A stretch of 41,127 nucleotides of DNA from a virus: positions 1 to 41,127 of IMG/VR virus record IMGVR_UViG_3300009152_000085; one strand, written 5' to 3'. Position 1 is the stretch's first letter. Each line of letters opens with the position of its first letter. The notes beneath the pieces were generated by a model. The model saw nothing but the letters and a program-made list of their open reading frames with translations, made no database searches and was not told the origin of the DNA. This document shows, one piece after another, positions 1-41,127 of this stretch. A program made the position numbers and the translations under genes.

Positions 1-585
1 ACAACGGCGCAAGCGCAGGACCGTAATGTGAGCCATAGACTAGAGCGCGAAAAGGCCGAAGCAGAGCGGACCGATGCGATTTATCAGCGGGCGTGCGAGG
101 TCGAGCATGAACTCCGCGCCGAGAACGCCACCCTCCGCGCCGCACAAAAAGCCTGTGAGGCGTGCGACGAGCCCACGGCTTTTGAGGTGCGGCAGCTACG
201 CGACCAACTCGCGGCAGCACAACAGAGGGAAGCCATAGCGATAGCATCGTGGGACGAAGAGCGAAGCCGCGCTTTGCACGAGGGCGAAAGGGTGGTCGAG
301 TGGCGAGACCGCGCCGAACGCGCCGAAGCCGCTGAAACCGTCGCCCTCACTCATTGGAACAAGGAGTTGAAACGAGCCATGAAAGCCGAGGGCGAACTCT
401 CCACCGAGCGGGCGCGGTTGAGGCAAGTCGCGCTCGATGCGTGCAAGTCCGCACAAACCAAGCTGTTGTTATGGTATCCAAAGGGGTATTACGTCGACCC
501 GAACGATCTAGGAAAAATCAACGAGCAGCAGGTTGAAGCCTGCGTTGCAGCCATTGATGCAGCGATGAAGGGGGGCGAGAAATGA
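1..585 (+). CDS. Coiled-coil protein, 5' end outside window
   Basis: The frame is open from base 1, so the gene is cut by the window edge; a GTG at 28 is only an internal candidate start. The product is rich in Glu, Arg and Ala with heptad-like spacing over roughly the first 140 residues, which predicts a long coiled coil. The tail ends with IDAAMKGGEK, nearly repeated as IDAAMKEGK at the end of the gene at 905. The stop overlaps the next ATG as ATGA, indicating an operon with coupled translation. I recognise no enzyme domain. Base composition is more GC-rich than the genes after 1530. Confidence 0.7.
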   Translation, partial: TTAQAQDRNVSHRLEREKAEAERTDAIYQRACEVEHELRAENATLRAAQKACEACDEPTAFEVRQLRDQLAAAQQREAIAIASWDEERSRALHEGERVVEWRDRAERAEAAETVALTHWNKELKRAMKAEGELSTERARLRQVALDACKSAQTKLLLWYPKGYYVDPNDLGKINEQQVEACVAAIDAAMKGGEK

Positions 586-908
586 GTCCCGAAAAACAAC
601 GAATCGCCATCGCGGAAGCGTGTGGGATCATAAGCAAAGATCAGTGGGGACCATTGTACAAAACACCGCAAGGGATACTGAGAGATTGCCCCGACTACCT
701 AAGTGACCTTAACGCTATGTACGAAGCTGAGGCTACAATGAATTTAACGGACAAATACCAATATGGGAAATCAATTTGCAAAATTATGAATATAGATACC
801 GAGGGCGGATTAGATGTTGTGGATATTTACTATGCGTGCCATGCTAGTGCAGCGCAACGCGCCGAGGCTTTCCTACGTACGATTGGCGAATGGGAGATTA
901 CGAAATGA
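582..908 (+). CDS. Small phage protein, Phage-ABA-sandwich-like
   Basis: 108 aa. The pattern IAEACG near the start, PDYLSDLNAMYEAE in the middle and SAAQRAEAFLRTIGEW at the end matches the small phage proteins grouped as the Phage ABA sandwich domain, whose function is unknown. The ATG overlaps the stop of the previous gene (ATGA), and the stop overlaps the next ATG the same way, so it sits in a coupled operon. The family assignment is from memory of the motif and is moderate. Confidence 0.75.
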   Translation: MSPEKQRIAIAEACGIISKDQWGPLYKTPQGILRDCPDYLSDLNAMYEAEATMNLTDKYQYGKSICKIMNIDTEGGLDVVDIYYACHASAAQRAEAFLRTIGEWEITK

Positions 909-1186
909 GCACGCCCACCAAAATCATTAAATTCCTGCAAAATTACAATGCATGGAGACGCGGCGACGAAACGCTAGAGATGCCACACCCTGCGGAAATT
1001 GGGAAGAATATCCAAGACGCGGTTGTACTCTTGCGCAAAAATGCCGAGCTAGAGGCTGAACTCGCCGTTGAGCGGGCGCGGCTTGACTGGCTCGAAACGC
1101 CATCAGGCATAGATTGGCAGTGGGAACCGGAGCGACTCACGGTGAGTCGCGCAAGCATTGACGCGGCGATGAAGGAGGGCAAATAA
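905..1186 (+). CDS. Small hypothetical phage protein (YNAWRRGDE type)
   Basis: 93 aa from the ATG at 905, chosen over an in-frame ATG at 890 because it overlaps the upstream stop as ATGA like its neighbours. The N-terminal YNAWRRGDE followed by MPHPAEIG is a motif common in small phage proteins of unknown role. Residues about 40-65 form a short coiled coil. The C-terminal IDAAMKEGK is shared with the gene ending at 585. The next start follows after a 1-nt gap. Confidence 0.7.
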   Translation: MSTPTKIIKFLQNYNAWRRGDETLEMPHPAEIGKNIQDAVVLLRKNAELEAELAVERARLDWLETPSGIDWQWEPERLTVSRASIDAAMKEGK

Positions 1187-1187
1187 T

Positions 1188-1538
1188 ATGTATCTATCCA
1201 ATCACAGTAAAAACCTCATATCGGCAGAGGAAAAAGTCGCCGAGTTGATCGCTGAGGTGGAGCGGTTGAAGCGCGCCTATGAATACGACCACAAGTGCTT
1301 GTATGAAGTGCGGGGTCGGTGTGAATTGTGGAAGCAACGCGCAGAGAAAGCCGAGGCGGAATGCTTAGAGCAAGCGCGTCTTCTCGGAAAAGGTGCGGAG
1401 CGTGAGGCTGACCTAAGAGGAAAAGTGGAACGGTTAGAGCGCGCACTTCTCACTAACGGGTCAGAACGAAGTGAAATCAAATTTTTCGAGAAACTGTCGC
1501 AAAAACATGGCATTAAGATTGATGGTTGCTATGAATAA
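1188..1538 (+). CDS. Coiled-coil protein with truncated HGIKI motif
   Basis: 116 aa. Residues about 12-90 are a long Glu/Lys/Arg/Leu-rich coiled coil. The C-terminus LSQKHGIKIDGCYE is a shortened copy of LSQKHGVKIEGCGCCGSP in the gene at 2172, so this looks like a coiled-coil protein joined to the start of a small HGI-type motif, cut before the Cys cluster. The next gene starts 8 nt before this stop. Function unknown. Confidence 0.65.
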   Translation: MYLSNHSKNLISAEEKVAELIAEVERLKRAYEYDHKCLYEVRGRCELWKQRAEKAEAECLEQARLLGKGAEREADLRGKVERLERALLTNGSERSEIKFFEKLSQKHGIKIDGCYE

Positions 1539-1704
1539 CATAGAATACTTGACCAGTGGATACTTTGACAACGCTGTTGAACGAGGGTACAACGGTGTCG
1601 GATGGTATTTTTGGGATGAAGCAGATGGTCAATATTGTTATGGGCCATACGATACAAAAGAAACTGCTCAACAAAAAATGAAAGATTATTATAATACATT
1701 ATGA
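1531..1704 (+). CDS. Small hypothetical protein
   Basis: 57 aa from the ATG at 1531; an upstream in-frame start at 1471 would lie wholly inside the previous gene. The product is rich in Tyr and acidic residues (GYNGVGWYFWDEADGQYCYGP), with no recognised domain. It overlaps both neighbours, by 8 nt upstream and 4 nt (ATGA) downstream, which supports operon membership. Confidence 0.6.
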   Translation: MNNIEYLTSGYFDNAVERGYNGVGWYFWDEADGQYCYGPYDTKETAQQKMKDYYNTL

Positions 1705-1895
1705 ACGCGCCGCTTCTTTACGCAATTTTGACACTATGGTCAGTTTTTGGTTTTATCTATTATATGGCAATGATGGACGATGTGAAAGGATACAAATCAG
1801 TCATATTGTTGATTGTCGCTGGACCAATGATTTGGTTTATATACACGCTCTCCAATATATTTGGCGCGTTTCACAACTGGTTAACAAAAGAATAA
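1701..1895 (+). CDS. Small two-helix membrane protein
   Basis: 64 aa with two predicted transmembrane helices, about residues 4-23 (LLYAILTLWSVFGFIYYMAM) and 33-53 (VILLIVAGPMIWFIYTLSNIF). A short DDVKGYKS loop separates them. The start overlaps the upstream stop as ATGA. Small two-helix phage proteins are often holins or membrane modifiers, but nothing here is specific for either. Confidence 0.65.
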   Translation: MNAPLLYAILTLWSVFGFIYYMAMMDDVKGYKSVILLIVAGPMIWFIYTLSNIFGAFHNWLTKE

Positions 1896-1897
1896 AT

Positions 1898-2140
1898 ATG
1901 TTCCAATACACAAAAAAATGGGAAGATCAAAAAATTGATCCTGTTGATACGCTATATAAGATTGATCAAGTAAAATTGGTCAAATGGCTAAGGCATCTGC
2001 GTGATCTTAATCATTTATTGATGAATGATTTGCTGCGTGATGACCGTGAAAGAGAAAAGGCCAGAGGAGCATTTAATGCATATGATTGCTTGCTTGGGAA
2101 CATTACGAGTGGAACAATCTTTATGAAGAATCGCTCTTGA
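1898..2140 (+). CDS. Hypothetical alpha-helical protein
   Basis: 80 aa from the ATG at 1898, two bases after the previous stop. The longer frame from 1736 would overlap the membrane-protein gene and is unlikely. The product is rich in Lys, Leu, Asp and Arg (VKWLRHLRDLNHLLMNDLLRDD), predicted helical, with no recognised domain. Confidence 0.6.
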   Translation: MFQYTKKWEDQKIDPVDTLYKIDQVKLVKWLRHLRDLNHLLMNDLLRDDREREKARGAFNAYDCLLGNITSGTIFMKNRS

Positions 2141-2171
2141 CATTCTGCGGAAAGTAATTAATTTATTCGAT

Positions 2172-2396
2172 ATGAAAGCCCCACAAGAAAAAATCAATTC
2201 AGAAATGAATATTAATCAATTTTTAATCGACCTCGCCATTTTGTCACAAAAACATGGGGTTAAGATTGAAGGCTGCGGATGCTGCGGGTCTCCCGCTCTC
2301 ACTGAAATTCGCCCAGAAGAAACAAAAGACTTTCATTACATAGTTAATGATAAAAACGAATATCTAACATGGAAACAAAAACAACAATCGAATTAG
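2172..2396 (+). CDS. Small protein with LSQKHGVKIEGCGCCGSP motif
   Basis: 74 aa. It contains LSQKHGVKIEGCGCCGSP, a Cys-cluster motif seen in small proteins of many phages; the four cysteines (CGCC plus surrounding) could bind a metal. The same motif, truncated, ends the gene at 1188. An internal Met at residue 12 (MNINQF) is an alternative start. Function unknown. Confidence 0.65.
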   Translation: MKAPQEKINSEMNINQFLIDLAILSQKHGVKIEGCGCCGSPALTEIRPEETKDFHYIVNDKNEYLTWKQKQQSN

Positions 2397-2437
2397 ATTC
2401 CAAGTGGAAGAAGCTTTGATTTAATTTAAAATATACT

Positions 2438-2989
2438 GTGAAACAAGACATCAATTTTAAATCATACGTAGGAGAAAAAAATCTAGTTATAGGTTCTTGG
2501 GGCAATCCTGAAGCTCCAAGCATTTATGATGATGTTATGAAGTTCTCTAACTGCGAGAACGTTTCAGTAAAAGAAGTTACAGTTTGCGGCGGGCAAGAAG
2601 ATTGCATTGACGTTGTTCGCGGCAAAAATTACATTTTCCAAGATTTGAATCTTTGCCCATTAAAAAATGGCATCACTATCAAAGGAAGTGTTGACGGTTG
2701 GTATTTAAAAAACATTTTATTTGGGCGTAAAGGCGACGCTTACACTATTGAAATTGGGCAGTACGACAACTACTGGACTCCATCTACCCTACCTACCCGC
2801 AATGGTGTTATAGAGAACGTAAAAATCGCAGATGGTAGCCAAGTGGTAGTTAGAGTATGGGATGGAGAAAAGCCCCTACTTATCAACGCTCATAACGTTA
2901 AGATCGTAAAGATTCCAAAGTTCATTTGGTTCCCTTACTTCGTTTTTAGATCAATCCAAAGAAATGGTTTGAAATTCTTTAAGAAATAG
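2438..2989 (+). CDS. Right-handed beta-helix protein with hydrophobic tail
   Basis: 183 aa from a GTG start; no in-frame ATG is closer to the conserved body. Repeating short strands (NCENVSVKEVTVCGG, GKNYIFQDLNL, DGWYLKNILFG, GVIENVKIADGS) have the spacing of a pectate-lyase-like right-handed beta-helix. The C-terminal segment KFIWFPYFVFRSIQRNGLKFF is amphipathic or membrane-associated and basic. Beta-helix proteins in phages are often capsule-binding, but this one is short, lies outside the tail genes and has a membrane-like tail, so I do not assign a depolymerase role. A strong promoter begins immediately after its stop. Confidence 0.6.
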   Translation: MKQDINFKSYVGEKNLVIGSWGNPEAPSIYDDVMKFSNCENVSVKEVTVCGGQEDCIDVVRGKNYIFQDLNLCPLKNGITIKGSVDGWYLKNILFGRKGDAYTIEIGQYDNYWTPSTLPTRNGVIENVKIADGSQVVVRVWDGEKPLLINAHNVKIVKIPKFIWFPYFVFRSIQRNGLKFFKK

Positions 2990-2990
2990 G

Positions 2991-3019
2991 TTGACAAATT
3001 TTCCGTAAAAACATAATAT
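2991..3019 (+). promoter_or_regulatory. Sigma70-type promoter, near-leaderless
   Basis: TTGACA (2991-2996), 17-nt spacer, TAATAT (3014-3019). The expected start of transcription, about 3026, is only a few bases before the ATG at 3029. Confidence 0.75.
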
Positions 3020-3028
3020 ATATAAATC

Positions 3029-3331
3029 ATGAATAACATCACTACTGATCAAGCATTGGCAAATTTTGCCGCTCTTCATCGTCAATCGCGCTTGCTTCCT
3101 GAGCAGCACGAAGCTCTCAAGGAAAGCCTCATTGTTCTCGCTGGATTAGCTAATCCTGCAAACAAGAGCGAATCAAAGCTGGCCCCCGACGTTGCGCTCA
3201 ACAACTTCTTCCAACTTTACACTCGCGCCAACGTTACTGTTGAAGAGCATGAAGCTCTCAAGGCTGGCTTTAACCTCATTGCTCCTTTGGTTCAAGCCTC
3301 CAAAGGCTCCGAAACCGTTGTGAGCGAATAA
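3029..3331 (+). CDS. Small protein with two internal repeats
   Basis: 100 aa made of two similar halves. ALANFAALHRQSRLLPEQHEALKESL (about residues 9-34) aligns with ALNNFFQLYTRANVTVEEHEALKAGF (about 56-81), sharing the EQHEALK/EEHEALK core. It is a single-gene unit with a strong promoter directly upstream and a terminator directly downstream, so probably well expressed on its own. No recognised family; predicted all-helical. Confidence 0.75.
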   Translation: MNNITTDQALANFAALHRQSRLLPEQHEALKESLIVLAGLANPANKSESKLAPDVALNNFFQLYTRANVTVEEHEALKAGFNLIAPLVQASKGSETVVSE

Positions 3332-3357
3332 AACGTAATTAAAAATCCCCAGAAACG

Positions 3358-3396
3358 CCCCCAAATTGGTAATTGAATACTAGTTTGGGGGTTTTT
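3358..3396 (+). terminator. Intrinsic terminator
   Basis: Stem CCCCCAAA (3358-3365) pairs with TTTGGGGG (3384-3391), followed by TTTTT. Confidence 0.85.
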
Positions 3397-3456
3397 ATTT
3401 GCTCAAGTGTTAGTAATTGAAGAGCGGGCAAACAATAGGGTTAATCTTATTAAAAT

Positions 3457-3705
3457 ATGAATACTTATTTTTTATTAAATACGGTGATGCCAGTTTCACT
3501 GGTTGTTGGAGTGGTTTTCGTGTTCGTTTGGTTGCTAAATAATGACATGAAAAATGAACGAGAATCGCGTCAAATATTGCAAAGAGAAATGGACCGTTTC
3601 GAAGCTGAAAAACTATCGAAAAAACTAAAGGATTCTAAGGTCGGAATAGCAGTGAAAAAGCCCCAATCTTTCACTACTAAAAGAAAGATCCAAAAAAAGG
3701 CTTGA
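3457..3705 (+). CDS. Small single-helix membrane protein
   Basis: 82 aa. One transmembrane helix at about residues 10-28 (VMPVSLVVGVVFVFVWLL) is followed by a highly charged coiled-coil-like tail ending KKPQSFTTKRKIQKKA. The basic tail predicts N-out/C-in topology. It is the first of three membrane proteins in a row (with 3930 and 4353), the last a candidate u-spanin, so a lysis role (holin or antiholin type) is possible but unproven. The TGA stop lies inside a TTGACC hexamer. Confidence 0.65.
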   Translation: MNTYFLLNTVMPVSLVVGVVFVFVWLLNNDMKNERESRQILQREMDRFEAEKLSKKLKDSKVGIAVKKPQSFTTKRKIQKKA

Positions 3706-3929
3706 CCCCTAACAAAAATAGGGGTAAGTTTCTTACCTGTCGGGTAGGAAAAATATAGAAGATAGATACGTAAGAATAGATAGAAGAAGAGAAGAGAGAA
3801 GATAAGAAAGAAAGCGATTTAAAAAAGAAGAAGATTTAAATCACTCCTTGCTCGGCTCTATTTTTTATTAATTTTTAATCATTCTCATAATTTTCCAGCG
3901 AATCTTTTCACCTTTCAGCTTATCTCATT
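3706..3929 (+). other. Gene-free leader with purine-rich tract
   Basis: No ORF is seen. A CCCCTA/TAGGGG hairpin (about 3706-3734) is followed by about 90 nt of nearly all A and G on the plus strand (about 3747-3840, runs such as GAAGAAGAGAAGAGAGAAG), then an AT-rich stretch up to the ATG at 3930. It may be an untranslated leader, a polypurine DNA structure or a protein-binding tract. Confidence 0.5.
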
Positions 3930-4154
3930 ATGCATCCTAGAATCTCAAGCTATCTCTTTATTTTGTTTTATTTCATTGTTGTGATTGTTCCCTTAGCTGC
4001 TGCTATGGCAGCAGTTACAGCAGTTGTAACGTTCGTCAGCTTCGTTAACACGACACTAAAGAAACTATTAGAAGATAGAGAAAATTTGTTGCTGATGCAC
4101 TCGATTAGCAAAACAGTAAAAGAAACTATTAAGAAGAATACGATAGACGTTTAA
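3930..4154 (+). CDS. Small membrane protein, holin-like
   Basis: 74 aa. A continuous hydrophobic stretch at about residues 7-40 (YLFILFYFIVVIVPLAAAMA, then AVTAVVTFVSFV) could form one long or two short transmembrane helices. It is followed by a charged cytoplasmic-type tail (KKLLEDREN to KETIKKN). Size, topology and position before the candidate u-spanin fit a holin, but small phage membrane proteins are diverse and no family signature is visible. Confidence 0.6.
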   Translation: MHPRISSYLFILFYFIVVIVPLAAAMAAVTAVVTFVSFVNTTLKKLLEDRENLLLMHSISKTVKETIKKNTIDV

Positions 4155-4334
4155 GGCGCGTTTCAAAAAAATAGCTTAGCAAACTCAAAAGAACATAAGA
4201 GATTAACCATAATGCGCTAAATATGCTCTTTTATAAAACATTAATAACGCGCGCTTTATAAAACCTAAGTGTTATCCGGGTCATAGCCGGGATCAAAAAT
4301 AGAGTTAACGGTCCTATACTATGAGCGCGCTTTA

Positions 4335-4342
4335 GTGTAAAT
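4335..4342 (+). promoter_or_regulatory. Late-promoter motif GTGTAAAT
   Basis: GTGTAAAT lies 10 nt before the ATG at 4353. The same octamer precedes four more plus-strand late starts (20061, 32446, 33394, 34487). Confidence 0.6.
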
Positions 4343-4352
4343 AAGATCAAAC

Positions 4353-4988
4353 ATGAACAAGATCGCGCTAAATATAGCTTTGGTTGTTCTCTTATCTGGT
4401 TGCATGAACCGCACAGATAGTAAAGGGCAAAAAGTAAGCAGTAATGCTCCTATGTTCATAACTCCAAACACGAAAGCAATTCCCGTAAATAACCCAAAGG
4501 TGAATGAAGTTGCGCCAAATAAGCCAGCTCAAGTAACGTTCAATGCTGAGAGTTATGTAATGGTAAAAGAAAAAGATTTAAATATGTTAGTAACTCAAAA
4601 GACGAACGAAACATTATTAAATATTAAAAAATCAAACGCTAATGCGCCCCAACCAAATAAGGAGTTGAATGAAGCTATAGATAACCAGATTAAAAAATCA
4701 GTTCAGCTTCCCTCAGATAATCTTGCGGCAAATGTTATCCAGTTAGCCCCTGTAGCTTCACCCGAAAAACTTTCCAGTTCCAACGCAGTTCACCCAGTTT
4801 TTGCTTTCATTCTGGTGGCGTTAAGCATGTTGGGGTTCATCCTAACTGCGGGATATTTCTTCTTCATTAAGAAGAAGGCACTGCATGAAGACCCTACCCC
4901 CACCACCACCACCGCAGCCCCAGCTGCCTCGCCGCTACCCCCCAAGGTGGCAACCGAAACCTCAGCCGAAACCCGAGCCGAAAGTTAG
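4353..4988 (+). CDS. Candidate unimolecular spanin (lipoprotein with C-terminal TM)
   Basis: 211 aa. The N-terminus is a lipoprotein signal, MNKIALNIALVVLLSGC, with lipobox LSGC and the lipidated Cys at 17. A polar Asn/Pro/Lys-rich stretch follows, then one transmembrane helix at about 148-172 (FAFILVALSMLGFILTAGYF), then KKK and a Pro/Thr/Ala-rich tail. An outer-membrane lipid anchor plus a C-terminal inner-membrane helix is the defining topology of u-spanins such as T1 gp11, which fuse the membranes at lysis. This one is longer than T1 gp11. The assignment rests on topology, not similarity. A late-promoter motif upstream fits late expression. Confidence 0.65.
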   Translation: MNKIALNIALVVLLSGCMNRTDSKGQKVSSNAPMFITPNTKAIPVNNPKVNEVAPNKPAQVTFNAESYVMVKEKDLNMLVTQKTNETLLNIKKSNANAPQPNKELNEAIDNQIKKSVQLPSDNLAANVIQLAPVASPEKLSSSNAVHPVFAFILVALSMLGFILTAGYFFFIKKKALHEDPTPTTTTAAPAASPLPPKVATETSAETRAES

Positions 4989-5040
4989 ATCAGCAAAGAT
5001 ACTCAAACTTCGCCGGATTAAAAATTAATTAAAATTCACG

Positions 5041-5074
5041 TCACCTCTCGGGAAACCTTGAGGTGATTTTTTTT
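5041..5074 (+). terminator. Intrinsic terminator
   Basis: TCACCTC (5041-5047) pairs with GAGGTGA (5060-5066), followed by an eight-T run. Confidence 0.85.
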
Positions 5075-5095
5075 GATTTTTTTTCAGAAAATTGC

Positions 5096-5123
5096 TTGAC
5101 GCGCGATTAAAAATCCCTAATCT
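5096..5123 (+). promoter_or_regulatory. Leaderless-type promoter
   Basis: TTGACG (5096-5101), 16-nt spacer, TAATCT (5118-5123), then 8 nt to the ATG at 5132. It follows directly on the terminator at 5041. Confidence 0.75.
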
Positions 5124-5131
5124 GCTCGTGT

Positions 5132-5371
5132 ATGAATAACACATCTACCGTTACTAAGCGTGGTCGGGGTCGCCCTGCGGGCTCGACCTCTTTTGTCAAT
5201 GTGAGCCTTGCTGACCTTGACCAGTTCGTTGGCACTAGCAGCGCGATTCCAGTGTCGCGCATTTGGCTCGAAAAGATGGGCTTGACTATTCAAGCAGTTC
5301 AGCGCACGATTCAAGAAAGTGAAGTTGAAACCTCTACCCCCAAGGTGGAATTCAAGATCACTAAGCTCTAA
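5132..5371 (+). CDS. AT-hook-like small DNA-binding protein
   Basis: 79 aa. Residues 9-18, KRGRGRPAGS, carry the GRP core flanked by basic residues that defines an AT-hook, which binds the minor groove of AT-rich DNA. The rest (SLADLDQFVG to LEKMGLTIQAVQRTI) is predicted helical and could be a dimerisation module. It is transcribed from its own leaderless-type promoter together with the RuvB-like gene 11 nt downstream, so it may act in replication or recombination. Confidence 0.7.
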   Translation: MNNTSTVTKRGRGRPAGSTSFVNVSLADLDQFVGTSSAIPVSRIWLEKMGLTIQAVQRTIQESEVETSTPKVEFKITKL

Positions 5372-5382
5372 CCTATACTAAA

Positions 5383-6318
5383 ATGAAACGCTTTGCTGAA
5401 TTAGTTGGACAAGAAGATGTTAAGAAGAAGCTCGGCTTCTACCTCGATGCTCATGTAAAAACACAAAAGTTTCCTTTTCTCCTACTAACAGGGGCAAAGG
5501 GAATGGGCAAGACTGAGTTCGCGAAAGAAACTGCGCGCGGCATTAACGCGAAAGATGGCGCACCTCGCGCGTTCCTCGAAATCAACTGCGGCACTATCAA
5601 GAACGCTCAAGTGTTCTTTGAGCAAGTGTTCGCTCCTGTGATTCAAGGGAACGAAGTAACGGTGCTCCTAGACGAATGCCACGCGCTCCCCAGAGACTTA
5701 ATGACTGTGCTTCTTTCTGCTTTCAATACTGAGAAGTTAGATGTTAAGCAAATCAATTGGCGCGATGGGATGTACGAGTTTAACTTCAAGTTGCAAAGCT
5801 TTATGCTTGCGACTACTGAGGCTGACAAACTGTTCTCTCCTCTCAAAGACAGACTCACTCCTGTGGACTTTCAACCGTACACGATTTCGGATGTTGCTAA
5901 GATCATAGAGAAGTCTCTCCCTGACATTAACTTTAAAGGTGACGTGTTGGAAAAGATCGCTGCTACTGTTCGTGGTAACGCCCGGTCTGCGGTTCAGCGC
6001 TCGAAGCAGATTGAACTTTACTGTGAGACCAAAGCTAACAAAGACTTCGGGACAAAAGAATGGAATGATTTGTGCGATAAGATCGGTATCAATCCATCTG
6101 GCTTAAACAACACTGAGATTCAAATTCTTCGCGCTCTTAAAGATCGTGGAGACTGCACGCTGAATATGTTGTCGGCCATCACTGGTATGAGTCGTTCCGC
6201 ATTGCAACGAGATTCCGAAATCTTTTTGCTTCAAAAGGGGTACATGAAAATTGAAGGTACTCGCAAGCTCACTGCGGCAGGAACAAAAGCCTTGGAAAAT
6301 CTTCAGAAAAAGGCTTGA
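5383..6318 (+). CDS. RuvB-like AAA+ ATPase
   Basis: 311 aa. The N-terminal FAELVGQEDVKKKLGFYL matches the start of RuvB. Walker A is GAKGMGKT (37-44), Walker B VTVLLDEC (93-100), sensor-1 region LATTEAD (142-148), and a likely arginine finger lies in KDRLTP (155-160). Residues about 235-310 form a winged helix (ILRALKDRGDCTLNMLSAIT, then EIFLLQKGYMKIEGTRKLT) like the RuvB C-terminal domain. RuvB drives Holliday-junction branch migration; in a phage it would aid recombination or replication. A clamp-loader-like role is the alternative. The TGA stop is embedded in a TTGACG hexamer that begins the next promoter. Confidence 0.85.
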   Translation: MKRFAELVGQEDVKKKLGFYLDAHVKTQKFPFLLLTGAKGMGKTEFAKETARGINAKDGAPRAFLEINCGTIKNAQVFFEQVFAPVIQGNEVTVLLDECHALPRDLMTVLLSAFNTEKLDVKQINWRDGMYEFNFKLQSFMLATTEADKLFSPLKDRLTPVDFQPYTISDVAKIIEKSLPDINFKGDVLEKIAATVRGNARSAVQRSKQIELYCETKANKDFGTKEWNDLCDKIGINPSGLNNTEIQILRALKDRGDCTLNMLSAITGMSRSALQRDSEIFLLQKGYMKIEGTRKLTAAGTKALENLQKKA

Positions 6319-6343
6319 CGAATTGAGAGTGTTAGGGTAGATT
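6315..6343 (+). promoter_or_regulatory. Possible promoter with untranslated leader
   Basis: TTGACG (6315-6320), 17-nt spacer, TAGATT (6338-6343). Unlike the other early promoters it would leave a leader of roughly 50 nt before the ATG at 6404, containing a GGTGG/CCACC hairpin next to the start. Confidence 0.45.
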
Positions 6344-6403
6344 GTAGGAGGGGAACATAAGCGAGACTGGGCAACCTGCGTAGTGGTGGCCCACCAATTT
6401 AAC

Positions 6404-6577
6404 ATGAAAAAACATAAAGTTGCAATATGGGTTGAGGATGGCATGATACAAGGCGTGCGCGCCTCTTTGGATATTGATGTAGAAGTTATCGACGTGGACT
6501 TCGGCGGGCAAGATAGAACAGGTGCCGAACTTAAGTGGGACACTTATCAAACTGAACTTCCTTTCTCTATTTTTTAA
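6404..6577 (+). CDS. Small hypothetical protein
   Basis: 57 aa from the ATG at 6404; in-frame GTGs at 6383 and 6386 are less likely because that stretch forms a hairpin. Alternating hydrophobic and acidic residues (KVAIWVEDGMIQGVRAS, then DVEVIDVDFGG) suggest a small beta-rich fold. The next ATG follows the stop after one base. Function unknown. Confidence 0.55.
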   Translation: MKKHKVAIWVEDGMIQGVRASLDIDVEVIDVDFGGQDRTGAELKWDTYQTELPFSIF

Positions 6578-6578
6578 T

Positions 6579-6740
6579 ATGAAAACATTCCGAGTACAAT
6601 TCCTAGACGACATCTCAGCCGAAACTGAAGAAGAAGCTTACGCTATTCTTCTCGAATCGCTTGCTAGCATGGCGCAGTACCAAGACGCTACAGCGTTTCA
6701 GTTCGAAGAGGTCGAACACAAAACCTACCAGACACATTAA
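6579..6740 (+). CDS. Small acidic hypothetical protein
   Basis: 53 aa. MKTFRVQFLDDISAETEEEAYAIL resembles small phage proteins with a beta-strand followed by an AETEEEA helix, as in many DUF-type accessory proteins of unknown function. It is coupled to the upstream gene. I chose the ATG at 6579 because the longer frame from 6522 overlaps the 6404 gene. Confidence 0.6.
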   Translation: MKTFRVQFLDDISAETEEEAYAILLESLASMAQYQDATAFQFEEVEHKTYQTH

Positions 6741-6753
6741 AAAAAGTAAAGGT

Positions 6754-6781
6754 GAACTCTATAAGGGTAAATATAGAGTTC
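6754..6781. repeat. Perfect 10-bp inverted repeat
   Basis: GAACTCTATA (6754-6763) and TATAGAGTTC (6772-6781) form a hairpin with an 8-nt loop just after the gene ending at 6740. No T-run follows, so it is either a weak transcript end or an operator. The gene-free stretch 6741-7041 holds this, element copy 1 and the DUF932 terminator. Confidence 0.6.
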
Positions 6782-6863
6782 AAAGCTGAATCAATAATGA
6801 GTTAATAGTAAATAAATAAGGGTTAAGGTATATATATTAATTTGATTGAAAAAAAGCTGCGGT

Positions 6864-6917
6864 AACCGGGCCAGGCCCGGCGCCTTCTATATAGCACTAT
6901 AGTTAGCACTATATAGG
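6864..6917. repeat. Intergenic element copy 1 (GC palindrome plus dyads)
   Basis: A GC palindrome (CCGGGCCAGGCCCGGCGCC, about 6867-6885) is followed by CTATATAGCACTATAG (6887-6902) and TTAGCACTATATAG (6903-6916). It lies between the 3' ends of convergent genes and lacks the GCCAA/TTGGC and TTGACA parts. Confidence 0.7.
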
Positions 6918-7014
6918 GGCGGGGGAGATTTATATATTATAGCATCTTTTTTTTCCTGAGCAGTATAATTAAAATTATAAAGAAAAGGAACAGTTGAAAT
7001 TCCAAGGGGAAAAT

Positions 7015-7035
7015 GGGGGCGCTGTCACCGCCCCC
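7015..7035 (-). terminator. Terminator of the DUF932 operon
   Basis: Read on the minus strand, GGGGGCG pairs with CGCCCCC across a short loop and is followed by ATTTT. It starts just past the stop of the 7042-7809 gene. Confidence 0.7.
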
Positions 7036-7041
7036 GATTGC

Positions 7042-7809
7042 TTAGGCAGTTACCAACTCGGGCTTGAGGTCAACGGTGAGGTTGAGACCCGCGAACGGGT
7101 CAAGGATGCCGTGCAACGCTTGACTCCGCTTGGGCAACGCGATCAGGTTCCCTTTGTAAACCTGAGTGAATGCGTTGTGAAGACTCCAGAGGTTGCGCGG
7201 GGCGAACTCCTCATGAAGAGGCTTTTCCCATTGGTCAAGAACGTCGGCAATCATAGTTTTGCCAACCGCGCCAGCACGATAGCCGCGCAGGATAAGAGTG
7301 CCCGCCTCGTCATCGGTCAACGGGGTTGCCTCATACTTAGCTACGCGCGTAGCCTGCTGGTTCCACATATCGGACAGCGCACCAATTCCACGCGAAACGA
7401 TTTGCGGTAGGTCGCGCAGCACGTTGCTAGTGTGACGGCGAGCAAAAACAATTTCGTTGTGGAAAACAAGGTTGGAGCAGACAAACGGAGCATTGCCAGC
7501 GCAGAAGCCAGCGGGGAAGCATTTGTCGTGCGAGTTGCGCAAACCAACAACGGTGCCAGACGAGCCAGCGCGCCCCATGTCCACCTCGAAAAGACCAAAG
7601 TAACGTTGACCGAAGCGAGCGGTCGTGTGGATTTCTTGCTTGATAGCAAGGTTCGCATTTTTCATTTGGTCGCGGAAAATCGAAACGAGGTCAGCGTGAG
7701 GGATCGGCTGATACGTTTCGGTAGCGTTAGGAGTCGAAACCTTGGCGAGATTGGCAAGGCTGATTTCGGAGTTGTCTGCACCGCAGACACGCAAGTTGAT
7801 AGCATTCAT
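7042..7809 (-). CDS. DUF932 family phage/plasmid-like protein
   Basis: 255 aa. VVGLRNSHDKCFPAGFCAG, then FVCSNLVFHNEIVFARRHT and LRDLP, is the pattern of DUF932 proteins found in phages and plasmids; their biochemical role is not settled. The N-terminal part includes PHADLVSIFRDQM and the motif QRYFGLFEVDMGR. It is the distal gene after the 65-aa gene at 7869 (59-nt gap), probably co-transcribed from the promoter at 8073, and has its own terminator at 7015. Confidence 0.85.
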   Translation of the reverse strand: MNAINLRVCGADNSEISLANLAKVSTPNATETYQPIPHADLVSIFRDQMKNANLAIKQEIHTTARFGQRYFGLFEVDMGRAGSSGTVVGLRNSHDKCFPAGFCAGNAPFVCSNLVFHNEIVFARRHTSNVLRDLPQIVSRGIGALSDMWNQQATRVAKYEATPLTDDEAGTLILRGYRAGAVGKTMIADVLDQWEKPLHEEFAPRNLWSLHNAFTQVYKGNLIALPKRSQALHGILDPFAGLNLTVDLKPELVTA

Positions 7810-7868
7810 GTTTTTGTTTTGTTTTGGTTAATCTGACAAAGGGAAGTGTGAGGATATTCGCGCAGAGT

Positions 7869-8066
7869 TCAAGAACTTTTTTGATTATTTTTTACGGCCC
7901 AGTCGCGGGCGTAGGCGTCGGACTCAACGACTTTATCGTTGAGCCACTTGGCGAACGCGTCCGCGTCCTTGATTTCAACACCAGGGATGTTGTAGCTGTA
8001 AGCGATACTCTTCAGAGTTCCGCGCATTGCACCGTACAGGATAGGATAGGCTACGTTTTGATTCAT
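7869..8066 (-). CDS. Small hypothetical protein, 65-aa family
   Basis: 65 aa. DADAFAKWLNDKVVESDAYARDWAVKN resembles the C-terminal half of the 65-aa protein at 15419 (HHEAIRKWLSDSFAEFERDA), and less clearly the one at 13534, so these may be paralogues. The promoter at 8073-8100 would give a leaderless mRNA. First gene of the DUF932 operon. Confidence 0.7.
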   Translation of the reverse strand: MNQNVAYPILYGAMRGTLKSIAYSYNIPGVEIKDADAFAKWLNDKVVESDAYARDWAVKNNQKSS

Positions 8067-8072
8067 GAGTGG

Positions 8073-8100
8073 AGCTTAATGGACGGAACCACACTTGCAA
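8073..8100 (-). promoter_or_regulatory. Leaderless promoter
   Basis: On the minus strand: TTGCAA (8100-8095), 16-nt spacer, TAAGCT (8078-8073), then 6 nt to the ATG at 8066. Confidence 0.75.
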
Positions 8101-8135
8101 ACTTTTTTTTGCTTTTTTTTACAGATAGCTGCGAA

Positions 8136-8267
8136 CAATTTTCGTGCCAACTGAATTTTAATTCGTACTTGGCATGGAAATTTATTTACGAAAAGTGCTT
8201 GACAGGGGGGGGCGCCGGGCCTGGCCCGGATTGTATATAGCGCTATATATAATTTTATATAGCGCTA
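8136..8267. repeat. Intergenic element copy 2 (complete)
   Basis: GCCAA-N18-TTGGC (8146-8173), then 25 nt, TTGACA (8199-8204), GC palindrome GGCGCCGGGCCTGGCCCGG (8211-8229), and dyads TATATAGCGCTATATA (8234-8249) and TATATAGCGCTA (8256-8267). It lies upstream of the promoter at 8073 and beyond the 3' end of the 8292 gene. Confidence 0.85.
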
Positions 8268-8291
8268 CACATAACCAGACTATGTTAAGGC

Positions 8292-8612
8292 TTAGAAAGT
8301 CGAGCCATCAACAGTGATTAAAACCTTGTCAACAAATTCCCCCGCTTCTGCAAGTGTGGTGGTCTCGTCAGTGAGGGCGCGAACCGCTTTAATCAAGGCG
8401 ACTCTATTAGCCTTGCCATTGGCGCAACTGTAACCCTCATCAAAAATTGATGCGATTGCAAAACGAATATCGGCGTGGTCAAGGTCGCGCAGGCGAGACT
8501 TGGAGCTAACTGCGGGCAGAGGGTCCATTTCAATTTCAATGTCCTTAGCTTCAAAGCCTGTTTTGAGAACAAAGGCGTCAATGATGTCGTGTCTGTTAAT
8601 GAGGAGTTTCAT
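8292..8612 (-). CDS. Hypothetical protein
   Basis: 106 aa from the ATG at 8612 (MKLLINRHDIIDAFVLKTGF). The longer frame to 8750 overlaps the upstream gene and is rejected. The product is acidic and helical (DIEIEMDPLP, LRDLDHADIRFAIASIFDEG, LIKAVRALTDET). No clear promoter sits before it; it lies 16 nt after the gene at 8629 and is probably its operon partner. Function unknown. Confidence 0.7.
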   Translation of the reverse strand: MKLLINRHDIIDAFVLKTGFEAKDIEIEMDPLPAVSSKSRLRDLDHADIRFAIASIFDEGYSCANGKANRVALIKAVRALTDETTTLAEAGEFVDKVLITVDGSTF

Positions 8613-8628
8613 GGTGTTAGATTTATTT

Positions 8629-8889
8629 TTAATTATTAAAATTTTCTGCAACGACGGTAGCAACTGGACAGAATTTTTCGTGAAGACTGCGGGCAAAGTA
8701 ACATTCGTTGCGGTCGCTATTCCAACCAGTAAAAGTGAACTTGCGCCCACCGTAACTTAAAACTTTTCTGCATATTTTTGCAACGTCATCCCATCCGTTT
8801 GGGACTTGGATCATAAGAAATTCGCGCGCAATGTCTGGGCGGTGAGAGTAAACAACTGCAATTTCGTTCGGAACAATAGTGGCTTTCAT
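8629..8889 (-). CDS. Small phage protein (GRKFTFTGWNSD type)
   Basis: 86 aa. The motif VLSYGGRKFTFTGWNSDRNECYF is a pattern I associate with conserved small phage proteins of unknown function. The N-terminal half has VVYSHRPDIAREFLMIQVPNGWDDV. A leaderless promoter lies directly upstream (8896-8924), and it precedes the gene at 8292 in an operon. Confidence 0.7.
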   Translation of the reverse strand: MKATIVPNEIAVVYSHRPDIAREFLMIQVPNGWDDVAKICRKVLSYGGRKFTFTGWNSDRNECYFARSLHEKFCPVATVVAENFNN

Positions 8890-8895
8890 GGGGCA

Positions 8896-8924
8896 AGAGT
8901 GAATTTAAATTAAAAAAAAGTAAA
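8896..8924 (-). promoter_or_regulatory. Leaderless promoter
   Basis: On the minus strand: TTTACT (8924-8919), 17-nt spacer, CACTCT (8901-8896), then 6 nt to the ATG at 8889. Confidence 0.65.
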
Positions 8925-8953
8925 GAAAAAAGATTATACTTCTTCGCTTTTTC

Positions 8954-9316
8954 TCACATCGCAACGGGCAGAGTTTGCGTCTGCGAAACTTTTCCCACCT
9001 TGAGCATCCACGGCTCAGGATGAGCACCCAAACACTTCAACCAATCCTTTGGCGTAGGAATGAAACCGCAATCTTCCATTAGATGTTGCTCTGCGATCAG
9101 CTTGACAGCGATAGCTTGATCGCGCGAATTGTAAACGGCGTGACCAAACTTTTCAACCGCCCACTGAATGCCCGCGCTATGGTGGCGCAATGCACGATGC
9201 GTCCAATCTCCGGTATGCACTTTCGTTTCGTCAAACCAGTCGTGAATAGCAATGTAGTCTTGCCATTCCCCGCCCCATTTGCGTGCAGTTGACTCAGCGT
9301 GTTTGAGCGGTGTCAT
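8954..9316 (-). CDS. DUF6915-like protein
   Basis: 120 aa. HAESTARKWGGEWQDYIAIHDWFDETK, then DWTHRALRHHSAGI and IAEQHLMEDCGFIPTPKDWL, matches the pattern of DUF6915 proteins, which have unknown function. The His-rich THRALRHHSAG and EQHLMED are the most conserved parts. It starts 8 nt after the stop of the 9325 gene and is probably transcribed with it. The family name is from memory of the motif. Confidence 0.75.
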   Translation of the reverse strand: MTPLKHAESTARKWGGEWQDYIAIHDWFDETKVHTGDWTHRALRHHSAGIQWAVEKFGHAVYNSRDQAIAVKLIAEQHLMEDCGFIPTPKDWLKCLGAHPEPWMLKVGKVSQTQTLPVAM

Positions 9317-9324
9317 TTTAAGTT

Positions 9325-9657
9325 TTATTCGGCAATTTCCAAGTCACCATTCTCACCGTCACCTTGGGTGCGAGCCATATACCATGAACTAGCCGTGGCG
9401 GTTTTTTTCAATAGGTCATACAAAATATCGTCGCCATAGTCGTTGCCGTCACCAGCACCGCTATAACCATACGCTTTCCAAGCCCAACGTTCAATTTCTT
9501 CTTCAAACTCGGTGTTGCTCTCAAAACCGTTTTGTCCATTAACGTACACACCCAGATAACCTTCGTCGCTACCTCCAGAGAATTTAAGTTCAATCTGGGT
9601 GATACCCAGAGAAACGGCTTTGTTATAGATTTTCTTGCTTAGTGGTTCGATTTGCAT
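9325..9657 (-). CDS. Hypothetical protein, possibly DUF6878-like
   Basis: 110 aa. LGITQIELKFSGGSDEGYLG near the N-terminus and WYMARTQGDGENGDLEIAE at the end suggest a small beta-alpha protein; the FSGGSDEG pattern recalls DUF6878, but I am not sure. The middle is acidic and Gly/Asp-rich (GYSGAGDGNDYGDD). Its promoter (9666-9693) abuts the terminator of the upstream non-coding RNA. Confidence 0.65.
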   Translation of the reverse strand: MQIEPLSKKIYNKAVSLGITQIELKFSGGSDEGYLGVYVNGQNGFESNTEFEEEIERWAWKAYGYSGAGDGNDYGDDILYDLLKKTATASSWYMARTQGDGENGDLEIAE

Positions 9658-9665
9658 GATCTGTT

Positions 9666-9693
9666 AGTATGGTTAATGTTTTTGAAAAGTAAA
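9666..9693 (-). promoter_or_regulatory. Leaderless promoter
   Basis: On the minus strand: TTTACT (9693-9688), 16-nt spacer, CATACT (9671-9666), then 8 nt to the ATG at 9657. Confidence 0.65.
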
Positions 9694-9739
9694 GAATAAA
9701 AAAGAAAAAAGTTGGGGGAGGGGATCGCTCCCCGCCCCC
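9694..9739 (-). terminator. Terminator of the non-coding RNA
   Basis: On the minus strand GGGGG-C-GGGGA pairs with TCCCC-T-CCCCC (9739-9714), followed by AAC and two T6 runs. It ends the RNA before the next promoter. Confidence 0.85.
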
Positions 9740-10069
9740 TTCCCAGTGGTGATTATCCTAGTGGTTTGGTCTAACGGCTTGCGCCTCCCATTGGGCTTGC
9801 GCCACTCACTAGATACACCTGTTCCCTTGCGGAAATTTTAATGTGGTGGCGGTAGTTTTCAACCGCTAATACCCAGCGCTAGGAAGGGCTGCTCCATACT
9901 TTGCTTCACCACAAAATGGTGCGGGGGAGTAGGGCTTGCCTACATCTTCGTCTGCCGACGAAATCCTCAATTAGACGATCCCCCGCTTAAACCCGCCTGC
10001 GCCTAGAAGCATTTCTGCTTACTCGGGTGAACCCGCATTCAGCACAGGAGGGAAGTTGATTAAAGAACT
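9700..10069 (-). ncRNA. Structured non-coding RNA, class unknown
   Basis: About 370 nt with no convincing ORF, bounded by a promoter (10076-10103) and a terminator (9694-9739) on the same strand. Visible RNA helices, in plus coordinates: CGGG/CCCG (10024-10035); AAGCA-GAAA-TGCTT (10007-10020); an 8-bp GCGGGGGA/TCCCCCGC stem (9921-9928 with 9979-9986) enclosing two hairpins (9929-9943 and 9947-9962); CACCA/TGGTG (9907-9921); a GCGGT/ACCGC hairpin (9849-9866); a GCAA-capped hairpin (9822-9835); and a long stem (9748-9763 with 9807-9819) enclosing two identical GGC-GCAA-GCC hairpins. GNRA loops appear only when read on the minus strand. It does not look like RNase P RNA, tmRNA or tRNA. Confidence 0.8.
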
Positions 10070-10075
10070 AGGCAG

Positions 10076-10103
10076 AGAATAGGGAATGAAGAGAGGTGTG
10101 CAA
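10076..10103 (-). promoter_or_regulatory. Promoter of the non-coding RNA
   Basis: On the minus strand: TTGCAC (10103-10098), 16-nt spacer, TATTCT (10081-10076). It has the same geometry as the leaderless gene promoters; predicted RNA start about 10069. Confidence 0.75.
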
Positions 10104-10135
10104 GATTTATTTTGATTATTTTACATCTTTCGCGA

Positions 10136-10242
10136 ATCAATTTCTGTGCCAACGTTATTTTTATTTGCGTTTGGCATGGAATTTTATTTGGAGAAAAGGC
10201 TTGACAAGGGGCGCCGGGCCTGGCCCGGTTTGTTTTTTTTTC
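10136..10242. repeat. Intergenic element copy 3
   Basis: GCCAA-N18-TTGGC (10148-10175), 25 nt, TTGACA (10201-10206), then GGCGCCGGGCCTGGCCCGG (10210-10228) followed by a T-run instead of the TATA dyads. On the plus strand, palindrome plus T-run could act as a terminator. It lies between the divergent RNA gene and GP88 gene. Confidence 0.85.
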
Positions 10243-10276
10243 GATACATTTTATTTATTTTTTATTCATTTTTTAT

Positions 10277-10304
10277 TTGCCTTCGTTCTAAAAACGTTCA
10301 CTGT
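10277..10304 (+). promoter_or_regulatory. Leaderless promoter
   Basis: TTGCCT (10277-10282), 16-nt spacer, CACTGT (10299-10304), then 6 nt to the ATG at 10311. Confidence 0.7.
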
Positions 10305-10310
10305 TCACGC

Positions 10311-11012
10311 ATGGCCAAAACGCTTCCTCTACTTGCTAGCAATTCAGACGCGAAAACCTCAAAAGGGTTTGCGCTTAGATACTTGACGGACATTCTTTAC
10401 CTCGCTCCAGCAAACGAGGGCGGGTTTGGAAATTTGTGCCCTAACGCTTCGTTAGGCTGCTTAGCTTCCTGCTTGTTTACTGCGGGGCGTGGGCGAATGA
10501 GCAACGTGAGGCTCGGGCGCATTCGGAAAACGCGGCTTTTCTTTACAGATAAAAAAGCGTTCTCTGAGCAACTGTTCAAAGACATTGCTCGGGGCATAAA
10601 GCGTGCGGCCAAACTTAGTCTCGGCTATTGCGTGCGGCTGAACGGGACAAGTGACATTCCTTGGGAGAGGCTCGGCGTCTTCGAGAAATTTCCCGACGTG
10701 CAATTTTACGACTACACGAAAAGTTTTTCCCGTGCGATCACGCACGCCAACGGGCAAATGCCCAAAAATTATCACTTGACTTTTTCGCGTTCGGAAACGA
10801 ATAGCGAACAATGCGCGCGAGTGCTTGCGGCGGGCGGTAACGTTGCGGTCGTTTTTGCTTCTTCAAACTACCCCGCCGCTTGGCAAGGTTTCAAAGTTGT
10901 CTCGGGCGACGATACTGATTTGCGTTTTCTAGACGAGAAAAATGTTGTTGTTGCGTTGTATGCCAAGGGCCAAGCAAAGAAAGATCCAACTGGTTTTGTC
11001 GTTGCAACGTGA
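10311..11012 (+). CDS. GP88-family protein, copy A
   Basis: 233 aa from the ATG at 10311. The frame is open further upstream, but homology to copy B at 16313 and the promoter at 10277 both place the start here. Family features: SNSDAKTSKG at the start; three cysteines (43, 50, 54) before CLFTAGRG; VRLNGTSDIPWERLGVF; FYDYTKS; NYHLTFSRSE; GGNVAVVF; GDDTDLRFLD; TGFV at the end. This is the pattern of the phage GP88 family (named after mycobacteriophage gp88), biochemical role unknown to me. The Cys cluster may bind metal. Its stop overlaps a GTG starting a 26-aa membrane microprotein. Confidence 0.85.
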   Translation: MAKTLPLLASNSDAKTSKGFALRYLTDILYLAPANEGGFGNLCPNASLGCLASCLFTAGRGRMSNVRLGRIRKTRLFFTDKKAFSEQLFKDIARGIKRAAKLSLGYCVRLNGTSDIPWERLGVFEKFPDVQFYDYTKSFSRAITHANGQMPKNYHLTFSRSETNSEQCARVLAAGGNVAVVFASSNYPAAWQGFKVVSGDDTDLRFLDEKNVVVALYAKGQAKKDPTGFVVAT

Positions 11013-11089
11013 AACGCTTTATTTTTCCCTTGCTTTTATTCGTTGTAATTCTCGTAGTGCTTTTTTCCAAAAGGTCAAGACAAAAATAA
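11009..11089 (+). CDS. 26-aa membrane microprotein A
   Basis: 26 aa, starting at a GTG that overlaps the GP88 stop (GTGA), so translation is probably coupled. Structure: MKRFIF, a hydrophobic helix PLLLFVVILVVLF, then a basic tail SKRSRQK. An equally long protein with the same FPLxLF helix start and basic end follows the second GP88 copy (17014). Recurrence of length, topology and motif at both loci supports a real gene despite its size. Function unknown. Confidence 0.6.
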   Translation: MKRFIFPLLLFVVILVVLFSKRSRQK

Positions 11090-11110
11090 AATGAATTAAT
11101 ATGCCCGTTT

Positions 11111-11148
11111 GTGCATAGCGCTATGCACACACCGGGCCCGGCCCGGTG
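11111..11148. repeat. Intergenic element copy 4 (short, reversed order)
   Basis: The perfect 18-bp palindrome GTGCATAGCGCTATGCAC (11111-11128) comes first, then CACCGGGCCCGGCCCGGTG (11130-11148). It lies between convergent 3' ends and may end transcription from both sides. The parts are in the reverse order of the other copies. Confidence 0.75.
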
Positions 11149-11226
11149 GCTTTTAAAGTTTTTGCACGAAGCAAGATTAAAATAAAACTCATGCGCGTTA
11201 ATGATGCCGCGCCCCATCATGGAAAA

Positions 11227-11643
11227 TCAATACTCTGCTCGGGTGATTTTGCTGCCAAGCCCCTTGGCCAATTCATAGATGTGGTTGAGATTGACTTCAC
11301 GGCGTTGGCCCTTGTTGTTCACGGCAGTGGCGTGACCACTGACGAAGCGAATGTTCTCATTGCCAATTTCTTGCAGAACCGCGACCTCTTCATCCGCAAG
11401 ATGCAGACTAAGCTCTTCCATAAAGTCAATGTCAATACCAACGTCTTCATCGTTTCCGTCAGCATCCTTTTTAATTTCCCATCGGTGGTTTGGAACTCCG
11501 TCCTCAAACAAAATTCCGATTGTGCCTTCAGTTTCATGGACAATCTTGTCCAGTCCAACGAGTTGTTTAATCCATTTGTTAAACGCATCAACATCTTTGA
11601 CGCGGAAATAATTTGTGCGGGCCATGCTAGTGTATGTTGCCAT
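11227..11643 (-). CDS. Conserved small phage protein
   Basis: 138 aa; a second start, MARTNYFRVKD at 11625, is also possible. NYFRVKDVDAFNKWIKQL at the start, LSLHLADEEVAVLQEIG in the middle and VSGHATAVNNKGQ near the end form a pattern common in phage and plasmid proteins of unknown function. Only a weak promoter (TCGCAA, 16 nt) fits before 11643. It lies downstream of the 11666 gene and may be read with it. Confidence 0.75.
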   Translation of the reverse strand: MATYTSMARTNYFRVKDVDAFNKWIKQLVGLDKIVHETEGTIGILFEDGVPNHRWEIKKDADGNDEDVGIDIDFMEELSLHLADEEVAVLQEIGNENIRFVSGHATAVNNKGQRREVNLNHIYELAKGLGSKITRAEY

Positions 11644-11665
11644 GTTATTATTTGTGATTTATTTT

Positions 11666-11974
11666 TTATTTATTGCGAGACTTTTTGGGAGTAACGAAGG
11701 AGACGCAGCGAACACGAAGTTTATGCTCGGCGCGTTCAGCTCGCGTTACGGCAGCGTCATACATATTGGTAACGTGGTCAAAGGTTTTTTTTAAGATTCT
11801 GAATTGTTCTTCGGCTTTATCGGCGCGGTCTCTGTTCGCAATAAATAGCTCTAAGTAATGCGCGGCCCACTTGCTTTCGTTATCGCAATCCAAACGGAGT
11901 TGGTTGCGCTCAGCAATAACGACTTTCAAGCTCTCCCAAATGGCGGGCTGAAGTTTTTGTGATTTTGTTTTCAT
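11666..11974 (-). CDS. Coiled-coil hypothetical protein
   Basis: 102 aa from the ATG at 11974, placed 7 nt after a leaderless promoter. The longer frame to 12127 overlaps the neighbouring gene. Residues about 20-90 are rich in Glu, Arg, Ala and Leu (RDRADKAEEQFRILKKTFDH, then AAVTRAERAEHKLRVR), predicted coiled coil. No recognised domain. Confidence 0.7.
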   Translation of the reverse strand: MKTKSQKLQPAIWESLKVVIAERNQLRLDCDNESKWAAHYLELFIANRDRADKAEEQFRILKKTFDHVTNMYDAAVTRAERAEHKLRVRCVSFVTPKKSRNK

Positions 11975-11981
11975 GTTATTA

Positions 11982-12009
11982 ACAATAGCAGAGTTTTTAT
12001 TGATTGCAA
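11982..12009 (-). promoter_or_regulatory. Leaderless promoter
   Basis: On the minus strand: TTGCAA (12009-12004), 16-nt spacer, TATTGT (11987-11982), then 7 nt to the ATG at 11974. The sequence AAATAAGTC precedes the -35. Confidence 0.8.
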
Positions 12010-12012
12010 GAC

Positions 12013-12192
12013 TTATTTTACTTTGATGATGCGATCTTTGTTGGTAGCGAGTTGAGCTTCCCAAGCGGCAACAATTGAATCGACTGCAAACTTGTGCTCG
12101 TCTTCTGTTAGTCGCATAGCAGCGCAAGCCTCGTCAAGCTCAAAGACAAGATTGCCGATTTGAATGCCAGTGATGTGTGTTTTAGAGTTCAT
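12013..12192 (-). CDS. Small hypothetical protein
   Basis: 59 aa, beginning MNSKTHITGIQIGNLVFELD and ending ATNKDRIIKVK. It has a short beta-type start and a long acidic-basic helix (EACAAMRLTEDEHKFAVDSI). Its own leaderless promoter (12200-12227) is 7 nt upstream, and the stop lies 3 nt before the -35 of the next promoter, so it is a single-gene unit. No recognised domain. Confidence 0.65.
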   Translation of the reverse strand: MNSKTHITGIQIGNLVFELDEACAAMRLTEDEHKFAVDSIVAAWEAQLATNKDRIIKVK

Positions 12193-12199
12193 ATTTAAA

Positions 12200-12227
12200 A
12201 CAATGACTTATTTTTTAATGAGGGCAA
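12200..12227 (-). promoter_or_regulatory. Leaderless promoter
   Basis: On the minus strand: TTGCCC (12227-12222), 16-nt spacer, CATTGT (12205-12200), then 7 nt to the ATG at 12192. Confidence 0.8.
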
Positions 12228-12235
12228 GACTTATT

Positions 12236-12595
12236 TTAAATTTGAGCGTAGATTTTTTTGCCGTGAATAGCAACGTAGCGGGCATTTTTAATTGGCGACC
12301 CATCTTTTGCAAGCACAAAAGTTGAGAATTTGTAAGGGTTGTAAGTTACCTCAACAGAATTCTCGGGGATAATTTGAGTAATTCCTGTGTGCAGGTAGCT
12401 GTTCCAATCGCCGCTTACCCATGCGTGAACGTTCTTGCGCCGATTCTTCAGCACTCTCTGCCGCCCCGCTTCGCTAACGTGGAACGTGGGGTTGTCAAGA
12501 GCAATCGCGGGAGCGTGAGCAACAACTTTCCCACCCACTCGCACCGATAACATTTTCGCCCGAAGGTTGAAGTAGACTTGTGTTTTGAGTTTCAT
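12236..12595 (-). CDS. Conserved phage protein (VYFNLRAKMLSVRVGGKVVAH type)
   Basis: 119 aa. The motifs VYFNLRAKMLSVRVGGKVVAH at the start and VSEAGRQRVLKNRRKNVHAWV in the middle recur in many phage proteins of unknown function. The Arg/Lys-rich central segment suggests nucleic-acid contact, but that is inference. Single-gene unit with its own leaderless promoter. Confidence 0.75.
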   Translation of the reverse strand: MKLKTQVYFNLRAKMLSVRVGGKVVAHAPAIALDNPTFHVSEAGRQRVLKNRRKNVHAWVSGDWNSYLHTGITQIIPENSVEVTYNPYKFSTFVLAKDGSPIKNARYVAIHGKKIYAQI

Positions 12596-12602
12596 GATTA
12601 AA

Positions 12603-12630
12603 ATTCTGATTAAAAAATGACGAGACGCAA
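12603..12630 (-). promoter_or_regulatory. Leaderless promoter
   Basis: On the minus strand: TTGCGT (12630-12625), 16-nt spacer, CAGAAT (12608-12603), then 7 nt to the ATG at 12595. Confidence 0.65.
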
Positions 12631-12693
12631 CAACAAAATAACGAAAAACAAAAGAATAAATACGAAATAGTAAATACGTTAATAGTAAATAAG

Positions 12694-12797
12694 GCTTGAC
12701 AGCCCCAAGATTGGGGAATTTTCCCCACCCCCACCGGGCCAGACCCGGTATACAATTGTATATAAGCTATATACAACCATATATAAGCTATATAGTT
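12694..12797. repeat. Intergenic element copy 5 (partial)
   Basis: TTGACA, then a CCCCAAGATTGGGG hairpin, ACCGGGCCAGACCCGGT (12733-12749), TGTATATAAGCTATATACA (12757-12775) and CATATATAAGCTATATAG (12779-12796). It lacks GCCAA/TTGGC, and its dyad core is AAGCT instead of AGCGCT. Confidence 0.8.
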
Positions 12798-12881
12798 TCG
12801 GTGGTGTTTAATGAAGGGCAAAAAAACCTCCCCATGCCGCAAATTCTCTTTGCGTACTATTCCACCGAAAAATTGATATAG

Positions 12882-13103
12882 TTAGCCGTGGGCTAAGCAG
12901 TCTTCTTTATATACTACGGAACTCTCGTTTACTTCGCGAAGATATTCCGCCATTTCTTCGCTAGTGCATTTGCGCATATAAGAATTTGGCCAACCAACCA
13001 AATCCTCGCGATGAAAAGAGGTCGCGCAAACGCGCGGCCCCGTTGCAATGACGCGCTCAACTCGGCGCGTGATAGTATTGTACCACAGTTGTCCGTTTTT
13101 CAT
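12882..13103 (-). CDS. Small hypothetical protein, paralogue of 13794
   Basis: 73 aa from the ATG at 13103, which overlaps the stop of the hydrolase gene as ATGA; the longer frame uses a TTG inside that gene. NGQLWYNTITRRVERVIAT and TSEEMAEYLREV align with GYLYFHLANARVERIVKV and TPEEIANYLRK of the gene at 13794, so the two are paralogues. Coupled to a lysis-type hydrolase; own function unknown. Confidence 0.7.
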   Translation of the reverse strand: MKNGQLWYNTITRRVERVIATGPRVCATSFHREDLVGWPNSYMRKCTSEEMAEYLREVNESSVVYKEDCLAHG

Positions 13104-13525
13104 TTGTAGAATATATGATTTCCGATTTTCGTTGTATATGCAAGTTTTTTCGCCCAACTAGGGGAAACTTTTTCGGCGTGGTAATGAGTCGCGCCGTTTG
13201 TATAATTTGATTTATTTTTGACTAAAGTTAAAGCCTCGCGCCATTTGGGATGACGTTTGGCAATTTCAATTCCTCGCTCAGTAGAAACTTTATTCCAACA
13301 CGAGAATTGTTTTGGAGCTAAGCAAACGGAAATTTCCGTTTTATTCTTTGCTCGGTTGGCGATAACTTCGCGAACCGCTGCCATTGCGCGGGCGTCGCTC
13401 TCTCCGCCCGCTTCCAAGATAAGAGTTGCCGCAACGATTTCCCGAGCGGAGATTTCCACCTTGTCGCTTTGCGCGTTTAAAGACGAAACTAAAAAAGTAA
13501 AGGCAAAGAAATGTTTGAGTTTCAT
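13100..13525 (-). CDS. Exported SleB-like cell wall hydrolase
   Basis: 141 aa. Residues 1-18 (MKLKHFFAFTFLVSSLNA) are a Sec signal peptide, predicted cut before QS. The body matches the SleB/Hydrolase_2 family: AATLILEAGGES with candidate catalytic Glu38, AMAAVREVIANRAKN, APKQFSCWN, GATHYHA (His114, His116), PSWAKKL and GNHIFYK at the end. SleB-type enzymes cleave peptidoglycan; here it is probably the endolysin, exported by Sec rather than released by a large-hole holin. It is the middle gene of the 13734-12882 operon, away from the candidate spanin at 4353. Confidence 0.85.
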   Translation of the reverse strand: MKLKHFFAFTFLVSSLNAQSDKVEISAREIVAATLILEAGGESDARAMAAVREVIANRAKNKTEISVCLAPKQFSCWNKVSTERGIEIAKRHPKWREALTLVKNKSNYTNGATHYHAEKVSPSWAKKLAYTTKIGNHIFYK

Positions 13526-13533
13526 GAGATTAT

Positions 13534-13734
13534 TTACTTAACTCCGAAACAAGCTGATTCGGCGTAAATTTCCGCACTCTCTTCCATTTTCACAAGCTCG
13601 GAATTGAGTTTTTGGCGAAACGCAAGGGCGTGCTCGGGGCTAACGTCAACAGGGAGGCAAAATTCGATATGACGGAATAGCAGGCTTTCCATCGCCGCTT
13701 TGATGTAAACATCTTTGATTTGGTTTTTATTCAT
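13534..13734 (-). CDS. Small hypothetical protein, 65-aa family
   Basis: 66 aa. MNKNQIKDVYIKAAMESLLF and the late SAEIYAES align with the 15419 protein (MNKQQLQATYLAQRVKLFAE, then AETFAEKFS), so the two appear to be paralogues. First gene of the operon with the hydrolase, 8 nt before it, driven by the promoter at 13742-13769. Function unknown. Confidence 0.7.
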   Translation of the reverse strand: MNKNQIKDVYIKAAMESLLFRHIEFCLPVDVSPEHALAFRQKLNSELVKMEESAEIYAESACFGVK

Positions 13735-13741
13735 GAGACAG

Positions 13742-13769
13742 AGTATGGTGATTTTTTTTAAAAAAGCAA
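13742..13769 (-). promoter_or_regulatory. Leaderless promoter of the hydrolase operon
   Basis: On the minus strand: TTGCTT (13769-13764), 16-nt spacer, CATACT (13747-13742), then 7 nt to the ATG at 13734. Confidence 0.75.
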
Positions 13770-13793
13770 GATTTATTTTCGCTTTTTTTATTT

Positions 13794-13991
13794 TTATTTT
13801 CTGAGGTAATTCGCGATTTCCTCGGGAGTTGCGCGGCGAAAATCTTTCGCTACTGAAACGTTGGCGAGCAAACCGACCGACGATTTGTGGTGGCGGTGTT
13901 CTACTTTTTCGCCGCTTACCTTGACGATTCGTTCAACGCGAGCGTTAGCGAGGTGAAAGTAGAGGTAACCTTTTGTGATTTTATTTTCCAT
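13794..13991 (-). CDS. Small basic hypothetical protein
   Basis: 65 aa, paralogue of the 12882 protein (shared ARVERIVKV/RRVERVIAT and TPEEIANYLRK/TSEEMAEYLREV). The middle is His/Lys-rich (GEKVEHRHHKSSVG). Single-gene unit with a leaderless promoter 6 nt upstream and element copy 6 beyond it. Confidence 0.7.
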   Translation of the reverse strand: MENKITKGYLYFHLANARVERIVKVSGEKVEHRHHKSSVGLLANVSVAKDFRRATPEEIANYLRK

Positions 13992-13997
13992 GCCCTG

Positions 13998-14025
13998 AAG
14001 ATAGCAGAAAACTAATTGCGCACAA
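13998..14025 (-). promoter_or_regulatory. Leaderless promoter
   Basis: On the minus strand: TTGTGC (14025-14020), 16-nt spacer, TATCTT (14003-13998), then 6 nt to the ATG at 13991. Confidence 0.75.
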
Positions 14026-14051
14026 GTTTTATTTCGTTTATTTTAAAAAAG

Positions 14052-14186
14052 AATTCTCATGCCAAGTGATTTTTAATTCGCAGTTGGCACGCAATTTTAT
14101 TTTGAAAAAAGTTCTTGACACGTATCCGCCGGGCCCGGCCCGGATTGTATATAGCACTATATAGATTTGTATATAGCGCTATGTAT
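14052..14186. repeat. Intergenic element copy 6 (complete)
   Basis: GCCAA-N18-TTGGC (14061-14088), 26 nt, TTGACA (14115-14120), GC palindrome (about 14128-14143), dyads TATATAGCACTATATA (14148-14163) and TATATAGCGCTAT (14170-14182). Confidence 0.85.
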
Positions 14187-14205
14187 TATTTTTTATTTAA
14201 AAATA

Positions 14206-14526
14206 TTAGATTGCGCCCGTGCGAGCGCAAACCGCGCTTGCTCGGATGTTGGCAACGGTAGCCGATTGAAAATTTGAGCCTTGCGCTCGCAAGTCGCGCG
14301 GAGGCTTAGAAGAAAACAAACCGCGCCCAAACATCTCGTCCCATACTTTGGGCGTCGTGCCCGTCATTACAAACTCGCGCTCGCCTGCGCTAAGAAGGGG
14401 AAAAGCGTCTTGCACCAAAGTGCCGTTTTCCCATGCGCGCGACGCGGCGATAAATTCGTCTCGCGTCATTGGCAAATCCATTTGATAAATTTTTCCGTTA
14501 AATTGGCAGCGTTTGGTGAGTAACAT
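14206..14526 (-). CDS. Conserved phage protein (MTRDEFIAASRAWENGTLVQD type)
   Basis: 106 aa. YQMDLPMTRDEFIAA, WENGTLVQDAFPLLSAGEREF, and MTGTTPKVWDEMFG form a motif set found in many small phage and plasmid proteins of unknown function. The C-terminal 30 residues (LRAQGSNFQSATVANIRASA) are not part of that pattern. Single-gene unit with its own leaderless promoter. Confidence 0.75.
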   Translation of the reverse strand: MLLTKRCQFNGKIYQMDLPMTRDEFIAASRAWENGTLVQDAFPLLSAGEREFVMTGTTPKVWDEMFGRGLFSSKPPRDLRAQGSNFQSATVANIRASAVCARTGAI

Positions 14527-14533
14527 GATAGAG

Positions 14534-14561
14534 ATAATGTTGATTTTTTTGTTTCGCGCAA
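14534..14561 (-). promoter_or_regulatory. Leaderless promoter
   Basis: On the minus strand: TTGCGC (14561-14556), 16-nt spacer, CATTAT (14539-14534), then 7 nt to the ATG at 14526. Confidence 0.8.
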
Positions 14562-14587
14562 GGTTTATTTTAAAAGAAACGAAAGAT

Positions 14588-14824
14588 TTATTTCGTGAAT
14601 TCAGAGTTGGCGAACGTCACGTCAGACGCTGCGTCAAGAAAGTAAGCGGCGCGGGCTGCGTCATCGGCGAGGCGGTCGTTTTCGGCGCGGTGAATAAGCG
14701 CCCGCAGGTCGCAAATTACAGAGTCAAGGCGAACGTCAATGCCGTCGCCTAGTTGCTGCTCGCGCAACGCGCTTAAAACGAGGGAGGCTTCATCGACTGA
14801 CATTAGGAGGTGAATAGGATTCAT
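14588..14824 (-). CDS. Small acidic hypothetical protein
   Basis: 78 aa, mostly helical and acidic (MSVDEASLVLSALREQQLGD, then LRALIHRAENDRLADDAARA). No recognised domain. Single-gene unit: leaderless promoter 7 nt upstream, element copy 7 beyond it. Confidence 0.7.
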   Translation of the reverse strand: MNPIHLLMSVDEASLVLSALREQQLGDGIDVRLDSVICDLRALIHRAENDRLADDAARAAYFLDAASDVTFANSEFTK

Positions 14825-14831
14825 GAGACAA

Positions 14832-14859
14832 AGAATGATAGTTTTTCGCGTGCGGTCAA
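14832..14859 (-). promoter_or_regulatory. Leaderless promoter
   Basis: On the minus strand: TTGACC (14859-14854), 16-nt spacer, CATTCT (14837-14832), then 7 nt to the ATG at 14824. Confidence 0.8.
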
Positions 14860-14892
14860 CTTTTATTTTTAATTATTTTAAATTATTTTCGG

Positions 14893-15075
14893 GACAATTC
14901 TCATGCCAACTCATTTTTATTCGCACTTGGCACGGAAATTATTTTTGATTTTTTTGCTTGACAGGCACCCGCCGGGCCGGGCCCGGATTGTATATAGCAC
15001 TATATACTTTTTGATACAGTGCTGTATGTAGTTTGATAAAGCGCTATGTAGTTTTCTACATAGCGCTATGTAGTT
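14893..15075. repeat. Intergenic element copy 7 (complete, extra dyads)
   Basis: GCCAA-N18-TTGGC (14904-14931), 26 nt, TTGACA (14958-14963), GC palindrome (about 14971-14986), then four dyads in a row: TATATAGCACTATATA, GATACAGTGCTGTATG, an AAAGCGCTATGTAG half-site and CTACATAGCGCTATGTAG, ending about 15073. Confidence 0.85.
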
Positions 15076-15079
15076 TTAT

Positions 15080-15379
15080 TTATCGCCCTCTATTGCAAGC
15101 GAAGTTGGAAATTTGCGCGAGATTAAAGGATTTGTAAGCGTGACCGTCAACGGCGCTTTCTCCAGAATCGTTATTGGTTTTAACGGTAACAAACTCCTCT
15201 CCGTTTTTAGACGTTACGATGCTGCGCGAGGAATGCACGCCCCATGCTCGCTCCCCGAAAGGGAGATAACCCACGACGCCATTGCGACGCGAGACGGTTC
15301 CATCTTTCTTTGTGTAGTCGAAGGCGACAATGGCAGCGCCGTTTTTGACGATTTTTTCAATTTGTTCTTTGAGGTTCAT
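15080..15379 (-). CDS. Small hypothetical protein
   Basis: 99 aa. A short helix (MNLKEQIEKIVKNG) precedes a predicted beta-rich part (AIVAFDYTKKDGTVSRRNGV, then EEFVTVKTNN). AFDYTKKDGTVSRR resembles small phage beta-barrel proteins, but I cannot name a family. Its promoter (15386-15414) is one of the few here with an exact TTGACA. Confidence 0.65.
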   Translation of the reverse strand: MNLKEQIEKIVKNGAAIVAFDYTKKDGTVSRRNGVVGYLPFGERAWGVHSSRSIVTSKNGEEFVTVKTNNDSGESAVDGHAYKSFNLAQISNFACNRGR

Positions 15380-15385
15380 AATGTA

Positions 15386-15414
15386 AAAGTGTTTTTAAAA
15401 CGTTAAGGTGTCAA
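15386..15414 (-). promoter_or_regulatory. Leaderless promoter
   Basis: On the minus strand: TTGACA (15414-15409), 17-nt spacer, CACTTT (15391-15386), then 6 nt to the ATG at 15379. Confidence 0.75.
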
Positions 15415-15418
15415 GGTT

Positions 15419-15616
15419 TTATTCCGCGTTTTTGTCGGAAAATTTTTCAGCGAAGGTTTCGGCATCACGCTCAAATTCAGCGAAGCTGTCGGAAAGCCAT
15501 TTTCTAATAGCCTCGTGATGTTCGAACGGAACTAGCGCGCTAGTGATAGGGCCAAATTCAGCGAACAGTTTGACACGTTGGGCGAGGTAAGTAGCTTGTA
15601 ATTGTTGTTTGTTCAT
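15419..15616 (-). CDS. Small hypothetical protein, 65-aa family
   Basis: 65 aa, helical (MNKQQLQATYLAQRVKLFAE, then HHEAIRKWLSDSFAEFERDA). It aligns with the 13534 protein over its length and with the C-terminal half of the 7869 protein. Single-gene unit with a leaderless promoter. Function unknown. Confidence 0.7.
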   Translation of the reverse strand: MNKQQLQATYLAQRVKLFAEFGPITSALVPFEHHEAIRKWLSDSFAEFERDAETFAEKFSDKNAE

Positions 15617-15623
15617 TGGGGAA

Positions 15624-15651
15624 AGTATGTCTGTTTTTTTGCTTTGTGCAA
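15624..15651 (-). promoter_or_regulatory. Leaderless promoter
   Basis: On the minus strand: TTGCAC (15651-15646), 16-nt spacer, CATACT (15629-15624), then 7 nt to the ATG at 15616. Confidence 0.8.
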
Positions 15652-15668
15652 GTTTTATTTTAAAAGAA

Positions 15669-15716
15669 TCAAAAGATTTTTTTAGCTAACGTCGTGATAA
15701 TGTTTTTGTTTTCCAT
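15669..15716 (-). CDS. 15-codon micro-ORF or gene remnant
   Basis: MENKNIITTLAKKIF, 15 aa, sits exactly where a gene should start behind a complete leaderless promoter and element copy 8. MENKN is also the start of the protein at 17138. It is either a true micropeptide or what is left after a cassette lost most of its gene. No other ORF is served by this promoter before the 15616 gene. Confidence 0.4.
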   Translation of the reverse strand: MENKNIITTLAKKIF

Positions 15717-15723
15717 GTAACAG

Positions 15724-15751
15724 AGAATGACAGAAATTCTCGTGCGGTCAA
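15724..15751 (-). promoter_or_regulatory. Leaderless promoter without a full gene
   Basis: On the minus strand: TTGACC (15751-15746), 16-nt spacer, CATTCT (15729-15724), then 7 nt to the ATG at 15716. Confidence 0.7.
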
Positions 15752-15785
15752 CTTTTATTTTCGTTTTTTTTTATTTATTTCGCGC

Positions 15786-15898
15786 ACAATTCTCGTGCCA
15801 AGTGCATTTTCTTTTTCGGTTGGCATAGAACTTTTTTTCGCTTTTTTTCTTGACAGCACCCGCCGGGCCGGGCCCGGTTTTATCGCCTTGTCAAGCTT
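15786..15898. repeat. Intergenic element copy 8
   Basis: GCCAA-N18-TTGGC (15797-15824), 25 nt, TTGACA (15850-15855), GC palindrome (15861-15877). There are no TATA dyads; instead TTGTCAAG follows at about 15888-15895, so CTTGACA and TGTCAAG flank the palindrome symmetrically. The T-rich stretch 15899-16060 beyond it holds a second GTCAAGCTTTTT copy but no ORF. Confidence 0.85.
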
Positions 15899-16060
15899 TT
15901 TTTTTATTTTTTATTTAAATTTTTTTCTTGACTTTTTTTATTTTCGCGTCAAACTTCGCGCAATTTTTCGCAACGCGAGAAAAAACGTGTCAAGCTTTTT
16001 AATTCGCACAAAATGATTTTTTATTCTTTTTTTTTCGGCACAGTGTGCTAGTTTATCGGC

Positions 16061-16294
16061 ATGAAAAATATTTTAAATTTTCGCGATGGGTTCTCAATCG
16101 AGGTGGACGTTTTCGGCAACGTGCAAGGGTGGGAGAACCTAGGCTACGTGAACAGTTTGCCACAAGCGGACACAAACGCGTTATCCTTGCGCACCAAAGG
16201 AAAAAAAGAGTATCGTTCTAATCGTTCGCGTAACGTTGACCTTTTTATTTGCCCGCAGGAAAAGCTTACTTACATAGTTGACTCGTCTGGCTGA
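16061..16294 (+). CDS. Small hypothetical protein upstream of GP88 B
   Basis: 77 aa. MKNILNFRDGFSIEVDVFGN starts a beta-rich N-terminus; the middle is basic (LRTKGKKEYRSNRSRNVD), and the end is FICPQEKLTYIVDSSG. A TAGTTT element with an upstream TG 7 nt before the ATG may be a leaderless promoter. It ends 18 nt before GP88 copy B. No recognised family. Confidence 0.6.
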   Translation: MKNILNFRDGFSIEVDVFGNVQGWENLGYVNSLPQADTNALSLRTKGKKEYRSNRSRNVDLFICPQEKLTYIVDSSG

Positions 16295-16312
16295 TTTCTT
16301 TTTTATTCTCTC

Positions 16313-17002
16313 ATGAAACTCAATCTCTTATCCGTTGGTAACGACGCCAAAACAAGCAAGGGCGAGGCGTTCGGTTGGCTCACCGCGATTCTTTACCTTG
16401 CGCCCGCGCGTCAAGCAGGTCGTGGCGAAGTGTGCGCGCATCGTTCAGTAGGTTGCACGCTGTCGTGTCTTTACACCGCTGGTCGTGGGAAAATGTCTAA
16501 CGTTAAGAAGGCGCGCATTCGGAAAACGCAACTGTTCTTTGACGATTTCGCAACGTTTAACGCGTTACTAATGGCAGACATTCGTGCGTTCGTTGCGTAT
16601 TGTGAAAAACAAAAGATGCGCGCTTGCGTGCGCTTAAACGGAACGAGCGACATTTCTTGGGAACGTCTCGGAGTGTTCGCCGCGTTTCCTTCTGTTCAGT
16701 TCTATGATTACACCAAGTCGCCTATTCGTGCGTTACAATTCGCAAGGGGTGCAATGCCAACGAATTACCATTTGACCTTTTCACGTAGCGAAGGCAATGA
16801 AGTGTTAGCCTTAGACGTGTTGCGTGCTGGTGGTAACGTTGCGGCTGTATTCGCAAACGCATTACCTGAAACGTGGAAAGGTTTTAAAGTTGTCGATGGC
16901 GACAAAAGTGACTTGCGATTCGCAGACGCGCGCAACGTTGTCGTTGGTTTAAAAGCAAAGGGTGACGGAAAAAAAGATTTGACAGGATTCGTTATTCAGT
17001 AA
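16313..17002 (+). CDS. GP88-family protein, copy B
   Basis: 229 aa, aligned with copy A (10311) along its full length: VGNDAKTSKGEAFGWLTAIL at the start, Cys 41, 48 and 52 before CLYTAGRG, VRLNGTSDISWERLGVFAAF, FYDYTKS, NYHLTFSRSE, GGNVAAVFA, GDKSDLRFAD and TGFV. The copies are clearly divergent, so this is not a recent duplication. A TTGACT at 16278 with 16-nt spacing may be its own promoter, but the -10 is weak, so it may be read from the 16061 gene. Followed after 11 nt by a 26-aa membrane microprotein. Confidence 0.85.
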   Translation: MKLNLLSVGNDAKTSKGEAFGWLTAILYLAPARQAGRGEVCAHRSVGCTLSCLYTAGRGKMSNVKKARIRKTQLFFDDFATFNALLMADIRAFVAYCEKQKMRACVRLNGTSDISWERLGVFAAFPSVQFYDYTKSPIRALQFARGAMPTNYHLTFSRSEGNEVLALDVLRAGGNVAAVFANALPETWKGFKVVDGDKSDLRFADARNVVVGLKAKGDGKKDLTGFVIQ

Positions 17003-17013
17003 GGGAAAATCTA

Positions 17014-17094
17014 ATGACCTCAGAACTTTTCCCCCTCGTCTTATTCTTTTTAGTCTTGTTCGTGCTACTAACAAACAAACGGAAAAAAAAATGA
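17014..17094 (+). CDS. 26-aa membrane microprotein B
   Basis: 26 aa: MTSEL, then the hydrophobic helix FPLVLFFLVLFVLLT, then NKRKKK. It has the same length, FPLxLF helix start and basic C-terminus as microprotein A at 11009, and the same place directly after a GP88 gene. AGGGAAAATCTA upstream may serve as the ribosome site. Confidence 0.6.
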   Translation: MTSELFPLVLFFLVLFVLLTNKRKKK

Positions 17095-17103
17095 AATTGG
17101 CGC

Positions 17104-17131
17104 TTGCAATCCAATGCGAGCGCCCTAGTGT
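17104..17131 (+). promoter_or_regulatory. Leaderless promoter
   Basis: TTGCAA (17104-17109), 16-nt spacer, TAGTGT (17126-17131), then 6 nt to the ATG at 17138. Confidence 0.7.
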
Positions 17132-17137
17132 TTTCGC

Positions 17138-17407
17138 ATGGAAAATAAAAATCAATACAACTTCTGGAACCGCGCAGTCGCTGGCATTCCTACGAACGCC
17201 ACTCAAACGGAATTTGCTAAGCAAGTTGCCCAAAACGTTTTTGAGATTCGCCTAGCGGATTTTAACGGCGACGTTAAGCGCGCGGAGAAACACACCGTTG
17301 CGAAATTGCGTTACGATGAAGATTTTTGGGGCGACGCAGAATGGGAGTGGCGCAATCGCCAAATTGAAGACCGCGCGGACATGGCGGCGGAAATGCGCAA
17401 CGAGTAG
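17138..17407 (+). CDS. Small hypothetical protein
   Basis: 89 aa. MENKNQYNFWNRAVAGIPTN, a helical middle (AKQVAQNVFEIRLADF) and a Trp/acidic C-terminus (DEDFWGDAEWEWRNRQIEDR). No recognised domain. Single-gene unit with its own leaderless promoter and a strong terminator, closing the accessory region. Confidence 0.7.
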   Translation: MENKNQYNFWNRAVAGIPTNATQTEFAKQVAQNVFEIRLADFNGDVKRAEKHTVAKLRYDEDFWGDAEWEWRNRQIEDRADMAAEMRNE

Positions 17408-17419
17408 CGGGTGGGGTGG

Positions 17420-17450
17420 TGGGGGGTGGGCACACCCCCCCCCATTTTTT
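17420..17450 (+). terminator. Intrinsic terminator
   Basis: A G-run with T (17420-17430) pairs with a C-run (17435-17443) across a CACA loop, followed by ATTTTTT. AAAAA beyond it could let it work in both directions. Confidence 0.75.
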
Positions 17451-17819
17451 AAAAATCGCGGACCGTTTTTGCCGGGCCTTCGGGGGGGGGTGGTATTTAG
17501 TTCGCTCTACTACCATTTATACCATTCTAATTCTCTTCTTCCCCTCTCTACGCCTTCTTTACTATGCTATAAAACCCTATCTTAACCCCAAAGCCTCTTA
17601 AAAGAGGCGTTACCTCTTGGTGAAAACAAGAGACACTAACATAATGGATAATAACAAAACAATCATTAACCAATCTGATTCGGCGCTTCTCTTCTTCACG
17701 AAGATCTTTACACTACCCCCTCCCCATTTATAGAAAATGGGAGAAATGACCCAATCTTTTTCTGCTTCACGAACCGGGAACCGGGGAGACCCCCTCTAGT
17801 TCACCTTTAATATGGAAGA
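17451..17819. other. Gene-free boundary region with hairpins
   Basis: It separates the accessory region from the minus-strand gene block. Two perfect hairpins stand together, GCCTCTTAAAAGAGGC and CTCTTG/CAAGAG (about 17590-17632). A CCCATTT/AAATGGG pair lies near 17720-17745. A 29-codon ORF (17644-17733) has no convincing promoter. It could be an RNA gene or long untranslated ends, but no same-strand promoter-terminator pair is visible. Confidence 0.4.
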
Positions 17820-18305
17820 TCATGTAATTTTTTTAATTAAGCGGTTGATTTCTCTTTCATCGAACGGAAAGAGGTCGTCGCCAAGGTACTCTTTCACTTG
17901 AATGTAAGTGGGCATTTCATTCGTAACTGCGGGACTTAGGAAATTAACCTTTAAACGATTTTGCTTAACGGGTAAATTATCAAACAGATAAACTCTATCA
18001 GCAGGCTTCAAATCAATAGTGTAGCCCCCTCGAACGTGTTCGCGAGCCCAAATATCGCCAATGTCGAAGCCTAAGTCAAAAACCTCATTCATTTTTATTG
18101 CATAATCATAAATAGCAATGGTTAACATGCGCACTTCTCCGATCTCGCGGAGTTTAGCGAGAAACTCTTTTGCGCCCGGTCTCATGCTCACTTTAAAAAT
18201 TTCATCTTGTACAGTAACGAGCACTGGATCTACAGTTGGTTTTTGCCAACTCTCGTAAGTGTGAATTAACGTCTCGTCCAGATCAACGAATATATATGGT
18301 TTCAT
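17820..18305 (-). CDS. HAD-family phosphatase (FCP1/NIF-like)
   Basis: 161 aa from the ATG at 18305 (MKPYIFVDLDETLIHTY); the longer frame overlaps the upstream gene. DLDETL (Asp8 nucleophile, Asp10) is HAD motif I. VSMRPGAKEFLAKLREIGEV is the region around motif II. VYLFDNLP lies where motif IV is expected. These features resemble NLI-interacting-factor or polynucleotide-phosphatase-like HAD enzymes. The substrate is unknown; repair of nucleic-acid ends and nucleotide metabolism are both possible. Last gene of the minus-strand block. Confidence 0.8.
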   Translation of the reverse strand: MKPYIFVDLDETLIHTYESWQKPTVDPVLVTVQDEIFKVSMRPGAKEFLAKLREIGEVRMLTIAIYDYAIKMNEVFDLGFDIGDIWAREHVRGGYTIDLKPADRVYLFDNLPVKQNRLKVNFLSPAVTNEMPTYIQVKEYLGDDLFPFDEREINRLIKKIT

Positions 18306-18310
18306 AGGTG

Positions 18311-18883
18311 TTAATAAGCCATCTTGTTTGCGGCGTTTGCTAACGCAACCCAAAAGTTTCTCCAAATTTTGTGATAAAAGAAGCTGTAAAACTTAGTGTA
18401 AAAGAAATATTTATTAATCCACTTGCTTTGCTCTTTTTTTATTTTTTTCGTAAATTCTATTTCGCGAGCTTTTCTTTCCGCATTATCTGTCTTTTCAAAT
18501 TTAAATAGTTCAATTTTTTGAAGTTTGCCCTCAGTGAAAATAGCTTTAAATTCTACCCAGCAATCCCACTTATCTTGAACACTGCTAAGGTATTCATAGA
18601 AAAAAATCTCACCGTGGAAATTTACTTTCTCAAAATATGGGTCTTCCCTTTGCAAGCGACCGATTCTATCGGGGAAGCTCTTGCCTTTTTTATCCCCCTC
18701 TATCCATTTTGAGATTTTATGTTTTTCTATAAACAGTTGGTCATCTTGGATAACGTAAAGTGACATAGTGCGATCCAAATCTTTAGTTTGAAACGACAAG
18801 TTATTTTTAATAATACCAAGGCTAATCATTTCCTCAGAAAAAGGAAGATTGCCTGAAACAGAGATATTGTCGAACATGCCCAT
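18311..18883 (-). CDS. MGMFD-type hypothetical phage protein
   Basis: 190 aa. MGMFDNISVSGNLPFSEEM matches a family of phage and bacterial proteins that start MGMFD and carry beta-rich bodies of unknown function. FQTKDLDRTMSLYVIQDDQL and FFYEYLSSVQDKWDCWVEFK continue that pattern. The C-terminal third is Lys/Phe/Tyr-rich and helical (FFYTKFYSFFYHKIWRNFWV), possibly membrane-associated. Overlap-free but closely packed operon. Confidence 0.75.
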   Translation of the reverse strand: MGMFDNISVSGNLPFSEEMISLGIIKNNLSFQTKDLDRTMSLYVIQDDQLFIEKHKISKWIEGDKKGKSFPDRIGRLQREDPYFEKVNFHGEIFFYEYLSSVQDKWDCWVEFKAIFTEGKLQKIELFKFEKTDNAERKAREIEFTKKIKKEQSKWINKYFFYTKFYSFFYHKIWRNFWVALANAANKMAY

Positions 18884-18884
18884 A

Positions 18885-19118
18885 TTATTTTTTTGTTAAT
18901 TTAAATGCCCCGTCAGATTGCTCGGTCCAGATGATTTCATCGCCAACTTCCCAGCCTAAGTTATCCATGAAGACTTGAGGAATCTCAATGAATTGGTCGC
19001 CATTGTCAAGAGTTTTTACCGCAACAATAGCTTTCTTAGCAAAGATTTCGTCCCAATTGTTTTTAAATTCATCTTGGGAGATAGAAAATGGTCTGGGTTT
19101 TGATCCTTTGCCGTTCAT
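18885..19118 (-). CDS. NGKGSKPRP protein fused to AbrB/MazE-like domain
   Basis: 77 aa. Residues 2-27 (NGKGSKPRPFSISQDEFKNN, then WDEIF) match a widespread short phage protein that normally stands alone. Residues about 30-77 (VKTLDNGDQFIEIPQVFMDN, then GWEVGDEIIW) have the swapped-hairpin pattern of AbrB/MazE DNA-binding domains. It may be a small transcription regulator. The stop is 1 nt before the next ATG. Confidence 0.75.
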   Translation of the reverse strand: MNGKGSKPRPFSISQDEFKNNWDEIFAKKAIVAVKTLDNGDQFIEIPQVFMDNLGWEVGDEIIWTEQSDGAFKLTKK

Positions 19119-19121
19119 ACA

Positions 19122-19322
19122 TTAATTATAATTCTGATAGTCAGGATAATCAAAGGATTTTTCGAGAAACTCTTGCAGCTCTTTGCTGAATTTGTTATCG
19201 GCAGTGACCGAATCAAACCAAATGTTGCGCTTTTCCAATTCTTGGAATACTCTATTATGAATAGCATCAAGGTCTTCCATCCAAATTTCGCGGTTTAATT
19301 TTAATTTATTTTTAGATTTCAT
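19122..19322 (-). CDS. Small hypothetical protein
   Basis: 66 aa. The body is helical (WMEDLDAIHNRVFQELEKRN, then FSKELQEFLEKSFDYPDY). No recognised domain. Its ATG overlaps the phosphoesterase stop (ATGA), so the two are translationally coupled. Confidence 0.65.
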   Translation of the reverse strand: MKSKNKLKLNREIWMEDLDAIHNRVFQELEKRNIWFDSVTADNKFSKELQEFLEKSFDYPDYQNYN

Positions 19323-20008
19323 GTTACGGATACTATAGAGAATTGTTTATCGTTGTCAACGTTAATTACTAAAGGTTTATTATTTACCAGATACGCTTCG
19401 TCGCAGATAGAAGCATTCGCGAAAATTGTTTTTGGTGTAACATGGCTAGTTCCGCCCGAAAAATGTATATGCCCAAACAAATGAAGTTTCGGTTGTATTT
19501 TTAAAGTTGAGTTAAGTAAGTCAGCGCAGCCAACACTTTTATAAAGGCCATTTCCAGCTGGAGCAGTGTCGCAAATTTTATAGGGAGGGCCATGAGTGAT
19601 CAAAACATCAGTTCCTTGCGGAATAAGATCCCAATGCTTCTTGATTTTCTCGCCGCGATCACGATTAAAAGCCCAATTAAAAAAAGTTGGCTGCACGGGG
19701 CTACCCCAAAACTTCAAGCCCTCCAACTCGATGCCAGAATCTTGGAGGTAATGCACGCCAGCAGGCATCATTCTTAAAAAAGAATCTATGTCTGATGGAT
19801 TGGCTTGCTCAAAGTAAAGATCGTGATTTCCAGCAATAAAAATTTTATGTTTGTGTGGGTGCGTGCCAAACCAATTAACGAATCTTAATGCGTCAATGTA
19901 TCGGCCATGCGAACAGAAGTCTCCGCAGTGAATTAAAATATCACCATCTGGAATTTGCATTCCGAGATGTTGGCCATGCGTGTCAGAGATTACAACTATT
20001 TTGGTCAT
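19319..20008 (-). CDS. Calcineurin-like metallophosphoesterase
   Basis: 229 aa. SDTHGQH (Asp9, His11), HCGDF (Asp30), AGNHDL (Asn61, His62), ITHGPP and FGHIHF are the five metal-binding motifs of the family, and the overall layout is close to the MPPED/YfcE-type enzymes. It hydrolyses phosphoesters, possibly cyclic nucleotides or nucleic-acid ends; the substrate is not evident. First gene of the minus-strand block, with a near-perfect leaderless promoter, divergent from the late operon. Confidence 0.9.
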   Translation of the reverse strand: MTKIVVISDTHGQHLGMQIPDGDILIHCGDFCSHGRYIDALRFVNWFGTHPHKHKIFIAGNHDLYFEQANPSDIDSFLRMMPAGVHYLQDSGIELEGLKFWGSPVQPTFFNWAFNRDRGEKIKKHWDLIPQGTDVLITHGPPYKICDTAPAGNGLYKSVGCADLLNSTLKIQPKLHLFGHIHFSGGTSHVTPKTIFANASICDEAYLVNNKPLVINVDNDKQFSIVSVT

Positions 20009-20014
20009 AAAATA

Positions 20015-20042
20015 ATCTTACCCTAATAATTTGATTTGTCAA
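20015..20042 (-). promoter_or_regulatory. Leaderless promoter
   Basis: On the minus strand: TTGACA (20042-20037), 16-nt spacer, TAAGAT (20020-20015), then 6 nt to the ATG at 20008. Confidence 0.85.
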
Positions 20043-20060
20043 TAGCTTTGAAACAAAAAA

Positions 20061-20068
20061 GTGTAAAT
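20061..20068 (+). promoter_or_regulatory. Late-promoter motif GTGTAAAT
   Basis: GTGTAAAT, 7 nt before the ATG at 20076, at the divergence point between the early minus-strand block and the late genes. Confidence 0.65.
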
Positions 20069-20075
20069 TATTAGG

Positions 20076-20438
20076 ATGGAAAAAGAATTCAATGGGTTTA
20101 TTTCTGATAACTCAGTGCTCATTGTCGCTGCGGTAGCTTCTTTGCTTTTTAAAGAATTTATAATTAATATTGTTAAAAGCCTTGTTTTTAGAATGACGTC
20201 TGGTTTAAAAGAGGATGATGTTCTTATTTTTTGGGACGGGTCGAAGAGCGTAGCTAGAATTGTGCGTATCGGCTGGATGTCAACTACCTTATTTATATAT
20301 GATGTTAGTGCGGAAGGAGTCGTTACTGGCGGTCACAGGATAACGATGCAAAATGTTAAATTTGAGAATGTTAAGTTGCTCAAGAGATTGTCTATGATTG
20401 ACGAATGCGACTTGAAAACATTCAGGAAAGACAAATAA
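20076..20438 (+). CDS. Membrane-anchored protein, possible MscS-like beta-domain
   Basis: 120 aa. One transmembrane helix at about 13-36 (SVLIVAAVASLLFKEFIINI) is followed by a short beta-rich domain (LKEDDVLIFWDGSKSVARIV, then RIGWMSTTLFIYD, then RITMQNVKFENVKLLKRL). The order GD-type turn, VxRIGxxxTxL and late QN/ENV strand recalls the soluble beta-domain of MscS channels, but it is a weak match. First gene after the late motif at 20061. An alternative is an unrelated phage membrane protein. Confidence 0.5.
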   Translation: MEKEFNGFISDNSVLIVAAVASLLFKEFIINIVKSLVFRMTSGLKEDDVLIFWDGSKSVARIVRIGWMSTTLFIYDVSAEGVVTGGHRITMQNVKFENVKLLKRLSMIDECDLKTFRKDK

Positions 20439-20447
20439 TAATTTGCC

Positions 20448-21260
20448 ATGCCTTACGTTTCTTACAACAACATCAGAGCTTTAGTCTCAAATGGAGATTC
20501 GCAGAGCTTATCGACAGGATCGTATAATATTTTATACGCAACGAATTTTAGCGCAAGTAACACAACTCAATTAAAAATAGTTAAAAGAATTGGCCAACAG
20601 CTTGATTATTATATTCAAACAGGCCCGAAAAGCGCATCAATCTCAACTTCAGTTATTCCCGTAACTGGCGCAGGGTTCAATCAATTTACTGGATTTTTAG
20701 CTTTAACTGGAGATTTCACAAGCGGTTCATACATTCAAGTTCCTAATTACAGATTCGATAAATGTTTCTTAAAGTCATTTGGATTTTCTCTTGAGCCTTG
20801 GAAACCCGTTACGGTGGAAATGCAATTTGATTCTTATGGCATGGCTACTGGAAACGGAATAGATCCTCACGCTGGCCAAGAAGCGCTTCAAACAGGAATT
20901 GTTTCTCCATTAAGGGGAATGAGCGTTACTCTTACCGCTGCGAACTTTGCTCAAACCATTAACCAGTACGAAAATTTAAATTTTAACGTAGAAGTTGATC
21001 GCGCTGCAAATTTTGAAATCGGCCAGATCTATCCTACTAAAGTGAGCGTTTCGAAAATTACAAAATCATTGCAAATTAACGGCATATCCAATGCTTATTG
21101 GCTTTCTGATTATGAGCCTAATACCACCGTATCTGTGACAATAGGGATGCCTGATGGCAATTCCTTTTCAGTCGCTGGAGTGTTAAGCTCGCAGAGCTTA
21201 TCGGTAGATGGTAATGGTGTAGCAAAAGGAGGACTACAGATAATCGAAGAGATGGTATAA
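20448..21260 (+). CDS. Putative virion structural protein (tail-tube-like)
   Basis: 270 aa, rich in Ser, Thr, Asn and Gly, with beta-strand patterns throughout, no signal peptide and no catalytic motif. The central FKSFGFSLEPWKPVTVEMQF-like region (KSFGFSLEPWKPVTVEMQFD) and later SPLRGMSVTLTAANF suggest a beta-sandwich virion protein, as in tail-tube or adaptor proteins. Position at the head of the late operon supports a structural role. Assignment is by context. Confidence 0.5.
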   Translation: MPYVSYNNIRALVSNGDSQSLSTGSYNILYATNFSASNTTQLKIVKRIGQQLDYYIQTGPKSASISTSVIPVTGAGFNQFTGFLALTGDFTSGSYIQVPNYRFDKCFLKSFGFSLEPWKPVTVEMQFDSYGMATGNGIDPHAGQEALQTGIVSPLRGMSVTLTAANFAQTINQYENLNFNVEVDRAANFEIGQIYPTKVSVSKITKSLQINGISNAYWLSDYEPNTTVSVTIGMPDGNSFSVAGVLSSQSLSVDGNGVAKGGLQIIEEMV

Positions 21261-21264
21261 CTTT

Positions 21265-21993
21265 ATGGCAAAAAAGCCCAAAAAAACAAAGTCAGCATCT
21301 ATGGAGTTAGTTATTCCGCAGATGAAAACGCAGATTAAATTCAAGGAACGCAAGTTCAAGTTCACTGAAAAACAACAACAGCTATTAAAAATACTTCTAG
21401 CAGACGAAACTAAAATAGTCTTTATAGCTGGGCCAGCGGGCACCTCAAAGACTTTCATGGCAGTTTACGGGGCACTTAACCTTATAGACAACAATGAAAA
21501 AGACATTATCTATATCAGAACTATCGCTGAAAGCGGCGAAAAATCTCTTGGCTCATTGCCGGGAACAGTTGGTGAAAAGTTTCAGCCGTATCTCCTGCCT
21601 CTTGAAGACAAAATTCAAGAAATGATCGAACCTACTGATGCTCATCGTTTAAGGGATGACGGTAGAATCTCTGCAAGTCCTGTTAACTTTCTCAGAGGTA
21701 GCACTTTAAGAGATAAAATAGTAATTGCAGATGAAGTTCAAAATTTTACATTCAGGGAGATCACAACTCTTCTTACCAGAATTGGGGAGGGGAGTAAAAT
21801 CTTTCTCTGCGGAGACTTTATGCAGTCAGACATTAAAGGCAAAAATGGATTTTACGATTTTTATAATTTATTTGCAGACGAAGACTCCGCGCAGCATGGG
21901 GTTTTCTCATTTGAATTCTCGGAAGAAGATATCAAAAGAAGCGAAATCCTAAAATTCATTGTGAAGAAAATTAGAAGCATTAGCTCAGTATAA
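21265..21993 (+). CDS. phoH: PhoH-like ATPase
   Basis: 242 aa. Walker A GPAGTSKT (56-63) and Walker B KIVIADEVQN (151-160), with IIYIRTIAESGEKSLGSLPG between, is the PhoH pattern common in marine and freshwater phages. FLCGDFMQSDIKG is the sensor region. PhoH proteins are predicted RNA-linked ATPases whose phage role is unresolved. It starts 4 nt after the structural gene. Confidence 0.9.
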   Translation: MAKKPKKTKSASMELVIPQMKTQIKFKERKFKFTEKQQQLLKILLADETKIVFIAGPAGTSKTFMAVYGALNLIDNNEKDIIYIRTIAESGEKSLGSLPGTVGEKFQPYLLPLEDKIQEMIEPTDAHRLRDDGRISASPVNFLRGSTLRDKIVIADEVQNFTFREITTLLTRIGEGSKIFLCGDFMQSDIKGKNGFYDFYNLFADEDSAQHGVFSFEFSEEDIKRSEILKFIVKKIRSISSV

Positions 21994-22115
21994 TACGTAA
22001 AGCGCGCAAGCTAACGAGTGTTAACAAGATAATTGAAATTTAAAGACGCGCGTTTACAATATTAGTAAAGCTGGAAAGTCTCAGCGATCAACTCAACAAA
22101 TTAAAAATTAATAAT

Positions 22116-22487
22116 ATGGCAAGCGTTTTCTGTACAAATTGTGGAGCGAAGCATGAGTATGCTGGGTTTGCCCCGAATTTCTGCTCAAAATGTGGAGGTT
22201 CGATTAGTGGGAAAGTCTCAGCTCAATTGCAGAAAAAGTCAAATAGCATAGCGAGATCTGATGATGTAGAAGAAGAGTCAGAAGACAATACAAATATAGA
22301 TGAAGTGCCAAGTATCAGCAAACTTGATGTGGAAATAGAAATGGACGGCGGCTTTAGAGCTTTTAATTTGGAAGATTTATCGCGCAACCCTCAAGCTGGA
22401 GCAAGAAAATTTGCTCCAAAAAGAGTTGGTGGGATAGGCGGCTTATCACCCACTAAATATGGAAGCACAAAAGCAAGAGAAGATTAA
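22116..22487 (+). CDS. Zinc-ribbon protein
   Basis: 123 aa. FCTNCGAKHEYAGFAPNFCS plus KCGG gives a CxxC-N14-CxxC zinc ribbon at residues 5-26. The rest is acidic and Ser/Asp-rich (DDVEEESEDNTNIDEVPSIS) and probably disordered. It overlaps the sigma-like gene by 29 nt, so it may be a partner of that factor or of RNA polymerase; this is inference from position. The 122-nt gap before it holds no ORF. Confidence 0.75.
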   Translation: MASVFCTNCGAKHEYAGFAPNFCSKCGGSISGKVSAQLQKKSNSIARSDDVEEESEDNTNIDEVPSISKLDVEIEMDGGFRAFNLEDLSRNPQAGARKFAPKRVGGIGGLSPTKYGSTKARED

Positions 22488-23169
22488 GTACGAAGATAAG
22501 CACGAGGTTATTGACAAAATTATACAAAGGCACAGGTATATCTGGCAGCTTAAAGCTATTGCTTGGATGGACTATGAGGACGTTGCTCAAATTATTCGTT
22601 TCCATATTTCTAAAAAATGGAAAATGTGGAAGCAAGAGCGCCCACTTGAACCTTGGATAGCGCGCATCACAGTTAATCAAATTAAGAATCTTCTTCGAAA
22701 TAATTATTCAAATTATGTTCGCCCATGTTTGGCTTGTAAATTTAATATGGGCAATGAGCCTCCAGCTTGTTCGATAACCCCAAGCGGAAGGCAGTGCAGC
22801 GAATGTCCGTTGTATAAAAAATGGGAAAAAACAAAGAAGTCCGCATACGATGTGAAGCTTTGCGTGTCTATAGAAAATCACTCGGAGTCTGTGCATGGGA
22901 TGAGAGACGCGAATTTCGATATCCTGTCAAGCGCCCAAAGACTTCACGAAGAGATGAAGCATCGTTTAGCTACAAAACAATATAAAGTTTATTCAAGACT
23001 TTATATCGACGGCGCGGACGAGGAAAAGGTTGCAATGGAAATGGGATACAAAACAAACGAAAAGGGGAAGAAGGCTGGTTACAAACAAATCAAAAATTTG
23101 AAAAAACTATTCAAGCAGGTAGCTACTAAAATTCTACAAGACGAGGACATTTTAAGTGGCCAACGATAA
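22459..23169 (+). CDS. gp55-like late sigma factor with Cys insert
   Basis: 236 aa. WMDYEDVAQIIRFHISKKWK, then EPWIARITVNQIKNLLRNNY resembles sigma-70 region 2, with the NQIKNLxRN core. Residues 90-117 hold CLACKFN, C104, then QCSECPLY: five cysteines that could bind zinc, a pattern I associate with phage late sigma factors of this group. The C-terminal KVYSRLYIDGADEEKVAMEM and YKQIKNLKKLF resembles region 4. It is the obvious candidate to read the GTGTAAAT motif at late genes. Overlaps both neighbours. Confidence 0.75.
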   Translation: MEAQKQEKIKYEDKHEVIDKIIQRHRYIWQLKAIAWMDYEDVAQIIRFHISKKWKMWKQERPLEPWIARITVNQIKNLLRNNYSNYVRPCLACKFNMGNEPPACSITPSGRQCSECPLYKKWEKTKKSAYDVKLCVSIENHSESVHGMRDANFDILSSAQRLHEEMKHRLATKQYKVYSRLYIDGADEEKVAMEMGYKTNEKGKKAGYKQIKNLKKLFKQVATKILQDEDILSGQR

Positions 23170-24220
23170 AATAAGTTTTAGCGACGAAGATAAAAAGAAG
23201 ATCGTGGAAATTGCGAAAGAATTTCCTGATTTAAATACTATCACGCGCAAATTCTTTAATGATGAAAATCTGGATGGCAGAACCAAGCAAGGAATCGCGA
23301 TTAGGTCTTTGCTAGCGTCGAATAAAATACAATATAAAACTTCTAAGTACGAAAAAATTGGAGAATTGCCTCTCAGTCCAGAGCAAGAGCAATTCATTGA
23401 AGATCAGGCTGGTAACGGAATCTCAGCTTTAAGAATTGCGGAACTTCTTTACCCAGATCGCCCAATCTCGGCAATGGGATTAGAGCACAGAACTGTTGGC
23501 GCTCATATTAGAAACTCTGACTGCGAAAATAAAGCTGTATCCGACGACGCGATGTTTGTAAAATATCAAACGCCGCGCTCGATAGAAAGAGTTATAAATA
23601 GAATTAACGAAGCTACTGGCGAAAAGATAAATAAAGAGAAGTTTAGTAGACATCATAAAATATGCGCCGAAAAACTGTCTATTAATCTAATAAATTCAAG
23701 ATTTCAAAAAATTATCAATTGCTATACGTCGCAAGAGGATAGGAATATATTTGAGCAAGAATTTATTCGCATGACATGGGATAAACCAGATCTAACTGCG
23801 GACGAAGTTAATTTGTACATGAACGTTTGCAAGGAAATTATCAATCTAGAAACTATCTCTCGCCATTTGGACAAGCTCAATAAGATGTTTGAGGAAACTC
23901 AAGAGCAAAATGAAATGAGTATTCGTTTAGCTGAAATTATCAAAGCTAAAAGTGGTGAGTACCATCAATGTGAAGGTAGAGTGGAAAGTTTAATTAAAAA
24001 ATTACAAGGAGATAGGCGCGAAAGAATTTCGTCTAGACAAAGGGAAAATGCTTCTGTTCTTTCTATTGTTCAACTGTTCCAAGATGAAGAAGAGCGCGGC
24101 AATATGATCAAGATTGCTGAAATGCAAAAATTACTCGTTACAGAAGAGGGCAAAAAAATGGAAAGTATGGTGGAGTGGAAGGCTCGTATCCTAGGAATAT
24201 CATTAGATGATGCAGTCTAA
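23156..24220 (+). CDS. Putative terminase small subunit or DNA-binding protein
   Basis: 354 aa from a GTG that overlaps the sigma-like stop by 14 nt. The N-terminus is helical and could hold helix-turn-helix units (KKIVEIAKEFPDLNTITRKF, then GISALRIAELLYPDRPIS). The C-terminal half is a long coiled coil (LDKLNKMFEETQEQNEMSIR). Position before the nuclease and large terminase, with DNA-binding-type helices and oligomerising coiled coil, suggests the small terminase. I do not recognise the family. Confidence 0.5.
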   Translation: MANDKISFSDEDKKKIVEIAKEFPDLNTITRKFFNDENLDGRTKQGIAIRSLLASNKIQYKTSKYEKIGELPLSPEQEQFIEDQAGNGISALRIAELLYPDRPISAMGLEHRTVGAHIRNSDCENKAVSDDAMFVKYQTPRSIERVINRINEATGEKINKEKFSRHHKICAEKLSINLINSRFQKIINCYTSQEDRNIFEQEFIRMTWDKPDLTADEVNLYMNVCKEIINLETISRHLDKLNKMFEETQEQNEMSIRLAEIIKAKSGEYHQCEGRVESLIKKLQGDRRERISSRQRENASVLSIVQLFQDEEERGNMIKIAEMQKLLVTEEGKKMESMVEWKARILGISLDDAV

Positions 24221-25187
24221 CAACTCTAACCATTGCAAAATATGCAACAGTTCCTTCGTTTCCGAAAGAAGCTTGCACGCGCATTTAAAAAAACATAAGA
24301 TCGGAATTGATGAGTATTATGTTACGCAGTATCCCAGAAAAAACCTATTAACAGGTACTTACTTACAGTTTAAGGATAAAGAGTCTTACTTCGAAAAAGA
24401 CTTTGAAAACAGAAAGCAGCTTTTAAGATGGTGCGAGATAGAGTCTCCAGAAAATGTTAAGCAACAGATTAAAAAAATGTTAGCTTACAGAGTTAAGAGC
24501 AAAGATTTAAAACGCTCCCCTTGCCATTTAGAATTGGAGACTAGTGAGATGCCAACTATCGATCTTTATAAAAAACATTTTGGAACATACTCTAACGTGT
24601 GCAAAGAGATTGGAATAGAGCCGATGTTTAAAAAGAGTTTGCCTAAAAAGTTCCATGAAGACTTCTCCAATGTCAATATATTCGTAGATACTAGAGAGCA
24701 GCAACCACTTAGCTTTAAAAACGAAAGGCAAGTTAAGTTGGATTTTGGAGATTATACTGCTAGCGGATCAAATTATACAAAAACTTTTGTAGATAGAAAG
24801 TCGGAGTCTGATTTTAAAGGAACTCTTGTCGGCGAGAATTTAGAAAGATTTAGGCGCGAGCTTCAAAGATGCAAAGACATGGAGTGTTATTTGTTTATCG
24901 TGGTTGAATCTACTTTAGAACGGATAAGCACTAACAACGACTTCACCCCTCACAAATCGAATCTAAAATTCATATACCATAATATGAAATTGTTACAGCA
25001 TGAGTTCGCGGGGTATTGTCAATTTGTATTTTCAGGTAACAGAGCTAATAGCGAAATTCTTATTCCAAAATTAACTGCTATCGGCAGTATTCTTTGGGAT
25101 GTGGATATTCAATATTTCTTAGAAAAGGATTTATCATGGCTTGGATCGAAGGAAACCAAAAAAGAAAAAGTTTATTCCGTAACGTAA
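24207..25187 (+). CDS. C2H2 zinc finger plus ERCC4-type nuclease
   Basis: 326 aa. A classic C2H2 finger (Cys10, Cys13, His26, His30 in CKICNSSFVSERSLHAHLKK) leads. A helical linker follows, then an ERCC4/XPF nuclease: VDTREQQPLSF (160-170), LDFGDY (178-183) and VDRKSESD (195-202), matching the catalytic GDxnERKxxxD with Asp in place of Glu, then LERFRRELQRC. XPF-type nucleases cut branched or flap DNA. Lying between the terminase genes and overlapping both, it may trim branched DNA before packaging; that is inference. Confidence 0.85.
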   Translation: MMQSNNSNHCKICNSSFVSERSLHAHLKKHKIGIDEYYVTQYPRKNLLTGTYLQFKDKESYFEKDFENRKQLLRWCEIESPENVKQQIKKMLAYRVKSKDLKRSPCHLELETSEMPTIDLYKKHFGTYSNVCKEIGIEPMFKKSLPKKFHEDFSNVNIFVDTREQQPLSFKNERQVKLDFGDYTASGSNYTKTFVDRKSESDFKGTLVGENLERFRRELQRCKDMECYLFIVVESTLERISTNNDFTPHKSNLKFIYHNMKLLQHEFAGYCQFVFSGNRANSEILIPKLTAIGSILWDVDIQYFLEKDLSWLGSKETKKEKVYSVT

Positions 25188-27004
25188 ATCAAGAAATTCT
25201 TGAGAAAAAGGGATTCTTGGAAGAAAGAGAAGCTAAAATTCTTCTCTATAAATTTTTACGTTCGAATATCTCATTTTCATCAGAGATCATTTGCGGCGTT
25301 CAGCTTTTCCCATTTCAACACATGGCTATTAAAACTATGTTTGAAACAGATTACTCGATGATGGTATGGAGCCGTGGATTATCAAAAAGCTTTACTTGCG
25401 CAGTGTTTGCGTCTCTTGATGCGATTTTAAATCAAGGCGTGCATATCGGAATCGTTAGTAAAACATTCCGTCAGGCTAAAATGATCTTCCGCAAGATAGA
25501 AGAAATCGCCGAAAAACCAAACGCTGTATTTTTAAAGCAATGCATTACAAAAGTTTCCAAAAGCTCAGACGAATGGACGATGCAGATTGGGCGCAGCAAG
25601 ATTACTTGTTTGCCTCTTGGCGATGGAGAGAAGCTTCGCGGCTTTCGTTTTCACCGTATGCTAATCGATGAGTTCTTGCTCATGCCAGATCGTATTTTTA
25701 ACGAAGTTATTATCCCGTTTCTTTCCGTTGTTCAAAATCCAACTGAAAGACAGCAAGTTTTTGGTTTGGAAACTGAATTGATAAAGAGAGGAGAAATGAC
25801 GGAAGAAGAAAGATTCGTTTGGCCTAATAATAAAATTATTGTTTTGTCTTCTGCGTCTTATCAATTCGAGTACATGTATAAGCTTTATAAGCAGTATGAA
25901 GATCTAATTGTTACGCCAGAAAGAAATGCTAAAAGCGTAGCGACAAGAGCTATTTTACATTTTTCTTACGATGTTGCTCCTCACGGTTTGTATGATGAAA
26001 GTTTATTAACTCAAGCAAAATCAACCATGTCCGAATCTCAATTCAAAAGAGAATTCGGTTCGCAATTTGTTGACGATTCTTCTGGATATTTTAAACTCAG
26101 CAAAATGCACGAATGCACAATTCGAGTTGGAGAAGGGCAAGCGATTGAAGTGGCTGGAGAAAAGAATGCAGAATATATTTTAAGCTTCGACCCCTCTTGG
26201 GCGGAAAATGAATCTTCTGACGATTTTGCGATGAACATAATCAAACTCGATAAAGCAGGGCGCAAAGCTATTTTAGTTCATAACTACGCGCTGTCTGGGA
26301 CGAATCTAAAAAAACATATTGAGTATCTTCATTACTTGTTCGCTCATTTTAATATTGTTGCTATGTGCGGCGACTACAACGGAGGATTGCAGTTCTTAAA
26401 TGCCGCTAACGAAAGCGAGCTTTTTAAAAATAACAAAATTGAAATTAAAACATACGAAGCTGATTTTGATACTCCTGAAACTTATCAAGACGAATTAAGA
26501 AAGGCGAGAAATGCTTATAGCAAAAGCGCTAATAAAATTTGCTACTTGCGCATACCTACAAGTGGTTGGATAAGATACGCTAATGAGTTGCTGCAATCTA
26601 ACTTCGACCACAGAAAGATTCTTTTTGCTGCTGAAGCTGTAGACAACGACTTCACAACTCAAAAGGGAAAGAATATTCCCGTAAAGAATTTAAAGTTTAT
26701 CCGAGATCAAGAGGATGGCCAGAGTATAGAAGCTAAAATGGTTGATTTCGTTGACCACCAAGCTGATATGATTGAACTTGCAAAGGCGCAATGTTCTCTA
26801 ATCATACCAACAACAACAGCTAATGGGCATCAGAGTTTCGATTTGCCGCCGCAATTAAAAAAGCAAAGCGGCGCAGAGAAAACAAGAAAAGACTCTTACT
26901 CTTGTTTGATTCTAGGCAACTGGATGACTAAGATATATTTTGACATGATGGACGTGAAAGTCGAAAAAACAACTTCTACATTTGTGCCATTTTTCGCTCG
27001 TTAA
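25136..27004 (+). CDS. terL: Large terminase subunit
   Basis: 622 aa from the ATG at 25136, preceded by AAAGGA; the ORF is open further upstream but that would lengthen the overlap with the nuclease gene. ATPase: Walker A WSRGLSKS (78-85), Walker B RMLIDEF (174-180). RNase-H-like nuclease: SFDPSW (Asp352), GDYNGG (Asp413) and a late DHQADM. It pumps DNA into the prohead and cuts the genome. Overlaps the ERCC4 gene by 52 nt. Confidence 0.92.
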   Translation: MAWIEGNQKRKSLFRNVNQEILEKKGFLEEREAKILLYKFLRSNISFSSEIICGVQLFPFQHMAIKTMFETDYSMMVWSRGLSKSFTCAVFASLDAILNQGVHIGIVSKTFRQAKMIFRKIEEIAEKPNAVFLKQCITKVSKSSDEWTMQIGRSKITCLPLGDGEKLRGFRFHRMLIDEFLLMPDRIFNEVIIPFLSVVQNPTERQQVFGLETELIKRGEMTEEERFVWPNNKIIVLSSASYQFEYMYKLYKQYEDLIVTPERNAKSVATRAILHFSYDVAPHGLYDESLLTQAKSTMSESQFKREFGSQFVDDSSGYFKLSKMHECTIRVGEGQAIEVAGEKNAEYILSFDPSWAENESSDDFAMNIIKLDKAGRKAILVHNYALSGTNLKKHIEYLHYLFAHFNIVAMCGDYNGGLQFLNAANESELFKNNKIEIKTYEADFDTPETYQDELRKARNAYSKSANKICYLRIPTSGWIRYANELLQSNFDHRKILFAAEAVDNDFTTQKGKNIPVKNLKFIRDQEDGQSIEAKMVDFVDHQADMIELAKAQCSLIIPTTTANGHQSFDLPPQLKKQSGAEKTRKDSYSCLILGNWMTKIYFDMMDVKVEKTTSTFVPFFAR

Positions 27005-27024
27005 AAGTACTTTTGATACTTTTA

Positions 27025-27032
27025 GTGTAACT
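27025..27032 (+). promoter_or_regulatory. Late-promoter motif variant GTGTAACT
   Basis: GTGTAACT, 14 nt before the ATG at 27047; one base off the GTGTAAAT octamer. Preceded by TTTTGATACTTTTA. Confidence 0.45.
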
Positions 27033-27046
27033 TTTAATATAAAAAA

Positions 27047-28969
27047 ATGTCGCGCCAATATAATAAAAAGTCTGAATACTGGACCAGATTTAATAAAATT
27101 CAACCCGTTCAAGTTTCTCAGGCTTCGTATGAGCCAAAGCTTATAGGCGAGCCTTTTTTCAAAGAGGTTTCCCAAGCTTCGTACACAAGAGCTAAAGAGA
27201 GCGCTTCTTCTACAAAGACAAAAGTGCCGAGAAATGGAACTGATGTTAATATCGGCAGGTACTCGCTTATAAGCCAAGGGCTTCTGCCTTATGAGTATAC
27301 AAAAGATGGCGTAGACATCAGAGACGCTATTATGCTTTGCCAAAAGGCTTACGCTAACGTAGCTATTGTAAGAAACACTATTGATATTACCACAGAGTTC
27401 GCCAACACAGATATTTATCTTGATGGCGGCACGGAGCGTAGTCGTGAGTTTTTTCAGAAATGGTTCGAAAAAATCAAACTTTGGAAACTGAAGGATCAAT
27501 ATTTTCGCGAGTACTACCGCAGTGGTAATATTTTTCTTTACCGTATAGATGGCAAATTTAATGCAGAAGATTTTAAGCTTCTTAAAGGCTTGAGCGAAAA
27601 TGGAATTAAAAACAATAAATTCCCGCTCCGTTATATTTTAATTAACCCTTACGATGTTATTACCAAAATCTCAAGTTCGTTTGCAGAAGGTGTTTACGAA
27701 AAAGTTCTTTCCGAGTACGAGCTTGAGCGTTTAAAGAATCCAAAAGACGACGCTGATCTTGAATTACTCAATGGGTTTGATCCAGAAATTCAAAAAAAGA
27801 TCAAGAGTAAACAATATTTTAGAGACGGCTTGACTATGAAGCTCGATCCAAAATACTTGCTTTATTCTTTTTATAAGAAGCAGGACTACGAGCCGTTCGC
27901 GGTTCCTTTCGCTTACCCTGTTCTTGAAGATATCAATGCTAAAATTGAATTAAAACGTATCGATCAAGCTATTGCTCGTACCGTAGAGAACGTAATTCTT
28001 TTAATTACAATGGGTGCGGAGCCAGACAAAGGCGGCATCAACCCGGCCAATATGACAGCGATGCAAAACCTTTTTATGAACGAAAGCGTTGGCCGCGTTC
28101 TTGTTTCCGACTATACCACAAAAGCTGATTTCGTAATTCCCGATTTAAAGAAAGTTGTTGGCAAAGAAAAGTACGAAGTTCTCAACGAAGACATAAAAGA
28201 AGGCTTAATGAACGTTATGCTTGGTAACGAAAAGTATAACGGCCAAAGTGCAAAAATTAGTTTCTTTATGGAGCGCTTGAAGGAAGCTAGAAATGCATTT
28301 TTGAATGACGTTCTGCAACCAGAAATTATTCGTATTTCAAAAGATTTGGGATTCCGTGCTTGGCCCACAGCTAAGTTTACCGAAATTGACATGAAGGACG
28401 AAACTCAATACATGAGAACAATTAGCCGTTTGATGGAGGTCGGAATTCTTACACCAGAGCAGGGCATCGAATCTATCAACAATGGTAAACTTCCTAATAT
28501 CGCTGACCTCCCGTCCGCGCAGGAGAAGTTCGTTTCGGAAAGAGAAAAGGGTTATTACAATCCAATTGTTGGCGGCGTACCAATGCTTCAAGGAGCAACG
28601 CCTACTCCTACCGCAGATCCGAAACAATCTGGCGCTGGTAGACCTGTTGGAGCAACGGCATCAAGAAAAGATATTCAAACTACAATTTATGAAGTAGACG
28701 CTTTTATGAAAGCTGCTGAAGATTTTGCAGCTAAAAAGTTTGTTGTAGCGTCTTTGAGCGAAGAGCAAAAATCCAACTTGACGAGTTTGTGCAAGAAAGT
28801 TATTGCGTCTAGCCCAAGGGAAACGTGGGTCGTTAACCTTCAAAAATGCATGGCGAATCTTGACGAAATCGAGAAGCTTCAGCCAATGCAATCTGTTCTG
28901 GATACTGCTGATGAGTTTTTACTCGACGAATATTCCGCGTCCATTTTGCACCATTCTACTGTAAAATAA
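27047..28969 (+). CDS. Portal protein
   Basis: 640 aa. GLLPYEYTKDGVDIRDAIML near residue 80, VRNTIDITTEFANTDIYLDG, FREYYRSGNIFLYRIDGKF and a long helical C-terminal half fit a portal protein, the ring through which DNA enters the head. Position directly after the large terminase and before the protease supports it. The region around 500-560 is Pro/Gly-rich (GGVPMLQGATPTPTADPKQS). The last 90 residues form a separate helical region that could be a C-terminal barrel extension. Confidence 0.85.
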   Translation: MSRQYNKKSEYWTRFNKIQPVQVSQASYEPKLIGEPFFKEVSQASYTRAKESASSTKTKVPRNGTDVNIGRYSLISQGLLPYEYTKDGVDIRDAIMLCQKAYANVAIVRNTIDITTEFANTDIYLDGGTERSREFFQKWFEKIKLWKLKDQYFREYYRSGNIFLYRIDGKFNAEDFKLLKGLSENGIKNNKFPLRYILINPYDVITKISSSFAEGVYEKVLSEYELERLKNPKDDADLELLNGFDPEIQKKIKSKQYFRDGLTMKLDPKYLLYSFYKKQDYEPFAVPFAYPVLEDINAKIELKRIDQAIARTVENVILLITMGAEPDKGGINPANMTAMQNLFMNESVGRVLVSDYTTKADFVIPDLKKVVGKEKYEVLNEDIKEGLMNVMLGNEKYNGQSAKISFFMERLKEARNAFLNDVLQPEIIRISKDLGFRAWPTAKFTEIDMKDETQYMRTISRLMEVGILTPEQGIESINNGKLPNIADLPSAQEKFVSEREKGYYNPIVGGVPMLQGATPTPTADPKQSGAGRPVGATASRKDIQTTIYEVDAFMKAAEDFAAKKFVVASLSEEQKSNLTSLCKKVIASSPRETWVVNLQKCMANLDEIEKLQPMQSVLDTADEFLLDEYSASILHHSTVK

Positions 28970-28972
28970 AAT

Positions 28973-30556
28973 ATGGTATTTAAGCATAAAGCAGTTTTAG
29001 ATAATGTTGCTGTAGCTTGCTATGGTGTTTCGGATGAGCGCTTTAAGGTGTCAAAAGCTTCTTTGGAGGAATTGAAAAAGCTTTCTCCAAAAATCGATTT
29101 TGAAGATAACCCTGATCTTCTTGGGGTATCTTTTAATCTCGCCGTTCCGAATATGATCAATAATAATGGCGATGGTATTTCTGGCGCTACTGCATCGAAA
29201 ATTGCAAAGCGATTCGTGAATAAATACCTCAATATTGAGCACAACAAAGAACGCATAGTGGGCCATATTACCAATTATTCTTTTAACAGAATTACCGATA
29301 ATGCATTCTTAACAGAAGAAGAGGTTAGCCGAAGCCTTGATCCTGTTTATTTATCAGTCGCAGGTGTTGTTTACAAAACTATTGATAAAAAATTTGCATC
29401 GTTGATGCTCAGAAATTCTGATCCAAAAGATAGTCTCTACAATTCGATTTCGGCAAGCTGGGAAATTGGTTTTAGCAATTATTATTTAGCCGTTGGAAGC
29501 CAATCTTTAAAACAAGCTGACATTATCACTGATCCAAAACAAATTGAAGAGTTCGCTCCGTTTTTAAAAGCAAAAGGCGGTTCCGGCAAATTGAAAGATG
29601 GGACTCCAATTTATAGATTAATAGTTGGAGAAATTTACCCTCTTGGCGGAGGCTTCACTACAGATCCTGCTGCGCAAGTCAATGGTGTACTAGCATTTGA
29701 AGATACTCTATCATTCTCTTTGAAAGAGGATGAAATTGAAAATAAAAAGGTAGAAGCTGCTGAAAATTGCATCGAAGAAGTTAAAGCCTTTTTGTCTAAT
29801 AAAAAATCAAATTCCATTTTAGAGATAAAAAATGTAAAAACTATAAACAATATGGATTTAGAAAAACTTATCACAGAGTTAAAGTCTGCTCTTCTCGAAA
29901 AGAAGTTCGGTGAAGAGGCTGTTGCTTCAATGACCAGCCATTTCGCCGAAGCTATCAAACAGAAGGATGCAGAGTATCGCGACTCCATTGCAGCCGAAAA
30001 GGCCGCTAAGGATAAAGCCGAGAAGCTTTATAATGAGACGGTCGCTTCAGTAGAATCAATGAAGGCGGAACTTGCCAAGACGCAAGAAGAGATCAATAAG
30101 ATTAAAGAAGTTAAAGCTCAAGAAGAAGCTGCTGCTTGTCTTAATGCGCGTGTCGGCGAACTTGATGCCTCTTACGAACTGTCTGACGAAGATCGTAAAC
30201 TTATCATCAGCGAAGTTCAGACTATTGAATCAACAGAACAGGCGTTCGCTTCTTATAAAGAAAAATTCGCTTCTGTTTGGAAGCACAAAAACAAAGAGTC
30301 CATCAAAATTCAAGCCGCAGAGATCGAAAAGAAAATCTCTGAGCGCGTTGAGGCTCGCCTTAAGGAAGTTAGCAAAGCTTCTGCTGTTGCCGAGGTAAAA
30401 GTCGATGAACAGAAAGCTGATGTCACTGCTGCGTTAGATAACGCTACAGCGACCAACAAAGCGCCCGATAGCAAAATTGCTATTGAGCAGTCTTTCCGTG
30501 AGAAGTTTGCGAAAGCTTTCTCTCGCGAAAATATTAGCGTAAGCTATTCTAAATAA
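28973..30556 (+). CDS. Prohead protease fused to scaffold
   Basis: 527 aa. The N-terminal ~260 residues contain NIEHNKERIVGHI and YNSISASWEIGF, the His-motif and Ser-motif layout of phage head-maturation proteases. Residues about 290-500 are a highly charged coiled coil (KAAKDKAEKLYNETVASVES, KTQEEINKIKEV) typical of scaffolding. An in-frame ATG at 29852 (MDLEKLITELKSALLEKKFG) begins exactly where the scaffold starts and could give a separate 234-aa product. Scaffold is removed during maturation. Confidence 0.8.
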   Translation: MVFKHKAVLDNVAVACYGVSDERFKVSKASLEELKKLSPKIDFEDNPDLLGVSFNLAVPNMINNNGDGISGATASKIAKRFVNKYLNIEHNKERIVGHITNYSFNRITDNAFLTEEEVSRSLDPVYLSVAGVVYKTIDKKFASLMLRNSDPKDSLYNSISASWEIGFSNYYLAVGSQSLKQADIITDPKQIEEFAPFLKAKGGSGKLKDGTPIYRLIVGEIYPLGGGFTTDPAAQVNGVLAFEDTLSFSLKEDEIENKKVEAAENCIEEVKAFLSNKKSNSILEIKNVKTINNMDLEKLITELKSALLEKKFGEEAVASMTSHFAEAIKQKDAEYRDSIAAEKAAKDKAEKLYNETVASVESMKAELAKTQEEINKIKEVKAQEEAAACLNARVGELDASYELSDEDRKLIISEVQTIESTEQAFASYKEKFASVWKHKNKESIKIQAAEIEKKISERVEARLKEVSKASAVAEVKVDEQKADVTAALDNATATNKAPDSKIAIEQSFREKFAKAFSRENISVSYSK

Positions 30557-30594
30557 TAAAATTTCACTGTAATAAATAATTAAAGAATAATAAT

Positions 30595-31215
30595 ATGGCA
30601 AATCGTCTCTTACCATTTCGTCAATACGGCGAAAATGATGTTGTAAATATGTACGCTCTTGTTGACGGCTCCGTCAACGAATCGACAACTGGCGTTGGCG
30701 CTGGTGATGCAGGAGTTTTCGTTAAAGTTTCCGCTGGTAACTTTGACCTTGACCCCGTATCATACGCGACCGACTCTTATCTCGGCAAAACCGACTACCC
30801 TTATGTCGGTGCTAACCAATACCCCTCGGTCAATCTTAAAGTTACCCCTGCTGCGTCAGGCGATCTTACGAACTGCCTTGGTCTGACCATGCGCCAAACT
30901 GCAAAGTTCGACGAAAATGGTGAAAAACTTCTCTATTACCGCCAGAAGGCTGAAGAGCTTATGTGCGTACTGCCCGGCCAAGCCGTTCCAGTAGCTACAC
31001 GCGGTATCTTCACCCTTTCCGCTAACGCTCTTGACGGTGCTCTCACTGTCGGTTCGGGCTTCAAGCTTTCTGCCAATGGCGGTAAAGTCACAGGCTGCGC
31101 CCACTCTGATGCTGGTAAGCTTGGCATCGTTCTCGGCACAGGTTCACGCGCCTCGCTCACAAGCGTCACTGACGCTTATGCGGGTAATTTCGCAGTAATC
31201 GGTCTGCGCATGTAA
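30595..31215 (+). CDS. Head decoration-type protein
   Basis: 206 aa, rich in Gly, Ala, Ser and Thr, beta-rich (GTGSRASLTSVTDAYAGNFA at the end; YYRQKAEELMCVLPGQAVPV in the middle). The place between protease/scaffold and major capsid gene, and codon use like the capsid gene, point to an abundant capsid decoration or stabilising protein. No enzyme motif. The 38-nt gap before it has CTGTAATA, a weak relative of the late motif. Confidence 0.65.
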   Translation: MANRLLPFRQYGENDVVNMYALVDGSVNESTTGVGAGDAGVFVKVSAGNFDLDPVSYATDSYLGKTDYPYVGANQYPSVNLKVTPAASGDLTNCLGLTMRQTAKFDENGEKLLYYRQKAEELMCVLPGQAVPVATRGIFTLSANALDGALTVGSGFKLSANGGKVTGCAHSDAGKLGIVLGTGSRASLTSVTDAYAGNFAVIGLRM

Positions 31216-31235
31216 TAAGAAAGGAAATAAATTAA

Positions 31236-32375
31236 ATGAAAATCACATTAAAGCGCACCCCAGAACAAATCGAGCTTGTTAAAGCAATGGCTAGCCGTAA
31301 TCGCACCGTTGCTTATGACGCTCAAGTAGCACTCGCTGAGTTTATCGGACCCGTTCTTGCGGAGGTTATTAACAATGCTCCTACATTGAGCAACTTGTTT
31401 ACAAGCCTCTCATATAACGCTGACGATAATCCTAGCATTCCTCTTGACCTGTACTACGACGTAACTGATGAGGACTACATTACTGTATACTCGCAATCCG
31501 TAGCTGGTGGTCTTCCCACCAATCAGGTTCTTCCTACAGTCTCCGAGATGAAGCTGACCACCTACACACTGGACAGCGCTCTCTCATTCGACCGCCGCTA
31601 CGCTGCTAAGCATCGTATGGATGTTGTTGCCAAGACTTTCACCCGTATGGCTCAGGAAATCCTGCTCAAGCAGGAGCGCACCTCTGCTACACTGGCCATG
31701 ACTGCTCTCGCCAACGCGCAGACTAACAGCAAGAAACACGTTCAGCGGTCGAACACCACTGGCCGTTTCCTTCTCGCCGACCTGAACGAACTCCTCACGC
31801 TCGCTAAACGCGTTAACACGTCATGGGCCAAGGGTACACCTGCTACTGGTTCACGCACTGGTATCACTGATCTTCTGGTTTCCCCAGAGATTGTTGAGCA
31901 GATTCGCTCTATGGCTTATAACCCCATCAACACTGTTGCTGGAGTTACAGCTAGCGGAGGCACAGGCACGACCGTTGGCATCACCGCTACTGACGAAATG
32001 CGCAGCGCTATTTATAGCTCTGCTGGCATTCCTAGCTTCTACGGTGTTTCCATCCTTGAGTTCAACGAGCTTGGCAAAAGCCAGAAGTTCAACACGATCT
32101 TCGACGTTGCTGCTGGTTCAACAGGGTACACAAAAGCAGATGCCAGCGGCTCTGCTACATTCGATGGCGCAGCTGAGGAAATCCTTGTTGGTATCGACCG
32201 TACTCGCGACTCGCTGCTTCGCGTTATCGCAACTGATCCAGACTCCAATTCTGAGTTCTCGCTCGTTGCTGATGACCAGTACAGCATCCGCCAGAATAAG
32301 ATCGGTTATTTCGGCTCCCTTGAGGAAGGCCGCGTAATCCTCGATGTTCGCGCGCTTGTTGGTAAGATCGTCTAA
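31236..32375 (+). CDS. Major capsid protein
   Basis: 379 aa. A helical N-terminus (EQIELVKAMASRNRTVAYDA) precedes FDRRYAAKHRMDVVAKTFTR, RTGITDLLVSPEIVEQIRSM and a C-terminal RQNKIGYFGSLEEGRVILDV. The layout and position fit an HK97-fold shell protein. AAGAAAGGAAA before the ATG is a good ribosome site. Codons are more GC-rich than in neighbours, and a strong terminator follows, both fitting very high expression. Confidence 0.85.
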   Translation: MKITLKRTPEQIELVKAMASRNRTVAYDAQVALAEFIGPVLAEVINNAPTLSNLFTSLSYNADDNPSIPLDLYYDVTDEDYITVYSQSVAGGLPTNQVLPTVSEMKLTTYTLDSALSFDRRYAAKHRMDVVAKTFTRMAQEILLKQERTSATLAMTALANAQTNSKKHVQRSNTTGRFLLADLNELLTLAKRVNTSWAKGTPATGSRTGITDLLVSPEIVEQIRSMAYNPINTVAGVTASGGTGTTVGITATDEMRSAIYSSAGIPSFYGVSILEFNELGKSQKFNTIFDVAAGSTGYTKADASGSATFDGAAEEILVGIDRTRDSLLRVIATDPDSNSEFSLVADDQYSIRQNKIGYFGSLEEGRVILDVRALVGKIV

Positions 32376-32393
32376 GGTTTAACAATCCTATTC

Positions 32394-32423
32394 AAAACCC
32401 GCCTCGAAAGGGGCGGGTTTTTT
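32394..32423 (+). terminator. Terminator after the capsid gene
   Basis: AACCCGCC pairs with GGCGGGTT around TCGAAAGG-type loop bases, followed by a T-run. Confidence 0.9.
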
Positions 32424-32445
32424 ATTTCATTTAAATCATTGAAAT

Positions 32446-32453
32446 GTGTAAAT
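32446..32453 (+). promoter_or_regulatory. Late-promoter motif GTGTAAAT
   Basis: GTGTAAAT, 18 nt before the ATG at 32472, directly after the capsid terminator. Confidence 0.6.
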
Positions 32454-32471
32454 CTTACGATAGTATTTATT

Positions 32472-32867
32472 ATGGAAATCTCAACTGGTAAATCTACTAA
32501 AGTTAGTAAAGCTAGTCTGCTCGATCAGCTTAATTCTGTCGCGGATAAAAATTCATCTGAGTATCGCTCAAAAGTAAGACAGCTAGAAGTTAACTTGGGT
32601 GTTAAAGAGGTTAATATTTTTGGCACTGCTAATCGTAAAATTTTTGAAGAAAATATTGACGACATGTCGCAGTTGCAGCTTCAGGATTTTGCCCGCAGAA
32701 TAAAGATAGATAGTTCAGGAACTATGGCCGCTATCAAAACTCGTCTTTTGCGTCAATTTGACACTCAGAACGTGCAGTCTAGAGGCTACTTCTCCCCCCA
32801 GCCAGAACAAAAAGAATTGTTCTCAAAAGAGCAAAAAGAAAATCTCACTAAAATTTTAAATGGCTAA
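32472..32867 (+). CDS. SAP-like small protein
   Basis: 131 aa from the ATG at 32472; a TTG start at 32439 would include the late-promoter motif. MSQLQLQDFARRIKIDSSGT, then AAIKTRLLRQFD resembles a SAP motif (a helix-extended loop-helix, DNA-binding): L...L..FA....I...G....+..RLL. The C-terminus is charged (EQKELFSKEQKENLTKILNG). It may be a head-completion or DNA-linked virion protein; position after the capsid gene fits. It overlaps the next gene by 8 nt. Confidence 0.6.
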   Translation: MEISTGKSTKVSKASLLDQLNSVADKNSSEYRSKVRQLEVNLGVKEVNIFGTANRKIFEENIDDMSQLQLQDFARRIKIDSSGTMAAIKTRLLRQFDTQNVQSRGYFSPQPEQKELFSKEQKENLTKILNG

Positions 32868-33345
32868 TTTATTTCAAGTCGCTAGCGGCGTTTTCTTTTA
32901 CGAATTCGACGCTGATACTTCGGATGTTAATCTAAGTTCGATTTCTGGTTGGATGGAGGCTAACTTAGGAGAACTTAACAATTTAATTTATAGCGATCTT
33001 AGTGGTGCAGCAGCAGACTTGAATCAAGAGCAAGCGAATATTTATAAACATTTATACTTGGGACATTACTACAAAAAAAAGTCGCGAAACGCTATTAAAG
33101 CTGCGGCTGGCGGATCTGGTAGCGCTATCATTTCGATTCGAGACGAAGATAGCTCTGTTACATTTGTAAATAGCAACGAAATCAGTAAACAGTTCCGCCA
33201 ACTGTCTAGAGATAATTTTGAAGAATTAAATCGTTTAGTCGGCTTTTATAATTCTTACCAAGCTGCGCCTATTCAAGTCGTTGGTAAGAATATGGTTCGT
33301 GATATATTATTCTTTACTGGCTCAGGGTACTATCTGTATCCGTAA
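32860..33345 (+). CDS. Probable head-tail connector protein
   Basis: 161 aa, mostly helical in the N-terminal half (SGWMEANLGELNNLIYSDLS, then LNQEQANIYKHLYLGHYYKK) with a short beta middle (GSAIISIRDEDSSVTFVNSN). Size, fold pattern and position after the capsid gene fit a head-completion or connector protein; I do not recognise the family. Confidence 0.5.
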   Translation: MANLFQVASGVFFYEFDADTSDVNLSSISGWMEANLGELNNLIYSDLSGAAADLNQEQANIYKHLYLGHYYKKKSRNAIKAAAGGSGSAIISIRDEDSSVTFVNSNEISKQFRQLSRDNFEELNRLVGFYNSYQAAPIQVVGKNMVRDILFFTGSGYYLYP

Positions 33346-33365
33346 GAATATTAAAATTTAGATTT

Positions 33366-33393
33366 AAAAGCGCATCTTTACGGTGCGCTTTTT
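33366..33393 (+). terminator. Intrinsic terminator
   Basis: AAAGCGCA pairs with TGCGCTTT, followed by TTT; the next late-promoter motif starts at the following base. Confidence 0.8.
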
Positions 33394-33401
33394 GTGTAAA
33401 T
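33394..33401 (+). promoter_or_regulatory. Late-promoter motif GTGTAAAT
   Basis: GTGTAAAT, 18 nt before the ATG at 33420, immediately after a terminator. Confidence 0.65.
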
Positions 33402-33419
33402 TCATTAGTAGCCGCCATC

Positions 33420-33761
33420 ATGTCCGCATCAACATATAATATTTCAATAGAAAGGAATGCAGATTTTTCTGTAGGTTTGATCCTGAAAGACGCTAATGGG
33501 ACAGCAATTAACGTAACTGACGCAACTATAGACGCGGAAATAAAACAAGATTATTATTTCCCGACTATTCAGGTGTTCACTGTTACGAAAACTGCTCCCG
33601 CTTCTGGACAAATCTCCCTTTCTTTAACTGCTGCTCAAACTACTCTTCTTCATCCTGGTGTTTTAAAATATGATGTGCTGGTTAAGTATCAAAACGGTAC
33701 CTTTCAAAAAATTATGAAAGGTACGGTATCTGTTGATACAAACATAACTACACTATCGTAA
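33420..33761 (+). CDS. Ig-like baseplate/fibre adaptor protein
   Basis: 113 aa, all-beta. YNISIERNADFSVGLILKDA, then GTAINVTDATIDAEIK, SGQISLSLTAAQTTLL and GVLKYDVLVKYQNGTFQKIM match a very common phage protein type with an Ig-like sandwich, found beside tail-fibre genes. Probably a fibre or baseplate adaptor. Its stop is one base before the next ATG. Confidence 0.7.
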   Translation: MSASTYNISIERNADFSVGLILKDANGTAINVTDATIDAEIKQDYYFPTIQVFTVTKTAPASGQISLSLTAAQTTLLHPGVLKYDVLVKYQNGTFQKIMKGTVSVDTNITTLS

Positions 33762-33762
33762 A

Positions 33763-34482
33763 ATGCCAGACGTAGTAGAAATTATAATTTCAGGAGTTCA
33801 GTCACCAACAGAAGTTATAGTTTCTGGTGCTGGCGGTCCAGTTTCTTTAATTGAAACTGATCAGCTGCTACACAACTCTTCGATGGACTTGCAGGGCGGA
33901 AGCTCGGGCGAGTATTATCATTTAACAAATGGCCAATATTCTTTTGTTACCGGAATTTGGCAAGACAAGGTTGATCCAACTAACGATGTAATTTTAGAAA
34001 AAAGTCTTACGGTAAGCGGAACTATTATGCAGGGTTCTGGATACAGTAATTATCTTACTGGTTCTCGATTAATGTCTGACGGAAATTTCTCCACTAATGG
34101 AGACGCTCAAGTTTCAGAATTTGTATTAAAAGAGCAAACAACAGGCGCTTCTAGTCAAGAATTGAGATTCGCCAATTCTTCTAAAAAGCTTAGTTTGCCA
34201 GATAATACTTCTTGGTATTTTAAATTAAGAATTGTAGCGAAAGATACTAATGGCGGCACTGCGATATACAATGTAGAAGGGGCGATTAAAAAAGGAATAA
34301 GCGCCGCTTTCACTGAAATTGTTGGCAGGTCAACTATAACAAATCTAAGTAATGAAATTGGATGTGAAGGCGTTGGCGTTTTAGCTAACACTTCTTATGG
34401 TTATTTGCAGGTAAATGTAACGGGCAAAGCTAATACAACTATACGTTGGGTTGGCTATTTAATTTTAATAGAAGTAAGATAA
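33763..34482 (+). CDS. Tail-fibre protein, short
   Basis: 239 aa, rich in Ser, Gly and Thr. N-terminal VVEIIISGVQSPTEVIVSGA, middle SGYSNYLTGSRLMSDGNFST, and C-terminal SWYFKLRIVAKDTNGGTAIY, then GKANTTIRWVGYLILIEVR. The C-terminal domain reappears at the end of the 872-aa protein (ASWHYDCLIANKTGNSAIVG, then GQASATIKWTASVISTVVV), so the two fibres share an end domain. Confidence 0.65.
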   Translation: MPDVVEIIISGVQSPTEVIVSGAGGPVSLIETDQLLHNSSMDLQGGSSGEYYHLTNGQYSFVTGIWQDKVDPTNDVILEKSLTVSGTIMQGSGYSNYLTGSRLMSDGNFSTNGDAQVSEFVLKEQTTGASSQELRFANSSKKLSLPDNTSWYFKLRIVAKDTNGGTAIYNVEGAIKKGISAAFTEIVGRSTITNLSNEIGCEGVGVLANTSYGYLQVNVTGKANTTIRWVGYLILIEVR

Positions 34483-34486
34483 AATC

Positions 34487-34494
34487 GTGTAAAT
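34487..34494 (+). promoter_or_regulatory. Late-promoter motif GTGTAAAT
   Basis: GTGTAAAT, followed by AATAGGAGAAATATCAA, a strong ribosome site, and the ATG at 34517. Confidence 0.65.
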
Positions 34495-34516
34495 TATACA
34501 ATAGGAGAAATATCAA

Positions 34517-37135
34517 ATGGCAATTTATTATACAGGAATATTAGTAGGAAACCAAGTAAACTTTACCACTGGTGAGGCGACTACAGTTGCTGCCGATGTT
34601 AAACAATACATCATTAATCAGTCTGTAACTGGCGGAGAGACTGGCCTCGCTCCCAGTAACAAAGCTGTTTATGATTTTGGCACAGGCATGTCCGGCTATC
34701 TTTATACAAACGCCGGGGGTCTCTATCAATTTTCAGCCCTGTCTAGTGGAACTGACGTTGCAGCGATTAATTTAACTGGCAGAGTGAGCGGCCAATCATT
34801 CATTGACAGCATAACTATTTCGGGTGGCGCAGCTTTGGATCTTTCAGTCGCAAATGACGCAATTGTACTTTCTCACACTGATACATCTAGCGTTGCAGAC
34901 CTAACAATAAATTCTGTTGCTGGTTCAGCGGTTACAGGAATTGCATTTACATACGATACATTTGGTCACGTTTTAACTGCTACGGGAACTACGGCAGTTA
35001 TCGTTAGAAATCAAATCCAAAGTGGGGTAACTACAACTGCTCCAAGTGAAGCGGCAGTTCATACGTTATCAGGCTACCTTATTACAAATGCAGGAGGAGT
35101 TTACCAAATATCTTCCCAGTCTCCTAGCGCAAATGTCGCTCAGATTAATTTAACAGGAACGGTAAGCGGTGCATCGTTTAATGATTTTGTAACAGTTTCT
35201 GGATTAAGTGGTGTGAGCGTCAGCGTTAGCAATGACGTTATCTCGCTTTCTCATACTGATACCTCTAGCGTTGCGAATCTTACTGTAAACGCTGCTGCTG
35301 GATCTGCAATTACTGGAATTGCATTTACATACGATACTTACGGTCACGTTTTAACTGCCGCTGCAACTTCATCGGTTCTTGTTCAAGACTTTATAGTTTC
35401 TGGGGTCACAACAACCGCTCCAAGTCAAAATGCTGTTTATGGACTATCGGGTTATCTTAATGCAAATGCTGGTGGAGTTTATCAAATCTCTTCTCAATCT
35501 CCTGGTACGAATGTTGCCCAGATCAATTTGACTGGAACTGTAAGTGGTGCATCGTTTAATGATTTTATAAGAATTTCTGGAGTAACTGGAATAGACATCA
35601 GCGTTAGTAATGACATTATATCGGTATCTCACAATGATACATCGAGCGTTGCTAACGCATCGATTAGTGCAAATGCTGGATCTGCTATCACAGGAGTTTC
35701 TTTTACATTCGATAATTTTGGTCACGTTTTGACCGCAACAGGAACATCAGCTGTTATTGTTCGTGATCAAATCGTAAGCGGAGTCACAACAACTGCTCCT
35801 AGTGAAAACGCTGTTTACGGTCTCTCTGGAATGCTGAGACCTCTTATTGATCAAGCTCTTGGTAGAGACTTGCAAAGTGTTACAAATAGTGGCAGCACCA
35901 CAACTAATAGTATTTCAATTGGTGGCGACCTCCTTGTTAGCGGCAATACTACACTTGGTAGTGATTCTAGCGATTCGTTAACTGTAAAAGCTGGACCAGT
36001 TATACTCGAAGCTGCAACTACTGCTAGTGACGCTCTTATCTTTGGCCTTAATGATGCTAATAAAGTTTCGATTTACAAATCAGATCCAGCGGTTTTAAGA
36101 ATTGAGGGCGGATTAATTATCACTGGAAATCTTACTGTACAAGGCACAACAACAACAGTTGAGAGTAATGTAGTTTTGATTGGTGATAATATCATAACGC
36201 TTAATGCAGATTTCACTGGATCTGTTCCGAGCGAAAACGCTGGCGTCGAAATAGAACGTGGTACCCAAACCAATACCGCTTTGCTTTGGAATGAGGGAAC
36301 TGATCGTTGGACATTCTCAAACGACGGCTCGACATACTACAATATGCCGATCACGTCGGAATATGCCATGTACGACCTTACAGTCGCCGCTGGCGGAGCA
36401 AACGACGCAATCATTCGTATCACAGGGTCTAATGGTGACGTAAATGACATTACTATTAGTGGCTCTAGCGGCATTCTTGTTACTGACAACAGCTCAAATC
36501 TAATTGTTGTTTCTCACCAAGATACTTCTTCCGCTGGTAACGTAGTTAGCACAAATACCCTAGGTGTTGTAATACAAAACTTCACTGGTTTAGTTGATAC
36601 ATACGGCCACGTTACTGGACTTGGCGTTCAAACAACTGACCTTGACGTTCTTTATCCTCGCACTGGTCAAGTAACACTTAACTATGCTACAACTAACGGA
36701 GCTAGCACAGCTAATGATATTGTAATTGGAGGTTTAACTGTTTCAGGTTCTGCTCAAGCAAAGAGTGATCATTTTGTAGTGTACTGCTCGACCACAGACG
36801 CTACCGTAACAGAAATGTTTTTAAACGGTACTAATGGAAGAATTACATTGCCCACTAATTCCGCCGCATCTTTTAAAGGCCAGATCACAGCGTTCGACAC
36901 AACGAATCAGAAAGCGGCTTCTTGGCATTATGATTGTTTAATTGCTAATAAAACTGGAAATTCCGCAATTGTTGGCAATGCGTTTGTAACAAAAATTGGC
37001 GACGATTCTGGTAACGTTTGGGAAGTTTACGTTGATGCCGACAACCCTAACGATTCTTTAAAATTGCAAGTAAAAGGTCAAGCGTCAGCAACTATTAAAT
37101 GGACAGCTAGTGTAATTAGCACTGTTGTTGTTTAA
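34517..37135 (+). CDS. Tail-fibre protein with tandem repeats
   Basis: 872 aa. Residues about 60-437 are three tandem ~126-residue repeats (each starting GYLxxNAGGxYQ and containing NLTGxVSGxSFxD, SHTDTSSV and TFGHVLTA-type strands). Residues about 530-610 carry TTTTVESNVVLIGDNIITL and GVEIERGTQTNTALLWNEGT, a chaperone- or collar-like module common in marine phage fibres. The C-terminus has the same end domain as the 239-aa protein. It is a long receptor-binding-type fibre. Confidence 0.8.
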   Translation: MAIYYTGILVGNQVNFTTGEATTVAADVKQYIINQSVTGGETGLAPSNKAVYDFGTGMSGYLYTNAGGLYQFSALSSGTDVAAINLTGRVSGQSFIDSITISGGAALDLSVANDAIVLSHTDTSSVADLTINSVAGSAVTGIAFTYDTFGHVLTATGTTAVIVRNQIQSGVTTTAPSEAAVHTLSGYLITNAGGVYQISSQSPSANVAQINLTGTVSGASFNDFVTVSGLSGVSVSVSNDVISLSHTDTSSVANLTVNAAAGSAITGIAFTYDTYGHVLTAAATSSVLVQDFIVSGVTTTAPSQNAVYGLSGYLNANAGGVYQISSQSPGTNVAQINLTGTVSGASFNDFIRISGVTGIDISVSNDIISVSHNDTSSVANASISANAGSAITGVSFTFDNFGHVLTATGTSAVIVRDQIVSGVTTTAPSENAVYGLSGMLRPLIDQALGRDLQSVTNSGSTTTNSISIGGDLLVSGNTTLGSDSSDSLTVKAGPVILEAATTASDALIFGLNDANKVSIYKSDPAVLRIEGGLIITGNLTVQGTTTTVESNVVLIGDNIITLNADFTGSVPSENAGVEIERGTQTNTALLWNEGTDRWTFSNDGSTYYNMPITSEYAMYDLTVAAGGANDAIIRITGSNGDVNDITISGSSGILVTDNSSNLIVVSHQDTSSAGNVVSTNTLGVVIQNFTGLVDTYGHVTGLGVQTTDLDVLYPRTGQVTLNYATTNGASTANDIVIGGLTVSGSAQAKSDHFVVYCSTTDATVTEMFLNGTNGRITLPTNSAASFKGQITAFDTTNQKAASWHYDCLIANKTGNSAIVGNAFVTKIGDDSGNVWEVYVDADNPNDSLKLQVKGQASATIKWTASVISTVVV
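34694..35827 (+). repeat. Three tandem 378-bp coding repeats
   Basis: Each unit codes for about 126 residues, starting GYLYTNAGG, GYLITNAGG and GYLNANAGG (residues 60, 186, 312). Similarity is higher at protein than DNA level, so the repeats are old. Confidence 0.8.
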
Positions 37136-37175
37136 GAGTTGAATGATAGCTTAAAAAAATTAATATAAAAGGAAT

Positions 37176-40100
37176 ATGGGTAAGTATTATCTAGGTACAG
37201 GCAATAATAATCAAATCAATTTCCAAGTCGTTGACTCGACGGGAGTTATAAATGATTTAAATTTAAGCGGCTTGTATTTAAGCGCTACTGGCAAAGCTCT
37301 TGACGCTGATAAACTAGATAATTTAGACAGTTCATACTTTAGAAACGCTGCGAATTTAACTGGTGTTTACACTGGTCAAATTAGCGGAGGAGGAGTAGGA
37401 AACGCTGATACTCTTGACAATTACGATAGTTCGTATTTTTTAAATGCATCGAACATTACTGGAACTTTAGGTCTTAATGCAACTGGATTGCATTATATTT
37501 CGGGAAGTTTAACTGTAGATACTAGCACGCTGTTTGTTGACGCGGTTAATGATCGAGTTGGTATCGGTACAACGGTTCCAGCAGCAAGGCTTGACATTTA
37601 TCATGCATCAAGTTTAAATGGTTTTCAACAATATGGAAAAGATGGCGTTCGCTTTCGAAGTCCAGGTGCGTTTAACGAACATGGATATATCGAATATCCT
37701 AGCGGTGGCGATAAAACAGTTTTGGGTTCTTTTTATAGTGGCGGCGGTTTCGGCCAGATTACTTTAAGGCAGCACTCATCCGTTACGAGTCAGGACTCAC
37801 TAACGATAAATAATGCAGGCAACGTTGGTATTGCGGGGTCACTCTATGCAGACGGAAACGTCGGTGTCGGTACGTTTAGTACAACATCTCCTTGGTCTAG
37901 AGTTTTGCAGGTATATAACAGCAATAATTCCGCACTTTCCGTCAAATCGGCTGCTCGCGATTGGCAAATCAGTACAGCCGCAGACGGCAAGCTCAATATC
38001 TATGATAATACCGCCAGTGCTCATCGCCTGAATATTGACACGTCTGGCAACGTGGGTATTGGGACAACGAGTCCGGGAGCGACATTAACGGTAGCAACAG
38101 TGGACACGCTGATTAGACCAGCTCTTGGTCTTCGGCAGGCCAACGCCCTCGCTTACGGTTACGACTTTGACACCGAGACTGCGGCGGTTGGCCGATTAGA
38201 TTTATACAGCGTTGTGAACGGGGTCCGAACTCAGGCGATGTCGTGGCGGCAAGACAACGGCAACGTTGGCATCGGGACAGCGAGTCCGGCTGATAAGTTG
38301 CAGGTGGCTGGAAGCGCCGTTGTGGATGTTAATTTATTCGTTGGTGCTGGCAATGCAAGTCGCGGTGTTTTTATTGATAGTTACGGTTCATATCTTTATG
38401 GAATGAATCGTGTGGCTACTGGCATGGATATTCGCGCAGGTTCCGTTGCTGGAAATCAGTTGTTTATAAAAACAAACGGCAACGTTGGTATTGGGACAGC
38501 GAGCCCACAAACCACTCTCGAAATCTTCAAGACCACATCATCTGGTAAAAATATACTTCATATATATAATAACTCAGCTGGTGCATCTTCTACAGTTGGT
38601 ATCGGATGGTCAGAAAATGACGCGACTAATGGAAATTATAACAGTTATCTTTACACTGTTCGTACCCCCACGAACGAAGTAAGACTTGACGCTACAACAG
38701 ACAAGCGGTTTGTTATTAGAACTGGAACTGGAGGCTCTGACCCAACTGAAAGAATGACAGTGTTGTCGGGTGGGAATGTTGGAATTGGGGCAACAGCGCC
38801 GGGTTCCAAACTGGAAGTATCCGGTCAAATTAGCGCTTCGGCGGGGAGCAATTCTGCTCCCGCTTATAGTTTTGCAAGTGATCTTGACACTGGTATTTAT
38901 AGCCCCACTACAGATCAATTGGGCATCACAACAGGAGGGCTTATTAGAGCCCGTTTTACGTCAACTGAAATCAGGGTTGGAAACAATCTGAATACGTTAG
39001 ACCTTGGCGTGGAAAGTAAGTTTATTATCGTAGGGTCAGAAAATACTCCTGCGCTCGGCACGTTAATAGCGTCGTTAGGTTTTTCAAATGAGTCTAATCA
39101 AGCTGGGCAAACTTCCGCTGAGATCGCTAAAATATTAGTAACTACCCAAGACGCTACGGCTAATCAAGGAAGGCTAGAGTTCCAAACAAAAGACGGAACA
39201 ACTCTTGCGACAAGAATGATGATTGATAAGAGTGGTAATGTTGGCGTCGGGACGACGAGTCCGGTAAGTCTCTTCGAACTCAAGAGCGCCGCTCCTGTAA
39301 TTACTCTCAACGGAACAGATAACGCGCAGACAAAAGGAATAGACTTTGCTACAAACGGATCAGTGCAGGCGTCTATTCGCTCAAACATACAGTCTGGAGA
39401 GTTTAAGTTTAGCTCGGGTACGAGTGGTTTCGGCGGCTTCATGGTGTTCGCAACCGATACCGTTGAAAGAATGAGGATTGCGGCTACTTCGGGCAACGTT
39501 TCCATCGCGTCCACTGCCGCCAGCTCCTCTTCGCTCACTGGTGCTCTTCAAGTCGCGGGTGGCATCGGGGTAGGAGCGGCAAGCTATTTCGGGGGCAATG
39601 TGACTTCGACTGGAGTTATTGTATCAGCTCCAGCTTCGGGCTGGGCTATCATAGGAACAACAGGTGCAAGTGCAGGCGACTCAAGCGTTGCTCGATTTGA
39701 ACCATTTGGAGCACAGACTGGTTCTAATCCAGCATGGTTTATTGGCCATCGTTTTTCTGCTCACGGTAATTTTGCAATTTGGGCATACAACGGTGGTGGT
39801 CACGTTGCTAACTATCTGACTATTGCGGCATCGACCGGAGCCGCCACCTTCGCGGGCGCGGTAGCAGGTGCGGGCGGGCTGAGCCTCACCAGCGGTGGCC
39901 AAATTTCTCAAACAGGCGGTGGCACCTCGCAGGTTTTTAATACCATCACTACCACTGCTGGCACGATGTATGTTGGTGTCGATAGCTCTGCATCCGCTGT
40001 GTTTGGTGGCCCCGCTTACGCCGCCTATGTTATGGCCCCAAGCGGAAAAACGCTTATCCTTGGTAGCGTTGGTAACGGCGCAATCACCATTGCCTCTACT

Positions 40101-40613
40101 GGGACCGCTACCTTTGCGAGTACAGTGACGGCAACGGGGGCAATAGTTTCAAATTTCAACGGCGACGCGCTAGGTGGACTTAACAGCTTTCGTGCTACTG
40201 TCAGTAGCGGACAAACTGCTGGTCTCACTCTCGGACAGAGCGGCGTAACAAACTGGAATTTTCTTAACACAGCCACGACGGGCACCTTGGCGATTTCGAC
40301 AGGCGGCGGCGTTGGCTTGACGATAACAACTGGCGGGAATGTAAGTATCAATAGTGGCAACCTCACCGTCAGCGGCGCGGGCACGTCCACCTTTGCGGGC
40401 GCGGTTACTATCACTGGCGACCTTACCGTTAACGGCACCACTACCACAGTTAATTCTACTACAGTAACAGTTGACGATCCAATCATTACTCTTGGTGGCG
40501 ATACTGTGCCAACTGTTGACGACAACAAAGACCGTGGCGTAGAATTTAGATGGCACAATGGAACTGTTGGTAAAGTTGGATTTTTCGGATTGATGATAGC
40601 ACTGGATATTTAA
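37176..40613 (+). CDS. Large tail-fibre protein, frameshifted at 3' end
   Basis: 1145 aa as it stands. N-terminal LNLSGLYLSATGKALDADKL and NADTLDNYDSSYF are fibre-type linkers. At least seven NVGIGTxSPxxxL-type repeats (for example SGNVGIGTTSPGATLTVATV and NVGIGTASPADKLQVAG) form a beta-rich shaft. The end carries TVNGTTTTVNSTTVTVDDPI, VDDNKDRGVEFRWHNG and KVGFFG, then stops at IALDI. Relatives continue GFDDSTGYFTFIPDA, and that continuation exists here in another frame, so one base is missing near 40589. Codon use shifts from AT- to GC-rich along the gene, suggesting mosaic origin. Confidence 0.75.
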   Translation: MGKYYLGTGNNNQINFQVVDSTGVINDLNLSGLYLSATGKALDADKLDNLDSSYFRNAANLTGVYTGQISGGGVGNADTLDNYDSSYFLNASNITGTLGLNATGLHYISGSLTVDTSTLFVDAVNDRVGIGTTVPAARLDIYHASSLNGFQQYGKDGVRFRSPGAFNEHGYIEYPSGGDKTVLGSFYSGGGFGQITLRQHSSVTSQDSLTINNAGNVGIAGSLYADGNVGVGTFSTTSPWSRVLQVYNSNNSALSVKSAARDWQISTAADGKLNIYDNTASAHRLNIDTSGNVGIGTTSPGATLTVATVDTLIRPALGLRQANALAYGYDFDTETAAVGRLDLYSVVNGVRTQAMSWRQDNGNVGIGTASPADKLQVAGSAVVDVNLFVGAGNASRGVFIDSYGSYLYGMNRVATGMDIRAGSVAGNQLFIKTNGNVGIGTASPQTTLEIFKTTSSGKNILHIYNNSAGASSTVGIGWSENDATNGNYNSYLYTVRTPTNEVRLDATTDKRFVIRTGTGGSDPTERMTVLSGGNVGIGATAPGSKLEVSGQISASAGSNSAPAYSFASDLDTGIYSPTTDQLGITTGGLIRARFTSTEIRVGNNLNTLDLGVESKFIIVGSENTPALGTLIASLGFSNESNQAGQTSAEIAKILVTTQDATANQGRLEFQTKDGTTLATRMMIDKSGNVGVGTTSPVSLFELKSAAPVITLNGTDNAQTKGIDFATNGSVQASIRSNIQSGEFKFSSGTSGFGGFMVFATDTVERMRIAATSGNVSIASTAASSSSLTGALQVAGGIGVGAASYFGGNVTSTGVIVSAPASGWAIIGTTGASAGDSSVARFEPFGAQTGSNPAWFIGHRFSAHGNFAIWAYNGGGHVANYLTIAASTGAATFAGAVAGAGGLSLTSGGQISQTGGGTSQVFNTITTTAGTMYVGVDSSASAVFGGPAYAAYVMAPSGKTLILGSVGNGAITIASTGTATFASTVTATGAIVSNFNGDALGGLNSFRATVSSGQTAGLTLGQSGVTNWNFLNTATTGTLAISTGGGVGLTITTGGNVSINSGNLTVSGAGTSTFAGAVTITGDLTVNGTTTTVNSTTVTVDDPIITLGGDTVPTVDDNKDRGVEFRWHNGTVGKVGFFGLMIALDI

Positions 40614-41127
40614 CATTTATTCCAGATGCTACGAATACTAGTGAGATATTTAGTGGCTCTGTTGGGGATATTCAAGCTGCTAACTTTCGTGGAAACTTGA
40701 TTGGCAACGTTACTGGAAATGTAAGTGGATCTGCTGGATCTGTTGCAACTCTAACAGCTGGATCATTTTTGACTGGCGGATCGTTTAATGGATCTGCTGC
40801 TGTAACATTTGCAGTTGATGCAACTTCTGCTAACACAGCTTCTAAGGTTGTGGCTCGTGATGCGAGTGGTAATTTTAGTGCAGGCGCGGTGACGGCATCA
40901 TCACTCACCTCCCCCGCCGCGACCAACCTGACGCTCGCGGGCGGCGCAGGAAACAGCAGCATCATTTTGACGCCAGCCGGAACGGGCGGCGTCGGAATCG
41001 GGACGACGACGACGGGCTTTTACACCAGTGGCTACAAATACCTATCCATGTCGCAATCGATTGGCAATGGTTACGCAATTACCGAACTAGTCGGCGGTGC
41101 TGGTGGAGGAGGAGAAGTGGATTTTGG
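40589..41127 (+). pseudogene. Frameshifted continuation of the tail fibre
   Basis: In the frame beginning ATT at 40589 the sequence reads IDDSTGYLTFIPDATNTSEI, then GSVGDIQAANFRGNLIGNVT and later GVGIGTTTTGFYTSG, open to the end of the window. It is the expected continuation of the 37176 fibre, displaced by one base (deletion in the GGATTGATGATAGC region). There is no good start codon of its own, so it is a broken part of that gene or a sequencing slip. The 3' end is outside the window. Confidence 0.75.

Follow-up and report, generated by a model that had tools for sequence, protein, structure and literature searches.

Membrane microproteins encoded behind GP88 genes in a group of phages

The membrane peptide encoded directly after GP88 in a group of related phages is very probably the product of a real, so far undescribed gene, on which two independent clades show purifying selection. 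A dedicated partnership with GP88 does not have to follow: at an even balance of confidence, we prefer to regard the peptide as an autonomous small effector in the membrane, co-expressed with GP88.

GP88 genes in the window and the ORFs behind them

The window, a viral contig of 41,127 nucleotides from IMG/VR, encodes a T4-type terminase, PhoH, a RuvB/clamp-loader-like ATPase, DUF932 and a cell-wall hydrolase, in addition to two GP88 genes. Behind these genes the first-pass annotation had described two ORFs of 26 codons, each with a hydrophobic helix and a basic tail, and the sequences read as it had claimed (Table 1). The GTG start of microprotein A overlaps the TGA stop of GP88 A, as GTGA, and 11 nt lie between the stop of GP88 B and the start of microprotein B. 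A PHROGs HMM search matched neither microprotein, such HMMs being weak at 26 aa.

Table 1. Positions of the GP88 genes, microproteins and associated elements in the window
Feature	Position	Strand	Description	Family or context
Third basic-tailed TM microprotein	6937-7005	-	22 codons, TTG start; LEFQLFLFFIILIILLRKKKML	Follows DUF932 and a terminator-like hairpin
DUF932-like gene	7042-7809	-		Followed by a similar microprotein
Repeated intergenic element	10147-10228	+	TGCCAA-N18-TTGGCA, TTGACA, CGCCGGGCCTGGCCCGG	Upstream of GP88 A
Stretch absent from L371	10230-11642		About 1.4 kb, limits approximate	Present in window
GP88 copy A	10311-11012	+	233 aa, pI 9.7, basic	PF17338
Microprotein A	11009-11089	+	26 codons, GTG start, one TM helix, basic C-tail; reads VKRFIFPLLLFVVILVVLFSKRSRQK, then stop	
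GC palindrome	11132-11146	+	CCGGGCCCGGCCCGG	43 nt past microprotein A
Cell-wall hydrolase	13100-13525	-	Own signal peptide	Orthologue occupies the microprotein's place in L004
Repeated intergenic element	15796-15877	+	Same element	Precedes the 16061-16294 ORF and GP88 B
GP88 copy B	16313-17002	+	229 aa	PF17338
Microprotein B	17014-17094	+	26 codons, ATG start, one TM helix, basic C-tail; reads MTSELFPLVLFFLVLFVLLTNKRKKK, then stop	

Both GP88 genes are clear members of the GP88 family (Pfam PF17338, phrog_1617). Copies A and B matched PF17338 with E-values of 7e-47 and 5e-48 and scores of 160.7 and 164.4 bits, compared to a gathering cut-off of 24.4, and the matches spanned positions 9-228 and 2-228, respectively, of the 230 in the model. 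The two proteins are 60% identical to each other. The family description gives no function and includes no microprotein, whereas the GP88 genes of the window have one; a literature search found no paper naming PF17338.

The AlphaFold model of GP88 is confident (mean pLDDT 93.8) and has an alternating alpha/beta fold, which we read as barrel-like. Its best PDB fold matches were barrels, including NifB and viperin, and were weak (E at least 0.09, TM about 0.3), while structure matches in BFVD were mostly to other GP88 proteins. Two cysteines, C41 and C52, are invariant and C48 nearly so, giving a spacing of C-x6-C-x3-C, and one family member only produced a match to DUF5131 (E 0.0018). We considered and rejected a radical SAM enzyme: the CX3CX2C spacing is absent and the fold matches are weak.

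The nearest lineage to GP88 A is L083-L088 (78-79% identity). The closest relatives of GP88 B are those of L373-L375 (86%), apart from an identical copy in L371, a phage that is 99.4% identical to the window across long stretches. No other relative examined carried two GP88 genes. L371 lacks a stretch of the window that contains GP88 A, microprotein A and a convergent ORF of 138 aa (11227-11643), so that, between this near-identical pair of phages, gene and peptide are either both present or both missing, as one block. A second indel between the two covers window positions 12909-13096, and most of the ORF at 12882-13157 is missing in L371.

An intergenic element recurs five times on the plus strand, at window positions 8145, 10147, 14060, 14904 and 15796. 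It consists of an inverted repeat (TGCCAA-N17/18-TTGGCA), about 25 nt, TTGACA and a palindrome of the CCGGGCC-x-GGCCCGG type, and could be a promoter, operator or terminator, or else a recombination boundary. Further palindromes lie at 6866, 11132 and 12734; the one behind microprotein A possibly marks the end of a transcription unit. Rfam and tRNA scans of the window returned no matches.

Conservation and selection within the phage group

The phage group comprises relatives gathered via GP88 and its neighboring genes, and these share a common gene order. Behind 16 of its 17 distinct GP88 loci (15 of 16 in the count of relatives, plus window copy A) lies a hydrophobic, basic-tailed ORF that is 22-31 codons long and has its start at -8 to +11 nt relative to the GP88 stop. 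Related phages inside the group do, then, carry the ORF that the first-pass annotation expected of them. Its emphasis on a length of exactly 26 codons holds for both window copies and throughout copy B's clade (seven sequences, counting both window copies), but the closest GP88 relatives of copy A have 22-codon peptides and other loci have peptides of 28-31 codons.

Substitutions in these short ORFs are unevenly distributed. The peptide of window copy B differs from that of L375 with a pS of 0.75 and a pN of 0.28 (p = 9e-4), and the independent pair L085 and L088 gave values of 0.83 and 0.30 (p = 4e-4): synonymous change is higher in both pairs, rather than equal to non-synonymous change. The GP88-linked peptides are also mutually alike beyond their composition and architecture, with a mean z of 2.4 versus about -0.3 for unrelated TM peptides.

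These data bear on whether the peptides are genes at all. They could be chance hydrophobic ORFs in AT-rich intergenic DNA, and both strands of the window together hold 23 TM mini-ORFs, most of them presumably spurious. When downstream DNA was shuffled, however, a TM mini-ORF appeared at the peptide's position in only about 1% of cases; the conservation, the constrained position and the selection in independent clades argue in the same direction. Chance is already contradicted by the selection test and is a highly improbable explanation, and the annotation's argument that the recurrence is not accidental is borne out by the shuffles, the orthologues and the selection.

The ORF overlaps or almost touches the GP88 stop, as it would if it were a C-terminal membrane anchor added to GP88 by programmed frameshifting, with no separate protein being made. 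Orthologous peptides, however, start at offsets of -8, -4, +4 and +11, which place them in differing frames relative to GP88, and they are conserved from their own start codon. The peptide is therefore translated from its own start and not as a tail of GP88; given the differing relative frames we reject a frameshift extension, to which we give next to no credence.

Linkage to GP88 and to other genes

Adjacency to GP88 is almost invariant within the group and the spacing is tight, as might be expected if the microprotein recruited GP88 to the membrane or regulated it, the two forming the two-component unit that the first-pass annotation had proposed. The joint presence or absence of GP88 A and its peptide fits such a partnership, as does the excess of TM mini-ORFs behind GP88 over the shuffle expectation. 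The recurrence, conservation and tight adjacency on which the proposal was built thus stand, but exclusivity to GP88 does not: the same genomes have a similar peptide behind DUF932, the nearest sister phages (lineage L383-L399) have a GP88 gene with no TM mini-ORF behind it, and enrichment outside the group is modest or not significant. GP88 itself is also strongly basic (net charge about +12.6 at pH 7), so it is unlikely to dock by charge onto the basic tail of the peptide, and no fused GP88-TM protein was found among 135 GP88 proteins. We regard a dedicated partnership as a minority possibility.

The first-pass annotation had suggested a scan behind GP88 genes at large, and its outcome differed between the inside of the group, where nearly every locus has the peptide, and the outside. 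Among 119 GP88 clusters from outside the group, 14% had a TM mini-ORF behind GP88, compared to 6% for genes of 100 aa or longer (p = 0.009) and 10% for genes of 200 aa or longer, the latter difference not being significant. The GP88-wide association is strong relative to shuffles and ORF-end controls, but outside the group it is weak or not significant relative to long real genes. No comparable basic-tailed TM ORF lies directly behind GP88 in six INPHARED GP88 phages (HMO-2011, Bylgja, TRX32-1, Tinybot, HTVC309P and CRP-6).

At 10 of 13 distinct loci in the same phages, DUF932 is followed by a basic-tailed TM peptide about 21-25 residues long, which is under purifying selection in the relatives (pS 0.64, pN 0.24). 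Similarity between the DUF932- and GP88-linked peptides is weak, but still suggestive: 21% of pairs have z > 2, versus 1% of controls. The existence of a similar, selected peptide behind DUF932 in the same genomes points to a function that is not tied to GP88. In L159 (L004), DUF932 (11682-12416, minus strand) also has a TM peptide immediately behind it, MIETMLVLFFVLTLILLLKPPPPKK, although the GP88-linked peptide is missing there.

The relatives contain two further conserved TM microproteins near a gene for a NIF-like phosphatase. A 29-codon TM ORF at window positions 17610-17699 (minus strand; VKKRSAESDWLMIVLLLSIMLVSLVFTKR) has similar ORFs in L373, L374 and L375 (..DWLII.LIL..) and is likely to be another microprotein. 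A 33-aa microprotein, MKFDSKSEKFQFILMVLAVIADIALIINIIHHW, occurs at L374:2561-2662, L378:3121-3222, L376:3784-3885 and elsewhere, and is strongly conserved (pooled pS 0.75, pN 0.11); it was not found in the window. A more ambitious and decidedly tentative proposal is that the basic-tailed, single-pass membrane microproteins of the group form a dispersed and so far undescribed family. Its members, coupled to GP88 or located behind DUF932, would all be copies of a single ancestral microgene and would act as interchangeable membrane effectors traveling with gene cassettes.

Our preferred reading, the autonomous effector, does not make the peptide an obligate subunit of GP88. Each ORF would encode a microprotein of about 26 residues that crosses the inner membrane once, with a short N-terminus, a hydrophobic core of 15-16 residues and a Lys/Arg tail that the positive-inside rule predicts to be cytoplasmic. 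Judging from the stop-start overlap or, elsewhere, the close spacing that would permit re-initiation, it is probably co-translated with the preceding GP88; with translation coupled in this way, the peptide would be made when GP88 is made. Its helix may then act on the bilayer or on a membrane protein of the host, and the peptide would be one of several of its kind at the ends of early transcription units in the group. Two considerations count against the autonomous reading: a dedicated partner would be expected to produce just the near-perfect linkage to GP88 that is seen inside the group, and the DUF932-linked peptides may be merely convergent in form.

A possible connection to lysis

The only hint of lysis comes from L004, whose GP88 is 77% identical to GP88 B and has no free peptide behind it. 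In its place, about 13 nt past the GP88 stop, starts a PF07486 hydrolase of 150 aa that carries a TM segment at its N-terminus; the window hydrolase, which we assigned through this orthologue, has its own signal peptide and is encoded 2.1 kb away from GP88 A, on the opposite strand. The peptide could accordingly be a membrane component of the holin, antiholin or pinholin type, though very small, and set the time at which a secreted cell-wall hydrolase lyses the cell. Homology of the L004 TM segment to the peptides is suggestive only, however, with a best p of 0.04, uncorrected and not significant given the number of comparisons, and we take the arrangement as a hint of lysis that does not amount to evidence for a fusion. 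All other lysins carry their own signal peptides, in the other relatives the lysin is encoded on the opposite strand, away from the peptide, and 26 residues is far below the size of known holins. The adjacency to an endolysin in a lysis cassette that marks holins and pinholins was seen neither in the window nor in relatives other than L004. We consider an accessory role in lysis improbable and prefer an autonomous effector both to it and to a dedicated GP88 partner.

Significance and comparison with known systems

Genes of 22-31 codons fall below the usual limits of annotation. Position, frame independence and selection nevertheless make it very probable that this one phage group has several genuine membrane peptides of such a size, which provide short, testable candidates with a constant neighbor gene. 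For the GP88 family the peptide is the first conserved genomic neighbor, in this group.

The peptides share with holins, pinholins and signal-anchored endolysins the character of a small membrane component, and the anchored hydrolase of L004 sits at the same place. Known holins are much larger than 26 residues; the window peptide is correspondingly smaller, and it is not beside a lysin. Type I toxin peptides (the Ibs, ShoB, TisB and Fst class) are some 19-33 residues long, with a single hydrophobic helix and a charged end. The GP88-linked peptide is similar in size and has the same single helix and charged end, but it is coupled to a larger gene, overlapping or abutting GP88, and no type I antitoxin or toxin RNA was matched by Rfam in the window. 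KdpF, CydX, MgtS and AcrZ are small bacterial membrane regulators that consist of one helix and bind membrane proteins. Although the peptides described here are encoded by phages, and their neighbor GP88 is not a membrane protein, they resemble these regulators in having one helix of comparable size and in being encoded beside other genes.
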